Below are positions 1 to 64,000 of a stretch of 64,000 nt of DNA, piece after piece. Within the stretch, counting starts at the first letter, position 1; every line of letters begins with the position of its first letter. The notes under the pieces were generated by a model, which did not search any database, was not told where the DNA came from, and saw only the letters and a program-made list of their open reading frames with translations. Origin of the DNA: Arthrobacter sp. ISL-28 (GTDB lineage Bacteria; Actinomycetota; Actinomycetes; Actinomycetales; Micrococcaceae); assembly GCF_018613875.1 (NCBI RefSeq), contig NZ_JAGGPJ010000016.1, positions 1 to 64,000 on the forward strand. Direction: 5' to 3'. The position numbers were made by a program, and so were the translations under genes.

Positions 1-1549
<1,549 letters not shown>

Positions 1550-1615
1550 TGCCCCCGTTGAATGTCGACTGCATAAGGACGGTCACTGGCCTCACCACTC
1601 ATCGGAGTTGCTTGC

Positions 1616-2215
1616 CTATGCCAGTCCCGACCAACCTTCCCGGCTGGATACGAGAAACCGAAGCGCCTGCTGCTGCTGTTTCTGACAACGTGCATGCACT
1701 TCCCCATCGGAACATGCTCGACTGAACACGTTGTAAAAAGCTTGGGACTTCCTGAAGCGGCCCAGTGTTAGGGGTTTGAGCGGTTGCAGTCTGTCTTTGT
1801 GGCCGTCTTTGGATGAGCGTCCTGTGAAATGGCCATCGGCTGATAGAAGTACGCCCATGTGGTGGTCTGCGTGGTCACGCCACCAGACGCTCATTCCGGT
1901 GGAGGGGTCCAGGCGCAGGAACTCCCAGGCACGCCACAGAGCTTCCAGGCGGCTGATGGCTTCGGCGTGCCTCCACCAGGTCGGGCACCAGGTGGTGGAG
2001 GTGCCGTTCATGTTTCGGCTGGATGTTGGGGCAAGCTGGTCTTGAACAAAGCTGGCGAGATCCGGGTAGAACAGCTCCGGCTCTGGTATCTGCGGCTCCT
2101 CGCGGGATGAAGCAGCGCGTTGGCTCTCGAGCCATTCGTCCAGGGTGAGCTGGGACCATTTGGCGGTTTCCCCGGCATGGACCACGGGAGCCGGTGCTTC
2201 CCCGCAGGTGGCCAT
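1616..2215 (-). CDS. DUF4913 family protein, probably decaying
   Basis: The middle of this frame (WCPTWWRHAEAISRLEALW, then LDPSTGMSVWWRDHADHHM) matches the pattern I know for DUF4913, an actinobacterial family often met near plasmid or conjugative-element genes. The frame stays open upstream to 2395. It would encode a further segment (FYLTVAEASALATETLGTQL, then AFRRMATCGEAPAPV) that looks like an excisionase-type winged HTH, but no ATG, GTG or TTG lies in 2216-2395, only a CTG at 2383. The listed ATG at 2215 sits inside that HTH. The C-terminus after the SSKDGHKDRLQPL segment is Gln-rich and unlike the family. I infer a gene that has lost its start and its proper end. No role can be assigned. 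Confidence 0.55.
   Translation of the reverse strand: MATCGEAPAPVVHAGETAKWSQLTLDEWLESQRAASSREEPQIPEPELFYPDLASFVQDQLAPTSSRNMNGTSTTWCPTWWRHAEAISRLEALWRAWEFLRLDPSTGMSVWWRDHADHHMGVLLSADGHFTGRSSKDGHKDRLQPLKPLTLGRFRKSQAFYNVFSRACSDGEVHARCQKQQQQALRFLVSSREGWSGLA
1775..1820. repeat. Copy A of a ~45-bp imperfect direct repeat (DUF4913 tail)
   Basis: This stretch encodes, on the minus strand, the KDGHKDRLQPLK part of the DUF4913 gene. A closely similar copy in the same orientation lies at 11988-12031; both share ttgtggccgtcttt and tttgag. The two copies bracket about 10.2 kb. Confidence 0.7.
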
Positions 2216-2676
2216 CCGGCGGAAGGCCGCAACTGTGAGTTGTGTGCCGAGGGTTTCCGTTGCCAGCGCGGACGCCTCTGCGACCGTCAGATAGAAATCA
2301 CGGCCGTCAAAGTCATCTCCGCTGGCGGGGGCTTCGGTATCGGTGTTCTGTTCGGGCCTGGCTGCAGCTAGGAGTCCTGTCAGCCATGCGTCATGTCACT
2401 CTGCGCCCACTTGATGGTTTTGCCGTCCCTGGCGGCAGGGCCCACACAGCGACTGGGGAAGAAGACCTCCGCCGGCACCTTCCGGCAGATGGTCATGGAG
2501 GGCGAAGCTCCCGTCGAACTCCGCGATGGCTCGGCCACTTTCTTCTGGGCTTCTGGCCACTCGTCAATGAGCGCGGCGGCATCAGGACTCCTACGCCTGT
2601 ATTTCGACGATAGACACTGCCGATAGAAAGATCCATACTGGCTCCTGATACAGCTGAAGGAGCTTGGAGCGGCGGA
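2216..2676. other. Gene-poor interval with probable decayed minus-strand coding remnants
   Basis: No intact gene is visible. On the minus strand one frame reads RRSPDAAALIDEWPEAQKKV at about 2530-2610 and another continues EFDGSFALHDHLPEGA at about 2470-2520. This is what a frameshifted gene would give, ending just before the DUF4913 frame. I do not recognise the ancestral family. The right end holds the ribosome binding site (gaaggag) of the regulator that begins at 2677. Confidence 0.4.
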
Positions 2677-3402
2677 ATGAGCAGGGTGCACCGGGGTCCG
2701 CGAGCCCTCACCTGGGTCCTCGGTGCCCTTGGTGAACCGACCAGGCGGCGGGCCTATGAAGCGGTCCGCCAAGCGCGCCGGCCGGTGTCCCGGGCGGATG
2801 TGGCACAGGAGCTTGGCATAGGTGTCCGGCTCGCAGCTTTTCATCTGGACAAGCTTGTCGACGAAGGCCTGCTCAGCGCCCATTACGCCAGGCCGGAGGG
2901 GCGCAAAGGCGGACCGGGGTCCGGAAGGCCCCCCAAGTGGTACTCCGCCAGTTCGCATGGCTTTGATATCAGCGTGCCGCCGCGCCGTCATGACATTGCC
3001 GCGATGATTCTGCTGCGTTCCGTCACCACGTCAGCCGGGTCATCCGGGGTGAGCCCGGAGCGGGTCCTGCAGGAGGCGCGGCGGTGCGGGCGCAGCCTGG
3101 CGGAACACTCGCGGGACCATGACCTGGCGCAGCTGCTGTCGGTACTGGGATACGAGCCAAACCAGGCGCCTGATGGGTCCATTGACCTGGTCAACTGCCC
3201 CTTCCATGAGTTGGCTGACGAAGATCGGCACACGACATGCTCCATGAACCTGGCCCTCCTGCAAGGAGTTACCGAAGTCCTGCCCGGCTCGCACCGGGCG
3301 GCGCCGGAACAGCGGTCAGGCTTTTGCTGTGTCAGGCTGTTCCCTGAAAACCAGAGCCACCCCTCGGCCAGCCCCGACGGTCAGTACGGACCTAGCGTCT
3401 AA
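2677..3402 (+). CDS. Winged-HTH regulator with C-terminal Cys motif (SufR/COG2345-like)
   Basis: A 241-residue protein. Residues about 12-70 form an ArsR/MarR-like winged helix (PTRRRAYEAV, VSRADVAQELGI, AAFHLDKLVDEGLL). A Gly/Arg-rich wing (GPGSGRPPKWY) follows, typical of the COG2345 group that includes SufR. The C-terminal half has NCPFHELA at about 173 and CSMNLALLQG at about 189, where cysteines of this group can bind an Fe-S cluster or metal. A purine-rich ribosome binding site precedes the ATG. It lies upstream of and co-oriented with the redox genes from 3479 on and is a candidate controller of them. Ligand and targets are inference. The last 40 residues are polar and not family-typical. 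Confidence 0.8.
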   Translation: MSRVHRGPRALTWVLGALGEPTRRRAYEAVRQARRPVSRADVAQELGIGVRLAAFHLDKLVDEGLLSAHYARPEGRKGGPGSGRPPKWYSASSHGFDISVPPRRHDIAAMILLRSVTTSAGSSGVSPERVLQEARRCGRSLAEHSRDHDLAQLLSVLGYEPNQAPDGSIDLVNCPFHELADEDRHTTCSMNLALLQGVTEVLPGSHRAAPEQRSGFCCVRLFPENQSHPSASPDGQYGPSV

Positions 3403-3478
3403 CGGCAACCGGGGCTAGTGTTGCAGTTGGAGGCAAGCGTGTCTTCGCCTCCCCCGGCTAACCTTATGGGAGGCAGAC

Positions 3479-3988
3479 ATGGAGAGCAGAGCAAAAGCCG
3501 CAGGGCACGCCATCCACCAACAACTGGTTGTTTTCCCGCTGGGGCTGCTCACCGCGGCGGTCGTGTTCGATGTGATCGGGCTGCTGGCCGGCAACGGACA
3601 TTTCACCTCGGCCGCATACCTGATGATCGCCGCCGGCGTCATCATGGGCCTGGTGGCCGCAGTTTTCGGGTTCATCGACTACCTTGCCGTGCCCAACGGC
3701 ACCCGTGCCAAACGCGTCGGGCGCGTCCACGGGATCGGCAATGTCGTCATGATCGTGCTATTCGCCGTCAGCTGGCTCCTCCGCGGAGGTATCCAGGACT
3801 ACACACCCACCACCTTGGCTTTCGTGCTGGAACTGCTGGCCGTCATCATCGCCAGCGGCACCGGCTGGCTGGGCGGGGAGCTCGTGAGCCGGCTGGGAGT
3901 AGGCGTCGACGACGGCGCCAGCCTCGACGCACCCGCCAAATTCACCACCGGCATCTTCCTCAAACGCGGATCACGCCGGGCCGGCTAG
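3479..3988 (+). CDS. DUF2231 integral membrane protein
   Basis: A 169-residue membrane protein with four predicted hydrophobic helices: VVFPLGLLTAAVVFDVIGLL, the AAYLMIAAGVIMGLVAAVFG region, IGNVVMIVLFAVSWLL and LAFVLELLAVIIASGTGWLG. The pattern FDxxGL...G.VAAVFGFIDY..(V/I)P.GTRAKR matches DUF2231 (COG4244), a family of unknown function often next to redox or cytochrome-like genes. GGGAGG at 3468-3473 supports the start. It is followed after 64 bp by the FAD/Rieske oxidoreductase, so the two are probably co-transcribed. It might supply a membrane anchor or electron partner, but that is inference. Confidence 0.85.
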   Translation: MESRAKAAGHAIHQQLVVFPLGLLTAAVVFDVIGLLAGNGHFTSAAYLMIAAGVIMGLVAAVFGFIDYLAVPNGTRAKRVGRVHGIGNVVMIVLFAVSWLLRGGIQDYTPTTLAFVLELLAVIIASGTGWLGGELVSRLGVGVDDGASLDAPAKFTTGIFLKRGSRRAG

Positions 3989-4052
3989 GGGAAACCGATC
4001 CTTCAGCCGACCGGCCCCAAAACGCCACGAAACGGACAGGAAAGGAAGACTA

Positions 4053-5543
4053 GTGACCTCAGTCTGGCTGGATCGACGCCGGACCCTCACCGTCGATCCA
4101 TTTACCCCCGACGAGGATTTTGACACTGTCGTCGCCGGAGCCGGCATCACCGGGCTGGCGACGGCTGTTCTACTGGCCAGATCGGGACAGCGCGTAGCTG
4201 TGATTGAGGCCAGGACCGCGGGGGCCGGAACCACAGGCAACACCACAGCGAAACTGACGCTGCTCCAAGGAACGGTCCTGTCGTCCTTGCGCAGACAGTA
4301 CTCCCAGAAGACCGTCAACGCGTACGTGCAGGCCAACCGGGAAGGACAGGCCTGGCTTCTGGGGTTCATGACCGATAACGCCGTGCCCTTCCAAAAACGC
4401 GACGCCTACACCTTCGCCATGACAGACGGTGGAGCGGACCAGGTGAAGTCCGAACTGTCAGTGGCGAAAGCAGCCGGTCTGGACGTCACCGAGACAGCCG
4501 GAACGGAACTGCCGTTCAGCACCCGCACTGCGATCCGTTTAGGCGATCAGGCCCAGTTCAACCCGATGGACGTCCTGGAGGCACTCCTTTCGGACTTCCG
4601 GGCCCACGGCGGGGTGTTCGTCGACGGCGTGCGAGTCAAGAACGTCAGCACGGAGAACCGAGCCACCGTGTTCACCAGCTCCGGGCATGTCCGGGCAGAC
4701 CGGGTGGTGCTGGCCACCGGCATCCCGATCCTGGACCGCGGCCTGTATTTCGCCAAGCTGAAGGCATCCCAGTCCTACGCCGCGGCGCTGCGCGTTCCCG
4801 AGCCGACCCAACTCTTCAAGGGAATGTATCTCTCCGCCGAGTCCCCGGGCCGGTCCCTTCGCACCTACCCCGCCGCCAATGAGGAATTGTTAGTGGTCGG
4901 GGGCAACGGACACCAAGTGGGCAAGGAACCTTCCCCCAAGCGCCGGCTGGACGAACTGCTGGACTGGGCAGTTCATCACTTCCCAGGGTCCGAGGTCACC
5001 CACACCTGGTCGGGTGAAGACTACCGGGCCGTCAACCTGATGCCCTTCTTTGGAAAGATGCCCCGTGGCGCGGGCAGGATCTTCTTCGCCACCGGCTACA
5101 ACAAGTGGGGCATGACCAACAGCATCGCAGCCTCCCTCGCTATCAGCTCCGACATCCTGAACGGACAGCTTCCCTGGGCGGACACCATCCACAAACGGGT
5201 CACCTCACCGGCAGGGGCCGCTGCAGCGGTGGCACTGAACGCCGACGTCGCCAAAACACTTTCCGAGAGCTGGGCGAAGGCGGAACTGGCCAAGCCCGAC
5301 CCCGGAACGGTGCCGGCGGAAGGCGAAGGCACTGTCGTCCGCAAGGGCCGCAAACCCATTGCCGTTTCCACCGTCGACGGCGTGACCTGCCGGGTCTCGG
5401 CCGTATGCACCCATTTGGGGGGACTCCTGAGCTGGAACGACGCCGAAAAGTCCTGGGACTGCCCCCTGCACGGTTCACGCTACTCCCCCGCCGGGGAAGT
5501 CCTCCAGGGCCCGACAACCAAAGACCTCCCCTTGATGGACTAG
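4053..5543 (+). CDS. FAD-dependent oxidoreductase with C-terminal Rieske [2Fe-2S] domain
   Basis: A 496-residue DAO-type flavoprotein. The dinucleotide fold motif VVAGAGITGLATAVLLARSG starts near residue 26 and is followed by IEARTAGAGTTGNTTAK. The RVVLATG motif is near 220 and the late FAD motif (RIFFATGYNKWGMTNSIAA) near 345-365. After a linker, the C-terminus carries Rieske ligands C452xH454 (CTHLGG) and C470xxH473 (CPLHGS). The GTG start follows aggaaaggaag. FAD-plus-Rieske fusions of this kind are known in bacteria, usually without an assigned substrate. Residues after the second Rieske motif are few, so the domain is close to its minimal length. The next gene starts 48 bp downstream, suggesting one operon. 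Confidence 0.9.
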   Translation: MTSVWLDRRRTLTVDPFTPDEDFDTVVAGAGITGLATAVLLARSGQRVAVIEARTAGAGTTGNTTAKLTLLQGTVLSSLRRQYSQKTVNAYVQANREGQAWLLGFMTDNAVPFQKRDAYTFAMTDGGADQVKSELSVAKAAGLDVTETAGTELPFSTRTAIRLGDQAQFNPMDVLEALLSDFRAHGGVFVDGVRVKNVSTENRATVFTSSGHVRADRVVLATGIPILDRGLYFAKLKASQSYAAALRVPEPTQLFKGMYLSAESPGRSLRTYPAANEELLVVGGNGHQVGKEPSPKRRLDELLDWAVHHFPGSEVTHTWSGEDYRAVNLMPFFGKMPRGAGRIFFATGYNKWGMTNSIAASLAISSDILNGQLPWADTIHKRVTSPAGAAAAVALNADVAKTLSESWAKAELAKPDPGTVPAEGEGTVVRKGRKPIAVSTVDGVTCRVSAVCTHLGGLLSWNDAEKSWDCPLHGSRYSPAGEVLQGPTTKDLPLMD

Positions 5544-5590
5544 GGGCCACCCACCTGAGACAGTCCAGGGATGTCCGAAAGGAATTGACA

Positions 5591-7381
5591 GTGGCATCAT
5601 CAACAGTTGGGGACTATCTGCTCGGCCGTCTTCGTCAATGGGGAGTGGACAAAGTCTTCGCGTACCCGGGCGATGGGATCAATGCAATAGTGGCAGCCTT
5701 TGGCAAGGCCGAAAACCAGCCGAAATTCATTCAGGCCCGGCACGAGGAAATGTCTGCCCTGGAAGCGGTTGGCTACGCGAAGTTCACCGGGAAAGTCGGC
5801 GTCTGCATCGCCACCTCCGGGCCGGGGGCCATCCACCTGCTCAACGGCCTGTACGACGCCAAGCTCGACCATGTCCCCGTCGTGGCGATCGTGGGCCAGA
5901 CGGCACGGAGCGCAATGGGCGGCTCGTACCAGCAGGAAGTGGACCTGCTCACCCTCTTCAAGGACGTCGCCTCCGACTACGTCCAGATGGTCACCGTCCC
6001 GGAACAATTGCCCAACGTGGTCGATCGGGCCATCCGTGTCGCCCTCTCCAGACAGGCTCCAACTGCGATTATCATCCCGGCCGACGTTCAGGAACTTGAG
6101 TACACACCGCCCGAGCACGCGCTGAAGATGGTTCCCTCCAGCCTGGACATCCGGCCTCCGGAGGTCCTCCCGGACGAAGAAGCAATCCAGGGGGCCGCTG
6201 AACTGCTCAATGAAGGAAGGAAAGTCGCCATCCTGATCGGGCATGGTGCCCGCGGCGCAGCAGCGGAAGTGGAGCAGGTGGCGGACCTGTTGGGGGCAGG
6301 CGTGGCCAAGGCACTGCTCGGCAAGGACTCTCTGCCCGACGACCTGCCCTACGTCACCGGCTCCATCGGCCTGCTGGGCACCCGGCCCAGTTACGAGATG
6401 ATGCGCGACTGCGACACCCTCCTGACCATCGGCTCAAGCTTCCCCTACCTGCAGTTCATGCCGGAGCAAGGGCAGGCCCGCGGCGTCCAAATCGATATCG
6501 ACCCCACGATGATCGGCCTGCGCTACCCGTACGAATTCAACATCGTCGGCGATGCGGCAGCGACACTGAAAGCCCTGATCCCGCTCCTGCACCGGAAGGA
6601 AGACCGTTCCTGGCGCGAGGACCTGGAAAAGAAAATCCATCACTGGTGGGACACCATGCGCTCGGAAGCCCTGGTCGAGGCCGCCCCGGTGAATCCGATG
6701 CGGCTCTTCTCCGAACTCTCCGACCGGCTGCCAGATAACGCAATCATCACCGCGGACTCCGGATCCTCCGCCAACTGGTACGCCCGCCAGCTGGCGTTCC
6801 GCAGCAACACCAGAGGCTCGCTATCCGGAACCCTGGCCACGATGGGATGCGCTGTACCGTACGCGATCGGCGCGAAATTCGGCCATCCGGACCGCCCCGT
6901 CATCGCCTTCGCCGGCGACGGGGCGATGCAAATGAACGGCCTGACCGAGCTGATCACCGTCCAGCGGTACTGGCAGGAATGGGCCGATCCCCGGCTCATA
7001 GTCGCCGTGCTGCACAACAACGACCTGAACCATGTCACCTGGGAACTGCGGGCGATGGGCGCCGCCCCCGCCTTCCGGGAATCCCAGTCACTTCCCGACG
7101 TCGACTACGCAGCCTTCGCCTCAAGCCTCGGTCTGGAATGCATTACCGTAACCACGCCCGATGGAGTCGGGCCGGCGTGGGACAAAGCGCTCACCGCGGA
7201 TCGGCCCACAGTTCTGGACGTGCACACTAATCCCGACATCCCACCCATCCCTCCACACACCACGCTTGAGCAGGCACTCAACACCGCCAAAGCCCTGGCC
7301 AAGGGCGACGACAGCACCTGGGGCATCATCAAAGAGAGCGTCAAGACCAAGGCCCAGGAACTCCTGCCGAAAAAGGAATAG
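5591..7381 (+). CDS. ThDP-dependent enzyme, pyruvate oxidase/dehydrogenase-like
   Basis: A 596-residue protein of the acetolactate synthase/pyruvate oxidase superfamily with the usual three domains. The N-terminal pyrimidine-binding domain has the expected catalytic Glu in QARHEEMSALEAVGYA (about residue 58). A central FAD/nucleotide-type domain spans about 190-330. The C-terminal ThDP domain carries GDGAMQMN with a downstream NND (LHNNDLN), the metal/ThDP signature. GTG at 5591 is chosen because gaaagga lies 6-8 bases before it; an in-frame TTG at 5585 is the alternative. PoxB-type enzymes decarboxylate pyruvate to acetate and pass electrons to quinone or oxygen, but annotation to PoxB is family-level only. 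The SDR gene starts 1 bp after its stop. Confidence 0.85.
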   Translation: MASSTVGDYLLGRLRQWGVDKVFAYPGDGINAIVAAFGKAENQPKFIQARHEEMSALEAVGYAKFTGKVGVCIATSGPGAIHLLNGLYDAKLDHVPVVAIVGQTARSAMGGSYQQEVDLLTLFKDVASDYVQMVTVPEQLPNVVDRAIRVALSRQAPTAIIIPADVQELEYTPPEHALKMVPSSLDIRPPEVLPDEEAIQGAAELLNEGRKVAILIGHGARGAAAEVEQVADLLGAGVAKALLGKDSLPDDLPYVTGSIGLLGTRPSYEMMRDCDTLLTIGSSFPYLQFMPEQGQARGVQIDIDPTMIGLRYPYEFNIVGDAAATLKALIPLLHRKEDRSWREDLEKKIHHWWDTMRSEALVEAAPVNPMRLFSELSDRLPDNAIITADSGSSANWYARQLAFRSNTRGSLSGTLATMGCAVPYAIGAKFGHPDRPVIAFAGDGAMQMNGLTELITVQRYWQEWADPRLIVAVLHNNDLNHVTWELRAMGAAPAFRESQSLPDVDYAAFASSLGLECITVTTPDGVGPAWDKALTADRPTVLDVHTNPDIPPIPPHTTLEQALNTAKALAKGDDSTWGIIKESVKTKAQELLPKKE

Positions 7382-7382
7382 C

Positions 7383-8504
7383 ATGACAACCCCAGGCATC
7401 AGCGATTCGTCCAGGCGCGAGGCATTAGGTGGCTCGTCCAGGGTGAGGCCCGCCGACGTTCCAGGTCTCTACCCTTTCATCGGGTTACCTAGTTCGGTCG
7501 TGAATGATTCTGCCCAGGTGATAGTTATCACCGGTGCGTCGTCCGGTATTGGCCGTGAAACCGCCTTGGAGTTCGGGCGCCGGGGCGGGCATGTCGTGGC
7601 AGCCGCCCGCAATCGCGAGGCTTTGGAGACACTTGCCGCCGAGATACACCGGATTGGCGGTGAGGCGCTGCCCGTCGTCACCGATGTCAGCGACTTTGCC
7701 CAAATGGCCGCGCTGGCGAGGCAGGCCGTGGAGCGTTTCGGTCGCATTGATATATGGGTGAACAATGCCGCCGTGTCCACGTACGGCACTGTGGAGCAAA
7801 TGGAGGCCGAAGAAATCCACCGTGTTGTTGAGGTCAATTTGATGGGGCAAATTTACGGTGTCAAGGCCGCTCTGCCCTACCTTCGGGAGTCCGGCGGCAC
7901 GATCATCAATGTTTCCTCCGCGCTGGCCGAACGTGCGATCCCCTTGCAGGCTGCCTACTGCGCTGCCAAGCATGGCATAGTCGGCTTCGGGGAAGCCCTC
8001 CGGCTGGAGCTGCGGGCCGACGGATCGCGCATTCGTGTGGTGGACGTGCTTCCGTCTTCAATCAATACCCCTTTGTTCACGCATGCTCGTTCCAAGATCG
8101 GGGTGAAGCCCAAGCCGGTGGGGCGGATCTACGAGCCGTCGGTGGTTGCCGAGGCGGTCGTGATGGCGGCACAGCGTCCGGTTCGTGAGGTTTATGCCGG
8201 TTTTGCCGGCCGGATGCTCACCATCGGCCAGCGCATCAGCCCGCGCCTGACGGACTGGTACCTTAGCGGCCCCGGTGACGCCGTCGGCGGGCAGCGCACC
8301 AGCCATCCTGATGAAGGCACCGACAACCTCTTCAGCTCAAGCACAGGCCCTGGTAGTACGACGGGCGATTTCGGCGAGCGATCGAAGTCCACGAGCGTGT
8401 ACACCAGGCTGGTCGCTCCACACCCGGCCAGTGTTCGCGCCGCTGTCATGGCTGGTGTTGCCGGGGCGGCTATTGTGCTTCGTCGAGCCGGTCGTCATCG
8501 ATGA
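7383..8504 (+). CDS. SDR family oxidoreductase with C-terminal membrane tail
   Basis: A 373-residue short-chain dehydrogenase. The cofactor motif TGASSGIG is at residues 50-57, NNAAV near 110, the catalytic Ser in INVSSALAE near 157 and YCAAK near 170. The C-terminus is long for an SDR and ends in a hydrophobic stretch (AAVMAGVAGAAIVLRR) that may associate with the membrane. The start overlaps the ribosome binding region aaaaggaata inside the end of the upstream gene. A GTG at 7500 would give a shorter N-terminus closer to the core fold. The stop is coupled by ATGA overlap to the next gene. The substrate is unknown; the position between a ThDP enzyme and a glycan hydrolase suggests a stress-induced operon. 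Confidence 0.85.
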   Translation: MTTPGISDSSRREALGGSSRVRPADVPGLYPFIGLPSSVVNDSAQVIVITGASSGIGRETALEFGRRGGHVVAAARNREALETLAAEIHRIGGEALPVVTDVSDFAQMAALARQAVERFGRIDIWVNNAAVSTYGTVEQMEAEEIHRVVEVNLMGQIYGVKAALPYLRESGGTIINVSSALAERAIPLQAAYCAAKHGIVGFGEALRLELRADGSRIRVVDVLPSSINTPLFTHARSKIGVKPKPVGRIYEPSVVAEAVVMAAQRPVREVYAGFAGRMLTIGQRISPRLTDWYLSGPGDAVGGQRTSHPDEGTDNLFSSSTGPGSTTGDFGERSKSTSVYTRLVAPHPASVRAAVMAGVAGAAIVLRRAGRHR

Positions 8505-10702
8505 GGCGGGTGCGGGATCTGCGGGTTCGGCCAGACCTGCACTATGTCTCCAGCGGATGGAACGTTCTGATTACCGACGTCCATGGCCGGATCGCCGGCG
8601 TCGACCCGCAAGGCTTTTACGCCCGCAACACCCGTGTGCTCAACCGTCAACGCATCACCGTGAACGGTCAGGAGCCGAGACCCTTCAGCACAGCCAAAGT
8701 GGGCGCCCACGCGCAACTGTCCTACGCCAAACTCGTCGACGGTGAAACCCTGCCCCGCCGGGGCGCCTATTTGATGGTGGAGCGATTTGTCGGCGAGGGC
8801 CTGCGCACCCGGATACGCGTACAGAGTTACTCCGACGTTGAGCACCGCTTCCAACTGCGGATCGAAGTCGGCGCAGATTTCGCCGATACCGACGAAGCCG
8901 AGCAGGGGAAACGACAGCAGCGCGGGGAGGTGACCCGGGCCTGGGACGCCGAGGGAAAGACGTTGAAGCTTGAATATGGTCACCCGGACCTGGACCTGGC
9001 CGTTGAGACCACAGTCGAGACATCGCTCGATGTGTCATACGAGGATGGAGTCTCACACGAGGATGCTGTCCTAACCCTCGGGCTCCCGGTCGCTCCTGAC
9101 GGAACGGCCTTCTTCGACTTGGTTACGCAACCGCTTTTCGAGGGCAGGCTGTTGAGGGCGCCAGCGGCCACGTATGCCGAACCGGATGATCCGGCGGCCC
9201 GGGCCCGGACCCTGCTCCGGGACGAATTGGCCACGCTGAAGTCCAGCAACACAGATGTTGCCGCTGCTTGGCAGACGGCCGTTGGGGACCTGGCCTGCCT
9301 GCCCCTGGGCGAGCCACCCGGCCCCGCCGCTCCCATAGCAGGCCTGCCCGTTTACCAGCAGATCTTCGGCCGTGATTCCCTTACTGCGAGCTGGCAGGCC
9401 TTGCTGGCGGGACCCACGATGCTGCGCGACGCGTTGCTGCTCAATGCCGCACACATCGGCCGAAGCATTGATGACTGGCGCGACGAGGAACCGGGGAAAA
9501 TGCTGCACCAAGCGCGGCACGGACCATTGTCCAAGCTTGGCATTGATCCCTTCAGCGGCTACTACGGCGACATGTCCACCACCCCGGACTTCCTGATCTT
9601 CCTTGGCCAGTACCTTGCCTGGACCGGTGACGTGGATACCGTCCGGAAGCTTTTGCCGGTCGCGCGCCAGTGTCTTAAATGGCTGGACCGGTATGCAGAC
9701 CTCGACAGCGACGGATTCATCGAGTACCAGACGCGGTCCAAGCGCGGAGTCAAGAACCAAGGCTGGAAAGACTCCGATACCGCCATCGTCGATGATGCTG
9801 GACACTCCATCCCGACTCCATTGGCCGCCAGCGAACTGCAGGGCTATCACTACGCCGCTCTCCGGTACAGCGCCCTGGCCTTCGGCGCCGTCGGTGACCG
9901 CGCCTATGCCGTCGATCTGGTCGCCCGCGCCGCCCGGCTGCGGCACCGGTTCCACGAAAAGTACTGGATGCCTGAACATGGCTGCTACGCCTTGGCGCTC
10001 GGACCCGACAAGCAACAGGTGAAATCGGTGAACTCAAACGATGGCCAACTGCTGGCCACGGGCATCGTCCCCAGCCGCCATGCGCCCACGGTCGCGCGGC
10101 GATTGCTGGCGCCGGACATGTTCAGCGGCTGGGGTATGCGCACGCTCTCTGCAGATCACCCCGCATACGATCCGTTCAGCTACCACCGTGGCAGCGTTTG
10201 GCCCGTCGAGGCCGGCACATTGGCCCTCGGGCTGGCCCGCTACGGGTGCTGGGAGCAACTTCACGTCCTTGCCGAAGCCACCTTCGCCACGGCCGCATTG
10301 TTCGAAGGGCACCGACTGCCCGAGGTGATCTCCGGATTACCCCGGGACGAGGCGCATCCATACCCCGGCGTCTATCCAAACGCCTGCTCCCCGCAAGCCT
10401 GGTCAGCCAGTGCAATCGTCGCCCTCGTCCAGGCCTTGCTGATGTTGCGGCCGATCGTGCCCTTGCGGGCCATCCTTGTCGACCCACACCTGCCGCCCTG
10501 GCTACCCGACCTCACCCTTGAAGGCGTCCGGCTCGGGAGAGCCACCTTCGACTTGGTCATCCGCCGTGACCACCGCGGCGGCGCCACAGTGAAGGCCCGA
10601 GGCGACCGCATCCAGATCATCCAACAGCCAACCCTGCAGGCCCGGCGGGCCGCGCATCACAAGCTCCGCCAACCCTCAGGAAGAAAAGCAGCGCCGGCAT
10701 AG
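8501..10702 (+). CDS. Amylo-alpha-1,6-glucosidase/glycogen debranching-type protein
   Basis: A 733-residue protein. The N-terminal 200 residues look like the glycogen debranching N-terminal (GDE_N_bis) beta-domain (SSGWNVLITDVHGRIAGVDP, GFYARNTRVL). The rest is an (alpha/alpha)6 barrel of the GH15/GH63/GH133 sort, with FGRDSLTASWQALL, GWKDSDTAI and FSYHRGSVWPVEAGTLALGL. ATG overlaps the stop of the SDR gene (ATGA), so translation is coupled. Family members act on alpha-1,6 branches of glycogen or on related alpha-glucans, but many in this subgroup are uncharacterised. It is the last gene of the plus-strand run; a broken FMN reductase follows. Confidence 0.85.
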   Translation: MRRVRDLRVRPDLHYVSSGWNVLITDVHGRIAGVDPQGFYARNTRVLNRQRITVNGQEPRPFSTAKVGAHAQLSYAKLVDGETLPRRGAYLMVERFVGEGLRTRIRVQSYSDVEHRFQLRIEVGADFADTDEAEQGKRQQRGEVTRAWDAEGKTLKLEYGHPDLDLAVETTVETSLDVSYEDGVSHEDAVLTLGLPVAPDGTAFFDLVTQPLFEGRLLRAPAATYAEPDDPAARARTLLRDELATLKSSNTDVAAAWQTAVGDLACLPLGEPPGPAAPIAGLPVYQQIFGRDSLTASWQALLAGPTMLRDALLLNAAHIGRSIDDWRDEEPGKMLHQARHGPLSKLGIDPFSGYYGDMSTTPDFLIFLGQYLAWTGDVDTVRKLLPVARQCLKWLDRYADLDSDGFIEYQTRSKRGVKNQGWKDSDTAIVDDAGHSIPTPLAASELQGYHYAALRYSALAFGAVGDRAYAVDLVARAARLRHRFHEKYWMPEHGCYALALGPDKQQVKSVNSNDGQLLATGIVPSRHAPTVARRLLAPDMFSGWGMRTLSADHPAYDPFSYHRGSVWPVEAGTLALGLARYGCWEQLHVLAEATFATAALFEGHRLPEVISGLPRDEAHPYPGVYPNACSPQAWSASAIVALVQALLMLRPIVPLRAILVDPHLPPWLPDLTLEGVRLGRATFDLVIRRDHRGGATVKARGDRIQIIQQPTLQARRAAHHKLRQPSGRKAAPA

Positions 10703-10789
10703 ACGCTGTGAGCCAGAACGGGCGAACAGGAACAACAAGCGCCTCGCCACCTGCCCCAGTACCGTTGACGGGAAGCCGATGGCATTGGT

Positions 10790-10975
10790 GTGATCTGCGG
10801 GGTGAGGATCGCCGTGGTGGTCGGCAGCACAAGGCCGGGGCGCAGGAGAAAGCAGGTGGCGGACTGGGTGCTGAGCCGGGCTATTACCCGTGGCGGAGCG
10901 GACTTCGAGTTGCTGGACCTGGTCGACTGCGAGAGCTGCAGGCAGCACTCGCGATTCGGCTGGCTCGTCGCGAAA
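10790..10975 (+). pseudogene. NADPH-dependent FMN reductase fragment
   Basis: From a GTG at 10790 the frame reads VRIAVVVGSTRPGRRRKQVA and then FELLDLVDCE, the N-terminal flavodoxin-like part of the NADPH-dependent FMN reductase/ArsH-type family (COG0431). After about 50 residues similarity is lost; a neighbouring frame continues ELQAALAIRLARRE, pointing to a frameshift and truncation. An intact relative has about 190 residues. The fragment runs into the end of the oppositely oriented hemerythrin gene, so the rest has been deleted or replaced. Confidence 0.7.
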
Positions 10976-10982
10976 CAAAAGC

Positions 10983-11570
10983 TCAGTCGTCGTTGGAGCC
11001 TGTGTTGCGGCCGGTGAGTTTGTCACGGAGTCGGTCGACCATACCGACGCCAGGCCCCACGGTCTTATGGAACAGCTCGGAATGCGGCGCGCTGGGGTGC
11101 GGCCTTGTCGGCGCCAGTTTTTTCGCCTTTTCGACTTTTTCGCCCATGTCGACGAGTTTTTCGCCGGGGATGTGAATTCGGAGCTTCGGGAACTGATCGG
11201 ACTCCTCGTCGTTAGCGTGATGGCTCAGTTGTCCCTGGAGCTGACGTACGAGTTCCATGAAGCCTTGGTCGGAAGGCTCAACATTTTCCAGCTGCTTCAT
11301 CAGCTTGACGATCTCGTGATGCTCCTTCTTGTCGTGTTCAACGTCGTCGTTGCCGTTGGGCACGTGATCTTTAATCACAGGGTAGACGTACATCTCCTCG
11401 GCGACAGCATGACGCATTACTTCCGCGATCAGGGTATCGGTCAGGTCCCTGCGCTGGCTGACATCGGGCGTGCTCTCGATCTGCTCGATCAGTCCAATCA
11501 TCTCCCGGTGGTCCATCGTAAGGATGTCTACGACGTCCAAATTCGTCCGTGCGGAATTCGTGTCAGTCAT
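10983..11570 (-). CDS. Hemerythrin HHE cation-binding domain protein
   Basis: A 195-residue protein. ATG at 11570 is chosen over an upstream in-frame start because AGGAGGAGGG stands just before it and the protein then begins MTDTNSARTNLDVVDIL. The hemerythrin core runs through about residue 150 with DHREMIGLIEQIE near 20, MRHAVAEEMYVYPVI near 55, EHDKKEHHEIVKLM near 83 and LSHHANDEESDQFP near 117, giving His/Glu ligands for a di-iron site. The C-terminus is a charged tail. Such stand-alone HHE proteins bind O2 or respond to oxidative and nitrosative stress. It is transcribed toward the redox gene run and separated from it only by the FMN reductase fragment. Confidence 0.9.
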   Translation of the reverse strand: MTDTNSARTNLDVVDILTMDHREMIGLIEQIESTPDVSQRRDLTDTLIAEVMRHAVAEEMYVYPVIKDHVPNGNDDVEHDKKEHHEIVKLMKQLENVEPSDQGFMELVRQLQGQLSHHANDEESDQFPKLRIHIPGEKLVDMGEKVEKAKKLAPTRPHPSAPHSELFHKTVGPGVGMVDRLRDKLTGRNTGSNDD

Positions 11571-11702
11571 GGGATGGCCCTCCTCCTGGATCGTTCCTGC
11601 TGAGCGACGTACGAGGGTCAAAGTACCACCAGCCAACAGCGCGATCCATAGGTCGAACTTGCTTTCCCTTGCAGCAGGCACAAAGTGTTCGTGAGCTGCA
11701 TT

Positions 11703-11980
11703 TGGCTGGGCAGGTGCCCGTCGACGCAGGCAAGGACCGGTTTCCCCGTCCGCGCGCTGCGCCCGCACGACGACCAGGGGCAGGGGCAGGCACCCGAGGT
11801 CAAGGGAAACAGAGCCAACCAGTTTTCCGAGGAAGCCGCCGGGTCCACGGTTACCGACCGCGAGCACGCCGGCACCGAGGGATTCCTGGCGGAGGACCTC
11901 CGCGGGCAGGCGGCAACCATCTGGGGTTCGGTCTTCAGTGTGGCCGAGATGTCCCCGGCGAGTTCAACGCCTTGGGGGTA
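11703..11980 (-). pseudogene. Universal stress protein (UspA) C-terminal remnant
   Basis: On the minus strand the frame reads VLRQESLGAGVLAVGNRGPG and then GGFLGKLVGSVSLDL and LVVVRAQ, the ATP-binding end of a UspA domain (G-x-RG-x-GGF...GSVS). Upstream, NAKYPQGVELAGDISATLK at about 11925-11990 continues the domain in another frame, so at least one frameshift is present and the N-terminal half is absent. The fragment lies just upstream of the hemerythrin gene in the same orientation. Confidence 0.65.
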
Positions 11981-11987
11981 CTTCGCA

Positions 11988-12031
11988 TTTGAGGCGGCTG
12001 CAGCTTGTCCTTGTGGCCGTCTTTCGAGCGT
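11988..12031. repeat. Copy B of the ~45-bp direct repeat (DUF4913 tail remnant)
   Basis: On the minus strand this encodes SKDGHKDKLQPP, closely matching SSKDGHKDRLQPL at the end of the DUF4913 gene (copy A, 1775-1820). Identity is limited to this short block; flanking DNA differs. Confidence 0.7.
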
Positions 12032-12060
12032 TAGCGGGCAGCCCTCTCCAGCGTTGACGG

Positions 12061-12094
12061 GCAGTCCTGGCCCGCACCGGTGGGCCAGGACTGC
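12061..12094 (-). terminator. Hairpin terminator after the decarboxylase
   Basis: A perfect 13-bp stem (gcagtcctggccc / gggccaggactgc) with an 8-base loop sits 3 bp beyond the stop codon of the minus-strand decarboxylase. No long U-run follows, which is common in high-GC actinobacteria. Confidence 0.75.
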
Positions 12095-12097
12095 GGC

Positions 12098-14899
12098 TCA
12101 AACGGGCCTGGTCACCAGCCTGGCCTCCTGCTCCGCGTCCGTGGCGGGAGACGGCCTGTCGCTGAACACCCTGTACCCCAGATCGGCGTCGTAGCCATGG
12201 ACCTCCCGGGTATCGAGGGCGGCCATGAAAGCCAGCGTGTTGGCCGTAATTACCTGGCCCGGCACCAGAATGGGGAAACCCGGCGGGTACGGCGTTACGA
12301 AGCCGGCGGACACCACTTCCGTACCGGCGGTGACCTTGCGCGCCAGCTCATCCGGACCAACATATTCGGTTGCCCCCGGCTTGTAGGTCTCGAAGTAGGC
12401 GGCCCGAAGGTTGCCGTCCGACGTCAAGTCGTCGTTTCGGAAGCGGCGGGCGAACCTGCTGAAGTCCGGCAGCGCCGGCGGGGCGCTGCTCAGTGCGCGC
12501 ACCCGGGCATCGCGGGCACGCCGTCCCCGCGGCCCGAGTGTTCTCTGTTCCGCGTCAAAGGATTCGGCGAGCTTGACCAGCACCTCCACCAGATAGGCCA
12601 CGGCGCTGCGGGACGTCCCGATGTTGGTCATGAAAAGCACGCTGTTGCGTGAGGTTTTGTTGACCTGGATCCCGTATTTGTCCATCAGGTGATCGTGTTT
12701 GAACGTGTCGCCGTCGACTCCCGTCAGCCCGATGTCCAGCGTCAGCCGGCTGGGATCGACCACAAATTCATCCCTCCGCCACGCCTCGTCAAGCACCGAC
12801 AGGCCCTGGCTGAGCGGCATGGAGCAGTCAGTTTCCCTGTACTCGGCCGGGATGAGCTCCCGGGAGCCGAGGACGCGGAAATACTTTTTCAGCAAGGGGT
12901 TCCGCGCCACGGCCTGGGCAATACTGACCGCGAGGTCCGCCTGTTTCTGCACCAGCGCGAACCCTTCCAGCTCCACCTGGCGCCGCCCGATGTCCAGCGA
13001 GGCCAGGATCTGGTAGTTCGGCGAGGTCGAGGTGTGGGTCATGTACGCCTCACGGAATGCCTCTTCGTTGAGATGCTCGAAGTCCTGGTCGAAAACATGG
13101 ACCATGGACCCCTGGCGCAAGGACGTGAGGGTTTTGTGCGTCGACTGGGTGGCATAGACGCGCAGGCGGGCGCGCGCCGGATCCGGGATGAGCCGCGTCC
13201 GGAGCCACACCTCGTCGTCGGCGAATTCACCGGTTTCCGGATCCTTGAGTGCTTGGGTCTGCTCGGCGTGCCGCAGCACAAAGTCGGGGTCCCGGAACCG
13301 GGCCTCAAGCTTCCTCGCGGCCGCCATTGCCGTACGGCGCCGGTAGACCGGGTGGAACCCGGCGAAGGCGAACCATGCTTCATCCCACAGAAACACCAGG
13401 TCCGGCTTGATGGCCAAGCACTCCTCCATGACCCGTTCGGGGTCGTAGACGATACCGTCGAATGTGCAGTTGGTCAGGGTGATCATCTTGACGTCGTCCA
13501 GGCGCCCCGCCCGCCGGTAATCAAGGAGCATCTTCTTGATGCTGGCCAGCGGCACTGCCCCGTAAAAGGAGTGCTGGTGCAGGGGGTACGCGTCGAGGTA
13601 GGCCACCTGGGCGCCGGAGAGCATGAGGGCGTAGTGGTGGGATTTGTGGCAGTTGCGGTCCACCAGGACCACATCGCCGGGTGCCACGACGGACTGGTGG
13701 ACGATCTTGTTCGCCGTGGACGTCCCGTTGGTGACGAAGAACGTCTTCTCCGCCCCAAACGCCCTGGCAGCAAGTGTCTGGGCTTCCTTGATGGAACCGT
13801 GAGGGTCCAGCAGCGAATCGAGGCCGCCGGAGGTGGCCGAGGTTTCGGCCAGCAGCAGGTTCAGCCCGTAAAAGTCCACCATGTCCTTGGTCCAGGGCGA
13901 GCTGCCGACGGAGCCGCCACGGGAGATGGGGAGCGCGTGGAACACGCTGGCCGGACGCTGGCTGTACTCCTGCAGGGCGGTGAAAAAGGGCGTGTCAAAG
14001 CGCTCGGTGACTCCGGCCAGCAGGGAAAGGTGAAGGTCCAGGCGGTCCTCGCGCCGGAAGATCCTCGCGAACGGGCGCGTCAGTGATCCAGCGAGGCCTT
14101 CGATGCCGACGCCGGCCACCAGGTAGATATCCAGCTCCGGCCGCAGTTCGGCGATGCTCTCGGCGAGCCGAAGGATCCGGTCGATCGGACGCAACCCCTC
14201 CAGCCCGTCGTCGACGTGCCGGCCAAGGAAGGTTTTCAGGTCAGATCCCAGCGGCCCCTCAGCCCTGATCCCAAGCCCGGGCCGGAGAACGCAGGCCTGG
14301 ATGTCCGGGTTAATGAGCACTGCCACCAAGGCGTCCTCAAAGGAAGGCACCACGTTGACTTCATAGCTGAAGGCGTCCGCCGGCCTGCGCTGCTCCAGCA
14401 TGTCCTTCTTCAGCGTCTCCGCGTCCCGCTCGGTGATGTCATCCACCACCAGCACCTCAAAGCGTGGCCGCTCATCCGATACGACGGAGGTTTCCTGTGC
14501 CGCAATTTCGGCGTGGGCGTGGTGTTCCTGCCCCTGCCTGGGCTGTTCCGGTCCCGGCCGGGTGCGGCAGCGGACCTGCTTGACTGCTTCCACCAGCTTC
14601 AGCGCTTCGCCGTATGCTTCGGCATCGATGCAGCCGCGCAAGCGCCCCATGGTCTCCGTCCCGGGCAATGCCCAGAACTTCTCGATGGAGCCGAGCAGCC
14701 CAAGGGCCCGGCGGACCTGGCTTTTCAGCCCGCTTTGGTTCCCGAGCGGCGGTGCCGCCGAAGCAAGCTGTTTCATGGCATAACCGAGGAATTCCCAGGC
14801 ATCAGCCCGTACGCGCCAGGCCCGGCTCGGCGTACCAATTTCAGGTCCGACACCGGATGCCGGGGAGGCGCCGTCGTTGTTCATATCTTGAGTTCTCAT
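12098..14899 (-). CDS. Orn/Lys/Arg-type PLP decarboxylase, long form
   Basis: A 933-residue member of the prokaryotic ornithine/lysine/arginine decarboxylase (fold I) group. The PLP Schiff-base lysine is K589 in TQSTHKTLTSLRQGS. FVTNGTSTANKIVHQ (phosphate cup) and DEAWFAFAGFHPVY fit the family. The C-terminus carries the usual substrate domain (YPPGFPILVPGQVI). An extended N-terminal region of about 300 residues includes a receiver-like wing segment (RFEVLVVDDITERDA). It is long compared with 700-750 residues for the E. coli enzymes. It lies 51 bp downstream of a permease gene, as amino-acid decarboxylase/exchanger pairs do, and would consume protons and make an amine. Which amino acid is used cannot be read from the sequence. 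Confidence 0.88.
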   Translation of the reverse strand: MRTQDMNNDGASPASGVGPEIGTPSRAWRVRADAWEFLGYAMKQLASAAPPLGNQSGLKSQVRRALGLLGSIEKFWALPGTETMGRLRGCIDAEAYGEALKLVEAVKQVRCRTRPGPEQPRQGQEHHAHAEIAAQETSVVSDERPRFEVLVVDDITERDAETLKKDMLEQRRPADAFSYEVNVVPSFEDALVAVLINPDIQACVLRPGLGIRAEGPLGSDLKTFLGRHVDDGLEGLRPIDRILRLAESIAELRPELDIYLVAGVGIEGLAGSLTRPFARIFRREDRLDLHLSLLAGVTERFDTPFFTALQEYSQRPASVFHALPISRGGSVGSSPWTKDMVDFYGLNLLLAETSATSGGLDSLLDPHGSIKEAQTLAARAFGAEKTFFVTNGTSTANKIVHQSVVAPGDVVLVDRNCHKSHHYALMLSGAQVAYLDAYPLHQHSFYGAVPLASIKKMLLDYRRAGRLDDVKMITLTNCTFDGIVYDPERVMEECLAIKPDLVFLWDEAWFAFAGFHPVYRRRTAMAAARKLEARFRDPDFVLRHAEQTQALKDPETGEFADDEVWLRTRLIPDPARARLRVYATQSTHKTLTSLRQGSMVHVFDQDFEHLNEEAFREAYMTHTSTSPNYQILASLDIGRRQVELEGFALVQKQADLAVSIAQAVARNPLLKKYFRVLGSRELIPAEYRETDCSMPLSQGLSVLDEAWRRDEFVVDPSRLTLDIGLTGVDGDTFKHDHLMDKYGIQVNKTSRNSVLFMTNIGTSRSAVAYLVEVLVKLAESFDAEQRTLGPRGRRARDARVRALSSAPPALPDFSRFARRFRNDDLTSDGNLRAAYFETYKPGATEYVGPDELARKVTAGTEVVSAGFVTPYPPGFPILVPGQVITANTLAFMAALDTREVHGYDADLGYRVFSDRPSPATDAEQEARLVTRPV

Positions 14900-14950
14900 G
14901 CTTTCTCGTAGAGTGCGGGTGATGTGATGAGGAGCCGGCTAGGGGAATCC

Positions 14951-16474
14951 CTAGGGTGTCTTTTGCAGGCTTGGAGCCGCCGAGACGGCCTGACGTCTCC
15001 GCCGGCGCGACGAGTACCAGCCGAGCCACAGCAGTGGAATGAGGACCAGAAGGGATGCCAGCACCCAACGGCCGGTTTCAGAGAAGCCCATCGTCACCAG
15101 GACGAAGGCCAGGAAACCGAGAGTCAGGTAGGACGTGTAGGGCGCGCCGAAAAGCCGGAACGAGGGGCGTTCTGCCTTGCCCTGGTTAACCCATTTCTGC
15201 AGTTTGATGTGGCAGAGCATGATGGTGCCCCAACCTCCGATGATGCCGACAGCGGATATCTCCAACACGATTTCGAAGACGTGCGAGGGCACCAGGGCGT
15301 TAAGGCCAACGCCAATCAGCGTGATGACGGCGGTCAGCAGGATCCCGCCGTAGGGCACGCCGTTCCGGCTCATCCTGGCCGTGAACGCCGGAGCGGAACC
15401 GTGGACAGCCATCGACCGCAGAATCCGGCCGGTGGAGTACAGGCCGGCGTTCAAGCTGGAGAGAGCCGCGGTCAGGACCACGAAGTTCATGACCGACGCG
15501 GAGACTGCCCCGGCCTCCGCGGAGCCCAAATGGGAGAAAAAGGTCACCAAGGGCGATTCGCCGGCCTTGTAGGCGGTGAACGGAAGCAGCATGGACAGCA
15601 GCAGCACCGATCCGACGTAGAAGATGGCGATGCGGACCACCACGGTGTTGACGGCCTTGGGCATGACCTTCTCCGGTGCCGCTGTTTCCCCGGCGGCCGT
15701 GCCGACAAGTTCAATCGCAGCGTAGGCGAACACTACGCCACTGATGGCCAGCAGCGGCGCTACCGCGCCAGTCGGGAAAAGCCCGCCGTTGTCCAGAATG
15801 ATCCCGAATCCCGGTGTTCCGACGTCGGTTTTTCCGCCCAGCACGATGAAGCACACGCCGACGATGAGGAATGCAACGAGAGCCGCCACCTTGGTCAAGG
15901 CAAACCAGAACTCCATCTCGCCAAAGACCTTGACCGAGACCAGGTTCAGTCCGAGCACCACAACCAGGGCGACCAAGGCAATGAGCCACTGCGGCACGTC
16001 CCGGACGGGCTCCCAGTAGGGCGCCCAGAACTTCACGTACAGGGCCACGGCTGTCACGTCCACGATGGAGGTCATGGCCCAGTTGAGGAAGTACAGCCAC
16101 CCTGCGGTGTGGGCCATCTTTTCGCCGTAAAACTCCCGCGCGTAGGAAACAAAAGACCCCGATGTCGGCCGGTACAGCACGAGCTCGCCGAGTGCACGCA
16201 GGATAAGGAACGCAAAGAATCCGCAGATCGCATAGACCAGGATCAGCGCAGGTCCGGAGCCGTTCAGTCGGCCGCCGGCGCCCATGAACAGGCCGGTACC
16301 GATGGCGCCGCCGATGGCGATCATCTGAATCTGCCGGGGCTTGAGGGTCTTGTGGTAACCGGCTTCTTCCGTGGAGAAGTCCTGTGCGGCCGCCATCCGG
16401 TCGCCCAGCAACTCCCTGCCGTTTTCAAGGGCGGGCGCGGGGTCTAACTTCGTGTCTGACTCTTTAGTTTTCAT
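14951..16474 (-). CDS. Amino-acid permease, APC superfamily
   Basis: A 507-residue membrane transporter with about 12 hydrophobic helices. [19 protein letters not shown] is the APC/AAT helix-1 motif, followed by [15 protein letters not shown] and [19 protein letters not shown]. The APC motif [19 protein letters not shown] is central. ATG at 16474 ([10 protein letters not shown]) is preferred; an in-frame start at 16639 would add 55 atypical residues through DNA that looks regulatory. The AAT subfamily includes GABA, lysine and aromatic amino-acid permeases. Coupling to the decarboxylase suggests uptake or exchange of its substrate. A leader with a mini-ORF and short direct repeats lies upstream. 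Confidence 0.88.
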
Positions 16475-16643
16475 GGCAATCCCAAATTTCGTTGGCGGAG
16501 ACAAGGCTGCGGCAGTCCGCTCCCGGGCAGGTGAAGGTACAGCCACGGACGGCAGGTCCATGGCTGTAACGTCGAGCGGGTGCACTGCCCGGTTAAACCG
16601 CTCAGTGAAGACGCCATCGGTCAATGAACAGACGGCCAATGCC

Positions 16644-16677
16644 CGGTTGGTCAGTGCACGGTTGGTCAGTGCACGGT
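16644..16677. repeat. 15-bp tandem direct repeat upstream of the permease
   Basis: The unit cggttggtcagtgca occurs twice back to back, followed by a partial third copy. It lies in the untranslated leader of the permease operon and could bind a regulator or affect leader folding. Confidence 0.6.
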
Positions 16678-16705
16678 CTGCTGGCTCGGGGGGTCTAACG
16701 CTGTC

Positions 16706-16747
16706 CTAAAGCATTTCCGGCGACTCCGGATGAGGCGAGGCTGTCAC
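16706..16747 (-). CDS. Possible leader mini-ORF (13 codons) ahead of the permease operon
   Basis: On the minus strand AAAGGAGA, an unusually strong Shine-Dalgarno for this window, stands 7 bases before a GTG that opens a 13-codon frame (VTASPHPESPEML) ending in TAG. Just upstream of it the RNA can fold a GC hairpin (tcgctgggctc / gagccggcga). It is followed by about 230 bases of leader before the permease ATG. This looks like a translated leader peptide, though short frames arise by chance. Confidence 0.35.
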   Translation of the reverse strand: MTASPHPESPEML

Positions 16748-16801
16748 TGTGGGGTCTCCTTTGACTCCTGTATCGCCGGCTCCTCCTAAAGAGCCCAGCG
16801 A

Positions 16802-16823
16802 TGAAATGACGGTGAAATGACGG
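16802..16823. repeat. 11-bp tandem repeat in the divergent intergenic region
   Basis: tgaaatgacgg occurs twice in immediate tandem between the permease leader and the PucR gene. It is a candidate operator for the divergent pair. Confidence 0.5.
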
Positions 16824-16916
16824 GTGAAGTGTTCTTGCCGATACCAGCGCGGCTCTGCGTGGGGCGACAGTATCCAACTCTAGATCCCCGGCGATAAATT
16901 TAGCTTGGCTGCCATG

Positions 16917-16940
16917 ACAAATTCACGAATTCAGAATTGT
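16917..16940. promoter_or_regulatory. AT-rich dyad between permease and PucR genes
   Basis: A 24-base AT-rich block centred on gaattc has outer arms acaa and ttgt. It stands out from GC-rich surroundings and lies about 95 bases upstream of the chosen PucR start. It may hold the PucR operator or promoter; the symmetry is imperfect. Confidence 0.4.
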
Positions 16941-17035
16941 GCCCGGCGCCAACTTTGCAAGGGCCAGGGGCGAGTATCGTTCATGGCTGTGGCATCCGCC
17001 ATGAATACTTCGATGAAGAAGGGCCTGAACGCTGC

Positions 17036-18667
17036 GTGAAACCTGAGGAACTCGACGGAGGCGCCGTCAGTGTCACACTCAGCGACATTCTTGAAGACCT
17101 CGGCGTGGACAACGGCCAGTTGCTGGTAGCGCCCTCCCCCACCAACGAAAGAGTCAGCGAAACCGTCATCCTGGATGCGGAGGACCAGGGCTCTGTCCGG
17201 CCCGGGGCGCTGGTCCTGCTCATTGGTGCGCGAGGGCGCGCTGCCCTGCCGAAAATCCGGGAGCTGATCCGGGACAAGCCGGTTGCGGTTGCCGTCAAGG
17301 GCACGGAGTCCGATCTTGATGCTGTCCAGGAACTCCTGCGTCCGACCGGAATCGGCCTCATTGCGATTTCACGATCGGCGCGGTGGGACCAGATCGAAAG
17401 CATAGCCATTGACCGGATCCGGGAATCGCTCCCTTCGGAAGATGCGTCAACGCTCATCCAGCGCGACCTCTTCGGCATCGCGCAGACAACCGCAACGCTG
17501 ACTCACGGCCACGTTGTCATCGAGGATCCCGCGAACAGGGTCCTGGCCTACTCCCCCGCGTCCAACGACGTGGACGAACTGCGCAGGCTGTCCATCCTGG
17601 CGAGGCGCGGCCCGGAGCGCTACCAGAAACTGCTCAAGGAGTCGGGTGTCTACAAGCATCTGCAGGCCGGCGAGGGTCCGATCCATATCCCGGCAAACCC
17701 GGAAGAGGGCCTCCGCGAACGCGTCGCCATAGCCATCCATGCCGGCAGAAGGGTTCTGGGCTACATCTGGCTTCAGGAAGGAACCGAACGTCTGGCGTCC
17801 AACACTGACCGGATCCTCATCGGCTCCGCCCGGCACGCAGCGATAGAGCTGGTCCGGCACCGCAACGAACAGTCGCAGTCCATGCGCCGGGACCGCGTTT
17901 CAAGCCTCCTGAGCGGAACCGCCCAGATCCATTCCCAGGCCCAATCGGCCGGGCTTGATCCTTCCAGGCCCGCGGCTCTGGTTCTGGTGTCGTCAGGCGA
18001 TCCCAACCAGAGTGCCCCGGGCATGCAGTTGCAACGGGGAGAACTGGCCAACCTCATCTCGATTCATGCCGCCGCGTACAGGCCTGGCGCGGTGGTGGGC
18101 GCGCTCGGACTCGAAACAGCGATCGTCCTGCCCGACCTCGACCCGATTAAGTCACCCGCGGCCATCAGCAGGCTGGTCAACGTCATTGTCAGGGATGCGG
18201 AAGCCCACCTGGACCTGGAAGTGCAGGCGGCCATCGGGCCTGTGGTCGACCGGCTGGACCGCCTGCATGCCTCGGTCGAGCACGTCCGCAATGTCCTGAA
18301 GGTCCTTGAAGCCACCCTGTCGATGCGCGTTGCGGCCTTCAGCGAGGTGGAAACCACCGTCCTGGTCAACGAGTTGCTGGAGCTGATCGGCTCCAACGAC
18401 CGTCTCCGGCACAAGGGGATAGCACTGCTGTGTGAAAGGTACCCGGAATTCGCCGTTACGCTGCTGGCCTACCTGGAGTCCTTCGGCGACGTGAACCGGT
18501 GCGCTGAACAGCTCCTCATTCACCGGAACACCGTCCATTACCGGCTCCGCCGCTCGTGCGAAGTCGCCGGAATTGACCTCCAGGATCCAGGCCAGCGGCT
18601 GCTCGCCCATCTACAAATCCGGTTGTGGATGGAAACCCAACAGCGGTGGAAGCCCTTCAACCCGTAA
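17036..18667 (+). CDS. PucR/CdaR-family transcriptional regulator
   Basis: A 543-residue regulator with the PucR layout. An N-terminal purine-catabolism-type domain begins VTLSDILEDLGVDNGQLLVA, with GALVLLIGARG following. A central GGDEF-like/CdaR region lies at about 270-420. The C-terminal PucR helix-turn-helix reads YLESFGDVNRCAEQLLIHRN followed by TVHYRLRRSCEVAG. The GTG at 17036 places the start just before the conserved domain; a GTG at 16937 would add 33 residues but lacks a ribosome binding site. It is divergent from the permease/decarboxylase operon and upstream of glutaminase, so it probably responds to a nitrogen compound and controls both sides. The ligand is unknown. Confidence 0.85.
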   Translation: MKPEELDGGAVSVTLSDILEDLGVDNGQLLVAPSPTNERVSETVILDAEDQGSVRPGALVLLIGARGRAALPKIRELIRDKPVAVAVKGTESDLDAVQELLRPTGIGLIAISRSARWDQIESIAIDRIRESLPSEDASTLIQRDLFGIAQTTATLTHGHVVIEDPANRVLAYSPASNDVDELRRLSILARRGPERYQKLLKESGVYKHLQAGEGPIHIPANPEEGLRERVAIAIHAGRRVLGYIWLQEGTERLASNTDRILIGSARHAAIELVRHRNEQSQSMRRDRVSSLLSGTAQIHSQAQSAGLDPSRPAALVLVSSGDPNQSAPGMQLQRGELANLISIHAAAYRPGAVVGALGLETAIVLPDLDPIKSPAAISRLVNVIVRDAEAHLDLEVQAAIGPVVDRLDRLHASVEHVRNVLKVLEATLSMRVAAFSEVETTVLVNELLELIGSNDRLRHKGIALLCERYPEFAVTLLAYLESFGDVNRCAEQLLIHRNTVHYRLRRSCEVAGIDLQDPGQRLLAHLQIRLWMETQQRWKPFNP

Positions 18668-18810
18668 CGGCCTAAAACGCCAGCAACTGCCCCATACACC
18701 GGCATCTCAGCCAGCACCGCCATCTAGCCAAGCCACAGCAGATTCATTCACCAATGGCCGCAATTGAACCTATTGCCGCGCCCTGAAACAGAAGAAGAGA
18801 ACACCCCGCA

Positions 18811-19722
18811 ATGGACATCCAAAACCTCCTTGACGACATCGCCGGCTCGGTCAAACCCCACATTGGCCAGGGTGAGGTTGCCGGCTATATCCCCGAACTC
18901 GGCGCCGTGAGCGCCGGCCACTTCGGAATTTCGGTCGCCACCGGCGACGGCGAGGTGTTTTCGTCAGGTGACTCGGACGTGGCGTTCTCGATTCAAAGCA
19001 TCTCGAAGGTGTTTGCCCTCGCCCTGGTGCTCGCCGGCGACGGCGACAGGATCTGGAAACGCGTATTCCGGGAGCCATCCGGCAATCCGTTCAACTCGCT
19101 GGTCCAGCTGGAGCATGAAGACGGAATACCCCGCAATCCGTTCATCAATGCCGGAGCCCTGGTGGTCACCGACAGGCTCCTCAGCATCGCCGATAGCCCC
19201 CATACGGCTGTCCGCGATCTGCTCCGGACAGAAAGCGGCAACGGTTCCATCCGGATGGATGCGGTAGTGGCCGAGTCCGAGGCCAGGAACAACAACAGGA
19301 ACGCCTCGCTGGCGCACTTCCTGGCCAGCTGCGGCAATCTGGACAATCCGGTGGAAGATGTCCTGGACGCCTACGTCAGCCAGTGTTCCCTCGCCATGAG
19401 CTGCACCGATCTGGCCGTGGCCAGCAGCTTCCTTGCCCGCAACGGAGTAGCTGCCAATGGCAGCGCGCTGCTCTCCCCGGCCCAGACCAAGCGCATCAAT
19501 GCCGTGATGCTCACGTGCGGGACTTACGACGCAGCAGGCGAATTTGCCTACCGTGTGGGACTTCCGGGCAAGAGTGGGGTGGGCGGTGGAATCATCGCGG
19601 TGGTGCCCGACAACTGCACAATCTGTGTCTGGAGCCCTGGACTTGGCCGGTCCGGGAACTCCGTGGCAGGAGTCGCCGCCCTGGATGAATTCACCACCCG
19701 CACCGGATGGTCGATCTTCTAG
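18811..19722 (+). CDS. glsA: Glutaminase A
   Basis: A 303-residue glutaminase of the serine beta-lactamase-like fold. The catalytic S-x-x-K is in FSIQSISKVFALALVLA (S63, K66). Further family motifs are EPSGNPFNSLVQLE, PRNPFINAGALVVTD, SEARNNNRNASLAHFL and PGKSGVGGGIIAVVP. It hydrolyses glutamine to glutamate and ammonia in the cytoplasm. A gaagaagaga ribosome binding site precedes the ATG. It follows the PucR gene by 143 bp in the same direction. Glutaminase A is known from E. coli to support acid resistance by releasing ammonia, which would fit the adjacent decarboxylase; that link is inference here. Confidence 0.95.
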   Translation: MDIQNLLDDIAGSVKPHIGQGEVAGYIPELGAVSAGHFGISVATGDGEVFSSGDSDVAFSIQSISKVFALALVLAGDGDRIWKRVFREPSGNPFNSLVQLEHEDGIPRNPFINAGALVVTDRLLSIADSPHTAVRDLLRTESGNGSIRMDAVVAESEARNNNRNASLAHFLASCGNLDNPVEDVLDAYVSQCSLAMSCTDLAVASSFLARNGVAANGSALLSPAQTKRINAVMLTCGTYDAAGEFAYRVGLPGKSGVGGGIIAVVPDNCTICVWSPGLGRSGNSVAGVAALDEFTTRTGWSIF

Positions 19723-19742
19723 CAGCAGAACCGGTCTGCTGC
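19722..19742 (+). terminator. Hairpin terminator after glsA
   Basis: gcagcaga / tctgctgc forms a perfect 8-bp stem with a 5-base loop directly at the glutaminase stop codon. It lacks a clear U-tract. Confidence 0.55.
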
Positions 19743-19777
19743 GCGCTTCCTGCTGCCGCGGCCAGCCCGGCCACTTG

Positions 19778-20275
19778 TCAGGCCGTGGTGTAGGAGTTGG
19801 TGGCTGCGATGCTGAAGAGCATGGCCAGGGCCACGAAAGCCAGTACCGTGAGGGCAAGGCCGATGTATCCCATCACGAGGCCAGCAATGGCGAGGGAGCG
19901 GCCGGAGGGTTCACGCCGAAGGGCCATATGCCCCAGGATGACCGCTGCGACCTGCGGCAGGATGATGAACCCGAAGCCGACGAACACGGCAATCCCGCAG
20001 CACAGGCTGGCGATGCTCAGGCCCTTCGGCTCCGCTGGCATGCCGTAGTACGGCTGTCCGTACGGGCCGGCGTACTGCTGTCCATATTGTTGGCCGTACT
20101 GGCCACCGTATTGCTGCCCGTACTGGTTCCCGTAGTGCTGGCCGGACTGGTCATAGGGCGGCGTGTACAGCGGAGGCGCAGGCAGGTCCGAACCCTGCGG
20201 CGGAATATACGACGGCGGCTGGTAGCCCCTCGGTGTCTGGTCGCCGCCGGTTCCGTTAGGGCGCTGCTCGGTCAT
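19778..20275 (-). CDS. DUF4190 membrane protein with Tyr-Gly-Gln repeats
   Basis: A 165-residue protein. The N-terminal half is Pro/Gly/Tyr/Gln-rich and disordered, with repeated YGQQYG-type units (about residues 45-80). The C-terminal half has two hydrophobic helices around GLSIASLCCGIAVFVGFGFI and GLVMGYIGLALTVLAFVALA, separated by a short loop with GHMALRREPSGRSLAIAG, the DUF4190 signature. AGAGGGG precedes the ATG at 20275. Such proteins are membrane-bound with a cytoplasmic low-complexity tail; no function is established. The repeat stretch is encoded by near-identical 15-18 bp units and may vary in length between strains. Confidence 0.85.
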   Translation of the reverse strand: MTEQRPNGTGGDQTPRGYQPPSYIPPQGSDLPAPPLYTPPYDQSGQHYGNQYGQQYGGQYGQQYGQQYAGPYGQPYYGMPAEPKGLSIASLCCGIAVFVGFGFIILPQVAAVILGHMALRREPSGRSLAIAGLVMGYIGLALTVLAFVALAMLFSIAATNSYTTA

Positions 20276-20453
20276 GGGATTCCCCTCTGAAATGTCCTAG
20301 GCAAAACATTACAGCCGCCCAACGGCTTCTAAACCCGGGGAGTTTATTATCCTTCGTCCACATGGTCCGCATTGTTTCCGACATTTCGGCGTCATAGGGG
20401 CCGGATTCCGGAAATGTCGTGTTGAGTCCGCCGTCGTCTGGCATGCTGGTGCC

Positions 20454-22103
20454 ATGTCTAGCCGCGCGGGCACAGTTGCCCAACCCCACGACCTTGTTGA
20501 CCTGACCGCTCTTCTGGATGCGTACTACGACGTCAAGCCTGACCTGGGTGATCCCGGCCAGCGCGTGGCGTTCGGGACCTCCGGACACCGCGGGTCCAGC
20601 CTGAAGGCGTCCTTCAACGAGGCGCACATCGTGGCCATCACCCAGGCTATCGTGGAATATCGGGCCGGGCAGGGCATCACCGGACCGCTGTTCCTGGCCA
20701 AGGACACCCACGGGCTCAGTGAACCGGCGCAGAACTCGGCCCTGGAAGTTCTCGCCGCCAACGGCGTGAAGGTCCTCGTTGACGCCCGCCACGGCTACAC
20801 GCCCACCCCCGCCCTGAGCCACGCCATCCTCACCTACAACCGGAACGCCCCGGCTGGCACCCCGCACGCTGACGGCATCGTGGTCACGCCCAGCCACAAC
20901 CCTCCCGGTGACGGCGGCTTCAAGTACAACCCGCCGCACGGCGGCCCCGCGGACTCCGACGCCACCGGCTGGATTGCCAACCGTGCCAATGAACTCTTGG
21001 AAAACGGCCTCCGCGGCGTGAAGCGGATCCCGTTGGCGGAAGCCGTCGAGGCCGAGACCACAGGCACGTTCGACTTCCTCAGCAGCTATGTGGACGATCT
21101 CCCTTCGGTGCTGGACCTGAACGCCATCCGCGAGGCCGGCGTCCGGATCGGTGCCGATCCCATGGGCGGCGCGTCCGTGGATTACTGGGGCGAAATCGGC
21201 GAGCGCCACAACCTCAACCTCACCGTGGTCAACCCGACCGTGGATCCGCAGTGGGCGTTCATGACCCTGGACTGGGACGAGAAGATCCGCATGGACTGCT
21301 CCTCGCCGTCGGCCATGGCGTCGCTCATCAACCGGATGTCCGACGGCGCCAGCTACGACGTCGCCACCGGAAACGACGCCGACGCTGACCGCCACGGCAT
21401 TGTCACCCCGGACGGCGGACTGATGAACCCGAACCACTACCTCGCTGTCGCCATCGACTACCTCTACCGCCACCGCAGCGGCTGGAACCCGAATTCGGTG
21501 GTGGGCAAGACACTCGTGTCCTCCTCCATCATTGACCGTGTGGCCGAGAGCCTGGGCCGCAAGCTGGTCGAGGTGCCCGTGGGCTTCAAGTGGTTCGTTC
21601 CGGGCCTGCTGTCCGGCGAAGGGGCGTTCGGCGGCGAGGAATCTGCCGGCGCTTCGTTCAACAAGATGGACGGCAGCGTTTGGACCACCGACAAGGACGG
21701 CATCCTGCTGGCCCTGCTCGCCTCGGAAATCACCGCCGTCACCGGCAAGTCGCCGTCGCAGCTGTACAAGGGGCTCACGGACCAGTTCGGCGACCCCGTC
21801 TACGCCCGCATCGACGCCGCCGCCACGCGGGAGCAGAAGGCAGCGCTCGGCAAGCTGTCGCCGTCCGACGTTACCGCCACCGAACTGGCAGGCGAGACGA
21901 TCACCGCGAAGCTCACGGAAGCGCCGGGCAACGGAGCTTCCATCGGCGGGCTGAAGGTGGTCACGGAGAACGCCTGGTTCGCCGCCCGCCCCTCCGGCAC
22001 CGAAGACGTCTACAAGATCTACGCCGAGTCCTTCAAGGGCGCCGACCACCTGAAGCAGGTGCAGGCAGAGGCCAAGGCACTCGTGGACGGGGTTATTTCC
22101 TAA
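20454..22103 (+). CDS. pgm: Phosphoglucomutase (alpha-D-glucose phosphate-specific)
   Basis: A 549-residue phosphohexomutase interconverting glucose 1- and 6-phosphate. All four signatures are present: catalytic serine loop [20 protein letters not shown] near 145, metal loop [10 protein letters not shown] near 307, sugar-binding GEESAG near 395 and phosphate-binding [14 protein letters not shown] near 513. FGTSGHRG near 41 identifies the Pgm subgroup found in E. coli and actinobacteria. Length matches the family (about 546). It sits alone on the plus strand and its stop overlaps the 3' end of the convergent 2H phosphoesterase gene by 11 bp. Confidence 0.96.
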
Positions 22104-22575
22104 GCTCCCACAGCGCGAGGATGCGCCGGATGGTACGGTCACCATCCGGCGCCATGTCCACGAGCGCTATTTGGTCAAGCACGACGGCGTCGCCCGGGTT
22201 CACGCGTTTCTCACCGTGGTGGGACACATGCGGGCGGAAGTGCCGCCGCGTATGGTGCGGGCTGGCAACACGTCCGGACAGCTCCTCCACCAACTGGACG
22301 AGGGAGTCGTGCAGCGCCTGGAGCGCCGGATCAGCTTCCACCAGGCTGACGGGCACGGAGCCCCGGTATCCGAAGCGGTCATCGGCGCCGACCGTCAGGA
22401 CCGTGCCCAGCGCCTGCTTGGCCGGCACTTCGGCGAGCGCCGCGAACCGGGCTGTGTCGTCGTCGTTCCCGAGGTCGAAACGCACCAGGGTGATGTGCAG
22501 CGGCCACTCGGTCCGCAGGAAAACCTGGCCCTCCGCGACCGGCTCCACGAACGCCACCATGATGAGGTTCCGCAT
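22093..22575 (-). CDS. 2'-5' RNA ligase/2H phosphoesterase family protein
   Basis: A 160-residue protein with the two H-x-(T/S) motifs of the 2H phosphoesterase superfamily: HITL near residue 27 and HVSH near 115. Spacing and length fit bacterial LigT-like proteins, which act on cyclic phosphates or 2',5' linkages in RNA. The N-terminal [12 protein letters not shown] is typical of a short leading strand. It is convergent with and overlaps the end of pgm. The biological substrate is unknown. Confidence 0.8.
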
Positions 22576-22682
22576 ATCCCAAGTGTGCCACCGGAGACCG
22601 GCTCAACTTGCCAGAACAGGTCTAAACTTGGACTAGGCCCGGACGCATGCCTTGCAGTTTCGACTGCAGAAATACTGCCCCG

Positions 22683-22720
22683 ATTGCCTCCGGAATGTCC
22701 CCCATGTTGCCGGAGGCAAT
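22683..22720 (-). terminator. Hairpin after the nitroreductase gene
   Basis: A perfect 11-bp stem (attgcctccgg / ccggaggcaat) with a 16-base loop lies about 100 bp downstream of the nitroreductase stop. The stretch 22745-22830 between them repeats short ccgcaga-like words. Confidence 0.6.
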
Positions 22721-22825
22721 TGCGCGTCTTGGTGCAGTTTTACGGGCGCAGTCTAAACGGCCGCAGACAGACCGGCCACAGCCTTAGCGGCGGCAGGCAG
22801 CCGGGCCGCAGACTGGCTGGACGAA

Positions 22826-23431
22826 TCAGACTGTCCGGACGACGTCGTCGTACGCGAACTTCGGCTTGGCCTGGCCCCAGGCGTCGGGTCCGGGCTGGCC
22901 TATGTTGACGACGAGGAAGCTCTTCCGGTCTCCGGCCGGGAAGAACTCGGCATCGATGGCGGCAAAGTCCGCGCCCGTCATGGGGCCAGCCGCGAAGCCG
23001 AGGGAGCGCACGGCGAGGATGAAGTAGCCCGCCTGCAGGTGCGCGTTGTTGTTGCCCGTGGAGGCTGCAAGGTCCTCGGAGGCGTCGTACATGGCCTTGG
23101 GCGCGTTGTAACCAGGCAGGAAGTTGTCCCACTGCTCCTGCCATGAGGTGTCATAGCTGAGGATCGCAACGAGCGGGGCGGAAGCCGTCTTGGCGCGGTT
23201 CCCGGCGGCGAGGGCGTCCACGAGCTTGGCGCGGGCCTCGTCCGACCGCACGTACGTGACGCGCAGCGGCTGCGAGTTGAATGCGGTGGGACCAAACTTG
23301 GTCAGTTCATAGATGGCGCGGGCCTGCTGCTCCGTGACCTCGCCCGTGAAGGCGTTGGCGGTGCGGGCTTCGGCGAAGATCGCGTCCACAGCGGCGGAAT
23401 CGATCACGGCTTCTTCATGGGCGATGGTCAT
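22826..23431 (-). CDS. Nitroreductase family protein, RutE-like malonic semialdehyde reductase
   Basis: A 201-residue FMN-dependent nitroreductase. ATG at 23431 (MTIAHEEAVIDSAAV) is chosen because AAAGGGAA precedes it; a longer in-frame start at 23719 would run through the divergent promoter region. Motifs match RutE-type malonic semialdehyde reductase: FGPTAFNSQPLRVTYV near 52, AILSYDTSWQEQWDNFLPG near 88, the LQAGYFILAVRSLGFAAGPM segment near 130 and FLVVNIGQPG near 172. RutE reduces malonic semialdehyde to 3-hydroxypropionate in pyrimidine catabolism. It is divergent from a uracil/xanthine-type permease, which supports but does not prove a pyrimidine role; no other rut genes are here. Confidence 0.85.
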   Translation of the reverse strand: MTIAHEEAVIDSAAVDAIFAEARTANAFTGEVTEQQARAIYELTKFGPTAFNSQPLRVTYVRSDEARAKLVDALAAGNRAKTASAPLVAILSYDTSWQEQWDNFLPGYNAPKAMYDASEDLAASTGNNNAHLQAGYFILAVRSLGFAAGPMTGADFAAIDAEFFPAGDRKSFLVVNIGQPGPDAWGQAKPKFAYDDVVRTV

Positions 23432-23718
23432 TCGGTTCCCTTTCGCATGGCCGCCGTTCCTGCTGGGATGTGGCGGGGTGGTCCTGCTTTCCATGGTTCC
23501 AACCTTGTGCGGCGGCATCCTCTTCCCCTGACGGCATGTTATCGGGCGTGACCTTGGGCACATGCCGCGCGCGGCTCGCGTCCCAGCCCTCATGGCACCT
23601 CTCGTGCGCCCTTCCGCCGCCCTCTTGCTCACGGCCGCGGCGCGGTATTGTTGCACCGGAATTGTTGCACCGGACGACCCAGCCCCACCGCGGGCTACCC
23701 CTCTGAAAGGCCCCGGCA
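23432..23718. other. Divergent promoter region, nitroreductase / nucleobase permease
   Basis: This 287-base spacer holds the ribosome binding sites of both divergent genes and a tandem 14-bp repeat (next entry). No gene with coding character is visible. Confidence 0.6.
23647..23674. repeat. 14-bp perfect tandem repeat upstream of the nucleobase permease
   Basis: attgttgcaccgga occurs twice with no gap, 45 bp before the permease ATG. The position suits an operator or promoter element. Confidence 0.65.
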
Positions 23719-25071
23719 ATGAGCATGCTCGGAACCAAATGGAAGCTGCACGGCAACGGCAAAGCGGTCCGCCCCGGTGAAGTTGTTGCCCCGGGAGAAC
23801 GGCTTGCCTGGCCCATCACCATCGGCATCGGCATGCAGCATGTCGTGGCCATGTTCGGCGCCACGTTCCTCGTGCCCATCATCACCGGAATGCCTCCGGC
23901 CACCACCCTGTTCTTCTCCGGCATCGGCACACTGCTGTTCCTGGTGATTACGAAGGGCATGGTGCCCAGCTACCTCGGCTCCAGCTTCGCGTTCATTGCG
24001 CCCATCATGGCGTCCCAGCAGCAGTTCGGCGTTCCCGGCGCCCTGGGCGGCGTGGTGCTGGCCGGCGTCGGACTTGCCGTGATCGGCGCCATCGTGCAGA
24101 GGTTCGGCGCAGGCTGGATCAACAGGCTCATGCCGCCGATTGTCACCGGCGCCATTGTGGCGCTGATCGGCCTCAACCTCGCGCCGGCGGCCAAGAACAA
24201 CTTCGACGCCGCCCCTGTCACGGCGCTCATCACGCTCGTGACCATCATCGTGGCGAGCGTCCTGTTCCGTGGGATCATCGGCCGCCTCAGCATCCTCGTG
24301 GGCGTGGTGGTGGGGTATCTCGCGGCCATGATCCGCGGAGAGGTCAATTACGCCAAGATGGACGCCGCGGCCTGGGTCGGCCTGCCGCAGTTCCAGACGC
24401 CGGAGTTCCACCTGGGCGTTGTGGGCCTCTTCGTTCCGGTGGTGCTGGTGCTGGTGGCGGAGAATATCGGGCACGTGAAGTCCGTGTCCGCCATGACCGG
24501 GCAGAACCTTGACGGCGTGTCAGGCCGCGCCCTGATGGCAGACGGCGCCGCCACCGTGCTGGCCGGCATCGGCGGAGGATCGGGCACCACCACCTACGCG
24601 GAAAACATCGGCGTCATGGCGGCGACGAAGGTCTACTCCACCGCCGCGTACTGGGTGGCCGGCATCTTCGCCATCCTGCTGAGCTTCTCTCCCAAGTTCG
24701 GCGAACTGATCGCCACCGTCCCGCCGGGTGTGCTGGGCGGCGCGGCCACCATGCTGTACGGCATGATCGGCATCCTGGGCGTGAAGATCTGGGTCCAAGC
24801 CAAGGTGAACTTCTCCAACCCGGTGAACCTCACGACGGCCGCCGTCGCGCTCATCATCGGCATCGCCGATTACACCTGGATCATCGGGGACCTGAAGTTC
24901 ACCGGTATTGCACTGGGCACCGCCGCCGCCTTGGCGATCTACCACGGCATGAAGGCCATCGCGAAGGCCCGCGGGACGGCGGCCGAGCCTGAGACCGAGC
25001 AGTCGGGACTTCCCCCGGCCGTGAAGGCAGCCATCAATGCCGCGGCAAAGCGGTCACCGAAGAAACGGTAG
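23719..25071 (+). CDS. Uracil/xanthine permease (NCS2 family)
   Basis: A 450-residue transporter with about 14 hydrophobic segments. GIGMQHVVAMFGATFLVPII is the NCS2 helix-1 motif with the conserved Gln-His. AENIGHVKSVSAMTGQNLDG near 250 and the GGGSGTTTYAENIGVMAATK segment near 285 carry the conserved Glu and substrate-binding NCS2 residues. The C-terminus is a short cytoplasmic basic tail. ctgaaaggcccc stands before the ATG. The family imports uracil, xanthine or uric acid with a cation. Sequence features resemble UraA/RutG; divergence from the RutE-like gene favours uracil. Confidence 0.9.
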   Translation: MSMLGTKWKLHGNGKAVRPGEVVAPGERLAWPITIGIGMQHVVAMFGATFLVPIITGMPPATTLFFSGIGTLLFLVITKGMVPSYLGSSFAFIAPIMASQQQFGVPGALGGVVLAGVGLAVIGAIVQRFGAGWINRLMPPIVTGAIVALIGLNLAPAAKNNFDAAPVTALITLVTIIVASVLFRGIIGRLSILVGVVVGYLAAMIRGEVNYAKMDAAAWVGLPQFQTPEFHLGVVGLFVPVVLVLVAENIGHVKSVSAMTGQNLDGVSGRALMADGAATVLAGIGGGSGTTTYAENIGVMAATKVYSTAAYWVAGIFAILLSFSPKFGELIATVPPGVLGGAATMLYGMIGILGVKIWVQAKVNFSNPVNLTTAAVALIIGIADYTWIIGDLKFTGIALGTAAALAIYHGMKAIAKARGTAAEPETEQSGLPPAVKAAINAAAKRSPKKR

Positions 25072-25150
25072 GCCTCCCAGGCAGCCTTCCCCGGAGCTTT
25101 TGGTTCCCCGGCCAGCCACCCTTGGTGCTTTTCTGCCACCTTCCTAGGCG

Positions 25151-25240
25151 TTTCTGCACCGCTTTGTCCCGCCAAAGCAAGGTGGCGCCCCGGTAATTCA
25201 GGGGCGCCACCTACCCGCGGGCTTTAAAGCGGTGCAGAAA
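25151..25240. repeat. Nested inverted repeat after the nucleobase permease
   Basis: An outer pair of perfect 15-bp arms (tttctgcaccgcttt at 25151-25165 and aaagcggtgcagaaa at 25226-25240) encloses an inner perfect 11-bp pair (ggtggcgcccc at 25181-25191, ggggcgccacc at 25201-25211) with a 9-base loop. The whole element could fold as one long hairpin in RNA from either strand. It lies between two convergent genes and may serve as a bidirectional terminator, or be a small mobile palindromic element. Confidence 0.75.
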
Positions 25241-25282
25241 TGCGGCCTTGAAACCCCAGGCCGGGTCTAAGAATCTGCCCCG

Positions 25283-25840
25283 TTACCCGGCGTCGAACGT
25301 TTCGTCCTCATCATTCGGCGACTTTTCCTTGGGCAGGTCGTTCCCGCTGCCGTCAGGCAGGCCGGCGGCGTCCTTGCCCGGCTCCGAGGAGAACTGGTCG
25401 GCGCCCTGCTCATCCGCGTTGCGCTCATCAATCTCGGCGTCTGCGGACGGCACCACCGTGTCCCCCGGAGCTCCGGTCCCTGCATCGGCGCCCGGGAACG
25501 CATCAGCATCGCGGGGAATCGGCGACTCCCCTGGTACAGCGTCGAAGCCGGGCCGGCTGGCGTCGGCCTCGGCATGGAGCTGCTCGTCAGTTCCGCCGAA
25601 CCGGCCGGCCCCGGGTTCGCCCGCGCTGTCCTGGTCCTCTTCGGCAAAGTGGCTGAGGTTCGGGGTGCCGGTGTCGAAGGTCTCGCCCTCCGGGCTGTCC
25701 TGGTTCAGGCCCGCTTCATCGAAGTCCTCCTCCTCGCGGGGCTGGGCAAACTGCTTTCCGCCCATTTCCTGCTCCACGGTAGGGGTGCCATAACCTCCGA
25801 CTTCCTCTTCAGGGGCTGCGTGCTGGTTGTCCTGGCTCAT
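25283..25840 (-). CDS. Small acidic low-complexity protein
   Basis: A 185-residue protein rich in Asp, Glu, Gly, Pro and Ala with no hydrophobic core and no recognisable domain. Codon third positions are G/C-rich and the frame is free of stops, as in neighbouring genes. The revcomp ribosome binding site AGGAGGATC precedes the ATG at 25840. The composition suggests a disordered, hydration-type stress protein. It is upstream (leftward) of nothing obvious and follows the SDR gene at 25902 in the same direction, 61 bp apart, so they may be co-expressed. Function unknown. Confidence 0.6.
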   Translation of the reverse strand: MSQDNQHAAPEEEVGGYGTPTVEQEMGGKQFAQPREEEDFDEAGLNQDSPEGETFDTGTPNLSHFAEEDQDSAGEPGAGRFGGTDEQLHAEADASRPGFDAVPGESPIPRDADAFPGADAGTGAPGDTVVPSADAEIDERNADEQGADQFSSEPGKDAAGLPDGSGNDLPKEKSPNDEDETFDAG

Positions 25841-25901
25841 GTGATCCTCCTGATTGCTGGAAATAACTGGAAATTACCGGAAAGGTCCCGTGTCCCCCGG
25901 C

Positions 25902-26801
25902 TTACAACCCCTTGCCGCCGGTAACGGGAAGCACCGCCCCGGAGATGTACGAGCCGGCGTCGGAGGCCAGCAGGACATAGGCGGGCGCGAGTTCCGCGGG
26001 CTGGCCGGGGCGCTGCAACGGGGTGTCCTGACCGAACTTGGGCAGCTTGTGCGGCCACTCCGTGGCGGGAATGAGCGGCGTCCAGATGGGGCCGGGCGCC
26101 ACGGCGTTGACGCGGATGCCTTTAGGCCCGAGTTCCTGGGCGAGGGCCTTGGTGAAGGCAACCTGGGCCGCCTTTGTCATGGCGTAGTCGATCAGTCCCG
26201 GTGACGGGTTGAATGCCTGGATGGACGTCGTGGTGATGATCGACGCCCCCGCTGTCAGGTGCGGCACCGCGGCGCGGGCGGTCCATAGAAGGGAGTAGAG
26301 GTTGGTCTGAAAGACGCGGTCGAACTCCTCCGTGGGGAGCGATTCGAAGCTGTCGCGGTTTTTCTGGTATGCGGCGTTGAGCACCACCACATCCAGCCGT
26401 CCGAACTCCGCGAAGGCATCCTCCACGATATTCGTGCTGAAATCTTCGCTCCGGCCGTCACCGGCAAGAAGCAGGGCACGCCGGCCGGTCTTGCGGATCC
26501 ATTCCGCTGTGTCCTGGGCGTCCGCTTCCTCCTCCGGCAGGTAGGAAATGGCGACGTCAGCACCTTCGCGGGCGAAGGCAATCGCCACCGCCTTGCCGAT
26601 GCCAGAATCGCCACCGGTGATGAGCGCGGCCTTGCCCTGCAGCTTTTCACTGCCCTCATAGCTCAGCTCACCGTGGTCTGGCTGCGGATCCATCGGTGCC
26701 GTGAGGCCGGGCTGCTTCTGTTCCTGCTCGGGAAAGGGCTCTGACGGGTATGTTCCCCGGGGGTCTCTGGGCTGGTCAGGCTGTTTGGCTGGATCACTCA
26801 T
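25902..26801 (-). CDS. SDR family oxidoreductase, general stress protein 39-like
   Basis: A 299-residue short-chain dehydrogenase. ATG at 26801 (MSDPAKQPDQ) is preferred because AGGTGG precedes it. A Pro/Gln-rich leader of about 50 residues precedes the core. The cofactor motif ITGGDSGIGKAVAIAFAREG, NAAYQ near 135, the catalytic Ser in TTSIQAF near 186 and YAMTK near 200 match the YdaD/YhxC/GSP39 subgroup, which is induced by general stress in Bacillus. The C-terminus ends YISGAVLPVTGGKGL, typical of tetrameric SDRs. The substrate is unknown. Confidence 0.9.
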   Translation of the reverse strand: MSDPAKQPDQPRDPRGTYPSEPFPEQEQKQPGLTAPMDPQPDHGELSYEGSEKLQGKAALITGGDSGIGKAVAIAFAREGADVAISYLPEEEADAQDTAEWIRKTGRRALLLAGDGRSEDFSTNIVEDAFAEFGRLDVVVLNAAYQKNRDSFESLPTEEFDRVFQTNLYSLLWTARAAVPHLTAGASIITTTSIQAFNPSPGLIDYAMTKAAQVAFTKALAQELGPKGIRVNAVAPGPIWTPLIPATEWPHKLPKFGQDTPLQRPGQPAELAPAYVLLASDAGSYISGAVLPVTGGKGL

Positions 26802-27075
26802 AGTCCACCTACTAACGGTCTGGGTCACTAACGGTGCAGGTTATTCGGGGCTGATTATCGGGGCTGGCCATCAGGGCGGCTCCACTGTGCGCGCTTTCCA
26901 CAACCCCCTTCCAAGACTTCAGGGTGTCCGGCTCTTTGAACCTAACGCAGGTTGGAGGAGCAAGTCCACAGCGTGCCAGGAAATACTCAGCAAACTTATC
27001 AGTCGTTGAATTGGGCCCGGCTTGAGCCTAGGTTTGGAGCAAGCGGGCCAGCACTTGGCCGATGGAGGTGGAGGC

Positions 27076-27573
27076 ATGACAGACACGGACATCCCTCAAG
27101 GCAGCGGCAGGAATGAGACCCGCGAGGAACAGCTCGACCGCAACTGGATGGAGCTGCTGCAGGAACTGCGGGTGCTGCAGACAGGCGTGCAGATCCTTGC
27201 AGGTTTCCTCCTGACGCTGCCTTTCCAGGCCCGCTTTGAAACCCTGGACGACTTCCAGACCGGACTCTACCTCGTGGACGTGGCACTGGCAGCCCTGACC
27301 ACCGCCTTCATCCTCCTGCCCGTCAGCGTGCACCGGCGACTGTTCCGCCAACGGCTCAAGGCGACACTTGTGACCAGCGCGGACAACATCACCAAAATCG
27401 CGCTCAGCGGCGTGGCAGCCTTGAGCGTCGGTACGGCTGCGCTGGTGTTCGATGTGGTGGCAGGGCGGGCCGCCGGAATCACCGCCGGGCTGGTGCTCCT
27501 TGCGGTGCTGGTGCTGCTCCTCGCGTACATCCCAGTGCACCTTCACCGCCAGGCCAAGAGGCAGCCGGGCTGA
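27076..27573 (+). CDS. DUF6328 family membrane protein
   Basis: A 165-residue membrane protein. ATG at 27076 follows a good ribosome binding site (gatggaggtggagg). RNWMELLQELRVLQTGVQIL followed by AGFLLTLPFQARF is the recognisable DUF6328 start; helices follow around 65, 110 and 135. The C-terminus is short and basic. No function is known. Its stop abuts that of the convergent glycerate kinase gene with no spacer. Confidence 0.85.
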   Translation: MTDTDIPQGSGRNETREEQLDRNWMELLQELRVLQTGVQILAGFLLTLPFQARFETLDDFQTGLYLVDVALAALTTAFILLPVSVHRRLFRQRLKATLVTSADNITKIALSGVAALSVGTAALVFDVVAGRAAGITAGLVLLAVLVLLLAYIPVHLHRQAKRQPG

Positions 27574-28698
27574 TCAGGCGCCTTCGAGCACCTGGCTTGT
27601 GGCCCAGGTGAGGTACTTCGCGGCGTTGGCGACGGCGTCTTCCGGGCTTGCGGCCACGTCCAGCAGTTGTGCTGCTGCGACGACCCCGTGTTCCGCCAGG
27701 TCCTCAGGCGTGACCAGAATCCGCCCCGCAACCACGATCACCGGGATGCCGAGCTCCCGGGAGGCATCCGCGAGCGCAATGGGCGCCTTGCCCGTCAGCG
27801 ACTGCGAGTCCATGGACCCTTCCCCGGTGATGACCAGATCGGCGTCCTTGAGCTGCTCGGCGAGGCCGGTCAGCCCGGCCACGAGCGCGAAGCCGCCTTC
27901 CAGCGTGGCGTGCGTGAAGGCAAGGAATGACGCCGGGAAGCCGCCCGCCGCCCCGGCTCCCGGAACGTTGACGTCCCGGCCGGTTGCCTCCCTGAGAATG
28001 GACGCCCAGTTGCGCAGGCCGGCGTCGAGCTTCTCCACCGCGTGCTCGTCGGCCCCCTTTTGGGGACCGAAGACGTGGGCGGCGCCGGCGGTGCCGAACA
28101 GCGGGTTCCGTACGTCGACGGCGATCCGAAAGTTCACCGCTGACAGACGGGGATCCAAGCCGGAGGCGTCCAGGGCAACAACGTCCGCGAGCGATCCGCC
28201 GCCCAGGGGCACCACATTTCCGGCCGCGTCCAGGGGCTTGAGGCCCAGGGCACGCAGGGCCCCGCTGCCGCCGTCGGTCATGGCCGAACCGCCGACACCC
28301 AGCACGATCTCGGTGGCCCCGGCATCCAGGGCCGCGGCAATCAGCTGTCCGCAGCCGTAACTGTGGGCACGGAGGGAATTCTCCGGCGTCGGATCCATGT
28401 GCGCCAGGCCGGACGCCTGGGCCGTCTCGATGACTGCCGTCGTGCCGCCAAAGGCGTCCTTGCGGAGCCCCCAGGCCGCGCCGATCGGCGCCAGGATGGG
28501 GCCGACGACGGCATTAAGCCGCTCTTCATAACCGGCGGCCACCGCCGCTTCGAGGGTCCCTTCACCGCCGTCCGCCACGGGGAACTGCGTGGCGACGGCG
28601 TCGGGATAGACGCGGAGGGCGCCTTCGGCGATGGCAGCGGCGGCTTCGATGGCAGTGAGGGAACCCTTGAACTTGTCCGGGGCAATGAGGATGCGCAT
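27574..28698 (-). CDS. Glycerate kinase
   Basis: A 374-residue enzyme of the GlxK/GarK family that phosphorylates D-glycerate. MRILIAPDKFKGSLTAIEAA is the diagnostic N-terminus, followed by PVADGGEGTLEA near 43, YGCGQLIAAALDAG near 113, GVGGSAMTDGGSGALRALG near 133 and the VITGEGSMDSQSLTGKAP segment near 290. Length fits the family. It is monocistronic in this window, convergent with the DUF6328 gene. No other glyoxylate or glucarate genes adjoin it. The product is likely 2-phosphoglycerate for GarK-type enzymes. Confidence 0.94.
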   Translation of the reverse strand: MRILIAPDKFKGSLTAIEAAAAIAEGALRVYPDAVATQFPVADGGEGTLEAAVAAGYEERLNAVVGPILAPIGAAWGLRKDAFGGTTAVIETAQASGLAHMDPTPENSLRAHSYGCGQLIAAALDAGATEIVLGVGGSAMTDGGSGALRALGLKPLDAAGNVVPLGGGSLADVVALDASGLDPRLSAVNFRIAVDVRNPLFGTAGAAHVFGPQKGADEHAVEKLDAGLRNWASILREATGRDVNVPGAGAAGGFPASFLAFTHATLEGGFALVAGLTGLAEQLKDADLVITGEGSMDSQSLTGKAPIALADASRELGIPVIVVAGRILVTPEDLAEHGVVAAAQLLDVAASPEDAVANAAKYLTWATSQVLEGA

Positions 28699-28843
28699 GG
28701 CACCATCCTGCCAGCAACAGCCAGGAACACGCTTGCCCGGTGCGTCATGCGGTCAGTTGCCCCGCTAAGTCTCTCCCATTCCATATTGATGCGTCCCGGA
28801 TTCCGCGCACGCCCGGAGTGCCGGGCTGTGTGGAGATCCGGCG

Positions 28844-29074
28844 TTACTCCTCGTGCCCCTGGTCGCCGCTCATCTGGTCCTCGGCCGGCGGCGTTTCGCC
28901 CGGGGGCACTCCGCCGCCCGGTTCGAGGCCGGTGATATTGCCGTTCAGGGGGTCGGGGTTGGGTGATCCGGCCGGGTCACGTTCGGTTCCGTGCTTCCGA
29001 TGTTCGCCGGCTGCGTCGGCGGCCTCGTCGCGGTCCGGGTTTGCGGGGTCGTTTTCTGGGTGATAGCTGCTCAT
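28844..29074 (-). CDS. DUF6480 family small protein
   Basis: A 76-residue hydrophilic protein. The segment NITGLEPGGGVPPGETPPAE is the DUF6480 signature. Most relatives I know continue into a transmembrane helix after this motif; here the protein ends about 11 residues later, so it appears a short version. The ribosome binding site before 29074 is aggac-like and plausible. Function unknown. Confidence 0.75.
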   Translation of the reverse strand: MSSYHPENDPANPDRDEAADAAGEHRKHGTERDPAGSPNPDPLNGNITGLEPGGGVPPGETPPAEDQMSGDQGHEE

Positions 29075-29253
29075 GGTCCTGCAGTCCTCCGTGGGTTTGG
29101 GTCATTGGTGAAATGACAGCAGACGTTGATGACGGTGGAGCTTGGCCTCCGTCGCCCGGGGGCACTGGACTAATTGTAAGCATGCTGATAATTCTGGAAC
29201 AGTCAGATGTCGCGATATCCGGCCCTACGCCGGAGTGACGAAGGAGCAAGCTG

Positions 29254-29733
29254 ATGGGAATCGGCGACAGCATAGGCAAAGCAGCGGAGAACGCCATGGA
29301 GGATCTGGCGGGGACGTCCAAACCTACAGATGACGCCCATGTGCCGGAGCCCGGCACCCGGGACGACGACGTTCAGGTCCACTCCTCCATCAGCGAAGGC
29401 TCCAACGCAATGGATAACGACGGCGGACCGGGCACCTCAGGCGCCGCGTCCGGCAGTCCAGAAACGCCCGGCCCGGAAACAGGCGGCTCAGAAGCGCGCG
29501 GCTCGGACACGGCCGGCTCTGAAACGGGCGCCGCGGACACGGCCGGCCCGGATACAGGCAGCGCAGAAGCGGGCGGCACAACGGATTCAGGAGGCATTGG
29601 CGCGGCGGAGGGATCGGACCTTCCCCGGGATGTCGCCGGTTCGGCCGGACTCCCCGACCCCGATCCCGACGAACTCCGGGCCGACCCTTCGGAAGGCGAC
29701 CAGGACCCAACCACCGGTCTCGGCCGCAGTTAG
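29254..29733 (+). CDS. Small acidic Gly/Ser/Thr/Pro-rich protein
   Basis: A 159-residue protein beginning MGIGDSIGKAAENAMEDLAG, reminiscent of short CsbD-like or stress-protein N-termini, then a long repetitive acidic region in which a 5-6 residue unit of the type (P/S)ETGGS/DTAGS recurs about ten times. gaaggagcaag precedes the ATG. There are no membrane segments. It resembles the acidic protein at 25283-25840 in composition. Function unknown. Confidence 0.6.
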   Translation: MGIGDSIGKAAENAMEDLAGTSKPTDDAHVPEPGTRDDDVQVHSSISEGSNAMDNDGGPGTSGAASGSPETPGPETGGSEARGSDTAGSETGAADTAGPDTGSAEAGGTTDSGGIGAAEGSDLPRDVAGSAGLPDPDPDELRADPSEGDQDPTTGLGRS

Positions 29734-30313
29734 ACGGATGGGCGATCCAACGCAGGAGAGGCGGACGGGCTGGGAGCATGCTGAATTAGGGGGCCTTGGT
29801 GGTGTCGGCGTCGGCCTCTTGGTCGGCGGGCAGGTGTGGTGCGTGGTTGAACGGATCTTACGGACCGGCACGTGGAGTCCTGGGTGATCTTTGAGGGATT
29901 GTTTGGGGCCTCCAGCGCGCGGTTCCTGACGCCGCAGCCGGAACTCGTCACGGAAAGCCGCGCCCGCGGCGCATTGCGGTGCACTACGCGGGGTGCCTCC
30001 CACCGGGCACCTTTATCTTCTCCCTCGTAAGGGGCTCGCTGTGCCGCGCGCTTCGGGTCAACCAACAGAGATCCAGCGCCAGGACCAAGTGGTTGCCCAT
30101 CCCGTTCTGCGTACAAGCACAAGAGACCGAAGACGGCAGCCAACTATTAGCGGGTATCGGGTACTCATGACGTGCGCTTTCCCATGCTGTGAACTTGTGG
30201 TTCAACTGAACACCGCCTATCGCAAAAGGTCTCAAAATGCGTGAAGAAGCGATACTCATGGGCGCCGTGCCAGTGGGGACTGGCCCGGCGCACCCCTACC
30301 CCTCCATGGGGAC
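29734..30313. other. 580-bp gap: leader region of the GT2-GH26 operon
   Basis: No frame here has coding character; the right half (about 30130-30250) is less GC-rich than the surroundings. The stretch close to the GT2 start contains GC-rich words (gggcgccgtgcc, gtggggactgg) that could fold. I looked for c-di-GMP, c-di-AMP and other known riboswitch cores and recognised none. Confidence 0.4.
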
Positions 30314-31756
30314 GTGGACGTGATCACCGTGTCGGATTTTATGGATGCCGCGCTGATGATGCTGGGTCCGTTCCTTTTCGTGGCTGTCTCGGTTATTGGC
30401 CTCCGGATGGCCGGATACTGGTGGAGCTTCATTTTCTTCTGGCAGCGCTACCGGCGGCGTGAGGCTGTGACCACGGCTGGGCTGCGCAAACTGGACGTGC
30501 CGTTCGTCAAGATCCAGATCACCACCCGCGGCTCGGCGGGCAGTACCGCCGTCGTCCTGCGGGGCATCCGTAACGTCATCGAGCTTGGCCGTGAAGACCC
30601 CGCCTTCTACCGGCGGTTCCTGTCAGTGGAAGTGGTGACCGAATCCTTTGAGCAGGCGGAGACGGTCCGGAGTGTCTTCCACGGCGCTCCCATCGCCGTC
30701 GACGCCCTGGTGATCCCGGCCAGCTACGAAACCCCCGCCGGCACCGGCCTCAAGGCGCGGGGCCTGCATTATGCCGTGGAAAACCGGCGAGGGCTGTGGA
30801 ACAGGAAACCGGGCCGCACTTTCATCGTCCACTACGACGAGGAGAGCGTTATGGTTCCCGATGAGCTCCGCAAGCTGATCAGAGTCCTCTCCACCACAAC
30901 AAAGATGATCCTCGAAGGCCCCATCTACTACCCCTTGGAATACCTTCACGCGTCCGTGCTTTGCCGGTCGATGGAGGCAAGCCGCCCGATGGGCTGCTAT
31001 GAGTGCCGCCAGGTGATGGAATCAGGCGTCCCGTTCCACCTGCACGGTTCCAACCTCGTGGTGGAGGAAGCCCTTGAGAACGAACTGGGCTGGGACATCG
31101 GCTCCCTGGACGGCCAGCCGTTCATTGCCGAGGACTATGTGTTCGGAATGAACGCGTTTACCAAGTACGGCCGCAATATTTTCGACTGGCACGGCTGCCT
31201 CATGCTGGAACAGGCTCCCTTCTCGTTGCACAGCGCCTTCAAACAGCGCTACCGCTGGATCTTTGGCGTGCTGCAGGGGATCACCGCCGCGGCCCGGAGA
31301 CCGCGCTTCCGGGCCCTTCCACTGCGGACCAGGACAGGATTGTTGTGGGGCACACGGTTCCGCATCGCCACCTTCGCACTCGGCGCCATCGTGGGGACGC
31401 TTTCGCTACTGGTGGTTCCGATCTTCGTAGCCCGCGCTATCACGGCCCTGATGCTCGACCAACCTCCGCTGATCCCCGGGGCGGCCAACCTCTGGCTGTC
31501 CGTGGTCGGCGCCATGTGGCTCGGTTCGGTGTTCGTTGGTGCGTGGCACAATGTGGCCGACGCGGGGCTGGACAGATGGGAGCGGGCAGCGGAAATAGCC
31601 CGGTCGGTCGCGGTTGCCCCCATAGCAGGAATCTGCGAAAGTTCTGCGGCGCTTTGGGCTGTTGCCAACTGGATCTCCGGAAAACGCAACGTGCAGTGGA
31701 CGCCAACCCCCAAGACGAAGCAGGCAGACCTCGCGAGCGTCAGGAACGGTGATTGA
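30314..31756 (+). CDS. Family 2 glycosyltransferase (membrane polysaccharide synthase)
   Basis: A 480-residue processive-type GT2. An N-terminal hydrophobic helix (MMLGPFLFVAVSVIGL) leads into the catalytic domain, with HYDEES near 173 (metal Asp), AEDYVFGMNAF near 270 (general base) and QRYRWIFGVLQG near 312, the Q-x-x-R-W motif of processive synthases. Further hydrophobic segments follow at about 345-400 and 425-455. The start is uncertain: GTG at 30314 and 30320 and ATG at 30341 are all possible. It begins a three-gene operon with a small membrane protein and a GH26-like hydrolase. The polymer is unknown; the hydrolase hints at a mannan-like or beta-linked glycan. Confidence 0.85.
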   Translation: MDVITVSDFMDAALMMLGPFLFVAVSVIGLRMAGYWWSFIFFWQRYRRREAVTTAGLRKLDVPFVKIQITTRGSAGSTAVVLRGIRNVIELGREDPAFYRRFLSVEVVTESFEQAETVRSVFHGAPIAVDALVIPASYETPAGTGLKARGLHYAVENRRGLWNRKPGRTFIVHYDEESVMVPDELRKLIRVLSTTTKMILEGPIYYPLEYLHASVLCRSMEASRPMGCYECRQVMESGVPFHLHGSNLVVEEALENELGWDIGSLDGQPFIAEDYVFGMNAFTKYGRNIFDWHGCLMLEQAPFSLHSAFKQRYRWIFGVLQGITAAARRPRFRALPLRTRTGLLWGTRFRIATFALGAIVGTLSLLVVPIFVARAITALMLDQPPLIPGAANLWLSVVGAMWLGSVFVGAWHNVADAGLDRWERAAEIARSVAVAPIAGICESSAALWAVANWISGKRNVQWTPTPKTKQADLASVRNGD

Positions 31757-31757
31757 C

Positions 31758-32078
31758 ATGGAACCAACCGCAACAGTCGCCGTCGGGGACGGCTTGACGC
31801 CAAAAACGGCCCAAACAAGGGCGGCCGTTGCCAGCGAGGAACTGCCCATGCCGACGGCCCAGGGCGGCGCCAGCCGGTGCAGTCGCCTGGTGTGCCTGAC
31901 CCTGTTGTTGGCCGCGGTTGCCATGGCCTCTGTCTTCATCGGTGTACCCCTGGCCGCAGCCCTGCATGCGGTGGTGTATCAGCCCCTGCTGGGTATCATC
32001 TTCGCAGCCGCGATCACTGCTGAATTAGCGCTGATGGTGGCGTCCGTCATCCTGAGGACCGAGAAGAGCGTACGGTGA
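31758..32078 (+). CDS. Small membrane protein of the GT2-GH26 operon
   Basis: A 106-residue protein beginning 1 bp after the synthase stop (MEPTATVAVGDGL). It has a polar N-terminal 45 residues and two hydrophobic helices, LVCLTLLLAAVAMASVFIGV and LLGIIFAAAITAELALMVAS. I recognise no family. The tight spacing on both sides (1 bp before, 4-bp overlap after) indicates a dedicated accessory subunit of the polysaccharide system. Confidence 0.75.
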   Translation: MEPTATVAVGDGLTPKTAQTRAAVASEELPMPTAQGGASRCSRLVCLTLLLAAVAMASVFIGVPLAAALHAVVYQPLLGIIFAAAITAELALMVASVILRTEKSVR

Positions 32079-33232
32079 ACCGCGTGCGGAACCGGGAAAA
32101 CCCAGCCCGGAAGGTGGTTGTCTGCATGGTGCTCCTTGCGGTCGCAACCGCTTCCCTGGCCTTTGCATTCACCGAGCGGCACGTCCCGCTGCCCGTGCCC
32201 GAGCACGGGGAGGCCTACTATGGCGTCCAGCTGGACTGGCAGCACGATTCCGCGGACGGCTATGCATCCCGGCTGGGGGCGACGCCCGCAGTGTACGGAC
32301 GCTATGTCAGCTTCCCGCTGACACCGGAGGAGGAAAAGGAAGTGGGCGAGGAGATATCCCAGCTGGCTGACGCCCATTCCGCCATGATGTTGACGCTGGA
32401 GCCTTGGAACGGCCTCGCGTCCATCACGCCTGAAGTGCTTGCGGACTTCTCGCAGGACCTGACGGCGTGGACCCGCAAGGGTGTCCCGGTTATGGTGCGC
32501 TTCGCCCATGAAATGAACGGATCATGGTATCCATGGGGCCAGCAGCCGGAGCTCTTCATCGAAAAATTCCGCCAGGTGGCAGCAGCCGCCCATGCAGTCC
32601 CCGGATCAACTATGCTGTGGTCCCCGAACGAAGGCGGAGGCTACCCGTTCCCCGGCGGGGCACACGAGGCGAAGCCCGCGGCCGCGGCATTCTCTGTCCT
32701 GGACACCAACGGCGACGGCAGGCTCTCCATGGACGATGACCCCTACGGGCCCTATTGGCCAGGCGACGCTGCCGTGGACTGGGTGGGACTCACGCTCTAT
32801 CACTACGGCGATGTCCACCCGTGGGGCGAAAACGAGATTCCTGCCCCGGGCAAGCTGGCCGCGAAAATCACCGGAACATACAGGACCGGCTTCGTGGATG
32901 AAACAGCCGTCCCGGACTTTTATGCCGCCTACGCGGTAGGGCACGCCAAGCCGTTCGCCATTTCCGAGACCGCCGCCTTCTACAACACGGCCCGCACAGA
33001 CGGCGCGGCAGCGCTGGAGATCAAATCTGCCTGGTGGAAGCAGCTGTTCGATGCCGGATTCGAAACACAATTCCCGCAGATGAAACTGGCCATGTGGTTC
33101 GAGTACACCAAAGAGGAAACGGAACCCAGCAACCAGGTCATCGACTGGAGGGCCACCGCGGATCCGGCCGTCCTGGCGCCGTTCCGGGCAGCGGTCCCTT
33201 CGCGGTTCATCATGGCGCCGCTGGGAGGGTAG
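32075..33232 (+). CDS. GH26-like secreted/anchored glycoside hydrolase
   Basis: A 385-residue protein with a hydrophobic N-terminal helix (VVVCMVLLAVATASLAFAF) acting as signal or membrane anchor. The barrel resembles GH26 beta-mannanases: FAHEMNGSWYPWG near 145 holds the likely acid/base Glu, and the ISETAAFY region near 295 the nucleophile candidate. DTNGDGRLSMDDD near 210 is a textbook calcium-binding (dockerin/EF-hand) loop inserted before WPGDAAVDWVGLTLYHYGD. The GTG start overlaps the upstream stop (GTGA). Its presence with a GT2 synthase parallels cellulose- or PNAG-type systems in which a hydrolase edits or releases the polymer. Confidence 0.82.
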   Translation: MNRVRNRENPARKVVVCMVLLAVATASLAFAFTERHVPLPVPEHGEAYYGVQLDWQHDSADGYASRLGATPAVYGRYVSFPLTPEEEKEVGEEISQLADAHSAMMLTLEPWNGLASITPEVLADFSQDLTAWTRKGVPVMVRFAHEMNGSWYPWGQQPELFIEKFRQVAAAAHAVPGSTMLWSPNEGGGYPFPGGAHEAKPAAAAFSVLDTNGDGRLSMDDDPYGPYWPGDAAVDWVGLTLYHYGDVHPWGENEIPAPGKLAAKITGTYRTGFVDETAVPDFYAAYAVGHAKPFAISETAAFYNTARTDGAAALEIKSAWWKQLFDAGFETQFPQMKLAMWFEYTKEETEPSNQVIDWRATADPAVLAPFRAAVPSRFIMAPLGG

Positions 33233-33326
33233 CAGGCGCGCCGGCAGGGGACTGAACCGGCCCTCGTACGTTTCCTACTTGACCTGCAGAGTGAAAAGAC
33301 CACAGCCGAAACCTAAGAAAGTACTA

Positions 33327-34139
33327 CTAGGACCAGGCGCCGCGGCTTTCCAGGACGTCCTTGAGCAGGTCGGCGCGGTCGGAGACGATCCCGTCCACGC
33401 CGAGGTCCAGGAGCCGGTGCATCTCGGCCGGATCGTTGATGGTCCATGCGTGGACGTTCAGTCCCAGCCCGTGCGCGCGGCGGACGAAGCCGGGCGTGAC
33501 GACGGGAAAGCCGCGGTACCGGACCGGCACCTGCAGGGCATCAACATCGCGCAGCACCCGGCGCAGCACGGGCCGCACCCACGAACGCAGGCCGGGTACG
33601 GCGAGCAGCGGCGACAACGCCATGAAAGCAGCGTTGACCGACGTCCCGGCGGACGACGCGGTGCGGCGGCTGAGCAGCCGCAGTACCGCACGCCGTCGGC
33701 GGTCCGAAAAGCTGGCGATGAGTACGCGGTCATGGACAGCATGCCGCTCGATTGCGTCCGCAACGCTCCGGACTGAATGCCAGTCCTTGACGTCGAGGTT
33801 GAACCGGGTCCCGGGGAAGGCCGCCACGAGTTCATCGAAGGTGGGCACGGGTTCCGTCCCGCCGATCCGCGCCCGGGACACCTCTTCGGCGGTCAGGTCG
33901 GCGATGCGTCCGGCGCTGTCCGTGATCCGGTCCAGGGCGGCGTCATGAAAGAGCAGCAGCACGCCGTCGGTGGTCGTGTGCACGTCCGTTTCAAGGTAGC
34001 GGTAGCCGAGCCCGACGGCGGCGCCGAAGGCCGCCATGGAGTTCTCCAGGCCGTCAAGGGAGAAGCCCCTGTGGGCCATGGCGATGGGCATGTGGGCGCC
34101 GGCTGCTGATTCCGGGGACGAAAAGAAGGGCAGCGTCAC
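33327..34139 (-). CDS. Glycerophosphodiester phosphodiesterase
   Basis: A 270-residue GDPD. AHRGFSLDGLENSMAAF near 21 (H-R catalytic pair and Glu), YLETDVHTTTDGVLLLFHDA near 48 (E, D and second His) and FNLDVKDW near 113 complete the active site. WTINDPAEMHRLLDLGVDG and SDRADLLKDVL form the C-terminal end. GTG at 34139 is chosen because it is 7 bp after the upstream gene's stop and gives the family-like leader VTLPFFSSPE; ATG at 34091 is the alternative. It hydrolyses glycerophosphodiesters to glycerol 3-phosphate and an alcohol. It is transcribed with the HAD gene. Confidence 0.9.
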   Translation of the reverse strand: MTLPFFSSPESAAGAHMPIAMAHRGFSLDGLENSMAAFGAAVGLGYRYLETDVHTTTDGVLLLFHDAALDRITDSAGRIADLTAEEVSRARIGGTEPVPTFDELVAAFPGTRFNLDVKDWHSVRSVADAIERHAVHDRVLIASFSDRRRRAVLRLLSRRTASSAGTSVNAAFMALSPLLAVPGLRSWVRPVLRRVLRDVDALQVPVRYRGFPVVTPGFVRRAHGLGLNVHAWTINDPAEMHRLLDLGVDGIVSDRADLLKDVLESRGAWS

Positions 34140-34146
34140 AGCGCTT

Positions 34147-34965
34147 TTACGGCAGTCTGACGCCGAGTTCGGCGAGCTTCTCCTCGAGAATCTGGGCCAC
34201 GCCGTCGTCGTCAAAATGCGGCGCCTGCTGCCCGGCGGCGCGGATCGCTTCCGGGTGGCCGCTGGCCATCGCATAACCGTGGCCGGCCCAGCGGAGCATT
34301 TCGATGTCGTTGGGCATATCGCCGAAGGCCACCACATCCGCGGCGTCGATTCCCCGCGCCGCAGCGTAGCCGGCGAGAGTGACAGCCTTATTGATGCCCG
34401 GGACGGACAGTTCCAGCATGGCGACGGTAGGCGCTGAATGCGTGACGGTGGCGAGATTCCCGACGGCGGGGCTCACCGCTGCGAGGAACTCATCTGCGGT
34501 GCCTTCGCGGATGATGGCAAGGAACTTCACGACCGCGTCATCTGCCGTGAGCGTCTCGTCCAGCGGGGCTGGTGTGAACTCGGACAGGAGTTCGCTCGTG
34601 TCGTTTTCGATGAAGCCAGGCTCCAGGTGGAATCCGGTGAGGGTTTCGGCAGCGAACAGCGCGGTAGGGCGGAGCTTCTTGATGATCCGGCGGACCTCGA
34701 AGACGTCGTCCAGGGCCATGGTCTGCGCGGACACCAGTTTGTCCGCCTCGAGGTCCCACACCACTGCGCCGTTCGAGCAGATCACCGTGCCGGTGTGCCC
34801 CAGCTGTTTTTCCAGCGGGTGCAGCCAGCGCGGCGGACGGCCGGTTACGAAGACGAGCTCGACGCCGGCCTCCCGGCAGGCGTGGAACGCCCGGACCGTG
34901 CGGACACTGATTTTTCCGTCGTGCCCCAGGATCGTTCCGTCTATGTCACTTGCAACCAACCGCAT
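34147..34965 (-). CDS. Cof-type HAD family hydrolase
   Basis: A 272-residue HAD phosphatase of subfamily IIB. Motif I is SDIDGTILGHDG (nucleophile Asp8 and acid/base Asp10), motif II is VFVTGRPP near 39, the conserved Lys is in GINKAVTL near 190 and motif III/IV is VVAFGDMPNDIEML near 210. The large cap domain sits between residues 85 and 185. It probably dephosphorylates a small sugar phosphate or flavin-type substrate in the cytoplasm. It is the first gene of a two-gene operon with GDPD. Confidence 0.92.
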   Translation of the reverse strand: MRLVASDIDGTILGHDGKISVRTVRAFHACREAGVELVFVTGRPPRWLHPLEKQLGHTGTVICSNGAVVWDLEADKLVSAQTMALDDVFEVRRIIKKLRPTALFAAETLTGFHLEPGFIENDTSELLSEFTPAPLDETLTADDAVVKFLAIIREGTADEFLAAVSPAVGNLATVTHSAPTVAMLELSVPGINKAVTLAGYAAARGIDAADVVAFGDMPNDIEMLRWAGHGYAMASGHPEAIRAAGQQAPHFDDDGVAQILEEKLAELGVRLP

Positions 34966-35362
34966 CCTGCCAGTCTACGTCGGCGCAGCAGGACCACCGG
35001 CCGCAGCCGGATGCTTTGGCGGGAAGCCAGCCGAGGATCCAGTCACTGTCCGGCGCGTCCGCCTTTGGCCGCCGGGAAGGCCAGGAACTCGCGGACCTCG
35101 GTCCGGTTGTCCATAGCCTCAAGGCTGAAAAGGTCCGGGCTCAGTGAGGGAGGCACTGGCAATACCCCTATCAGCAGGGACTCCCTCACGCTGGCGATCC
35201 CCTGTTCCATGGATAGTGAGCCCCGCTTCCTGGAAAGCAGTTCCTGGACTGCAGTTCCTGAACAGCACAGGACATCCGAGGCAACCGCCCAAGTTTGCAG
35301 CGGCTTTGACCGGTTCCGTCTCCGCGGAACAACCAACACCCCATCCCCCCATCAGGAGAGAC
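34966..35362. other. Spacer between HAD and alcohol dehydrogenase genes
   Basis: About 400 bases without an intact gene. It contains a truncated XRE-type regulator start on the minus strand (35043-35114), the divergent promoter region and the ribosome binding site aggagag of the dehydrogenase gene. Confidence 0.5.
35043..35114 (-). pseudogene. N-terminal stub of an XRE/MmyB-type regulator
   Basis: On the minus strand an ATG opens MDNRTEVREFLAFPAAKGGR and stops after 24 codons. MDNR-x-EVREFL is the usual beginning of MmyB-like XRE regulators that stand divergent to dehydrogenase genes in actinobacteria. The HTH and ligand domains are missing, so this is a deletion remnant. Confidence 0.55.
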
Positions 35363-36406
35363 ATGCTGAGCGTTAGCGCCTACGCCGCCCCGTCCGCCAC
35401 CGAACCCCTCGCCCCGACCACCATCGAGCGCCGTGACGTCGGCCCAAGTGACGTCCTCATCGAGATCAAGTACGCCGGCATCTGCCACTCCGACATCCAC
35501 ACCGTCCGCGGCGACTGGGGGCCCCAGTCCTACCCGCTGGCCCCCGGCCACGAAATCGCCGGAATCGTCACGAAGGTTGGCTCCGAGGTGACCAAGTACG
35601 CCGTGGGTGACCGGGTGGGCGTCGGCTGCATGGTCAACTCCTGCCGCGAATGCGCCAACTGCCAAAAGGGCGAGGAGCAGTACTGCCTCGTAGGGATGAC
35701 CGGTACCTACGGCGCCGTGGACCGTGATGGAACCATCACCCAAGGCGGTTACTCCACCCATGTCGTGGTGACCGAAGACTTCGTCGTCAGGATCCCGGAG
35801 GGCATCGAACTCGATGCCGCGGCCCCGCTGCTGTGCGCGGGCATCACCACCTACTCCCCGCTGCGCCACTGGGGCGCCGGGCCCGGCAAGAAGGTCGCCG
35901 TCGTCGGCCTCGGTGGACTCGGGCACATGGCCGTCAAGCTCGCCTCCGCCATGGGTGCCGACGTCACCGTCCTCTCCCAGTCGCTGAAGAAGCAGGAAGA
36001 CGGCCTGCGCCTCGGCGCCGACGCCTACTACGCCACCAGTGATCCCGGAACTTTCGAGCAGCTGGCCGGCTCCTTCGACCTGATCATCAACACCGTCAGC
36101 GCCAAGATCGACATCAGCGCCTACCTGCAGCTGCTGACCCTCGACGGCGCCCTGGTGAATGTGGGCGCTCCGGCGGAACCACTCCCCGTCCAGGTGTTCT
36201 CCCTGATCATGGGACGCCGGTCGTTTGCCGGCTCGGCGATCGGCGGGATCCGCGAGACCCAGGAAATGCTCGATTTCTGTGCCGAACACCAGCTCGGCGC
36301 AGAAATCGAGGTCATTCCGGCAGAAAAGATCAACGACGCCTACGAACGAGTCCTTGCCTCCGATGTCCGGTACCGCTTCGTGATCGACACCTCGACCCTG
36401 GGCTAG
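35363..36406 (+). CDS. Zinc-dependent NAD(P) alcohol dehydrogenase (YahK/CAD type)
   Basis: A 347-residue medium-chain dehydrogenase. [17 protein letters not shown] near 36 (catalytic zinc Cys), the [17 protein letters not shown] segment near 58 (zinc His-Glu), [15 protein letters not shown] near 93 (structural zinc tetrad) and [15 protein letters not shown] near 175 (cofactor) match the cinnamyl-alcohol/YahK subgroup, usually NADPH-specific aldehyde reductases. aggagag precedes ATG 35363. It is a single transcription unit with a hairpin after it, divergent from a decayed regulator stub, so its original control may be lost. Confidence 0.93.
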
Positions 36407-36425
36407 CGGCGCCGAGGCTTCATCC

Positions 36426-36447
36426 AGCGGTGCCTTCGGGCACCGCT
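36426..36447 (+). terminator. UUCG hairpin terminator after the alcohol dehydrogenase
   Basis: A perfect 9-bp stem (agcggtgcc / ggcaccgct) closed by a ttcg tetraloop starts 20 bp after the dehydrogenase stop. There is no U-tract. Confidence 0.7.
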
Positions 36448-36450
36448 CGG

Positions 36451-36512
36451 TGAGGCCCCGGGAGCCCTATTCCATTTACTGGATGAGGCCCGGCGAGCCC
36501 TTTTCCATTAAG
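36451..36512. repeat. 29-bp imperfect tandem repeat upstream of the LCP gene
   Basis: Two copies (36451-36479 and 36484-36512) share tgaggccc, gagccct and ttccatt, at about 80% identity. They lie 25 bp before the LCP start. Confidence 0.6.
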
Positions 36513-36536
36513 TCGTTTCAGGCACATAGTTATCCC

Positions 36537-37601
36537 ATGAGTGATACGCAACGACGCGTGCAGCCCAAGGTCTTGGCATTCATTGTGACGCTGGGGCTTC
36601 TGATTCCGCTGCTGGCAGGCCTCTACTTTTGGTCCCAGGCCCGGGCCAACGGTCCGGAGAGTGCCCCGAGTGCCCCGACTGCGCCTCCAGCCACTTCCCC
36701 AACTCCCAAGCCGAAGGCCACTACTCCTGCGCCAAAGCCCAAGCCTCCGGCACCCCCGGCTGACCGCCTCCGGGGCCAGCCGGTCAACATCCTGCTTATC
36801 GGCAGCGACACGAGGGGGACCAACGCGAAGGACACCGTGCGGAGGCTCGCCACTGACCAGCGTGCTGACACCCTTTTCCTGATCCATGTCTCGGCCGACC
36901 GCAAGAGCGTCCACGGCATTTCCGTTATGCGCGACCTCTGGGCTGAAATCCCCGGCTACGGCTACTCAAAGATCAACGACGGCCTTGCCTGGGGCGGCGT
37001 GCCCGCCATGCGGCAAACCGTCGGGGCACTGTTCGGCCGGCACATTGACCACTCCATCGTGATCGACTTCGGCAGGTTCGTAGAACTGGTCGATGCCCTT
37101 GGCGGAGTGCGGGTTGACGTCCGGACGCCGTTCACGTCGACCCACGACAGCCGGCACACGTTCCCGCAGGGCGTGCAGAAACTCAATGGCGCCCATGCCC
37201 TGGAGTTCGTCCGGGAACGCTACGCCTTCAGCGACGGGGACTACCAGCGTGTACGGAACCAGCAGACCTTCGTGAAGGCGCTGATCGCCGAACTCCTCCA
37301 GCCCAAGACCATCACCAATCCCGTGACCCTCCGCAAGACCGTTGCTTCCCTCTCAAGAATCGTTGCGGTCAGCACCGGGCTGGATCAGGAAACCTTGGCA
37401 GGGCTGGCGTACAGCCTGCGCAATCTCCCGCTGAAGAATGCTGCGTTCTTCGCTCTGCCCACCGCAGGCGTGAGCACCTCGTTCGACGGGCGGTCAATTG
37501 TCCTGCAGGATCCCGCAGCACTCGCTCAGATCAGGACGGCCCTGGCCCGTGACCGCGTGGACCAATACATCAAGGCTTCTGGGGTTCCGGTCATCCGCTG
37601 A
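36537..37601 (+). CDS. LytR-CpsA-Psr (LCP) family cell-wall ligase
   Basis: A 354-residue membrane-anchored protein. A short basic cytoplasmic start, one helix (VLAFIVTLGLLIPLLAGLYF) and a Pro/Lys/Thr linker lead into the LCP domain. NILLIGSDTRG near 82, RADTLFLIHVSADRKSVHG near 112, SVMRDLWAEIPGYGYSKIND near 130 and YQRVRNQQTFVKALI near 237 are the family signatures with the Arg/Asp residues that bind polyprenyl-pyrophosphate. Such enzymes transfer teichoic acid, arabinogalactan or capsule onto peptidoglycan outside the membrane. It precedes an FG-GAP protein in the same orientation. Confidence 0.93.
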   Translation: MSDTQRRVQPKVLAFIVTLGLLIPLLAGLYFWSQARANGPESAPSAPTAPPATSPTPKPKATTPAPKPKPPAPPADRLRGQPVNILLIGSDTRGTNAKDTVRRLATDQRADTLFLIHVSADRKSVHGISVMRDLWAEIPGYGYSKINDGLAWGGVPAMRQTVGALFGRHIDHSIVIDFGRFVELVDALGGVRVDVRTPFTSTHDSRHTFPQGVQKLNGAHALEFVRERYAFSDGDYQRVRNQQTFVKALIAELLQPKTITNPVTLRKTVASLSRIVAVSTGLDQETLAGLAYSLRNLPLKNAAFFALPTAGVSTSFDGRSIVLQDPAALAQIRTALARDRVDQYIKASGVPVIR

Positions 37602-37685
37602 GCCCCGGACAACGCGCCTGACGGGGACCAGGAGCCTGCCGCCGCTTCCCGACGTAAACTGAGGGTGGCAAAGGAGCGGACGGCG

Positions 37686-39383
37686 ATGGACGGCAATTGT
37701 TCATCATTCGGGGCTGGTTTTCCTGGAGCTGGTATTCCCCGCGCGGAACGTCAGCGGCTGCCCCGTGACCGCCGTCAGAAGCAGGTGGTCGACGTGACGG
37801 CGGCATCGGCGCGGCGCCTCCTCACCGCCCTCCTCGTCTTCCTGGCCCTGATCATCGGCTTCATCCCGGGCGCACCTCCTGCCCAGGCCGTATCGCTGCG
37901 CGGTCACGACATCTCCTGGCCCCAGTGCCCGACGGCGGTGGGCGGCTTTGGACTGCCGCTTCCGCCTGCTTCGTCCCAGTTTGTCGTCATCGGCCTGACA
38001 AAAGGGCTCCCCTTCACGGAGAACCCGTGCCTTGCCAGCCAGGTGAACTGGGCCAAAACCAACAACAAGCCGGCCCAGGCCTACACCATGGCGGCCTTCC
38101 CCACCCCCGCACAGCTCTCCGCCTACCGGACCCAGGGGCCCTGGTCTTCCGCCACGCGCGCCGGGCACCTGTCCAACGTGGGTTACGCCGAAGCGCGGTT
38201 TGCCCTCGCCAGCCTCACGCGGACGGGCTTTGCGCCTCGGGTGGTATGGATCGACGTCGAACCCCGGCCCGCCCAGCCCTGGCCCACCGCCACTGCACTG
38301 CAGCAGCGTGAGAACCGGTACATCATCGAGGGCCTCATGCGCGGCCTGCGCGATGCCAAACTGTCCTACGGCCTCTACTCATTTGCCTCCGGCTGGACAA
38401 GCATCACCGGGTCATGGCGGTTGCCCGGCGTTCCGGTCTGGGCCACTGCCGGCCGGCTGGACTATCCCGGTGAAGCGCTGGACCGCTGCCGCCAGGCAAG
38501 TTTCTCCGGCGGGCGCGTCTACATTTCGCAGTGGTACGACGACAGCCGGGACTACGATCTGACCTGCGATCCTTACGCGTTCACTCCCCTGCCGATTCCG
38601 GCATCGAGCCTCTCGGGTTCGACGGCTGACTTCAGCGGCGACTGGAACACCGACATCCTCGCCCGCGTACCCGCCACCGGCGAACTGCGGATGTATCCCG
38701 GGACGGGACGCGGGGGCAGGCTGCCCGGAGTGAGCATCGGCAACGGCTGGAACGGCTTCAGCCTGCTCGAGACACCTGGCGACTTCAACGGTGACGGTCC
38801 GCTGGACGTCCTTGCCCGGGAAACGGCTACCGGCTACCTCTGGCTCTACCGCGGCAACGGCACCGGCGGATTCCTGCCGCGGCTCCGGGTGGGCAACGGT
38901 TGGAACATCTTTAGCGCCGTCGTCGGCCCCGGCGACTTCAACGGCGACCAGCGGGTGGACATCCTGGCGCGGGAAACAGCCACGGGCTACCTCTGGCTCT
39001 ACCTCGGGAACGGCACCGGCGGATTCCTGCCGCGCCTCCGTGTGGGGGCCGGGTGGAACACCGTCAATTCCCTCGTTGGTCCCGGCGACTTCAACAGTGA
39101 CGGCACTGCGGATATCCTGGCGCGGGAGACGGCAACCGGACACCTGTGGCTTTACCGCGGCAACGGCACCGGTGGCTGGCTCCCCCGCACGAGGGTGGGC
39201 CACGGCTGGAACGTCATGACCGCCGTCGTAAGCCCTGGCGACTTCAACGGCGACCGCAGGCCTGACCTGCTGGCGCGCGACGGCAGCGGCGTGCTGTGGC
39301 TGTACCCGGGCACCGGCACCGGCTTCCTGCTCCCGCGTGTGCAGGTCGGCCCCGGCTGGAACGGACTTTCCCCGCTGTTCTGA
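37686..39383 (+). CDS. Secreted DUF1906/GH25-like protein with FG-GAP repeats
   Basis: A 565-residue exported protein. ATG at 37686 follows aaaggag; a GTG at 37665 would be longer. The signal segment ends GFIPGAPPAQA. Residues about 65-300 resemble glycoside-hydrolase-like DUF1906/GH25 folds (HDISWPQCP, WIDVEPRP, YGLYSFASGWTSI, VWATAG, ISQWYDD). The C-terminal half is five 51-residue FG-GAP/VCBS-like repeats, each with a calcium-type loop (DFNGDGPLD, DFNGDQRVD, DFNSDGTAD, DFNGDRRPD) and WLYRGNGTGGFLPR. It probably works at the cell wall, as a lysozyme-like enzyme or adhesin. The neighbouring LCP gene fits an envelope role. Confidence 0.85.
   Translation: MDGNCSSFGAGFPGAGIPRAERQRLPRDRRQKQVVDVTAASARRLLTALLVFLALIIGFIPGAPPAQAVSLRGHDISWPQCPTAVGGFGLPLPPASSQFVVIGLTKGLPFTENPCLASQVNWAKTNNKPAQAYTMAAFPTPAQLSAYRTQGPWSSATRAGHLSNVGYAEARFALASLTRTGFAPRVVWIDVEPRPAQPWPTATALQQRENRYIIEGLMRGLRDAKLSYGLYSFASGWTSITGSWRLPGVPVWATAGRLDYPGEALDRCRQASFSGGRVYISQWYDDSRDYDLTCDPYAFTPLPIPASSLSGSTADFSGDWNTDILARVPATGELRMYPGTGRGGRLPGVSIGNGWNGFSLLETPGDFNGDGPLDVLARETATGYLWLYRGNGTGGFLPRLRVGNGWNIFSAVVGPGDFNGDQRVDILARETATGYLWLYLGNGTGGFLPRLRVGAGWNTVNSLVGPGDFNSDGTADILARETATGHLWLYRGNGTGGWLPRTRVGHGWNVMTAVVSPGDFNGDRRPDLLARDGSGVLWLYPGTGTGFLLPRVQVGPGWNGLSPLF
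38622..39383 (+). repeat. Five 153-bp tandem repeats coding FG-GAP units
   Basis: Repeat starts fall at 38622, 38775, 38928, 39081 and 39234, exactly 153 bp apart. The middle three units are very similar at the DNA level; the first and last are diverged. Confidence 0.85.
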
Positions 39384-39449
39384 ACCTCGGGCCTTAGCCG
39401 CGAGGCGTCGGGCAGTGAATCCCAGGCCCCGGTAAATTCCAGGCCCGGT

Positions 39450-41135
39450 TCAAAGCTGTTCGCGGGCGGTCTCCTCTGATCTCCGGGGGGCCACGGTGAA
39501 GGAGGCGACCCGTTCCAGCCCGGGGTGCAGATGATCGCCGCCGTTCACCACGCCTGTCTGCCACCATAGTTTCAGCCCTTCCGGTGACACCTCGAGGAAG
39601 GCCAGATTGTTGTCGAACCATGGCCCCTTGAGTGAGGACCAGCGGAACGGGGGGTTCGGGACCTTCGCCGAGCGCGCCACCCAGGCCCCTACCGGCGTGG
39701 CCAGGCCGTAGGACGTGATGGCCGTGAACGACCTCATGAGCCGGGGCAGCGGGTTGCGGATTGGGGAGCAGACTGCCTGCACGATCCGGCTGCCCGAGGC
39801 ACGTTCCACCTCGGAAACGTAGGAGAAGTGGACGTCGCCCGCGAGGAAGGTCACAGTTTCCGGCGCCGGGCCGCGTTTACCGTCGGCAACCTCGGCCGCG
39901 ATGGCCGCAACGTCCTGGAAGCTGTCCTGGAAGGCGCCCCAATGTTCAAGGTCCAGCGCCTGCCGCAGCTTCTCGCCGGCCCGGGCGGCAAGTTTTCCCC
40001 ACGCACCTTCGGAAATGGCCTCATCCCAGGCTTCGACGTGGTGCAGGCCCATCGGCAGCCGGAAAGGCAACGACATGGCCACCAGCAGGTGGCGGAAACC
40101 GCCACGCATCTTGCCGTCGAGCCAGGCCATTTCCGCCTCATCCAGCAAGGCGCGCTCTTCCGGCACCAGGTTCCGGGCAGCCCGGGAGTCCACCACCATC
40201 AGCCGGGTGTCACCGAAGTCCCGGCAGAAACTCCACCGGTACGATTCCGGCTTCTGGTCGGCCCGGTCCGCGAGACTGTCGAGCTCCGCGCTCAGGTCGG
40301 GTTCGGCCTCGCCGCCGTGCCGGGCAACCTGTTGCCAGACGGGATCCCCGGCCCGCTCCTGCGGTGACAGGTTCCCCAGATGCTGGTAGACCCAGTACGA
40401 GGCCAGCCCCGCGACAATCCGCTCATGCCACCAGGGCATGGCTTCCATTTTCTTCTTCCAGCTCAGCGAGGCGTTCCAGTCGTCGCGGATGTCGTGGTCA
40501 TCGAAGATCATGGCGCTGGGCAGGGTGGACAGCAGCCACCTGTTTGCCGGGTCGGACCAGGCCAGGTAGTAGAGGTGAGCGTATTCCTCGTAATCCTTGA
40601 GCTCCTCGCCCGGCGGTGCATTGATGTCCCGGCGGGCGCGGATGAACTGCTGCATCTGTTCGCTGGTCGAGTCGGCATACACCTGGTCCCCGAGGAACGC
40701 CACCAGATCCGGCCATGGCGTGTCACCTCCGGAGGCCATCCGCAGTGCATACGCCCTCAGCGAGTCGACGCCGTGGGTCCGGTTGCCGGACTCATCGTGC
40801 GGGACGCTGGTGCGGCATGAACCGTACGCCATCCGCAGCGGCTTTCCGGGCTTCAGCGCCGCGATCATTGACGCCGGGAACCCGGACCCTCGATCGGGCC
40901 AGACCCGGATTCCGTTGACGTCGAGGGTGTAGGGCGTGACCGTTCCTGGCTCCAGTCCGTCGACCTCCACGAGCGCATAATGGTGGCCGTGCACTGCGAA
41001 GGTGCTGGCCTCCCAGTCCCTGCCGCCGGCACGAACCGAGACCCGGGCAGCATTCCGGGTCTCCACCCAGATACTCGCCGAGGTCTCATCCACGTACCGC
41101 ATCATCGGGCCGAGCACCAACGGTGAGGTCGTCAT
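39450..41135 (-). CDS. PhoD-type alkaline phosphatase D family protein
   Basis: A 561-residue metallophosphoesterase. An N-terminal Ig-like domain (about 1-95; LGPMMRYVDETSASIWVE) precedes the phosphatase domain with AYGSCRTS near 103, FLGDQVYAD near 146, MIFDDHDIRDDWN near 209 and FLAGDVHFSYVSEV near 435, which supply the metal ligands. No signal peptide is evident, unlike classical twin-arginine-exported PhoD, so it may be cytoplasmic. The substrate is probably a phosphodiester or monoester. It is convergent with the FG-GAP gene. Confidence 0.88.
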   Translation of the reverse strand: MTTSPLVLGPMMRYVDETSASIWVETRNAARVSVRAGGRDWEASTFAVHGHHYALVEVDGLEPGTVTPYTLDVNGIRVWPDRGSGFPASMIAALKPGKPLRMAYGSCRTSVPHDESGNRTHGVDSLRAYALRMASGGDTPWPDLVAFLGDQVYADSTSEQMQQFIRARRDINAPPGEELKDYEEYAHLYYLAWSDPANRWLLSTLPSAMIFDDHDIRDDWNASLSWKKKMEAMPWWHERIVAGLASYWVYQHLGNLSPQERAGDPVWQQVARHGGEAEPDLSAELDSLADRADQKPESYRWSFCRDFGDTRLMVVDSRAARNLVPEERALLDEAEMAWLDGKMRGGFRHLLVAMSLPFRLPMGLHHVEAWDEAISEGAWGKLAARAGEKLRQALDLEHWGAFQDSFQDVAAIAAEVADGKRGPAPETVTFLAGDVHFSYVSEVERASGSRIVQAVCSPIRNPLPRLMRSFTAITSYGLATPVGAWVARSAKVPNPPFRWSSLKGPWFDNNLAFLEVSPEGLKLWWQTGVVNGGDHLHPGLERVASFTVAPRRSEETAREQL

Positions 41136-41262
41136 GATTCAGTTGTACCTGCTCCGCCCCGGTGCGGCCATTGGCCGGCGGAAGGACAGTAATGGAGGGT
41201 CTGCTGCCTTCACTCCGGACAGCAAACTGGGCGGAACGAGCGGCGGATCTGAAACGCCGAAA

Positions 41263-41297
41263 GCTGGCTCCAGGCGTGCTGAGACCGTGGAGCCAGC
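41263..41297 (-). terminator. Hairpin terminator after the sigma factor gene
   Basis: A perfect 10-bp stem (gctggctcca / tggagccagc) with a 15-base loop has T-runs on both sides (cttttcc on plus, tttcgg on minus). It lies 118 bp beyond the sigma stop and could work in both directions. Confidence 0.65.
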
Positions 41298-41414
41298 CTT
41301 TTCCGGCGAGTGTCCCCAGAGATGAAGACTGTTCAAGCCTTCCCCCCAACAAGGATTGAGGAACACTGCCGAGACACAGGCTATGCGCATGTGGCCAAGC
41401 AATCAACGGTTGCT

Positions 41415-42656
41415 TCAGATATTCGCAGCTCTTGCTTCCAGAAGCGCCCGCGTGCGCTGGTTCTTGGCCAGCGCAGCTGCAGCAGTGAACTCCGCGCGGG
41501 CTTCTTCCAGGCGGCCGAGCCGGACCAGCAGCTCGCCGCGGACGCTGGGAAGCAAATGGGCTCCGCGGAGGGAGCCGCCGGTGACGAGACGGTCCACGAT
41601 AACCAGCGCGGCGGCCGGCCCCGTGGCCATGGATACGGCCACGGCCCGGTTGAGTTCCACAACCGGGCCGGGAGCGATCCGGCCGAGCGCCTCGTAGAGC
41701 AGCACGATGCGCTGCCAGTCCGTCTCCCCGACGCTTGGCGCCGTGGCGTGGCATTCCGCTATTGCCGCCTGCAGGGCGTAGTTGCCCCGCCCCCGGCCCA
41801 ACGCATCGCTCCGCGCGAGGGCTGCACTGCCCCGCCCGATCTGGGCACGGTCCCACCGGGTGCGGTCCTGCTCCGCCAGCAGGATGGGAGTGCCATCAGG
41901 CCGGGTGCGGGCGGCGAAGCGCGAAGCCTGGAACTCCATGAGGGCCACCAGTGCGTGGACCTCGGGCTCGCGCGGGACGAGCCCCGCGAGGACACGCCCG
42001 ATCCTGAGTGCCTCGCGGGCGAGGTCCGGACGGATCCACCGCTCCCCCGACGTCGCCGCGTATCCCTCCGTGAACATGAGGTACACGACTCCCAGGACGC
42101 CGCCGAGCCGTTCCTTCCACTCGTTCGGCTCGGGGACTTCGAACGGCACCTTGGCGGCCGCAAGGGTCTTCTTGGCACGGACGATCCGCTGCTGCACTGT
42201 GGCGACGGGAACAAGGAAAAGGCGCCCGAGCTCCTCCGTAGTCAGGCCGCTGACCACCCGCAGCGTCAGGGCCACCTGCGCCTCCCGCGAGAGCACCGGG
42301 TGGCACGCGGTGAACACGAGCCGGAGCACGTCGTCGTCCACCGGCTCCCACGCCACACCGTCGTCCTCCTCCAGCCCGTGCGCGATGGCGCGGTAGCGTT
42401 CGTCGAGCCCCTCGGCCCGCCGCCACGCGTCAATCGCCTTGCGTTTGGCTACCGCGGTGAGCCAGGCGGCCGGATTCCGCGGAACTCCGGACACCGGCCA
42501 CTGCTCCAGGGCGTCGGCCAACGCCTCCTGGGCCAGGTCCTCGGCGAGCCCGATGTCCCGCGTGACCCGGGCCAGAACCGCGATGATCCGGGAGCCTTCG
42601 ATCCGCCACAGCGCTTCGATCCGCCGCCGCACCGCGGATCCTGCTCCCCCGCTCAC
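41415..42656 (-). CDS. ECF sigma factor with C-terminal DUF6596/TPR-like domain (ECF42-like)
   Basis: A 413-residue sigma factor. GTG at 42656 follows GGAGGGGCGGAG; upstream in-frame codons overlap the YCII gene in another frame. Sigma region 2 reads ARVTRDIGLAEDLAQEALAD and WLTAVAKRKAIDAWRR; region 4 reads LTLRVVSGLTTEELGRLFLV and ATVQQRIVRAKKTL. The long C-terminal part (EWKERLGGVLGVVYLMFTEG onward) is typical of ECF42 factors, which lack an anti-sigma factor and use this domain for control. The adjacent DGPF/YCII gene completes the conserved ECF42 pair; it starts 28 bp upstream. Confidence 0.93.
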   Translation of the reverse strand: MSGGAGSAVRRRIEALWRIEGSRIIAVLARVTRDIGLAEDLAQEALADALEQWPVSGVPRNPAAWLTAVAKRKAIDAWRRAEGLDERYRAIAHGLEEDDGVAWEPVDDDVLRLVFTACHPVLSREAQVALTLRVVSGLTTEELGRLFLVPVATVQQRIVRAKKTLAAAKVPFEVPEPNEWKERLGGVLGVVYLMFTEGYAATSGERWIRPDLAREALRIGRVLAGLVPREPEVHALVALMEFQASRFAARTRPDGTPILLAEQDRTRWDRAQIGRGSAALARSDALGRGRGNYALQAAIAECHATAPSVGETDWQRIVLLYEALGRIAPGPVVELNRAVAVSMATGPAAALVIVDRLVTGGSLRGAHLLPSVRGELLVRLGRLEEARAEFTAAAALAKNQRTRALLEARAANI

Positions 42657-42684
42657 CGCGGACTCCGCCCCTCCGGCCTGCGGA

Positions 42685-43113
42685 TCAGGACTGGCCCAAC
42701 TGCTCGCGCCACCCCGTCTCTTTCCGGATGTATTCGTTGTCGGCGAAGTCCGCGAAGTCCTCAGCTTCATGCACGCGCCGGACCTCAAGCTTCGAGCCCG
42801 GGCCGAGCGGGCACCGGCGTGCCCATTCGGCGGCCTCCTCCTTCGACCCGACCTGGACGATCCAGAACCCGTTGAACAGCTCGTGGGTCTCGCCGTAAGG
42901 CCCGTCCGTGATGATCGGCGGTTCCTCCGAGAAGTCGACAACGAAGGCATTGTCCTCGGAGACGTCAGCGAGGCCCTCCCCGGCCAGCATGACCCCTGCC
43001 TTGATGAGCGACTCGTTGTAGGCCCCCATTTTGTTGAGGATCTCCTCGAACGGGATCTTCTTTGACGCTTCAAGGGCTTCTTCGGTTGAACGCATGATGA
43101 ACATGTACTTCAT
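42685..43113 (-). CDS. YCII/DGPF domain protein
   Basis: A 142-residue protein starting MKYMFIMRSTEEA, with DGPYGETHELFNGFWIVQVG (DGPF motif) near 70 and a C-terminal polar tail. Families of this kind accompany ECF42 sigma factors and are thought to be their targets. AAGGAG precedes the ATG. It is the first gene of the pair. A YciI-like ferredoxin-fold dimer is expected; the biochemical role is not known. Confidence 0.93.
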   Translation of the reverse strand: MKYMFIMRSTEEALEASKKIPFEEILNKMGAYNESLIKAGVMLAGEGLADVSEDNAFVVDFSEEPPIITDGPYGETHELFNGFWIVQVGSKEEAAEWARRCPLGPGSKLEVRRVHEAEDFADFADNEYIRKETGWREQLGQS

Positions 43114-43377
43114 GGTCTGTCTCCTTGCCTGGACGAGGACGCCGTGTGCGTCCTTCTACTATTCCGTCGAACAGGGCGAACGGGAATCGACAGAGCCCAG
43201 GAAAATTTTTTTGTGAAAATCCCATCGACTGCTGAGTAACTGCCGTTCTGGGGCGCCATAAGGGCCGCTACGGAGCAATCGATGCAGGCAAGACGGGGAG
43301 TAACGCCGGTTCACCCTGCGTTCGGAGGCGTCACATCCCCTGTCCGGCAGACGGCTGCCACGTCTAGGCTCGAACAT

Positions 43378-43992
43378 ATGAACAATCACTTCACGGACGA
43401 ACGGGACAGCTACGGCCGGCTCCTGGTGGACAGGGAAGTATGGCGGCAAGCCACCACCCTTGCCGCCGCCGGCGAGCTGACGGCACGGTGGCTGGAAGGC
43501 AAGAGCGAGTACCAGGCAGGAACCCTTGCGCCTGGCTTTGACGACGAGACCCTGCCCATCGCCGGGCAACTCGCGGAGATCAACCGCAGCGGGTTCTTCA
43601 CGAAGGAATCCCAGCCGGGACTCGCGGCGGATGCCCGCCATGCCCAGCGAGAGTACGTGACGGGCTTCTGCTCCCCCGAGTCGGCGCGGCGGCTCCTGCA
43701 GCTTTCAACGCAGACGGAGTTCGTTGCGATCGCCCATGCCCCGGGAGAGATGAGCCGCGCGTCCATTCCCGTGACGCTCGACGGCGACGAGGTGGTCACC
43801 GTCCTGGGGACCAGCGAGAGCCCCATCGAATCCGAACAAATCCGGGACTGGGCGGAGGAAAGCAACGAAACGCTGGCCCTCGTCCTTGCGGACTCCTGGT
43901 ACCTCGAGCTGCTCGACCCGGTGTGGGGACGGAACCACCACCTCCTGCCTGCCATCCTGGACGCCCTGAGGTCGGCGCCCGACGCTTTTTGA
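43378..43992 (+). CDS. DUF6919-like protein
   Basis: A 204-residue soluble protein. ATG at 43378 starts MNNHFTDERDSYGRLLVDRE. The pattern LGELTARWLEG-like (AAAGELTARWLEGKSEYQAG), PIAGQLAEINRSGFFTKESQ and REYVTGFCSPE recalls a family I know as DUF6919, but I am not certain of the number. A longer in-frame start at 43282 lacks support. It lies between the sigma pair and a repeat array and has no operon partner. Function unknown. Confidence 0.7.
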   Translation: MNNHFTDERDSYGRLLVDREVWRQATTLAAAGELTARWLEGKSEYQAGTLAPGFDDETLPIAGQLAEINRSGFFTKESQPGLAADARHAQREYVTGFCSPESARRLLQLSTQTEFVAIAHAPGEMSRASIPVTLDGDEVVTVLGTSESPIESEQIRDWAEESNETLALVLADSWYLELLDPVWGRNHHLLPAILDALRSAPDAF

Positions 43993-44010
43993 CGCTGTGC
44001 GACTCCCGGC

Positions 44011-44083
44011 GAACGTCCGCGACGTTCGGTGAACGTCCGCGACCTTCGGTGAACGTCCACGACTTCCGGTGAACGTGCGCGAC
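44011..44083. repeat. 20-bp tandem repeat array (about 3.6 copies)
   Basis: The unit gaacgtccgcgacgttcggt occurs at 44011, 44031, 44051 and partly at 44071. The first copy contains the perfect dyad cgaacgtc-cgc-gacgttcg. It lies about 75 bp upstream of the ABC substrate-binding gene. Confidence 0.8.
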
Positions 44084-44157
44084 GGCGGGCGTTGTGGCGG
44101 CCTTGGGGGCCTACGTAACCTCGGTCCAACAAGCCCGAACACCACCGAAGGAACACG

Positions 44158-45321
44158 ATGTCGACCTCAGATGACAACGCCGGAACAACCCGCATTGCGG
44201 CCGGTGAGACCCGCAACCCGAAACGTCCCCGCCAGCTCAAAATCGGCATCGCCGTGGGCCTGGTAGCCCTCCTCGGCGCCGGCGCTGCCGCGGCGGCCAC
44301 CGCGGCCCGCAGCACGGGCACGGCACCCACGAGCGCCGCCGTCGCCACCAGTCCCGCTGCGGAACTGAAGCTGGGCTATTTCGGCAACATCACGCACGCC
44401 CCGGCCCTGATTGGGGTTAACGAGGGCTTTATCAAGAACAATCTCGGCAGCACCAAGCTCTCCACGCAGGTGTTTAACGCGGGCCCGGCAGCCATCGAGG
44501 CGCTGAACGCCGGCGCCATCGACGCCACGTACATCGGCCCGAACCCGGCGATCAACTCCTTCGTCAAGAGCAAGGGCGAGTCCATCAGCATCATCGCCGG
44601 CGCAGCGTCCGGCGGGGCCCAGCTGGTGGTGAAACCGGAGATCAAGACCGCAGCCGACCTGAAGGGCAAGACCCTGGCTTCGCCGCAGCTGGGCGGCACG
44701 CAGGATGTGGCGCTCCGCGCCTGGCTCGGCAAGCAGGGTTACAAGACAAATCCCGACGGCGGCGGAGACGTCGCGATCAACCCCACCGAGAATGCCCAGA
44801 CGCTGAAGCTGTTCCAGAGCGGAAAGCTCGACGGCGCGTGGCTGCCGGAGCCATGGGCCTCCCGCCTGGTGCTCCAGGCCGGGGCCAAGGTCCTGGTGGA
44901 CGAGAAAGACCTCTGGGACGGTTCCCTGACCGGCAAGCCCGGCGAGTTCCCCACCACCATCCTGATCGTGAACAAGAAGTTCGCCGCCGAGCACCCGGAG
45001 ACCGTGGAGGGACTGCTGAAGGGCCACGTGCAAGCCGTGAAGTGGCTCAATGACGCTCCGGCTGCGGAAAAAACCACCAAGGTGAACGCGGCCCTGAAGG
45101 AAACGGCGGGCAAGGCGCTGCAGCAGAACGTCATCGACCGGTCGCTGCAGAACATCGTGTTCACTGTGGACCCGCTGGCCGGTGCCTTCAAGAAGCTGCT
45201 GCAGGACGGTGTGGACGCCGGAACCACCAAGCAGGCCGACCTCAACGGCATCTTCGACCTCACCGCCCTGAACAGGGTGACCGGGCAGAAGACGTCCGCA
45301 GCCGGGCTCGGAAAGGACTGA
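44158..45321 (+). CDS. ABC transporter substrate-binding protein (nitrate/sulfonate/taurine type)
   Basis: A 387-residue exported protein. A basic start and a hydrophobic stretch (IGIAVGLVALLGAGAAAAAT) form a signal or anchor; no lipobox Cys is seen. The mature part matches the SsuA/NrtA group: LKLGYFGNITHAPALIGVNE near 72, GPAAIEALNAGAIDATYIGP near 105, ADLKGKTLASPQLGGTQDVA near 167 and DGAWLPEPWASRLV near 227. Partners (permease, ATPase) would normally follow, but a strong terminator ends transcription 40 bp later, so it is an orphan here. Likely ligands are alkanesulfonates or similar. Confidence 0.92.
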   Translation: MSTSDDNAGTTRIAAGETRNPKRPRQLKIGIAVGLVALLGAGAAAAATAARSTGTAPTSAAVATSPAAELKLGYFGNITHAPALIGVNEGFIKNNLGSTKLSTQVFNAGPAAIEALNAGAIDATYIGPNPAINSFVKSKGESISIIAGAASGGAQLVVKPEIKTAADLKGKTLASPQLGGTQDVALRAWLGKQGYKTNPDGGGDVAINPTENAQTLKLFQSGKLDGAWLPEPWASRLVLQAGAKVLVDEKDLWDGSLTGKPGEFPTTILIVNKKFAAEHPETVEGLLKGHVQAVKWLNDAPAAEKTTKVNAALKETAGKALQQNVIDRSLQNIVFTVDPLAGAFKKLLQDGVDAGTTKQADLNGIFDLTALNRVTGQKTSAAGLGKD

Positions 45322-45361
45322 CCGGCCCAAGCCGCGGCCCAAGCCCTGACCGCGGCCCAAA

Positions 45362-45399
45362 CAGAAGATCCGGCGGGACTGTTCCCGCCGGATCTTCTG
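45362..45399 (+). terminator. Strong hairpin terminator after the substrate-binding gene
   Basis: A perfect 17-bp stem (cagaagatccggcggga / tcccgccggatcttctg) with a 4-base loop, followed by ctgttt. It is one of the longest perfect hairpins in the window. Confidence 0.9.
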
Positions 45400-45507
45400 C
45401 TGTTTCCCGACCCTGCTGTTCCCCAACCCTGCTGTTCCCCCAACTCTGCAGGATTTCCGCTGGCGAGATCTCTGCAGGTCCGGAGCTTCCACCGGTTCAG
45501 CTTCCGG

Positions 45508-45975
45508 TTAGAGCGCTCCCTGGAAGTGATCGATGGCGTAAGACGCCTCGTGGGCTTTGAGCAGATACTGGAAGATCACTCCCCCGGGCGCCTCTTGGCT
45601 GCCGGTAAATTCCGCCGCCGCCCACTGCCCTCCGGCCACTGCACCTGCCCAGGCATGGGCCTCTTCCCAATAGACCCCTGCCGCCGCACGGTCTGAATCA
45701 CCGCCATCCAAACCACCGCGATCCGAGCCAAGGAGCATAGCCACAGAGATCCCGATGGCGGCGGTTCCGGACGGGGCATGCCAGTGGGCAACCCCCACGA
45801 TGTCCACGGTCACGCCTGGCGTGGCCAAGGAGGGACGGGACGCCATGACTGTTGCCGCCCCGTCGAAACCGCCAGTGCCGATGTCCTGCCAGGCCAAGGC
45901 AGACACCCGGTCACGGAACACGCTCAGTTCGGCGCCACACTGCATCCGGATCCTGTGAGCCAAGGCCGTGATCAT
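45508..45975 (-). CDS. Hypothetical protein, possible oxidoreductase/ligand-binding fold unknown
   Basis: A 155-residue protein. ATG at 45975 (MITALAHRIRMQCGAEL) is chosen since GGGGGAA precedes it. It is Ala/Gly-rich with Trp residues spaced along it (ALAWQDIG, VAHWHAP, VYWEEAHAWAGAV, GGQWAAAEF) but has no motif I recognise, no signal peptide and one weak hydrophobic segment (GTAAIGISVAMLLG). It is separated from neighbours by more than 100 bp on both sides. Confidence 0.6.
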   Translation of the reverse strand: MITALAHRIRMQCGAELSVFRDRVSALAWQDIGTGGFDGAATVMASRPSLATPGVTVDIVGVAHWHAPSGTAAIGISVAMLLGSDRGGLDGGDSDRAAAGVYWEEAHAWAGAVAGGQWAAAEFTGSQEAPGGVIFQYLLKAHEASYAIDHFQGAL

Positions 45976-46155
45976 CGTTCCCCCGTTCTGCTGATGCTTG
46001 TGCACCAAACCAACCACCCGGACCGGTGGTCCACAATGGCCGAGGACACGCACAGACTCACGACGCAATACGGCTTAACGCCCCGCAGTACGGCGTAAAG
46101 ATTCGGCGCGTAGAAGGGCCGGGAGTGTCAAGCGCGGCGGCAGTCCGCCGAAGTC

Positions 46156-46872
46156 CTACATGCGCATTCTGGCCACGAAGCGGAACCTGTCGCCCCTGAA
46201 CACTGACCGCGTCCACTCCACAGGCACAGCTTCCGCATCGATTCCGAGCCGGTGCACCAGCAGCATCGGGGCTCCCATTTCGACATCCAGGAGCCGGACT
46301 TCATCGGGGCCTGCCAGCTTTGTCTCCACTGTGTCCTCCACTTCACTGATGCGTATTCCGTAGTCCTCGTTGAGGGCCGAATACAGCGATCCGCGGATCT
46401 CCACGTTGTGTGCAAGGTCCGGCAGCGAACCGGCCAGGAAGGCTGTCTCGTGGGCCAGCGGTTCCCCGTTGACCAGCCTGATCCGCTCGACCCGGTGGAC
46501 CTCTGTCCCGGCATCCACCCCAAGCCGTCTCGCCGTCGCGGGGTCTGCGGGCACCAGACTGATGTCCAGAATCCTCGCAGACGCCGTCAGCCCCTGACTC
46601 GCCGCGTCGTCCGAGAACGAGGTGAGCTGGCGGACATGCGTCACCTTCGGCGGAGCGACAAATGTGCCCCTGCCCTGCGTCCTGTCCAGGCGCCCCTCGG
46701 CCACCAGCTCCCCTATTGCCTGTCGGACGGTGGTGCGCGACGTTCCGTATTGTTCAGCCAGCGCCCGCTCCGTCGGAATCAGGGTGCCGGGGGCAGCATC
46801 TTCGATGAGCGCGAGGATCTGCTCCTTCAGCACGTAGTACTTGGGCAGCGCGGCGGCAGCGGGGGTCTCCAT
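46156..46872 (-). CDS. GntR/HutC-family regulator, DasR/NagR-like
   Basis: A 238-residue repressor. The N-terminal winged HTH spans about residues 10-75 (LIPTERALAEQYGTSRTTVR, AIGELVAEGRLDRTQGRGTF, VAPP). The UTRA effector domain follows (RRLGVDAGTEVHRVERIRLV, NGEPLAHETAFLAG, LVHRLGIDAEAVPVEWTRSV). It is divergent from the GlcNAc operon, and two palindromes of the DasR type (TTGGTnnAnnCCAA) lie in the 124-bp spacer. Its effector is expected to be GlcNAc-6-P or GlcN-6-P, by analogy with DasR and NagR. Confidence 0.92.
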   Translation of the reverse strand: METPAAAALPKYYVLKEQILALIEDAAPGTLIPTERALAEQYGTSRTTVRQAIGELVAEGRLDRTQGRGTFVAPPKVTHVRQLTSFSDDAASQGLTASARILDISLVPADPATARRLGVDAGTEVHRVERIRLVNGEPLAHETAFLAGSLPDLAHNVEIRGSLYSALNEDYGIRISEVEDTVETKLAGPDEVRLLDVEMGAPMLLVHRLGIDAEAVPVEWTRSVFRGDRFRFVARMRM

Positions 46873-46888
46873 GCTGCGATATTACCTA

Positions 46889-46917
46889 TTGACAGAAAAA
46901 TTGGTCTACGCCAAAAT
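46889..46917 (+). promoter_or_regulatory. Candidate promoter of the GlcNAc operon
   Basis: TTGACA at 46889-46894 and caaaat at 46912-46917 are 17 bases apart, a sigma70-like arrangement. The first operator lies between them. Confidence 0.5.
46900..46915. promoter_or_regulatory. GntR/DasR-type operator 1
   Basis: attggtctacgccaaa contains the dyad TTGG(N6)CCAA, close to the DasR dre consensus core TGGTCTAGACCA. It overlaps the candidate promoter. Confidence 0.7.
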
Positions 46918-46923
46918 GGAGGA

Positions 46924-46941
46924 AATTGGTTTATACCAATT
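46924..46941. promoter_or_regulatory. GntR/DasR-type operator 2
   Basis: A perfect dyad AATTGGT-TTAT-ACCAATT, 24 bp after operator 1 in start-to-start distance. Occupancy would block transcription toward the transporter gene and possibly the regulator gene. Confidence 0.8.
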
Positions 46942-46996
46942 GTGCAAGCGCTAGGACGCGCGCCCCACCCCATCCATCCAGGCAGACAAGGACCCA

Positions 46997-48403
46997 ATGA
47001 TGTCGTTCCTGCAAGACCTTCGCCATACGCCCCGTCTGGGCCTCCTGGTCGGCGGCGCCGCCGCCACCATCGGGATTATTTACGGCTACGATCTTTCCAA
47101 TATCGCTGGCGCCCTGCTCTTTATCACCAAGGAGTTCCAGCTCTCCACCAGCCAGCAGGAACTGGTGACCACCGCCGTCGTCGTCGGTGAAGTCCTCGGC
47201 GCCGTGCTGGGCGGTTGGCTGGCGAATCTCCTCGGCCGCAAGGCCTGCATGGTGGGAGTCGCCGGCGCATATGCTGCCTTCGCCGCCCTGAGTGCCGTGG
47301 CCCTGGACGTCCCCATGCTGCTCATCGCCAGGCTGCTGCTGGGCCTGACCATCGGCATTTCCGTGGTGGTGGTGCCGGTGTTCGTGGCGGAATCGGCACC
47401 GCCGAAAGTCAGGGGCGCGCTGCTCGTCGCCTACCAGGTGGCCACCGTCATCGGCATCATCGGCGGATACCTCGCCGCCTACGCGCTGTCCGCCACCGAG
47501 AACTGGCGCCTGATGCTGGGGCTGGCGGCCATCCCCGCCGTGGTGGTCCTCGCCGTTACGCTCCGGCTCCCCGACACCGCCCGCTGGTACATGATGCGCG
47601 GACGCACGGAAGACGCCCGCCGCACCCTCTCCTCCATCGAACCGGACGCCGACGTGGACGCCGAGCTGGCCGACATGCAGCGGGCCATCAGCGAAGAACG
47701 CGGCGGTGGCCTGCGGGAAATGCTGCGCTCCCCGTACCTGAAGGCGACAGTGTTCGTGGTCGGGCTGGGCTTCTTCATCCAGATCACCGGCATCAACGCC
47801 GTGGTCTACTACAGCCCGCGGATCTTCGAAGCGATGGGCTTCACCGGCAACGCCGCACTGCTCCTGTTCCCTGCCCTGGTCCAGGCCGCCGCCCTGGTTG
47901 CCGTCTTCGTGTCGCTGTCGCTTGTGGACCGGCTGGGACGGCGTCCCATCCTGCTCGGCGGCATCGGCATGATGATTGTCGCCAACATCATCCTTGTCGC
48001 CGTCTTCATGGTGGGCCGCGACTTTGGCGGTGCCCTGACCGTCATCGGGTTCCTGGGCGTGCTGCTGTTCACGGTCGGCTTCACCTTCGGCTTCGGCGCG
48101 CTGGTCTGGGTCTACGCCGGCGAATCGTTCCCGGCCCGCCTGCGTTCCCTCGGCGCCAGCGCCATGCTGACCTCCGACCTCGTGGCCAACGTCATCGTCG
48201 CCGCGTTCTTCCTGACCATGCTGCAGCGGCTCGGTGGAGCGGGCACCTTCGCGGTGTTCGGTGTACTCGCCGTCGCCGGGTTCATCTTCGTGCACCGCCT
48301 CGCCCCGGAAACCAAGGGCCGGAACCTCGAAGAGATCCGCCACTACTGGGAAAACGGCGCCCGCTGGCCCGAACAGACCGGCAGCGCGCCGGCGGCCAAA
48401 TAA
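46997..48403 (+). CDS. MFS sugar porter, likely N-acetylglucosamine importer
   Basis: A 468-residue 12-helix transporter of the sugar porter subfamily. GYDLSNIAGALLFI near helix 1, GGWLANLLGRKACM (loop 2-3), LPDTARWYMMRGR near 190, GINAVVYYSPRIFEAMGF near 262, VDRLGRRPILLGG near 305 and the C-terminal PETKGRNLEEI signature are all present. It is the first gene of the operon controlled by the divergent GntR regulator. Uptake of free GlcNAc by symport, followed by the kinase, would replace a PTS. Substrate assignment is by context. The stop overlaps the kinase ATG (TAATG). Confidence 0.9.
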   Translation: MMSFLQDLRHTPRLGLLVGGAAATIGIIYGYDLSNIAGALLFITKEFQLSTSQQELVTTAVVVGEVLGAVLGGWLANLLGRKACMVGVAGAYAAFAALSAVALDVPMLLIARLLLGLTIGISVVVVPVFVAESAPPKVRGALLVAYQVATVIGIIGGYLAAYALSATENWRLMLGLAAIPAVVVLAVTLRLPDTARWYMMRGRTEDARRTLSSIEPDADVDAELADMQRAISEERGGGLREMLRSPYLKATVFVVGLGFFIQITGINAVVYYSPRIFEAMGFTGNAALLLFPALVQAAALVAVFVSLSLVDRLGRRPILLGGIGMMIVANIILVAVFMVGRDFGGALTVIGFLGVLLFTVGFTFGFGALVWVYAGESFPARLRSLGASAMLTSDLVANVIVAAFFLTMLQRLGGAGTFAVFGVLAVAGFIFVHRLAPETKGRNLEEIRHYWENGARWPEQTGSAPAAK

Positions 48404-49410
48404 TGCCGCTGGTTCTGGGCCTCGACATCGGCGGGTCCAAAACCCACGCCATCCTGGCCCGCAACGCTGTCAACCACAAGGCCGACGACGGCGCGCAGCG
48501 GGTTTCCGAGGTCAGCGTCGGCAGCGCGAACATCACCTCAGTCGGAGAGCCTGCGGCGTCCGCGGCACTGGACGAACTCGCCATCCGGCTCGGTGTCGGC
48601 ACCCGGGAAAGCCACGGAATCCACACGGTCTGCGCCGGCGCTGCCGGCGCAGACACCGCCGGGAGCCGGGAACGGCTCGCCGCCCTGCTCTCCCGGAGAT
48701 TCCCGGGAGCCCGGATCCAGGTGGTCCACGACACGCGCATCATCCTCGCAGCGGCAGGCCTGGATGCCGGCACCGTCCTGATCTCCGGGACCGGCTCCGC
48801 GGCCTGGGCCCGCAACGTGGAAGGCAGCGAGGCCAGGGCAGGCGGCTGGGGCTTCCTGCTGGGCGATGAAGGGAGCGGCTACGCCATCACCCGCAGCGCT
48901 GTCCGCAACGCCCTCGCCGAACACGACCGCGGCCAGCCCGCAGGGCCATTGTCGGCGAGCATTCTGGAAGAGACCGGCGCCGCCGAACCCCCGGCGCTGC
49001 TGGACCTCTTCTACCGCAACCCCGAACGCCGATATTGGGCCAGTCTTGCCGGCGCAGTGTTCGCGGACGCCGCCCTGGGGGATGGCTCCAGCACGGCCAT
49101 CGTCGAGGACGCCGCGGAGCAGCTGGCCTCACTGGCCGTCACTGTGAACCAGCGGCTGGGCACGGTAGGCGGCACCGCTGCTACTGGCACCGCTGCTTTG
49201 CCCGTCCTGATGGCCGGCGGGATGCTGGTCAACCAGCCGGCCCTGGCCGGCCGCGTCAGAAAGCTTCTGGAACGGCGCGGCCTTACGGACATCAGAGTGC
49301 TGGACTGCGCCCCGGCATGGGGCGCAGTCCAGCTGGCCCTGGAACTGGCCAGCCCCAGGGCGCACCACGCGGCCCGCCAGCCGAAGAATCCCGTCCACGC
49401 CCCGGCCTAA
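48403..49410 (+). CDS. N-acetylglucosamine kinase (BadF/BcrA ATPase family)
   Basis: A 335-residue sugar kinase of the ASKHA fold. Phosphate-1 motif GLDIGGSKTHAIL at the N-terminus, CAGAAGADT near 77, HDTRIILAAAG near 107 and GTVLISGTGSAAWARN near 122 with GGWGFLLGDEGSGY near 147 form the BadF/BadG GlcNAc-kinase pattern. It phosphorylates GlcNAc to GlcNAc-6-P. TAATG coupling to the transporter gene indicates tight co-expression. The C-terminal 25 residues are Pro/His-rich and atypical. Confidence 0.9.
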   Translation: MPLVLGLDIGGSKTHAILARNAVNHKADDGAQRVSEVSVGSANITSVGEPAASAALDELAIRLGVGTRESHGIHTVCAGAAGADTAGSRERLAALLSRRFPGARIQVVHDTRIILAAAGLDAGTVLISGTGSAAWARNVEGSEARAGGWGFLLGDEGSGYAITRSAVRNALAEHDRGQPAGPLSASILEETGAAEPPALLDLFYRNPERRYWASLAGAVFADAALGDGSSTAIVEDAAEQLASLAVTVNQRLGTVGGTAATGTAALPVLMAGGMLVNQPALAGRVRKLLERRGLTDIRVLDCAPAWGAVQLALELASPRAHHAARQPKNPVHAPA

Positions 49411-49454
49411 GAACCACCACACTTCAGCGACCCGCCCGATCACGAGGAGATCCT

Positions 49455-50531
49455 ATGACCCCGCAGAACACCACAATGCCCGCAGCCGGTTCCGCCCTCC
49501 AGGCACCCGGGGCCTTGATGGCCGCCGAAATCCTCGAGCAGCCCGAGGCCCTCGCCCGGCAGCTCGACCTCGGCCATGCCGACATTCAGCGCCTGGCCGC
49601 CACCCTTCGCACGTCAGAAATCCGTTACGTCCTGCTGGCGGCCCGGGGCACGAGCGACCACGCTGCCCTGTACGCGAAGTACCTCATCGAGACTGTTCTG
49701 GGGCTGCCCGCCGGACTCGCATCGCCGTCGAGCCTCACCGTATACGGCGCCGAACCGAAGATGGAAGGCGTCCTCTGGCTGGCGGTCAGCCAATCGGGCG
49801 GATCCCCGGACCTGGTGGACTCCACCGCCGCCGCGGCGCGGGGCGGCGCCGTCACCGTGGCCGTGACCAACGCGCCGTCGTCGCCGCTGGCAACTGCAGC
49901 GCAGTACCACGTGGACATCCTGGCGGGGCCGGAGCGTGCCGTGGCCGCCACCAAGAGTTACACGTCGCAGCTGCTGGCGCTCTGGCTGCTGATTGATGCC
50001 TGGGCCGGCGGGGACGGCGCCGCGGCGTCGGTCCTGCCCGGCCATGCCGCCGATGTCCTGGCCAGACCGGAGATACTGGAGGTGGCAGACCGGTACCGGT
50101 TTGTGAACCACATCATCACCACGGGGCGCGGTTTCTCCTACCCCACGGCACGGGAGGCGGCGTTGAAGCTGATGGAAACGTCCTATCTGGCCGCCCATGC
50201 GTTCTCCGGAGCCGATCTCCTGCACGGACCGTTCGCCATGATTGACGAGGACCGCCCGGTCATCGCCATCGCTTCGCCGGGTGCCGGCGGCCGGGCGCTA
50301 TCCCCGGTGCTGGAGCGGCTGGCGGAGCGCGGGGCGGACGTATGCCTTGTCGGCGACCCTGCCGCGGCCCGGCCGGCGAACCATGTAGTGCCGCTGCCGC
50401 CGGTCCACGAGCAGCTCTCCCCGCTCCTCGAAATCCTTCCCCTGCAGCGACTGGCCCACGCCATGGCCGCGGCCCGGCACCGCGACCCCGACGCGCCCCG
50501 GGGCCTGCGCAAAATCACGGAAACCTGGTGA
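49455..50531 (+). CDS. SIS-domain glucosamine-6-phosphate deaminase-like (NagB-II)
   Basis: A 358-residue protein with two SIS domains, like the isomerase half of GlmS. EILEQPEALARQL near 24 and LLAARGTSDHAALYAKYLIE near 59 lead domain 1 with AVSQSGGSPDLVD near 107. AATKSYTSQLLALWLLIDA near 165 and GRGFSYPTAREAALKLMETS near 217 belong to domain 2; the end LRKITETW matches the GlmS/NagB-II C-terminus. gaggaga precedes ATG 49455. In this operon it most likely converts GlcN-6-P to fructose-6-P and ammonia. Confidence 0.9.
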   Translation: MTPQNTTMPAAGSALQAPGALMAAEILEQPEALARQLDLGHADIQRLAATLRTSEIRYVLLAARGTSDHAALYAKYLIETVLGLPAGLASPSSLTVYGAEPKMEGVLWLAVSQSGGSPDLVDSTAAAARGGAVTVAVTNAPSSPLATAAQYHVDILAGPERAVAATKSYTSQLLALWLLIDAWAGGDGAAASVLPGHAADVLARPEILEVADRYRFVNHIITTGRGFSYPTAREAALKLMETSYLAAHAFSGADLLHGPFAMIDEDRPVIAIASPGAGGRALSPVLERLAERGADVCLVGDPAAARPANHVVPLPPVHEQLSPLLEILPLQRLAHAMAAARHRDPDAPRGLRKITETW

Positions 50532-51664
50532 GTACGACGCTCATTTCCGCCGCCCGCGTGATCACGCCCGGCACTGTCCTGGAGCCGGGCTGGGTGGAGA
50601 TCCGGTCCGGCCAGGTCAGCGCGGTGGAAGCGGGGCCCCCTCCCCGGGAGCCTGACGTCAGCTTTCCGGAGGGGACCCTGGCGCCGGGTTTTATCGACGC
50701 CCACATTCACGGCGGCGGTGGTTTCAGCTTCAATGATCCGGATCCCGCTGCGGCCGCCGTCGGGATCGCCGCGGTGCACCTCGAGCACGGCACCACCACG
50801 CTGATGGCAAGTCTCGTGACTGCGCCCTTGGCGGAGCTTGAGACCGCCGTTGCCGCCCTGGCGGGTCTGGTGGAGGACGGCGTGCTTGCCGGGATCCATC
50901 TGGAGGGCCCCTGGCTCAGCCCCTCCCACCGCGGAGCACATACCAAGGAGCTGCTGCGGCTGCCCGACCCGGCCAGCATCGACAGGCTGATGCTGGCAGG
51001 CCGGGGCGCGGTACGGATGGTGACTTTGGCGCCAGAACTTGACGGAGGCCTCGCGGCCATCCGGCAGATCACCGGCCATGGCGCTGTCGCCGCCATTGGC
51101 CACACCGGCGCCGGCTATGACCTTGCCCGCGAGGCGATCGCCGCCGGTGCCACGGTGGGCACCCATGTGTTCAACGCCATGCGGCCCCTGCACCACCGCG
51201 AACCCGGCCCGGCCCTGGCTCTGCTGGAAGACCCGACCGTTTTTGCCGAGGTCATTGCCGACGGCGTGCACCTGCATCCCTCACTCGTCCGCTTCATCAC
51301 GGGAAGCCCCGCCAGGGCCGTTTTCGTGACCGATGCAATGGCGGCGGCGTGCGCCTCGGAAGGGACGTACAGGCTGGGAGGGCTGGAGGTCCAGGTGGCC
51401 AACGGCGAGGCCCGTCTTGCCAGCAACGGAGCGATCGCCGGCAGTGTCCTGACGCTGGACGCAGCCGTGCGGCACGCGGTAAACCACGCGGGCATCCCCC
51501 TCGCTGACGCGGTCCGCTCGGCAAGCCAGAATCCCGCGGACATGCTGGGGCTGGCCGACGTCGGCCGTCTGGAGCCCGGCAAGCGCGCGGATGTAGTGGT
51601 GCTCGATGCAGGCCTGGAGGTGGTGGCGACGATGAAATCCGGGAAATGGCGCCGGCAGACCTGA
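50528..51664 (+). CDS. nagA: N-acetylglucosamine-6-phosphate deacetylase
   Basis: A 378-residue amidohydrolase. DAHIHGGGGFSFND near 58 (metal HxH), GIHLEGPWLSPSHRGAH near 121 (metal Glu), GHTGAGYDLAREAI near 190, GTHVFNAMRPLHHREPG near 208 and FVTDAMAAA near 265 (catalytic Asp) are the NagA signatures. GTG at 50528 overlaps the upstream stop (GTGA). It makes GlcN-6-P and acetate from GlcNAc-6-P. It is the last gene of the operon. Confidence 0.95.
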   Translation: MSTTLISAARVITPGTVLEPGWVEIRSGQVSAVEAGPPPREPDVSFPEGTLAPGFIDAHIHGGGGFSFNDPDPAAAAVGIAAVHLEHGTTTLMASLVTAPLAELETAVAALAGLVEDGVLAGIHLEGPWLSPSHRGAHTKELLRLPDPASIDRLMLAGRGAVRMVTLAPELDGGLAAIRQITGHGAVAAIGHTGAGYDLAREAIAAGATVGTHVFNAMRPLHHREPGPALALLEDPTVFAEVIADGVHLHPSLVRFITGSPARAVFVTDAMAAACASEGTYRLGGLEVQVANGEARLASNGAIAGSVLTLDAAVRHAVNHAGIPLADAVRSASQNPADMLGLADVGRLEPGKRADVVVLDAGLEVVATMKSGKWRRQT

Positions 51665-51822
51665 TGACGGCCTCACGGCCAGCTGAAACCCTGGCCAGAA
51701 CGCTTCCGGTCGGTCGTCGGATCGTAGATTGCGGCGATCCGTGTTCCTTGTCGAACCCAAGGATCGACAGAGACTGGAGCCGTGTAGGCGAGACGATGAC
51801 AAAGGTTTGAAGGTGAGGCCGG

Positions 51823-52746
51823 TCAGGATGTCGACCGCGTGTCGAATGCCGCAGCCGATTCCCGCAGCAGGCGTGCAACAGTGTCTATCGGCATGCTGGG
51901 TGACCGCCGCTGGTCGAACCGCCACAGAACGATGCGTCGCGTACCCAGGCCGGGGACATCCAGGACGTCAACCCCGTCCTGAACGACGCCGGTCAAGGCC
52001 AAGGTCGGCACGATGGCGATACCCTCACCCGCAGCGACGAGCGCGAGAGCGGTCAGTGTGTCCTGGTACTGGTGCACAGTTTCAATGCGGGCACCCGTTG
52101 ATTCACGAAGTCGACCCAAAACCGAAGCGTTGGCGGCTGAGGACTCAACGCCGAGCCACGGAAGCGGCAGACGGGCAAGGTCGACGTTCTCGGTGCTGAG
52201 CAGGGCGCCCGGCGGAACCACCAGCTTCCATGGCTCGTCCAGTAGTGGCTCCTCGGTCATGCCCGCGGAAAGCAAACGTTGCCCGGCCGTCGTTGAGTCA
52301 AGCTCGACCACGACGGCGTCGAGCTGGCGCTGACGGAGGAGCCGCATCAGGGCAGGAAAGTCGTCCTCGACGATCCGGATCTGCAATTGCGGGTACTGGC
52401 TGCGCCACTCGGGCAGGCGCGGGATCACCACCGTCCGGATAAAGCTGGTGAATCCGCCAACCCGCACTGCCCCTGCGACCCTGGCCCCGCCTTCCATGCG
52501 GGCGCGCGCGACGTTGAGTGCTCGTTCGATCTCCTCGCCCGCTTCTGCTACCGCGAGACCGGCAGGCGTCAACACTGAGCCTCTGGGCGTCCGCACCACC
52601 AATGCGTGCCCTGTCTCGTCCTCCAGTTTGCTGAGCTGCTGGGATACGGCAGACGGCGTGATCCCCAGCTCGTCAGCCGCGGCGAGCACCCCGCCCGTGC
52701 GGGCAACAGCAAGAAGCACGCGCAGCCGTCGTGGGTCGATGTCCAT
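51823..52746 (-). CDS. LysR-family transcriptional regulator
   Basis: A 307-residue LysR regulator. The N-terminal HTH reads LRVLLAVARTGGVLAAADEL and ITPSAVSQQLSKLEDETGHA. The effector domain (about 90-300) begins GAVRVGGFTSFIRTVVIPRL. It is divergent from a small membrane protein gene at 52958, the probable target. AT-rich DNA at 52745-52770 upstream may contain the operator. The effector is unknown. Confidence 0.92.
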   Translation of the reverse strand: MDIDPRRLRVLLAVARTGGVLAAADELGITPSAVSQQLSKLEDETGHALVVRTPRGSVLTPAGLAVAEAGEEIERALNVARARMEGGARVAGAVRVGGFTSFIRTVVIPRLPEWRSQYPQLQIRIVEDDFPALMRLLRQRQLDAVVVELDSTTAGQRLLSAGMTEEPLLDEPWKLVVPPGALLSTENVDLARLPLPWLGVESSAANASVLGRLRESTGARIETVHQYQDTLTALALVAAGEGIAIVPTLALTGVVQDGVDVLDVPGLGTRRIVLWRFDQRRSPSMPIDTVARLLRESAAAFDTRSTS

Positions 52747-52957
52747 ATTTACTATTTCTAAACCACCTCTTCAGTCGAATGCAATTGATCTAAAGGTGCG
52801 TGGTCCTCATAATTGCTGTTGAGACTGGTTGAGCAGAGGCTGGTCCAGCGATGCCTCATCCACTCGGCAATGGCCGCTTCCAAAACACACGTTTATAGCC
52901 CTCCATCTACACTCCGCCCGGCGGATGGCAGTCGGGCGTCACCTATGAAAGGACATC

Positions 52958-53293
52958 ATGGAACTGCTGTGGGAAATCTCCGGTTGGGCAGGTGCGGTTG
53001 CGATACTGAGTGCGTACCTTGCTGTCTCCATGGGTTGGTTGAAGGCCGGCCGGGGCTTCCAGATCGCGAATCTCCTCGGTGCCTGTGCCTTCATCGTCAA
53101 TGGCGCATTCCATGAGGCATGGCCGTCCGTGGTCACGAATATCGCATGGTTCCTCATTTCCGCGGTCGCGCTTCTTCGCATGCGCTCCGCGCAGGAGCCT
53201 CCGGTGGACGCTGTTGAGGCCCCGCAGGTCCAATTTCCTGGCGTCCCTGAAACCGGGCAGTTGGCCATTATTGAAGCGCCCCGGGCAGCCTAG
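52958..53293 (+). CDS. Small membrane protein, CBU_0592-like
   Basis: A 111-residue protein with three hydrophobic helices: SGWAGAVAILSAYLAVSMG, IANLLGACAFIVNGAFHEAW and VVTNIAWFLISAVALL. The layout and the G...FQ(I/L)xNL.G...(I/L)xN...(A/P)...N..W pattern match the CBU_0592 family of unknown function. gaaaggacatc precedes the ATG. The C-terminal 35 residues are polar. Confidence 0.8.
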   Translation: MELLWEISGWAGAVAILSAYLAVSMGWLKAGRGFQIANLLGACAFIVNGAFHEAWPSVVTNIAWFLISAVALLRMRSAQEPPVDAVEAPQVQFPGVPETGQLAIIEAPRAA

Positions 53294-53599
53294 CTTTACA
53301 TAAATCGATCCAGGCTGCGTGGCCGCTCCATTTCTCGTCCCGGCTTCGGCCTGATGCTACACCCGCCCTGACAGCAGCCGCCGCAGGAAATGCGTCCCCC
53401 GAGCGGCAGCGAGTGATGAGGGACTGAAGTTTCACCGCTTTCACGAGTTTCACGTACTTTCACCCGAAGGTCCCCTTACCCTCAGCTTGACGAAACATCG
53501 GTTATCGGCGGCTTGAAGCACGGGAGTAGAAGTGGGCTGCCGCTGTCGGCATCTACCGTTCGGCCGGCTGCATCGGAACCAGGTGGCGCCGTGAGGGTC
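53294..53599. other. Gap with TTTCAC iteron-like repeats
   Basis: About 306 bases between a plus-strand and a minus-strand gene (both 3' ends). Apart from the four TTTCAC words at 53430-53463 I see no gene or clear terminator. Confidence 0.5.
53430..53463. repeat. Four TTTCAC iterons at 9-10 bp spacing
   Basis: TTTCAC begins at 53430, 53439, 53448 and 53458. Regular helical-turn-like spacing suggests cooperative protein binding, though chance is possible. Confidence 0.55.
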
Positions 53600-53854
53600 T
53601 TAGTGGTGGCTTGCCTGGTCGCGTTCGTGGATGGTTCCGTATGGGACGTCGGCTGTCAGTGACACGGAAAACCGGCAAAAGTCGTGTCGGGTTACGACAA
53701 CGCCCAGCGTGCGGTCCATCGATGCTTGGAATTGGGCAGTGGCTAGGGCCCTGTCGAGTTCAAAGTCGCGTTCTTCAGCTGTGGCGACGACAAAATCTGC
53801 GATGAGCACATCCGTCGGCATGGTCCGGGGCCTTCTAGTTAACTGAGTAGTCAT
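53600..53854 (-). CDS. Small conserved hypothetical protein
   Basis: An 84-residue soluble protein (MTTQLTRRPRTMPTDVL start; AAGGAG before the ATG at 53854). The C-terminal pattern VVVTRHDFCRFSVSLTADVP followed by YGTIHERD resembles short actinobacterial proteins I have seen with (L/V)VTRH..(D/Y)...V.L..DVP(F/Y)G.I.E.D. No function is known to me. Confidence 0.65.
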   Translation of the reverse strand: MTTQLTRRPRTMPTDVLIADFVVATAEERDFELDRALATAQFQASMDRTLGVVVTRHDFCRFSVSLTADVPYGTIHERDQASHH

Positions 53855-54093
53855 TCTGTTTTCTCCTTGCTCATGTAGCAGTTGGGAGTTGAAGAGGGAA
53901 AGGCCCAGCCCCTGGGTTCAGGCTGGGACCTCCCCGAACTTGGCGGATTGGGGACGGGTTATATAGCCTGCCACCTGCCCCGAATGCCGGGCTTTCGGGT
54001 GGTGCCTCGATCCGGGCGCCTATTTTGGGCCTTTTTGACGCATTGATAACCGGTCACCTGTAGCAGGTCACCTGAAGTTCAACTCAACTCGAC

Positions 54094-54681
54094 CTACGCA
54101 ACGGCATCGTCGTCGAGATTGAACGGCGCGGCGTCGTTGTTCTTTGCGGAGCGGCCGGCAAGGTTGGGCAGTGTCGCGACAGCGTCATCCACGATCTGGG
54201 CCACCGGCGTCGCGATGTCCACGACCACGCCGGCCTCATCGACCTGCAGCTCTTCGAGGGTTTCCAGCTGCGAGTCCAGCAGCGAAAGGGGCATGAAGTG
54301 TCCTGGCCGTGCCGCCATCCGGCTGGCCAGCAGTTCCCGCGTTCCGTGCAGGTGCACGAACACCACGGACGGATCGCCGCTGCGGATGATGTCCCGGTAT
54401 GCGCGTTTGAGTGCGTTGCAGGCGATCACCAAGCCGGAGTCAGATGCTGAGAACCGTCGGCCTATTTCGGCCAGCCACGGTGCCCGGTCTCCGTCGTTCA
54501 AGGGAGTGCCAGAGGCCATCTTGTCGATATTGGACTGCGGGTGGAGCGAATCGCCGTCGACGAATTCAGCTCCGATGCGTTCGGCGATGGTCGCGCCCAC
54601 TGTGCTCTTGCCGCAGCTGGTCACGCCCATCACCACGATGTGGCGATGGGCGGGAGCAGCTGGCTTCAGGTCACCAGTCAT
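54094..54681 (-). CDS. gntK: Gluconokinase
   Basis: A 195-residue kinase of the GntK/shikimate-kinase-like group. The P-loop [20 protein letters not shown] is near residue 14, [20 protein letters not shown] near 39, [11 protein letters not shown] near 61 and [14 protein letters not shown] near 86, all diagnostic. ATG at 54681 ([10 protein letters not shown]) overlaps the end of the mannonate dehydratase gene by 11 bp. It phosphorylates D-gluconate to 6-phosphogluconate; in this operon it could add a gluconate branch to hexuronate breakdown. It is the last gene of the uid operon. Confidence 0.92.
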
Positions 54682-55900
54682 GGACGGTGCCGTCGACGAG
54701 GCGGTTGTAGGGCAGGTAGGCCTGCTGGTACGGGTACGCTGCGGCTGCTTCTTCGTTGAATTCAACGCCGATGCCGGGCTTGTCTCCCGGGTGCAGGTAC
54801 CCGTCGGTGAAGGTCATCGACTGCTCGAAGACCTCGTTGGTCGCCGCGGAGTGCTGCATGTATTCCTGGATGCCGTAGTTGTGGATGGCCAGGCCCACGT
54901 GCAGCTGCGCGGCGAACCCTACCGGTGAAATGTCGGTGGGGCCGTGGAAGCCGGACTTGATCTGGTACTGCGCGGCGAAGTCCATGACCTTTTTCAGCGG
55001 GGAGATCCCGCCGAAGTGGGTGGACGCAGCCCGCACGTAGTCGATGAGCTGTTCCTTGATGATCGTCTGGTAGTCGTAGACGGTGTTGAAGATTTCCCCG
55101 ATGGCCAGCGGCGTGGTGGTGTGCGAACGCACCAGGCGCAGCGCCTCCTGGTTTTCGGCCGGGGTGCAGTCTTCCAGCCAGAACAGGTCATAGGGCTCCA
55201 GCGCCTTGCCCAGCTTCGCGGCCTGGATCGGCGTCATGCGGTGGTGCCCGTCGTGCAGCAATGGGATTTCGGGACCGAACTCGTTGCGGACGGCTTCGAA
55301 CACGGTGGGCAGGTGGCGCAGGTAGGCCCGGGTGTCCCAGTCCTCCTCCATCGGGAACGCGCCGCGGCCCGCGGGCTCGTAGTCGTAGCGCTCCCCCGAG
55401 GCCTGCGCCTGAGCTGCGACGCCGTACACGGCCTTGATCCCGGGGACGGCGGCCTGGATGCGGATGGACTTGTAGCCCAGCTCCAGGTGTTCCCGGACGG
55501 AGTCGAACAGCGAGGGGATGTCGGAGCCGGACGCGTGGCCGTAGGCGCGTAGGCCGTTGCGGGACGCGCCGCCCAGCAGTTGGTAGACGGGCATTCCGGC
55601 CATTTTGCCCTTGATGTCCCACAGGGCCATGTCCACTGCGGCGATCGCGGCCATGGTCACCGGGCCGCGGCGCCAGTACGAGGACCGGTAGAGGAACTGC
55701 CAGGTGTCCTCAATGCGGTGCGGGTCCTTGCCGATCAGCAGCTGGGCGACGTGCTCCTTCAGGTACGCCGCCACTGCGAGCTCGCGCCCGTTAAGGGTGG
55801 CGTCACCGATGCCGGTGACGCCGTCCTCGGTGGTGATCCGGAGGGTCACGAAGTTACGGGAGGGGCTTGTCACGAAGACTTCCGCGGCAATGATTTTCAC
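54671..55900 (-). CDS. manD: D-mannonate dehydratase, enolase superfamily (ManD/RspA)
   Basis: A 409-residue enzyme. GTG at 55900 gives [20 protein letters not shown], the typical ManD start, with AAAGGA before it. [20 protein letters not shown] near 30, [20 protein letters not shown] near 78, [20 protein letters not shown] near 213 (metal Asp and catalytic His), [15 protein letters not shown] near 240, [12 protein letters not shown] near 266 and [10 protein letters not shown] near 295 define the family. It dehydrates D-mannonate to 2-keto-3-deoxy-D-gluconate. It fits the pathway after fructuronate reductase, which is encoded nearby. Confidence 0.92.
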
Positions 55901-55932
55901 AACAGGTCCTTTCGGATGGACTGGTTTAGGGG

Positions 55933-57372
55933 TCAGTTGGTGGGCGCCGCGTGCGGCTTCGTGGCCGTGTTTGTTTCGGTGCCGTCTGTGTCGTCGTTGG
56001 AGGGCTCGACGGCGGCGTCGGCCTTTTTGGGGGCATCGCCGCTTTCGCGGCGGGCCCTGATCTCTGTGAGGATCTCGGCGTGCTTGGCATCGGTCAGTGT
56101 GTACTTGGTCATGACCAATACCGCGAAGATTGTCAGTACGGCAGGTAGTGCACCCGCTGCGATCTGAATGCCGAACACGGCGTCCGGGGTCTGGGCGACG
56201 CCGCCGGACTTGTAACCGCCCAGTGCGAGCGCGTATGCGGCGAGGGCGCCGCCCACGGCCTGACCGGTCTTGCGGGTGAAGGAGAACAGGGCGTAGGTGA
56301 TGCCTTCGGTGCGGACGCCGGTCTTCCATTCGCCGTATTCCACGGTGTCTGCTTCGAGGGCCCACACCACGATGCTCATCGCGAGCACGCCGACGAGGCT
56401 GAGCACGAGGCCGGCAAAGCCGATCATGGTCTGGCTTGCCGGCGTGAAGAAGATAACCACACCACCGGCGACAGTGATTAGGGAGGAGTAGATGTAGACG
56501 TGCTTCTTGCCGATGTTGCGGACCAGCTTGGGCATGAACGCGGCCAGGACGAAGGTCAGGACAAGCTGGATGATGGACAGCACCGGGTACAAGTCCAGGC
56601 GGCCGAGGACGTCGCGCAGGTAGTACAGCTGCACGGAGGTCAGTGCCAGGTAGCCGGAGAGGAAGAGGAAGGAGCTGATGCAGAGCATCAGGAGGGGCTT
56701 GTTGCCCTTGAGGGTTTCCATGCTCTGCTTGAGGGAAACGTTCGGTACTGCGCGGTGGACGCGTTCCTTGGCGGTAAGGACGGTGAAGAAGTACAGGACG
56801 GTGCCGATGCCGACGAACACCAGGGTGATGGTGGTGAAGGTTGCCTGCAGGTCAGCGCCAGGCTTGATGAGGGGTGCCACGAAGATGCCGAGGGCCGAGC
56901 CTACCAGCAGCGCGCCGACCATCCTGGCGGAGCCGAGCTTGGCCCGGTCCCCGGGGTCCTGGGTCATGGCGCCGGCCAGCGAGCCGTAGGGGATGTTGAC
57001 CAGGCTGTAGGCCAGGCCAAGGGCGGCATAGGTGACGAAGGCGTAGAGCAGGGTGCCGGACTCGCCCAGCTGCGGGACGGAGAAGGTTGCAACGCTCAGG
57101 AGCAGCAGCGGGATGGAGCCGAACATGATGAACGGACGGAACTTCCCGAAGCGCTTGCTGTAGGTCCGGTCCACCAGGCGGCCGGCGAAGACGTCGGCGA
57201 ACGCGTCGAAGATCCTGACGACGAGCAGGAGGGTGCCTGCCGCTGCGGCGGAAATGCCGGCGACGTCCGTGTAGTACACCAGCAGGAACATGGTGGCGGT
57301 GGTGAAGGCGAGGTTGTTGCCGGCGTCTCCGGCGCCGTAGCCGATGATGCTGAGCTTGCTGAGCTTTTTCAT
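55933..57372 (-). CDS. GPH-family sugar:cation symporter, likely glucuronide transporter
   Basis: A 479-residue 12-helix transporter. The start [20 protein letters not shown] and the [20 protein letters not shown] segment near 65, [19 protein letters not shown] near 125 and the [20 protein letters not shown] segment near 350 are glycoside-pentoside-hexuronide (GPH) signatures, closest to UidB. The C-terminal 45 residues are acidic, Thr-rich and disordered. It sits between beta-glucuronidase and mannonate dehydratase genes, 61 and 32 bp away, so glucuronide import is the most likely role. Confidence 0.9.
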
Positions 57373-57433
57373 GAGGTGTGGGCTCCTTTACCCAAGCGTC
57401 TGCCCAGGGGGCAGCCAGAAATAATGAAAAGTG

Positions 57434-59257
57434 CTAGGGGTTGGTGATCGTCTTGTCGCTGCCATTTTTGAGGCCGGCCAGGGCGGTCCAGCGCTGGCGG
57501 AGGGCGAAGGCTGCGGGCTTGGGCCGGCGGTCGCGGGTGAAGACGCCCTTCTTGTTGCCGTCCACGCGCATGATGCCGTTGGACGTTTGGAAATCTGCGA
57601 AGTTCCAGACCTGCTCGCCCACCATGGCGTCCACGCGGTCAAAGACCCGGTGGTACATGGCAAGAAAGGCGGCCTGGTATTCCTCGCTCCAGGGCTGTTC
57701 GTAGATGGAGTGGAAGCCGGGCATGGTGTCGGGCCCGTACTCGGTCATGATCATGGGTTTGCCGTATTTGGCTTCCCATTCCCGCAGTTCCTTCTCCAGA
57801 ACCTGCTCCGATGTTTCCAGGTCCCCGTTGTTCAGGTACCAGCCGTAGTAGCGGTTGAGCATGATGACGTCGAACAGGTCACCGAGCAGTTCCTTGTCCG
57901 GAGTGTCGAACATGACGTTGACGTAGCCCACGGGGCGGGTGGGGTCCAGCTGCCGGGTGAGTTCGGCCAGCGGCTGGAAGTATTCCCGGGCGCCTTGCTC
58001 TGAGCCGTTGGGCTCATTGGCGATGGACCAGATCACCACCGAGGGGTGGTTCTTGTCGCGGGCGACGAGTTCCCTGATTGCCTGGCGGTGGTTGGCTGCG
58101 GTGTTGGCGTCCACTCCGCCCTCGACGTACGTCGGCTTGGCGATACCGCCGAACACTGCGCCGAAGCCCAGGTGCAGCCCGACGGCGGCCGTTTCGTCGA
58201 TCACCACGATGCCGTGCCGGTCGGCAAACTCCATGACCTCTTCGGCGTAGGGGTAGTGCGAGGTGCGGAAGGAGTTGGCGCCCACCCAGTCCAGGAGCTG
58301 GAAGTCGTTGACCATCTGGGCGTTGCTGTGGCCCTTGCCGATGGCCACGTGGTCCTCGTGCATGCCGAAGCCGGTGAAGTAGAACGGTTCGCCGTTGATG
58401 AGGAATTCCTTGCCACGGACCTCGACTGTCCGGACTCCCACCGGGAGGGTGTAGCTGTCCAGCAGCCGGCCGGCGTCGTGGATCTCGGCGGTGAGGCTGT
58501 ACAGGTGGGCGGCACCAGGCTTCCAGAGCACGACGCCGTCAATCGCCAGTTTGCCCTCGGCGCCTTCTGCTGTGGCGACCTCGCTGCCGTCCGCATCCCG
58601 AAGCGTGACCCTGACAACCTCGTTTCCGGTGCCGCCGGCGGTGGCGACCGTGTAATCCACGCTGCCCGTGCTGCCTTCAAAGCCGGTCACCACCGTGATG
58701 TCGTCCACGGTGACGGCAGGGGTGCTGTAAAGCCAGATGCTGCGGTGCAGGCCGGCGTAGTTGTAGAAATCGTGGAGGTAGCTCTGCTGGCGGCGTCCGT
58801 CCTCGGTGACGGTGATGCTGCCCGGCGGAATGGTGGCCTGGGTGAGCTCGTTGTTCACGGAGATCGTCAGCCGGAAGGTTTGGCCAGCGGTTACATACTC
58901 GCTGATGTCTGCGGCGAACGGCATGTACCCGCCGGTGTGCTCGGCGACCAGCACGTCGTTGACCCAGACCATGCCCTCATGGGTGGCGGAGTCGAGCCGG
59001 AGGTGGATCCGTTCGCCTGCCCAGCCGCGGGGTACGCGCACCTCGCGCTGGTACCAGACGTAGCCCACGTGGTCACGGATGGCCTTGTCCGGGAAGACGT
59101 CGTTGTAGCTGGCAGGGACGCCCATTTCGAGGTCAGTCTCCAACGGCGTCTTGAACCATTCCTGGCGGTGGCCGGCGCGGTCGAAGTCCACCTTGAAGCG
59201 GTAGATGCCGTCGAAGTTGATGAGCTCTCGGGTTTCGTTTGCCTGGGGCTTAAGCAT
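57434..59257 (-). CDS. uidA: Beta-glucuronidase (GH2)
   Basis: A 607-residue GH2 enzyme. The N-terminal jelly roll (FDGIYRFKVDFDRAGHRQEW, YVWYQREVRVPRGWAGERIH) is followed by an Ig-like domain and the barrel. GFGMHEDHVAIGKGHSNAQM near 315, HPSVVIWSIANEPNGSEQGA near 415 (acid/base Glu) and KPMIMTEYGPDTMPGFHS near 505 (nucleophile Glu) are diagnostic of glucuronidases. No signal peptide is present, so it acts after import. It is the first gene of its operon; a LacI-type operator is about 110 bp upstream. Confidence 0.95.
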   Translation of the reverse strand: MLKPQANETRELINFDGIYRFKVDFDRAGHRQEWFKTPLETDLEMGVPASYNDVFPDKAIRDHVGYVWYQREVRVPRGWAGERIHLRLDSATHEGMVWVNDVLVAEHTGGYMPFAADISEYVTAGQTFRLTISVNNELTQATIPPGSITVTEDGRRQQSYLHDFYNYAGLHRSIWLYSTPAVTVDDITVVTGFEGSTGSVDYTVATAGGTGNEVVRVTLRDADGSEVATAEGAEGKLAIDGVVLWKPGAAHLYSLTAEIHDAGRLLDSYTLPVGVRTVEVRGKEFLINGEPFYFTGFGMHEDHVAIGKGHSNAQMVNDFQLLDWVGANSFRTSHYPYAEEVMEFADRHGIVVIDETAAVGLHLGFGAVFGGIAKPTYVEGGVDANTAANHRQAIRELVARDKNHPSVVIWSIANEPNGSEQGAREYFQPLAELTRQLDPTRPVGYVNVMFDTPDKELLGDLFDVIMLNRYYGWYLNNGDLETSEQVLEKELREWEAKYGKPMIMTEYGPDTMPGFHSIYEQPWSEEYQAAFLAMYHRVFDRVDAMVGEQVWNFADFQTSNGIMRVDGNKKGVFTRDRRPKPAAFALRQRWTALAGLKNGSDKTITNP

Positions 59258-59367
59258 TTGCGGGGTCCTATCGCGTCTTTGCGGACTGAGCCGGCGGAGA
59301 AGATGTCGGGGGGCCTGGCGGCGCCTGGTTTTGCTCTTGTTGTAATCCTAGTCACTTGGCAATCAAA

Positions 59368-59383
59368 TGGCAAGCGGTTGCCA
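59368..59383. promoter_or_regulatory. LacI-type operator upstream of uidA
   Basis: tggcaagcggttgcca is a 16-bp dyad with perfect 6-base arms. Two other near-identical sites are at 62327-62342 and 63542-63557. Confidence 0.8.
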
Positions 59384-59409
59384 AATATTCCTTGAAGCTT
59401 CTACAAACA

Positions 59410-59449
59410 GTACTGCCCGGCTCCCTATGGTCCGGATGCCGGGCAGTAC
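59410..59449 (-). terminator. Hairpin terminator after the fructuronate reductase gene
   Basis: A perfect 12-bp stem (gtactgcccggc / gccgggcagtac) with a 16-base loop, 16 bp beyond the stop of the minus-strand gene. Confidence 0.8.
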
Positions 59450-59465
59450 CGCATGTGCGAAGACG

Positions 59466-60896
59466 TTATGGGGAGACAGCCGGCTCCGCGAACGTTCCGC
59501 ACAGGTCTTCCATGAGATCCACGACGGCGGTGTCCCCGGCCAGGGCCGGATCCACCAGGTCCAGCAGGGCCTGGATCCGTTCGGCGCCGCTGAGCCGGTT
59601 GGCTTTGGCGATGTCGGCTGCCAGCGGATCCTGGACCTCAGCGGCGGCCGCGCTGTAGTCCATCCATGCGGCAATCATCAGCGCCGCGGCCGCACCGGAC
59701 CGGCCTGCGGCGCGCTCGGCCTGCAGCACCGGCACAGCGCGCATCCGCAGCTTGGTGCTGCCGTCCATTGCGATCTGCGCCAGATGGTGGGCAATCCTGG
59801 CGTTGCTGAAGCGTGCCAGCAGGGCGGCACGGTAGGCCGGGATCTGCAGGTCAGCGGCGCCCTCCGCTCCGGACAGGTTGGCCTCGGCCTCGTCCCAGAA
59901 CGCTTCAACAGCCCGCCGGCAGACCGGATCGGCCAGGGCCTGCGCCACCGTGGAGTGTCCGCGAAGCTGGCCCGCGTACGCCAGCAGCGAGTGCGCGCCG
60001 TTCAGGAGCCACAGCTTCCGGTTCTCATAGGGTTCGATGTCGTCAACGAAGACAGCACCCGCGTCTTCCCAGCGCGGGCGCCCTGCCGGGAAGTCCCCGC
60101 TGAGCACCCAGTTGGAGAAGGGTTCGGCCACGACGGGGGAATTGTCGCGGTAGCCGCGTGCGGCCCGGACGGCGGCGAGGTCGGCCTCCGTGGTGCGCGG
60201 GGTGATGCGGTCCACCGAGGTGCTGACGAAGCTGATGGTGCCGTCGATCCATTCGGCCAGGCCTTGGTCCCAGGCCCCGGCCATGCCGACGACGGCGTTG
60301 TGCGCCACGGTGCCGTTGTTGGAGAGGTTGTCGCAGCACACCACGGCGAGGGGCCCGGTGCCGGCAGCCCGGCGGGCGGCGAGGGCCAGCACCAGCCGGC
60401 CGAGCGGCGTCGTCGGGGTTCCGCTACCGGACTCCAGCAGTGCAAGGTCCGCTACGACGTCGGCAGCCGTGCGGTCGAGCTGTCCGTCGGCGCCGACCCT
60501 GTATGCGGCTTCGGTGATGGTGAGGGTGACGACCGCGGTGGCAGGGGCTGCAACCAGCCCCGCCAGCCGCTGCACGTCGGCACCGTCCACTGCTTCGACG
60601 ATGCTGCCGACTACGGTAAACGAGTCGCCGCCGTCGGCGCGTTCCACCACGGTGTACAGGCCGTCCTGCTCCGCCAGGGCCAGCGCGGCGTCGGGGCGGC
60701 GGCCGGTAAAGGAGGCGATGCCCCAGTCCGCGGCGTCGCCCGCCTGGTGCGTGTACCAGGCCTGGTGCGAGCGGTGGAACGCGCCCAGCCCCAAGTGGAC
60801 AATGCGGACCGGCGCCTTGCCGGCGGGCCACAGGCTGCGGTTCAGCCGGGGAAGGTCCACGGCCGGTGTGTCCGCGGAGTGCAGTTCGGTGCTCAC
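59466..60896 (-). CDS. Mannitol dehydrogenase family protein, likely fructuronate reductase
   Basis: A 476-residue polyol-specific long-chain dehydrogenase. The cofactor motif RIVHLGLGAFHRSHQAWYTH is near residue 31, with WGIASFTGRRPDAALALAEQ after it, VVCCDNLSNNGT near 184 and the catalytic K-x5-N-x-x-H in KLWLLNGAHSLLAYAGQLR near 298. In a locus with uronate isomerase and mannonate dehydratase it is best read as UxuB, reducing fructuronate to mannonate with NADH; mannitol or arabinitol dehydrogenase is the alternative. Its ATG overlaps the uronate isomerase stop (ATGA). Confidence 0.88.
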   Translation of the reverse strand: MSTELHSADTPAVDLPRLNRSLWPAGKAPVRIVHLGLGAFHRSHQAWYTHQAGDAADWGIASFTGRRPDAALALAEQDGLYTVVERADGGDSFTVVGSIVEAVDGADVQRLAGLVAAPATAVVTLTITEAAYRVGADGQLDRTAADVVADLALLESGSGTPTTPLGRLVLALAARRAAGTGPLAVVCCDNLSNNGTVAHNAVVGMAGAWDQGLAEWIDGTISFVSTSVDRITPRTTEADLAAVRAARGYRDNSPVVAEPFSNWVLSGDFPAGRPRWEDAGAVFVDDIEPYENRKLWLLNGAHSLLAYAGQLRGHSTVAQALADPVCRRAVEAFWDEAEANLSGAEGAADLQIPAYRAALLARFSNARIAHHLAQIAMDGSTKLRMRAVPVLQAERAAGRSGAAAALMIAAWMDYSAAAAEVQDPLAADIAKANRLSGAERIQALLDLVDPALAGDTAVVDLMEDLCGTFAEPAVSP

Positions 60897-62296
60897 AGCT
60901 TGAAGACCCTTCTAGGCGAGCCGTCGACGATGTCGACGATCAGTTCGTGGGCGCGCTCCTCGCTGACGCGGTGCTCCGCCACGAGCCGGGCCAGGAAGGA
61001 GGCCTCGATCCGTCGGGAGGCATCATGGCGGGCGGGGATGGAGCAGAAGGCGCGGGTGTCGTCGATGAAGCCGGAGGAGCGGGAGAAGCCGGCCGTCTCC
61101 GTGACGGCTGAACGGAAGCGCAGCATGGCGTCCGGCGCGTCCAGGAACCACCACGGGGCACCGAGGTACACGGACGGGTAGAAGCCTGCCAGCGGCGCAA
61201 GTTCGCGGGAGAACACGGTCTCATCCAGCGTGAAGAGCACCAGGTGGAAGTCCTTGGCGGTGCCGAAGTCCTGCAGCAGCGGGCGGATGGCCTCGGTGTA
61301 GTTGACCGCGAACGGGATGTCGTGGCCGGTATCGGCGCCGTAGGCGTTGAAGGTGGGTTCATGGTGGTTGCGGTACGAGCCGGGGTGGATGGTCATGACC
61401 AGGCCGTCCTCCACGGACATCCTCGCCATCTGGTACAGCATGTGGGCCTCGAAGTCGTCGCGATCCTGCGCCGTGGCCTGCCCGGAGCGGGCACGGTCGA
61501 AGAGTTTCGCCGCGGCACCATCGTCGAGCTTGAGCGTTGCGGGAGTGCGGACGCCGTGGTCAGCGGAGACTGCACCGTGTTCCACGAAGTAGCGACGTCG
61601 GTTTTCCAGCGCGGTGAGATAGCCGGCATAGCCGGTGCCGCCGTCGCCCGCCGCCGCGATAAGGCGGTCCACGTTGGCCTGCCACTCCGGGTGAGCGATG
61701 TTCAGGTACTGGTCGGGGCGGAAGGTGGGCAGGACGCGGCCGTGGAATGTCGGATCCTGGGCGATCGCCTTGTGACTGGCGAGGCTGTCCAGGGGGTCGT
61801 CCGTGGTGGCCAACACCTCGATGTTGAAGTCCTTGAAGAGCTGGCGGGGCCGGAAACCGGGCTCCAGCAGCCTGGCGGAAATCGCGTCGTAGCTGGTGTC
61901 CGCTGTGTCGGCGCTGATCTCCTGCCGGAGGCCGAAGACGCTGTCGAACTGGGTGCGGAGCCAGTAACCGGAGGCGGTGCCTTCGAACAGCGGCCAGGTC
62001 TTGCAGAACTCGTGCCAGACGGCACGGGAATCCGGCTCTGCGGTTTTCGAGCGGAGACGGTCCAGCGGAACGCCGCTGGCGTGGATCAGCCGGGTGACGT
62101 AGTGGTCCGGACTGACCAGCAGCGCTGCCGGGTCCGGGAAGGGGGTGTTGTGCTCGATGACCGCGGCGTCAACGTGCCCGTGCGGGGAAATGATGGGGAG
62201 GTCCTGGACGCGCTGCAGGAGGTCACGCGCAATGCTGCGCGTTCCGGGATCAGCGGGCAGGAGCCGGTCTGGGTTGGCAGCAATCGACTGTGACAT
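60893..62296 (-). CDS. uxaC: Uronate (glucuronate) isomerase
   Basis: A 467-residue amidohydrolase-fold enzyme. PIISPHGHVD near 35 supplies the metal HxH, LFKDFNIEVLATTDDPLDSL near 155, HPGSYRNHHEPTFNAYGAD near 306 and DTGHDIPFAVNYTEAIRPLL near 325 follow, with FVDE-like and GFIDDTRAFCSIPARHD near 412 at the C-terminus. It converts glucuronate to fructuronate. It is the first gene of its unit and its start is 31 bp downstream of the operator dyad. Confidence 0.95.
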   Translation of the reverse strand: MSQSIAANPDRLLPADPGTRSIARDLLQRVQDLPIISPHGHVDAAVIEHNTPFPDPAALLVSPDHYVTRLIHASGVPLDRLRSKTAEPDSRAVWHEFCKTWPLFEGTASGYWLRTQFDSVFGLRQEISADTADTSYDAISARLLEPGFRPRQLFKDFNIEVLATTDDPLDSLASHKAIAQDPTFHGRVLPTFRPDQYLNIAHPEWQANVDRLIAAAGDGGTGYAGYLTALENRRRYFVEHGAVSADHGVRTPATLKLDDGAAAKLFDRARSGQATAQDRDDFEAHMLYQMARMSVEDGLVMTIHPGSYRNHHEPTFNAYGADTGHDIPFAVNYTEAIRPLLQDFGTAKDFHLVLFTLDETVFSRELAPLAGFYPSVYLGAPWWFLDAPDAMLRFRSAVTETAGFSRSSGFIDDTRAFCSIPARHDASRRIEASFLARLVAEHRVSEERAHELIVDIVDGSPRRVFKL

Positions 62297-62326
62297 AGGT
62301 CAATGGTCGGGCCTACCTGAGGCAAT

Positions 62327-62342
62327 TGTCAACCGGTTGCCA
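62327..62342. promoter_or_regulatory. LacI-type operator(s) upstream of uxaC
   Basis: tgtcaaccggttgcca matches the uidA-upstream dyad except at three positions and is centred on caaccggttg. A weaker second half-match (ttgccaacaagttgcg) lies at 62348-62363. Confidence 0.75.
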
Positions 62343-62382
62343 TAAATTGCCAACAAGTTGCGTAGCTGCTGAGAGAGTAAGG

Positions 62383-63444
62383 CTAGCCCGGAGGCAGCAG
62401 CCGTCCGCTCGAGCCGCGCAGCACCAGCTCCGTTTCCACGCGCAGGATGCCGGCAGGTTCCCCCATGCCGTGCAGGAGGTCCAGCAACAGCGTGGTGGCG
62501 CCCGAGCCGCACTCCCCCAGCGGCGAACGCACGGTGGTGAGCGGGGGTGTGGTGAAATCCGCGCCGAAGATGTCGTCGAAGCCCACGATGCTGATCTGAT
62601 CCGGCACCACCATGCCCGCGGCCTGGAGTTCCTGCATGAGCCCGATGGCCAGGAGGTCGTTGTAGGTCAGCACGGCCGTGGCGCCGCTGTCCCGGACGAC
62701 CCGTGCCACCTCCCTGCCGCCGTTGACCGTCGGTTTGGTGGAATCCAGCCGCACCGCCTCGAGCCGAGACCATTCGCAGGCTGCCCGCATGCCCTCCCAG
62801 CGGCGCGCGGACATCCAGGATTGCGGCGGGCCGGCAACAAAGGCAACCTTCCTGTGGCCGTTGGCGGCAAGGCTGCGCACTGCCTCGCTGATGCCCTTGT
62901 TTACGTCGGGCACCACGCACGGCACGCCGTCGACCTCGCGGTTGATGACCACCACGGGCTTGTCGCGGGCGAGCGTACGGATGTCGTCGTCGTCCATCCG
63001 GGGGCTTGCCAGGATGAGGCCGTCCACGGTGGCCATCATGCGGCGGGCCGCCGTCAGTTCGGTGACGGCCGACTCTTCGGACTCGGCCAGCATCAGGGTG
63101 TAGTCCCGCAGCGTGGCCGTGGTCTCGGCCCCTCGGATGATGTCGAAGAAGGTGGGGTTGGTAATGTCCGCGACGATCAGCCCAAAGGTACTGGTCCGGC
63201 CGGTGGGCAGGGCACGCGCGAACTGGTTGACCTGGTAGTTGAGCTCGGCGGCGGCGTCCTCGATGAGTTTCTGCGTCTTGGCGCTGACCCGGCCGGGCTT
63301 GCTGAGCGCACGGGACACCGTGGAGGGGTTCACCCCTGCAACCTTGGCAATGTCATAGATGGTGGGGTTGGATTTCCCCTCCCGGGCGTGCTTTTTGGCC
63401 GGGCCTGTCGCTGCGGGCGCGTCCGGCTTCTTGGGTTCAGTCAC
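62383..63444 (-). CDS. LacI-family transcriptional regulator
   Basis: A 353-residue repressor. The HTH NPTIYDIAKVAGVNPSTVSR and ALSKPGRVSAKTQ is at 26-60, with the hinge helix AAAELNYQVNQFARAL after it. The periplasmic-binding-like core carries FGLIVADITNPTFFDIIRGA near 87, GLILASPRMDDDDIR near 140 and ISIVGFDDIFGADFTTPPLT near 285. It sits next to the glucuronate genes with matching operators before both units and before itself, so it is the probable local repressor. The effector would be an early intermediate such as fructuronate, by analogy only. Confidence 0.93.
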   Translation of the reverse strand: MTEPKKPDAPAATGPAKKHAREGKSNPTIYDIAKVAGVNPSTVSRALSKPGRVSAKTQKLIEDAAAELNYQVNQFARALPTGRTSTFGLIVADITNPTFFDIIRGAETTATLRDYTLMLAESEESAVTELTAARRMMATVDGLILASPRMDDDDIRTLARDKPVVVINREVDGVPCVVPDVNKGISEAVRSLAANGHRKVAFVAGPPQSWMSARRWEGMRAACEWSRLEAVRLDSTKPTVNGGREVARVVRDSGATAVLTYNDLLAIGLMQELQAAGMVVPDQISIVGFDDIFGADFTTPPLTTVRSPLGECGSGATTLLLDLLHGMGEPAGILRVETELVLRGSSGRLLPPG

Positions 63445-63480
63445 CGCCCCATCCTAGCGACCAACCACACCGACCAGGCC

Positions 63481-63522
63481 GCCGTTATGGCCGTTTTCAC
63501 GGCTGAAAACGGCCGTAACGGC
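63481..63522 (-). terminator. Long hairpin between the Gfo/Idh and LacI genes
   Basis: A 19-bp stem with one mismatch (arms gccgttatggccgttttca and tgaaaacggccgtaacggc) and a 4-base loop. It is placed to end the transcript of the gene at the right edge. Confidence 0.8.
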
Positions 63523-63541
63523 GACACAGTCGGGCTGGGGT

Positions 63542-63557
63542 TGGCCAACGGTTGCCA
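63542..63557. promoter_or_regulatory. LacI-type operator upstream of the LacI gene
   Basis: tggccaacggttgcca is a third copy of the dyad found before uidA and uxaC, about 98 bp ahead of the regulator start, suggesting autoregulation. Confidence 0.7.
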
Positions 63558-63575
63558 CAACGTGTTGTAACGGGG

Positions 63576-64000
63576 CTACGAGCGCTCGGGGAACTTGCCT
63601 TCCTCGGCGATCCGCTTGTTGAGCTCGGCGAGGAACTCGTCCTCGTCGAAGTCCAGGCCCACTTCCCTGCCGGTCCAGCTGGAGAGGTGAATGGCGTTGG
63701 CCAGACGGACGCCGTTGATGCCGTCCGAGCCGGGTGCCAGCAGCGGGGTGCCATCAAGGATGTTGGCGGCGAAGTTCTCCAGGACGCCGGAGTGCTGTGC
63801 ACCCCACGCGGACTCGAATTCGGTGACTTCGGTGGTGTAGTACTCCTCGGGGTTCAGCTGGCCCATGAAGAGCTTGCGGACGTCGTCCATGTCCATGCCG
63901 TCACTGAGTTCGCGCTCGGGCTTGACCAGGCGGGTCACGGTGGCGGTCTTGGAATTTTCGACGACGATCTTGCCCTGGTCGCCCAGGATCTCGAAGCGGT
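63576..64000 (-). CDS. Gfo/Idh/MocA oxidoreductase, 5' end cut by window edge
   Basis: Only the C-terminal 140 or so residues are inside the window. RFEILGDQGKIVVENSKTAT at the right edge, FESAWGAQHSGVLENFAANI and ILDGTPLLAPGSDGINGVRL with the following ANAIHLSSW form the usual C-terminal dimerisation part of Gfo/Idh/MocA dehydrogenases (myo-inositol/scyllo-inositol type). An in-frame ATG at 63938 is internal, not the start. It probably belongs to a separate sugar or inositol operon to the right. Confidence 0.9.
   Translation of the reverse strand, partial: RFEILGDQGKIVVENSKTATVTRLVKPERELSDGMDMDDVRKLFMGQLNPEEYYTTEVTEFESAWGAQHSGVLENFAANILDGTPLLAPGSDGINGVRLANAIHLSSWTGREVGLDFDEDEFLAELNKRIAEEGKFPERS

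Follow-up and report, generated by a model that had tools for sequence, protein, structure and literature searches.

Glycosyltransferase, two-helix membrane protein and GH26 hydrolase of an Arthrobacter: a conserved gene unit that may make and trim a mannan-type polymer

Introduction

In the 64,000-nucleotide stretch of Arthrobacter sp. ISL-28 DNA analysed here (the window; contig NZ_JAGGPJ010000016.1, positions 1 to 64,000), the gene of a family 2 glycosyltransferase (GT2) is followed by the genes of a 106-residue membrane protein and of a family GH26 hydrolase, raising the question of whether the three act together and, if so, on which polymer. According to a passage in PMC7112194, bacteria have five exopolysaccharides of the synthase-dependent kind (cellulose, acetylated cellulose, PNAG, alginate, and Pel), and an excerpt of PMC13390465 states that no Wzx/Wzy cluster with a GH26 has been characterised, to its authors' knowledge. 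No description of a GT2/small protein/GH26 trio was found in searches of open-licence PMC papers. The reading favoured here, with a probability of roughly 0.55, is that the GT2 and the small protein constitute a membrane beta-mannosyl polymer synthase whose product is trimmed by the hydrolase.

Organization of the operon

The first-pass annotation of this DNA had described three translationally linked genes, which is borne out by their common orientation, by the 1-bp spacing at the first junction, and by the 4-bp overlap at the second (Table 1). A promoter scan found none, and terminator-like sites (7, against a shuffle mean of 3.0) include none on the + strand 3' of the GH26 gene. None of the three products exceeds an NCBIfam cut-off, a deacetylase gene of the PgaB/IcaB type is absent from the trio, and a tblastn search of plasmid and phage collections with the window GT2 returned no matches.

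Table 1. Features of the three-gene operon (positions in the window)
Feature	Coordinates	Strand	Details
GT2 glycosyltransferase, putative synthase catalytic subunit	30314..31756	+	480 aa, GTG start, ~4 membrane helices
Two-helix membrane protein, putative synthase partner subunit	31758..32078	+	106 aa
GH26 hydrolase, N-terminal hydrophobic segment (anchor or signal peptide)	32075..33232	+	385 aa, GTG start
GT2 stop TGA, one base, then small-protein ATG	31754..31760	+	sequence
4-bp GTGA: small-protein stop overlapping GH26 start	32075..32078	+	sequence

The glycosyltransferase

The window GT2 matches Pfam PF13632 over the cut-off (2.2e-17). In an alignment of 21 rows, H173, D175-S178, and E273-D274 are invariant, and so are Q311, R312, R314, and W315 of a Q(Q/R)xRW motif; among the positions of the processive-GT2 aspartates, D175 and D274 are invariant and the first is apparently Glu110, which is nearly invariant. 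The AlphaFold model (pLDDT 89, pTM 0.88), compared with known structures by VIA-align, matches Escherichia coli BcsA (9b8v, Z 23.4) and hyaluronan synthases (8smp, Z 20.4) over near full length, so that the predicted fold is cellulose/hyaluronan-synthase-like. Second in rank is 6yv7 (Z 22.5), a mannosyltransferase with three membrane helices and a reported part in N-glycan synthesis, and judging from this model comparison single-sugar transfer by the GT2 is possible as well. The earlier label of a processive-type enzyme draws only on the QxxRW motif and the predicted fold, and processivity itself is inferred.

No named synthase was matched by the GT2 in NCBIfam or in the PDB sequence search, so the match to a known synthase of defined product that would have counted against the first-pass annotation did not turn up. 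Specifically, the window GT2 matches neither a PilZ domain nor the cellulose synthase model TIGR03030 (Pfam, NCBIfam), nor the NfrB model NF008411, for which the GT2 of one Chloroflexota locus (L067) scores 16.6 bits against a cut-off of 1170. A PDB search with the GT2 profile gave zero matches at E 1, no glycosyltransferase was found among the PDB sequence matches, and the match of the single sequence, a receptor, was dismissed as chance.

The small membrane protein

The middle protein, previously described as an unrecognised two-helix protein, indeed has two hydrophobic segments (residues 45-63 and 80-98) and no match over the cut-off in Pfam or NCBIfam. Its relatives give scattered weak matches, apart from one PilZ domain, and the family has no name in either collection. 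All 19 aligned relatives keep P64, L65, and T101 (P-L...T). Compared with Arthrobacter ISL-5, dN/dS is 0.21/0.44 for the small ORF, against 0.08/0.45 for the GT2 and 0.07/0.34 for the GH26; the constraint is weaker than on its neighbours, but these values, together with its recurrence across two phyla, suggest that the small ORF is a genuine gene. PgaD is not among the best 25 of the 41 families listed for 19 members of the family, nor among the families shown for seven members at E 0.05.

Two natural fusions suggest that the small protein is a subunit of the synthase. One member (L036), out of 19 scanned, is fused to a PilZ domain (25.7 bits, cut-off 22.5; RSSER and DLSVGG recognised by eye), a domain missing from the window proteins; the GT2 of the same locus is split over two frames, and when the class to which L036 belongs was searched for further PilZ fusions, the GT2 turned up in 1 of 249 genomes, namely that of L036 itself. 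Another member (L031) is joined to a membrane hairpin otherwise found at the start of a second, long GT2 type. The hairpin is 34-44% identical to the N-terminus of the long GT2 of four Ktedonobacteria (E down to 3e-13) and not recognisably alike to that of Blastococcus (E 0.42).

Distribution and conservation

Close homologues, defined by at least 55% identity to the window GT2, are patchily distributed in Actinomycetota and Chloroflexota. The 21 close loci (16 from one named-genome scan, plus the window, L014, and L067-L069) comprise 16 actinomycete and five Ktedonobacteria (Chloroflexota) loci. A co-occurrence search sustained the earlier grouping of the small protein with the GT2, as a relative is present in 21 of 21 loci, two of them (L027, L030) recognised through position and motif after being missed by the first model. 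The small-protein gene adjoins the GT2 gene in 20 loci, downstream in the 16 actinomycetes and upstream in four Ktedonobacteria, and lies after the hydrolase in the remaining one (L031); the small protein is thus tied to the GT2.

The hydrolase is less constant: an intact copy is adjacent in 15 of the 20 testable loci, GH26 being downstream in 10 of the 16 actinomycete loci, and the gene overlaps a neighbour in the window, L067, and L068. Since it is missing from four actinomycete loci (L022, L027, L029, L035) and truncated in a fifth (L023), the hydrolase is dispensable, and the core unit is the GT2 with the small protein. An all-against-all comparison of 19 of the 21 neighbourhoods showed that the only families present in at least three are the GT2, GH26, GH113, the small protein, and one extra gene of 488 aa in three Ktedonobacteria loci, which has no Pfam or NCBIfam family and only a chance-level PDB match; no BcsB-like or deacetylase-like family recurs in these 19 neighbourhoods. 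The three genes form a conserved, portable unit. An L036 ORF that was grouped with GH26 in this comparison is taken as an artefact arising via an 872-aa frame of L025, which crosses the GT2 gene in a different frame.

A distant GT2 clade (L033, L034, L037-L045; 36-42% identity over the aligned rows) was considered for inclusion in the family and then set aside, as a 100/100 branch separates it in a tree in which 7 of the 11 loci are represented. Within the sequence available for all 11, some of it ending soon after the GT2, neither the small-protein nor the GH26 model gave a match at E 0.05.

The hydrolase and its replacement by GH113

The earlier description of an anchored GH26-like hydrolase is confirmed as to the family, with a Pfam PF02156 match at 9.7e-7 (28.9 bits, cut-off 20.2), and is weakened to plausible as to the anchor. 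The N-terminus has one hydrophobic segment (aa 14-32). A lipobox is present in the Blastococcus copy but absent from that of the window, which may therefore have a cleaved signal peptide instead. Glu146, which aligns with Glu109 of the family-26 lichenase CtLic26 by hand count on the alignment, and Glu298, within ISET, do not vary among the nine aligned rows, and we take them to be the acid/base and the nucleophile. GH26 includes mannanases, and the top PDB sequence matches of the window enzyme are lichenases. The best of five AlphaFold models (pLDDT 79, pTM 0.82) resembles GH26 xylanases, lichenases, and mannanases with VIA-align Z scores of about 21-23; assigning a substrate from the fold fails, as the best scores of the three groups run from 22.9 to 21.6, a spread of 1.3.

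GH113 (PF22612) stands in for GH26 in all five close Ktedonobacteria loci: the three protein scans gave 111.7, 103.4, and 103.1 bits, and a genome search gave 98.5 and 94 bits for the remaining two. The site beside the GT2 is therefore used by two hydrolase families. In an excerpt of PMC9032380, GH113 is described as mannan-specific, four of its five clades having an assigned activity. Local availability could explain the swap, because GH113 is common in Ktedonobacteria (over the cut-off in 33 of 47 genomes) and in 11 of the 20 strong cases no GT2 of the trio family is nearby. The second, longer GT2 type adjoins GH113 in four Ktedonobacteria and, in divergent orientation, lies beside GH26 in Blastococcus.

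Proposed function and alternatives

In the favoured reading, the GT2 and the 106-aa protein would form a membrane-embedded polysaccharide synthase, in which the GT2 would polymerise a sugar from its nucleotide donor in the cytoplasm; the most probable donor is GDP-mannose, and the most probable product a beta-1,4-mannosyl backbone. The chain would pass through a channel that the small-protein helices may help to form or gate, and the hydrolase (GH26, or GH113 in Chloroflexota) would cut the emerging chain outside the membrane, setting its length or releasing it. We infer the sugar, the processivity, the channel role, the trimming, and any control by c-di-GMP. The parallel with synthase-hydrolase systems drawn in the first-pass annotation is strengthened by the GH26-to-GH113 replacement and by the synthase-like predicted fold of the GT2.

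An unlikely alternative is that the GT2 is a non-processive beta-mannosyltransferase, similar to PcManGT or to the animal beta-1,4-mannosyltransferase egghead, adding one or a few sugars to a lipid or glycan, with the hydrolase recycling or editing the product. The alignment of 6yv7 over 326 of 346 residues and the small number of membrane helices in the GT2 (only about four) are consistent with it, whereas the invariant QxxRW residues, the alignment to BcsA and hyaluronan synthases over almost the whole length, a dedicated membrane partner of the kind known from synthases, and hydrolase families whose endo-acting members suggest a polymer substrate all argue for a synthase. The same architecture might instead make a beta-glucan, mixed-linkage or beta-1,4, with a lichenase-type GH26. 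This is about as unlikely, even though the closest PDB sequence relatives of the hydrolase are lichenases, another GH26 of the same bacterial family adjoins a cellulose-synthase-like GT2 (G050, L129), and a Gram-positive mixed-linkage glucan synthase of the GT2 type is known from a passage of PMC10374906: the window synthase has no PilZ domain and no cellulose-synthase family match, and the enzymes found in the same place in the five Chloroflexota loci belong to GH113, for which only mannan activities are assigned in the excerpt of PMC9032380.

Very little weight is given to another beta-linked polymer, such as one based on N-acetylmannosamine, the sugar suggested for the NfrB glycan in part of PMC8669472. 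NfrB is the top NCBIfam match of the L067 GT2, but its score is very weak and far below threshold, and the c-di-GMP-binding MshEN domain is absent among the Pfam and NCBIfam matches of the scanned GT2s. Moreover, no GH113 or GH26 enzyme is known to us to cleave an N-acetylmannosamine-type polymer. That the hydrolase serves to feed on outside mannan and stands beside the GT2 by chance is scarcely credible: GH26 and GH113 do occur elsewhere in these lineages away from any GT2 of the trio family, and Cellulomonas marina has six GH26 matches, but adjacency to the GT2 is frequent in neighbourhoods that share nothing else in at least three loci, is repeated with the second GT2 type, and extends to the gene overlaps noted above.

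If the beta-mannosyl synthase reading is true, a compact mannan-type system would add one synthase-dependent exopolysaccharide, give structural studies a minimal two-protein synthase, and account for some mannanases in bacteria that may not eat plant mannan, while the GH26-to-GH113 replacement makes a direct, testable prediction of the linkage. Tentatively, the trio might be a sixth kind of such system, a mobile cassette for bacterial beta-mannan (or glucomannan) in Actinomycetota and Chloroflexota, whose two-helix subunit contributes the channel helices that a minimal GT2 lacks and serves as a plug-in site for signals such as c-di-GMP.

Relation to known systems

The putative synthase would be analogous to, rather than a demonstrated homologue of, the PNAG synthase PgaCD/IcaAD; PgaD and IcaD are themselves mutually non-homologous according to excerpts of PMC7112194 and PMC8461298. 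The trio differs from that system in that the family matches listed for the small proteins do not include PgaD, the flanks compared have no recurrent deacetylase-like family, and the hydrolase is a GH26 or a GH113. The cellulase BcsZ is paired with cellulose synthase, as the hydrolase is with the putative synthase here, and the catalytic subunit has a BcsA-like predicted fold; unlike the cellulose system, the window GT2 lacks PilZ and TIGR03030, no BcsB-like family is found in the flanks, and the hydrolase family is another one.

To our knowledge, PcManGT (Pyrobaculum calidifontis, 6yv7) has no partner protein. It aligns with the GT2 model at an rmsd of 4.5, and differs in its three membrane helices, as given in part of PMC10569066, and in its reported role in N-glycan synthesis. 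Clade-5 GH113 genes of Bacteroidota also lie near GT2 genes, some of them mannosyltransferase-like, and a biofilm or storage polymer has been suggested; the excerpt of PMC9032380 mentions no small partner, however, and mannanase activity was not seen, the enzymes having given no activity, a point against the mannan reading of the trio.

Alginate synthesis by Alg8-Alg44 likewise depends on a GT2 synthase whose membrane partner is a distinct protein able to bear PilZ, a feature seen among the trio loci in L036 only. Alg44 has one helix according to a passage of PMC8461298, against two in the trio partner, and no further gene recurs with the trio in at least three loci except the one in three Ktedonobacteria. 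With one lineage carrying a PilZ fusion, control by c-di-GMP is possible.

Organization of the three-gene unit

The GT2, small-protein and GH26 genes lie on one strand of the window with nearly zero intergenic space, and their reading frames bear out the arrangement proposed in the first-pass annotation, including the unrecognised family of the middle protein and its two helices. In the 5.0-Mb host genome, the GH26 query retrieves itself only and no second GH26 at E 0.001, and the closest named relatives of the GT2 in a scan of named genomes are those of Arthrobacter sp. ISL-5 and B6 (86% identical).

Coordinates and properties of the trio genes in the window
Feature	Length	Position	Strand	Remarks
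GT2	480 aa	30314-31756	+	above Pfam cut-off
Small protein	106 aa	31758-32078	+	no Pfam match; two hydrophobic helices
GH26	385 aa	32075-33232	+	above Pfam cut-off; 4-bp overlap with the small-protein gene

An all-against-all blastp of ORFs (E 1e-8) from 18 loci, several of them short, plus 16 kb of the window, with loci L014 and L032 left out, returned only five families in at least three loci: the GT2, GH26, GH113, the small protein (which this threshold recovers in four loci) and one extra gene of three Ktedonobacteria. The shared genes are a unit, not an inherited neighbourhood, and this unit is almost certainly conserved and functional. The extra gene (L067:4048-5514, minus strand, with counterparts in L068 and L069) is conserved after GH113; its L067 copy belongs to no Pfam or NCBIfam family and matches the PDB at chance level only. 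Upstream of the trio, a same-strand ORF (window 29254-29733) codes for an acidic low-complexity protein rich in Gly, Ser, Thr and Glu, whose homologues do not recur in at least three of the compared loci.

Distribution of the GT2

The distribution of the GT2 is rare and patchy. At 1e-10, nine of the 245 genomes searched in the bacterial family have it (host genome counted), four others carrying a 63-66% identical GT2 and the remainder one of at most 40% identity, and in a phylum-wide draw of 396 genomes at 1e-30 only the host genome itself was retrieved. At 1e-20 and with known loci counted, it was found in 2/112 genomes from the family to which the Blastococcus locus belongs and in 1/249 from the class of L036; the class that includes the Ktedonobacteria locus has it in five of 47 genomes. 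The named-genome scan gave 27 GT2 loci, 16 close (at least 55% identity) and 11 distant; the former, with the window, L014 and the Ktedonobacteria loci L067-L069, make up 21 close loci, duplicates (L011 = L024, L012 = L022, L013 = L032) being counted once. The GT2 is split across two frames in four of these 21 (L035, L036, L068, L069).

In a tree of 24 GT2s, a 100/100 branch divides 17 unit-bearing rows from seven distant ones; every GH26-linked row is an actinomycete, and in the midpoint-rooted drawing the Chloroflexota rows, which are GH113-linked, diverge close to the base of the unit clade. Among the distant GT2s, those of L038, L039 and L041 (6001-7380), from Gulosibacter, Haematomicrobium and Propionibacterium, are near-identical (end branches 0.01-0.02), which suggests recent transfer between families, and those of L033 (3745-6946) and L034 (7791-9964) adjoin genes that by eye are phage- or mobile-element-like. 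The window GT2 had no match in a phage collection.

The small protein as a putative synthase subunit

The first-pass annotation had made its proposal depend on conservation of the small protein with the GT2-GH26 pair; its tie to the GT2 holds across the close loci: the small protein lies directly downstream of the GT2 in 16/16 actinomycete loci, directly upstream in four Ktedonobacteria loci and, in the fifth (L031), after the hydrolase within a 305-aa protein (33.9 bits with a 19-member model). The first models detected it at E ≤0.05 in most of these loci; that of L011 was found by profile and missed by the single window protein, those of L027 and L030 were identified from position, helices and motif, those of L067-L069 score weakly (E 0.003 to 0.024), and codon 13 of the L020 ORF, counted from the first ATG, is an in-frame stop. 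The alignment of 19 small proteins, which leaves out L020 and L031, keeps Pro64, Leu65 and Thr101 throughout. The pattern [YF][IVL]x[VILM]PL is present in all 19, deviates at the first position in L031, and matches 26 of 331 short ORFs from the same loci, the small proteins themselves included. With the 19-member model, only 5/245 genomes score below 1e-20, exactly the five with a close GT2; their proteins are in the model, and the informative part is the other 240, where no comparable score was found (next best 6e-7, within a 474-aa frame). At 0.01, 41 of the 245 genomes pass.

Two fusions speak for the small protein as a synthase subunit. In L036, whose GT2 is among the split ones, it extends into a domain that scores 25.7 bits for PilZ (cut-off 22.5; one of 19 small proteins scanned); PilZ is described as the c-di-GMP-sensing domain of cellulose and alginate synthases (PMC8461298). 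In L031, the segment fused to its hairpin shares 34-44% identity with the N-terminal membrane region of long GH113-linked GT2s (E 3e-13 for L163, 9e-11 for L165, 9e-8 for L164, 3e-6 for L166) and is not recognisably like the N-terminus of a Blastococcus GT2 (E 0.42). In the Acidimicrobiaceae MAG locus L027 (7401-8464), the small protein carries a long VapB-antitoxin-like tail, and the next gene is PIN-domain-like (both by eye).

The companion hydrolase

The hydrolase is a companion of the unit that swaps family between GH26 and GH113. GH26 follows in 10/16 actinomycete loci (window, L014, L019, L020, L021, L024, L025, L026, L028, L032), is truncated in L023 and absent from L022, L027, L029 and L035; L036 is not scorable, as its contig ends. 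In all five close Ktedonobacteria loci, the GT2 is followed by a GH113 gene; by manual count, the glutamates of the L031 enzyme align with positions 151 and 231, taken to be catalytic, of the solved structure 4cd6, an endo-beta-1,4-mannanase. GH26 relatives outnumber the unit (43/245 genomes at 1e-10); those above 650 bits are confined to the window and three unit-bearing genomes, and no GT2 of this family lies within about 1.5 kb of 26 other GH26 loci. The truncated Modestobacter GH26 (L023:2076-3400) shortly precedes a large conjugative-relaxase-like gene (by eye).

In four Ktedonobacteria (L163-L166), GH113 is overlapped or directly adjoined by a second, longer type of GT2, called at 534-684 aa and bearing an additional helix at the N-terminus; the family model found no small protein there (best E 0.33). 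In Blastococcus, another GT2, also with an extended N-terminus, divergently adjoins a GH26. A different GH26-synthase pairing occurs at L129:1964-6643, where a GH26 protein is divergent beside a cellulose-synthase-like GT2 (PF03552, 80 bits).

Predicted structures and the likely product

The GT2 model (pLDDT 89, pTM 0.88) aligns with BcsA 9b8v at Z 23.4 over 391 residues (rmsd 5.3), with 6yv7, a mannosyltransferase from an archaeon, at Z 22.5 over 326 (rmsd 4.5) and with the hyaluronan synthase 8smp at Z 20.4 over 392 (rmsd 5.1); cellulose, chitin and hyaluronan synthases take the top Foldseek ranks, with TM-scores of at most 0.5. Single-chain hyaluronan synthases have six membrane helices, a number that the GT2 (about four, from hydropathy and the model) and the small protein (two) would reach together. 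The GH26 model (pLDDT 79, pTM 0.82; other four models 59-68) is about equally near a GH26 xylanase (Z 22.9), lichenase (22.0) and mannanase (21.6), so its fold cannot decide the substrate.

The product of a synthase is often the substrate of a hydrolase encoded next to it. We consider a synthase-type polymer the probable product (roughly 0.75). To our knowledge, beta-mannans are the substrates common to GH26 and GH113, which makes a beta-1,4-mannosyl backbone the most economical choice of product, and a mannan-type polymer is slightly favoured. Against it, the solved structures nearest to GH26 by sequence are lichenases, and GH113 in Ktedonobacteria could merely be what was locally at hand: as a control, GH113 passes the cut-off in 33 of 47 genomes of that class. 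Among 20 genomes with strong GH113 matches (at least 89 bits), five adjoin a close GT2, four more (G659, G665, G667, G682) the second, longer GT2 type described above, and the remaining 11 have no GT2-model match at E <0.01 within about 1.5 kb (best 0.025). GH113 itself is described as mannan-specific, with four of five clades assigned; enzymes of the fifth, which lies near GT2 genes, are reported to have given no activity (PMC9032380).

In mode, the unit may resemble PgaCD and IcaAD, in which a GT2 is described as dependent on a small non-homologous membrane partner (PMC7112194, PMC8461298). Unlike in those systems, no deacetylase-like family recurs in the flanks compared, and PgaD is absent among the matches listed for the small proteins. 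Curated models assign the GT2 to neither BcsA nor NfrB; a match to a known synthase with a defined product, named in the first-pass annotation as a refutation, was not found with them. The GT2 may also resemble animal egghead.
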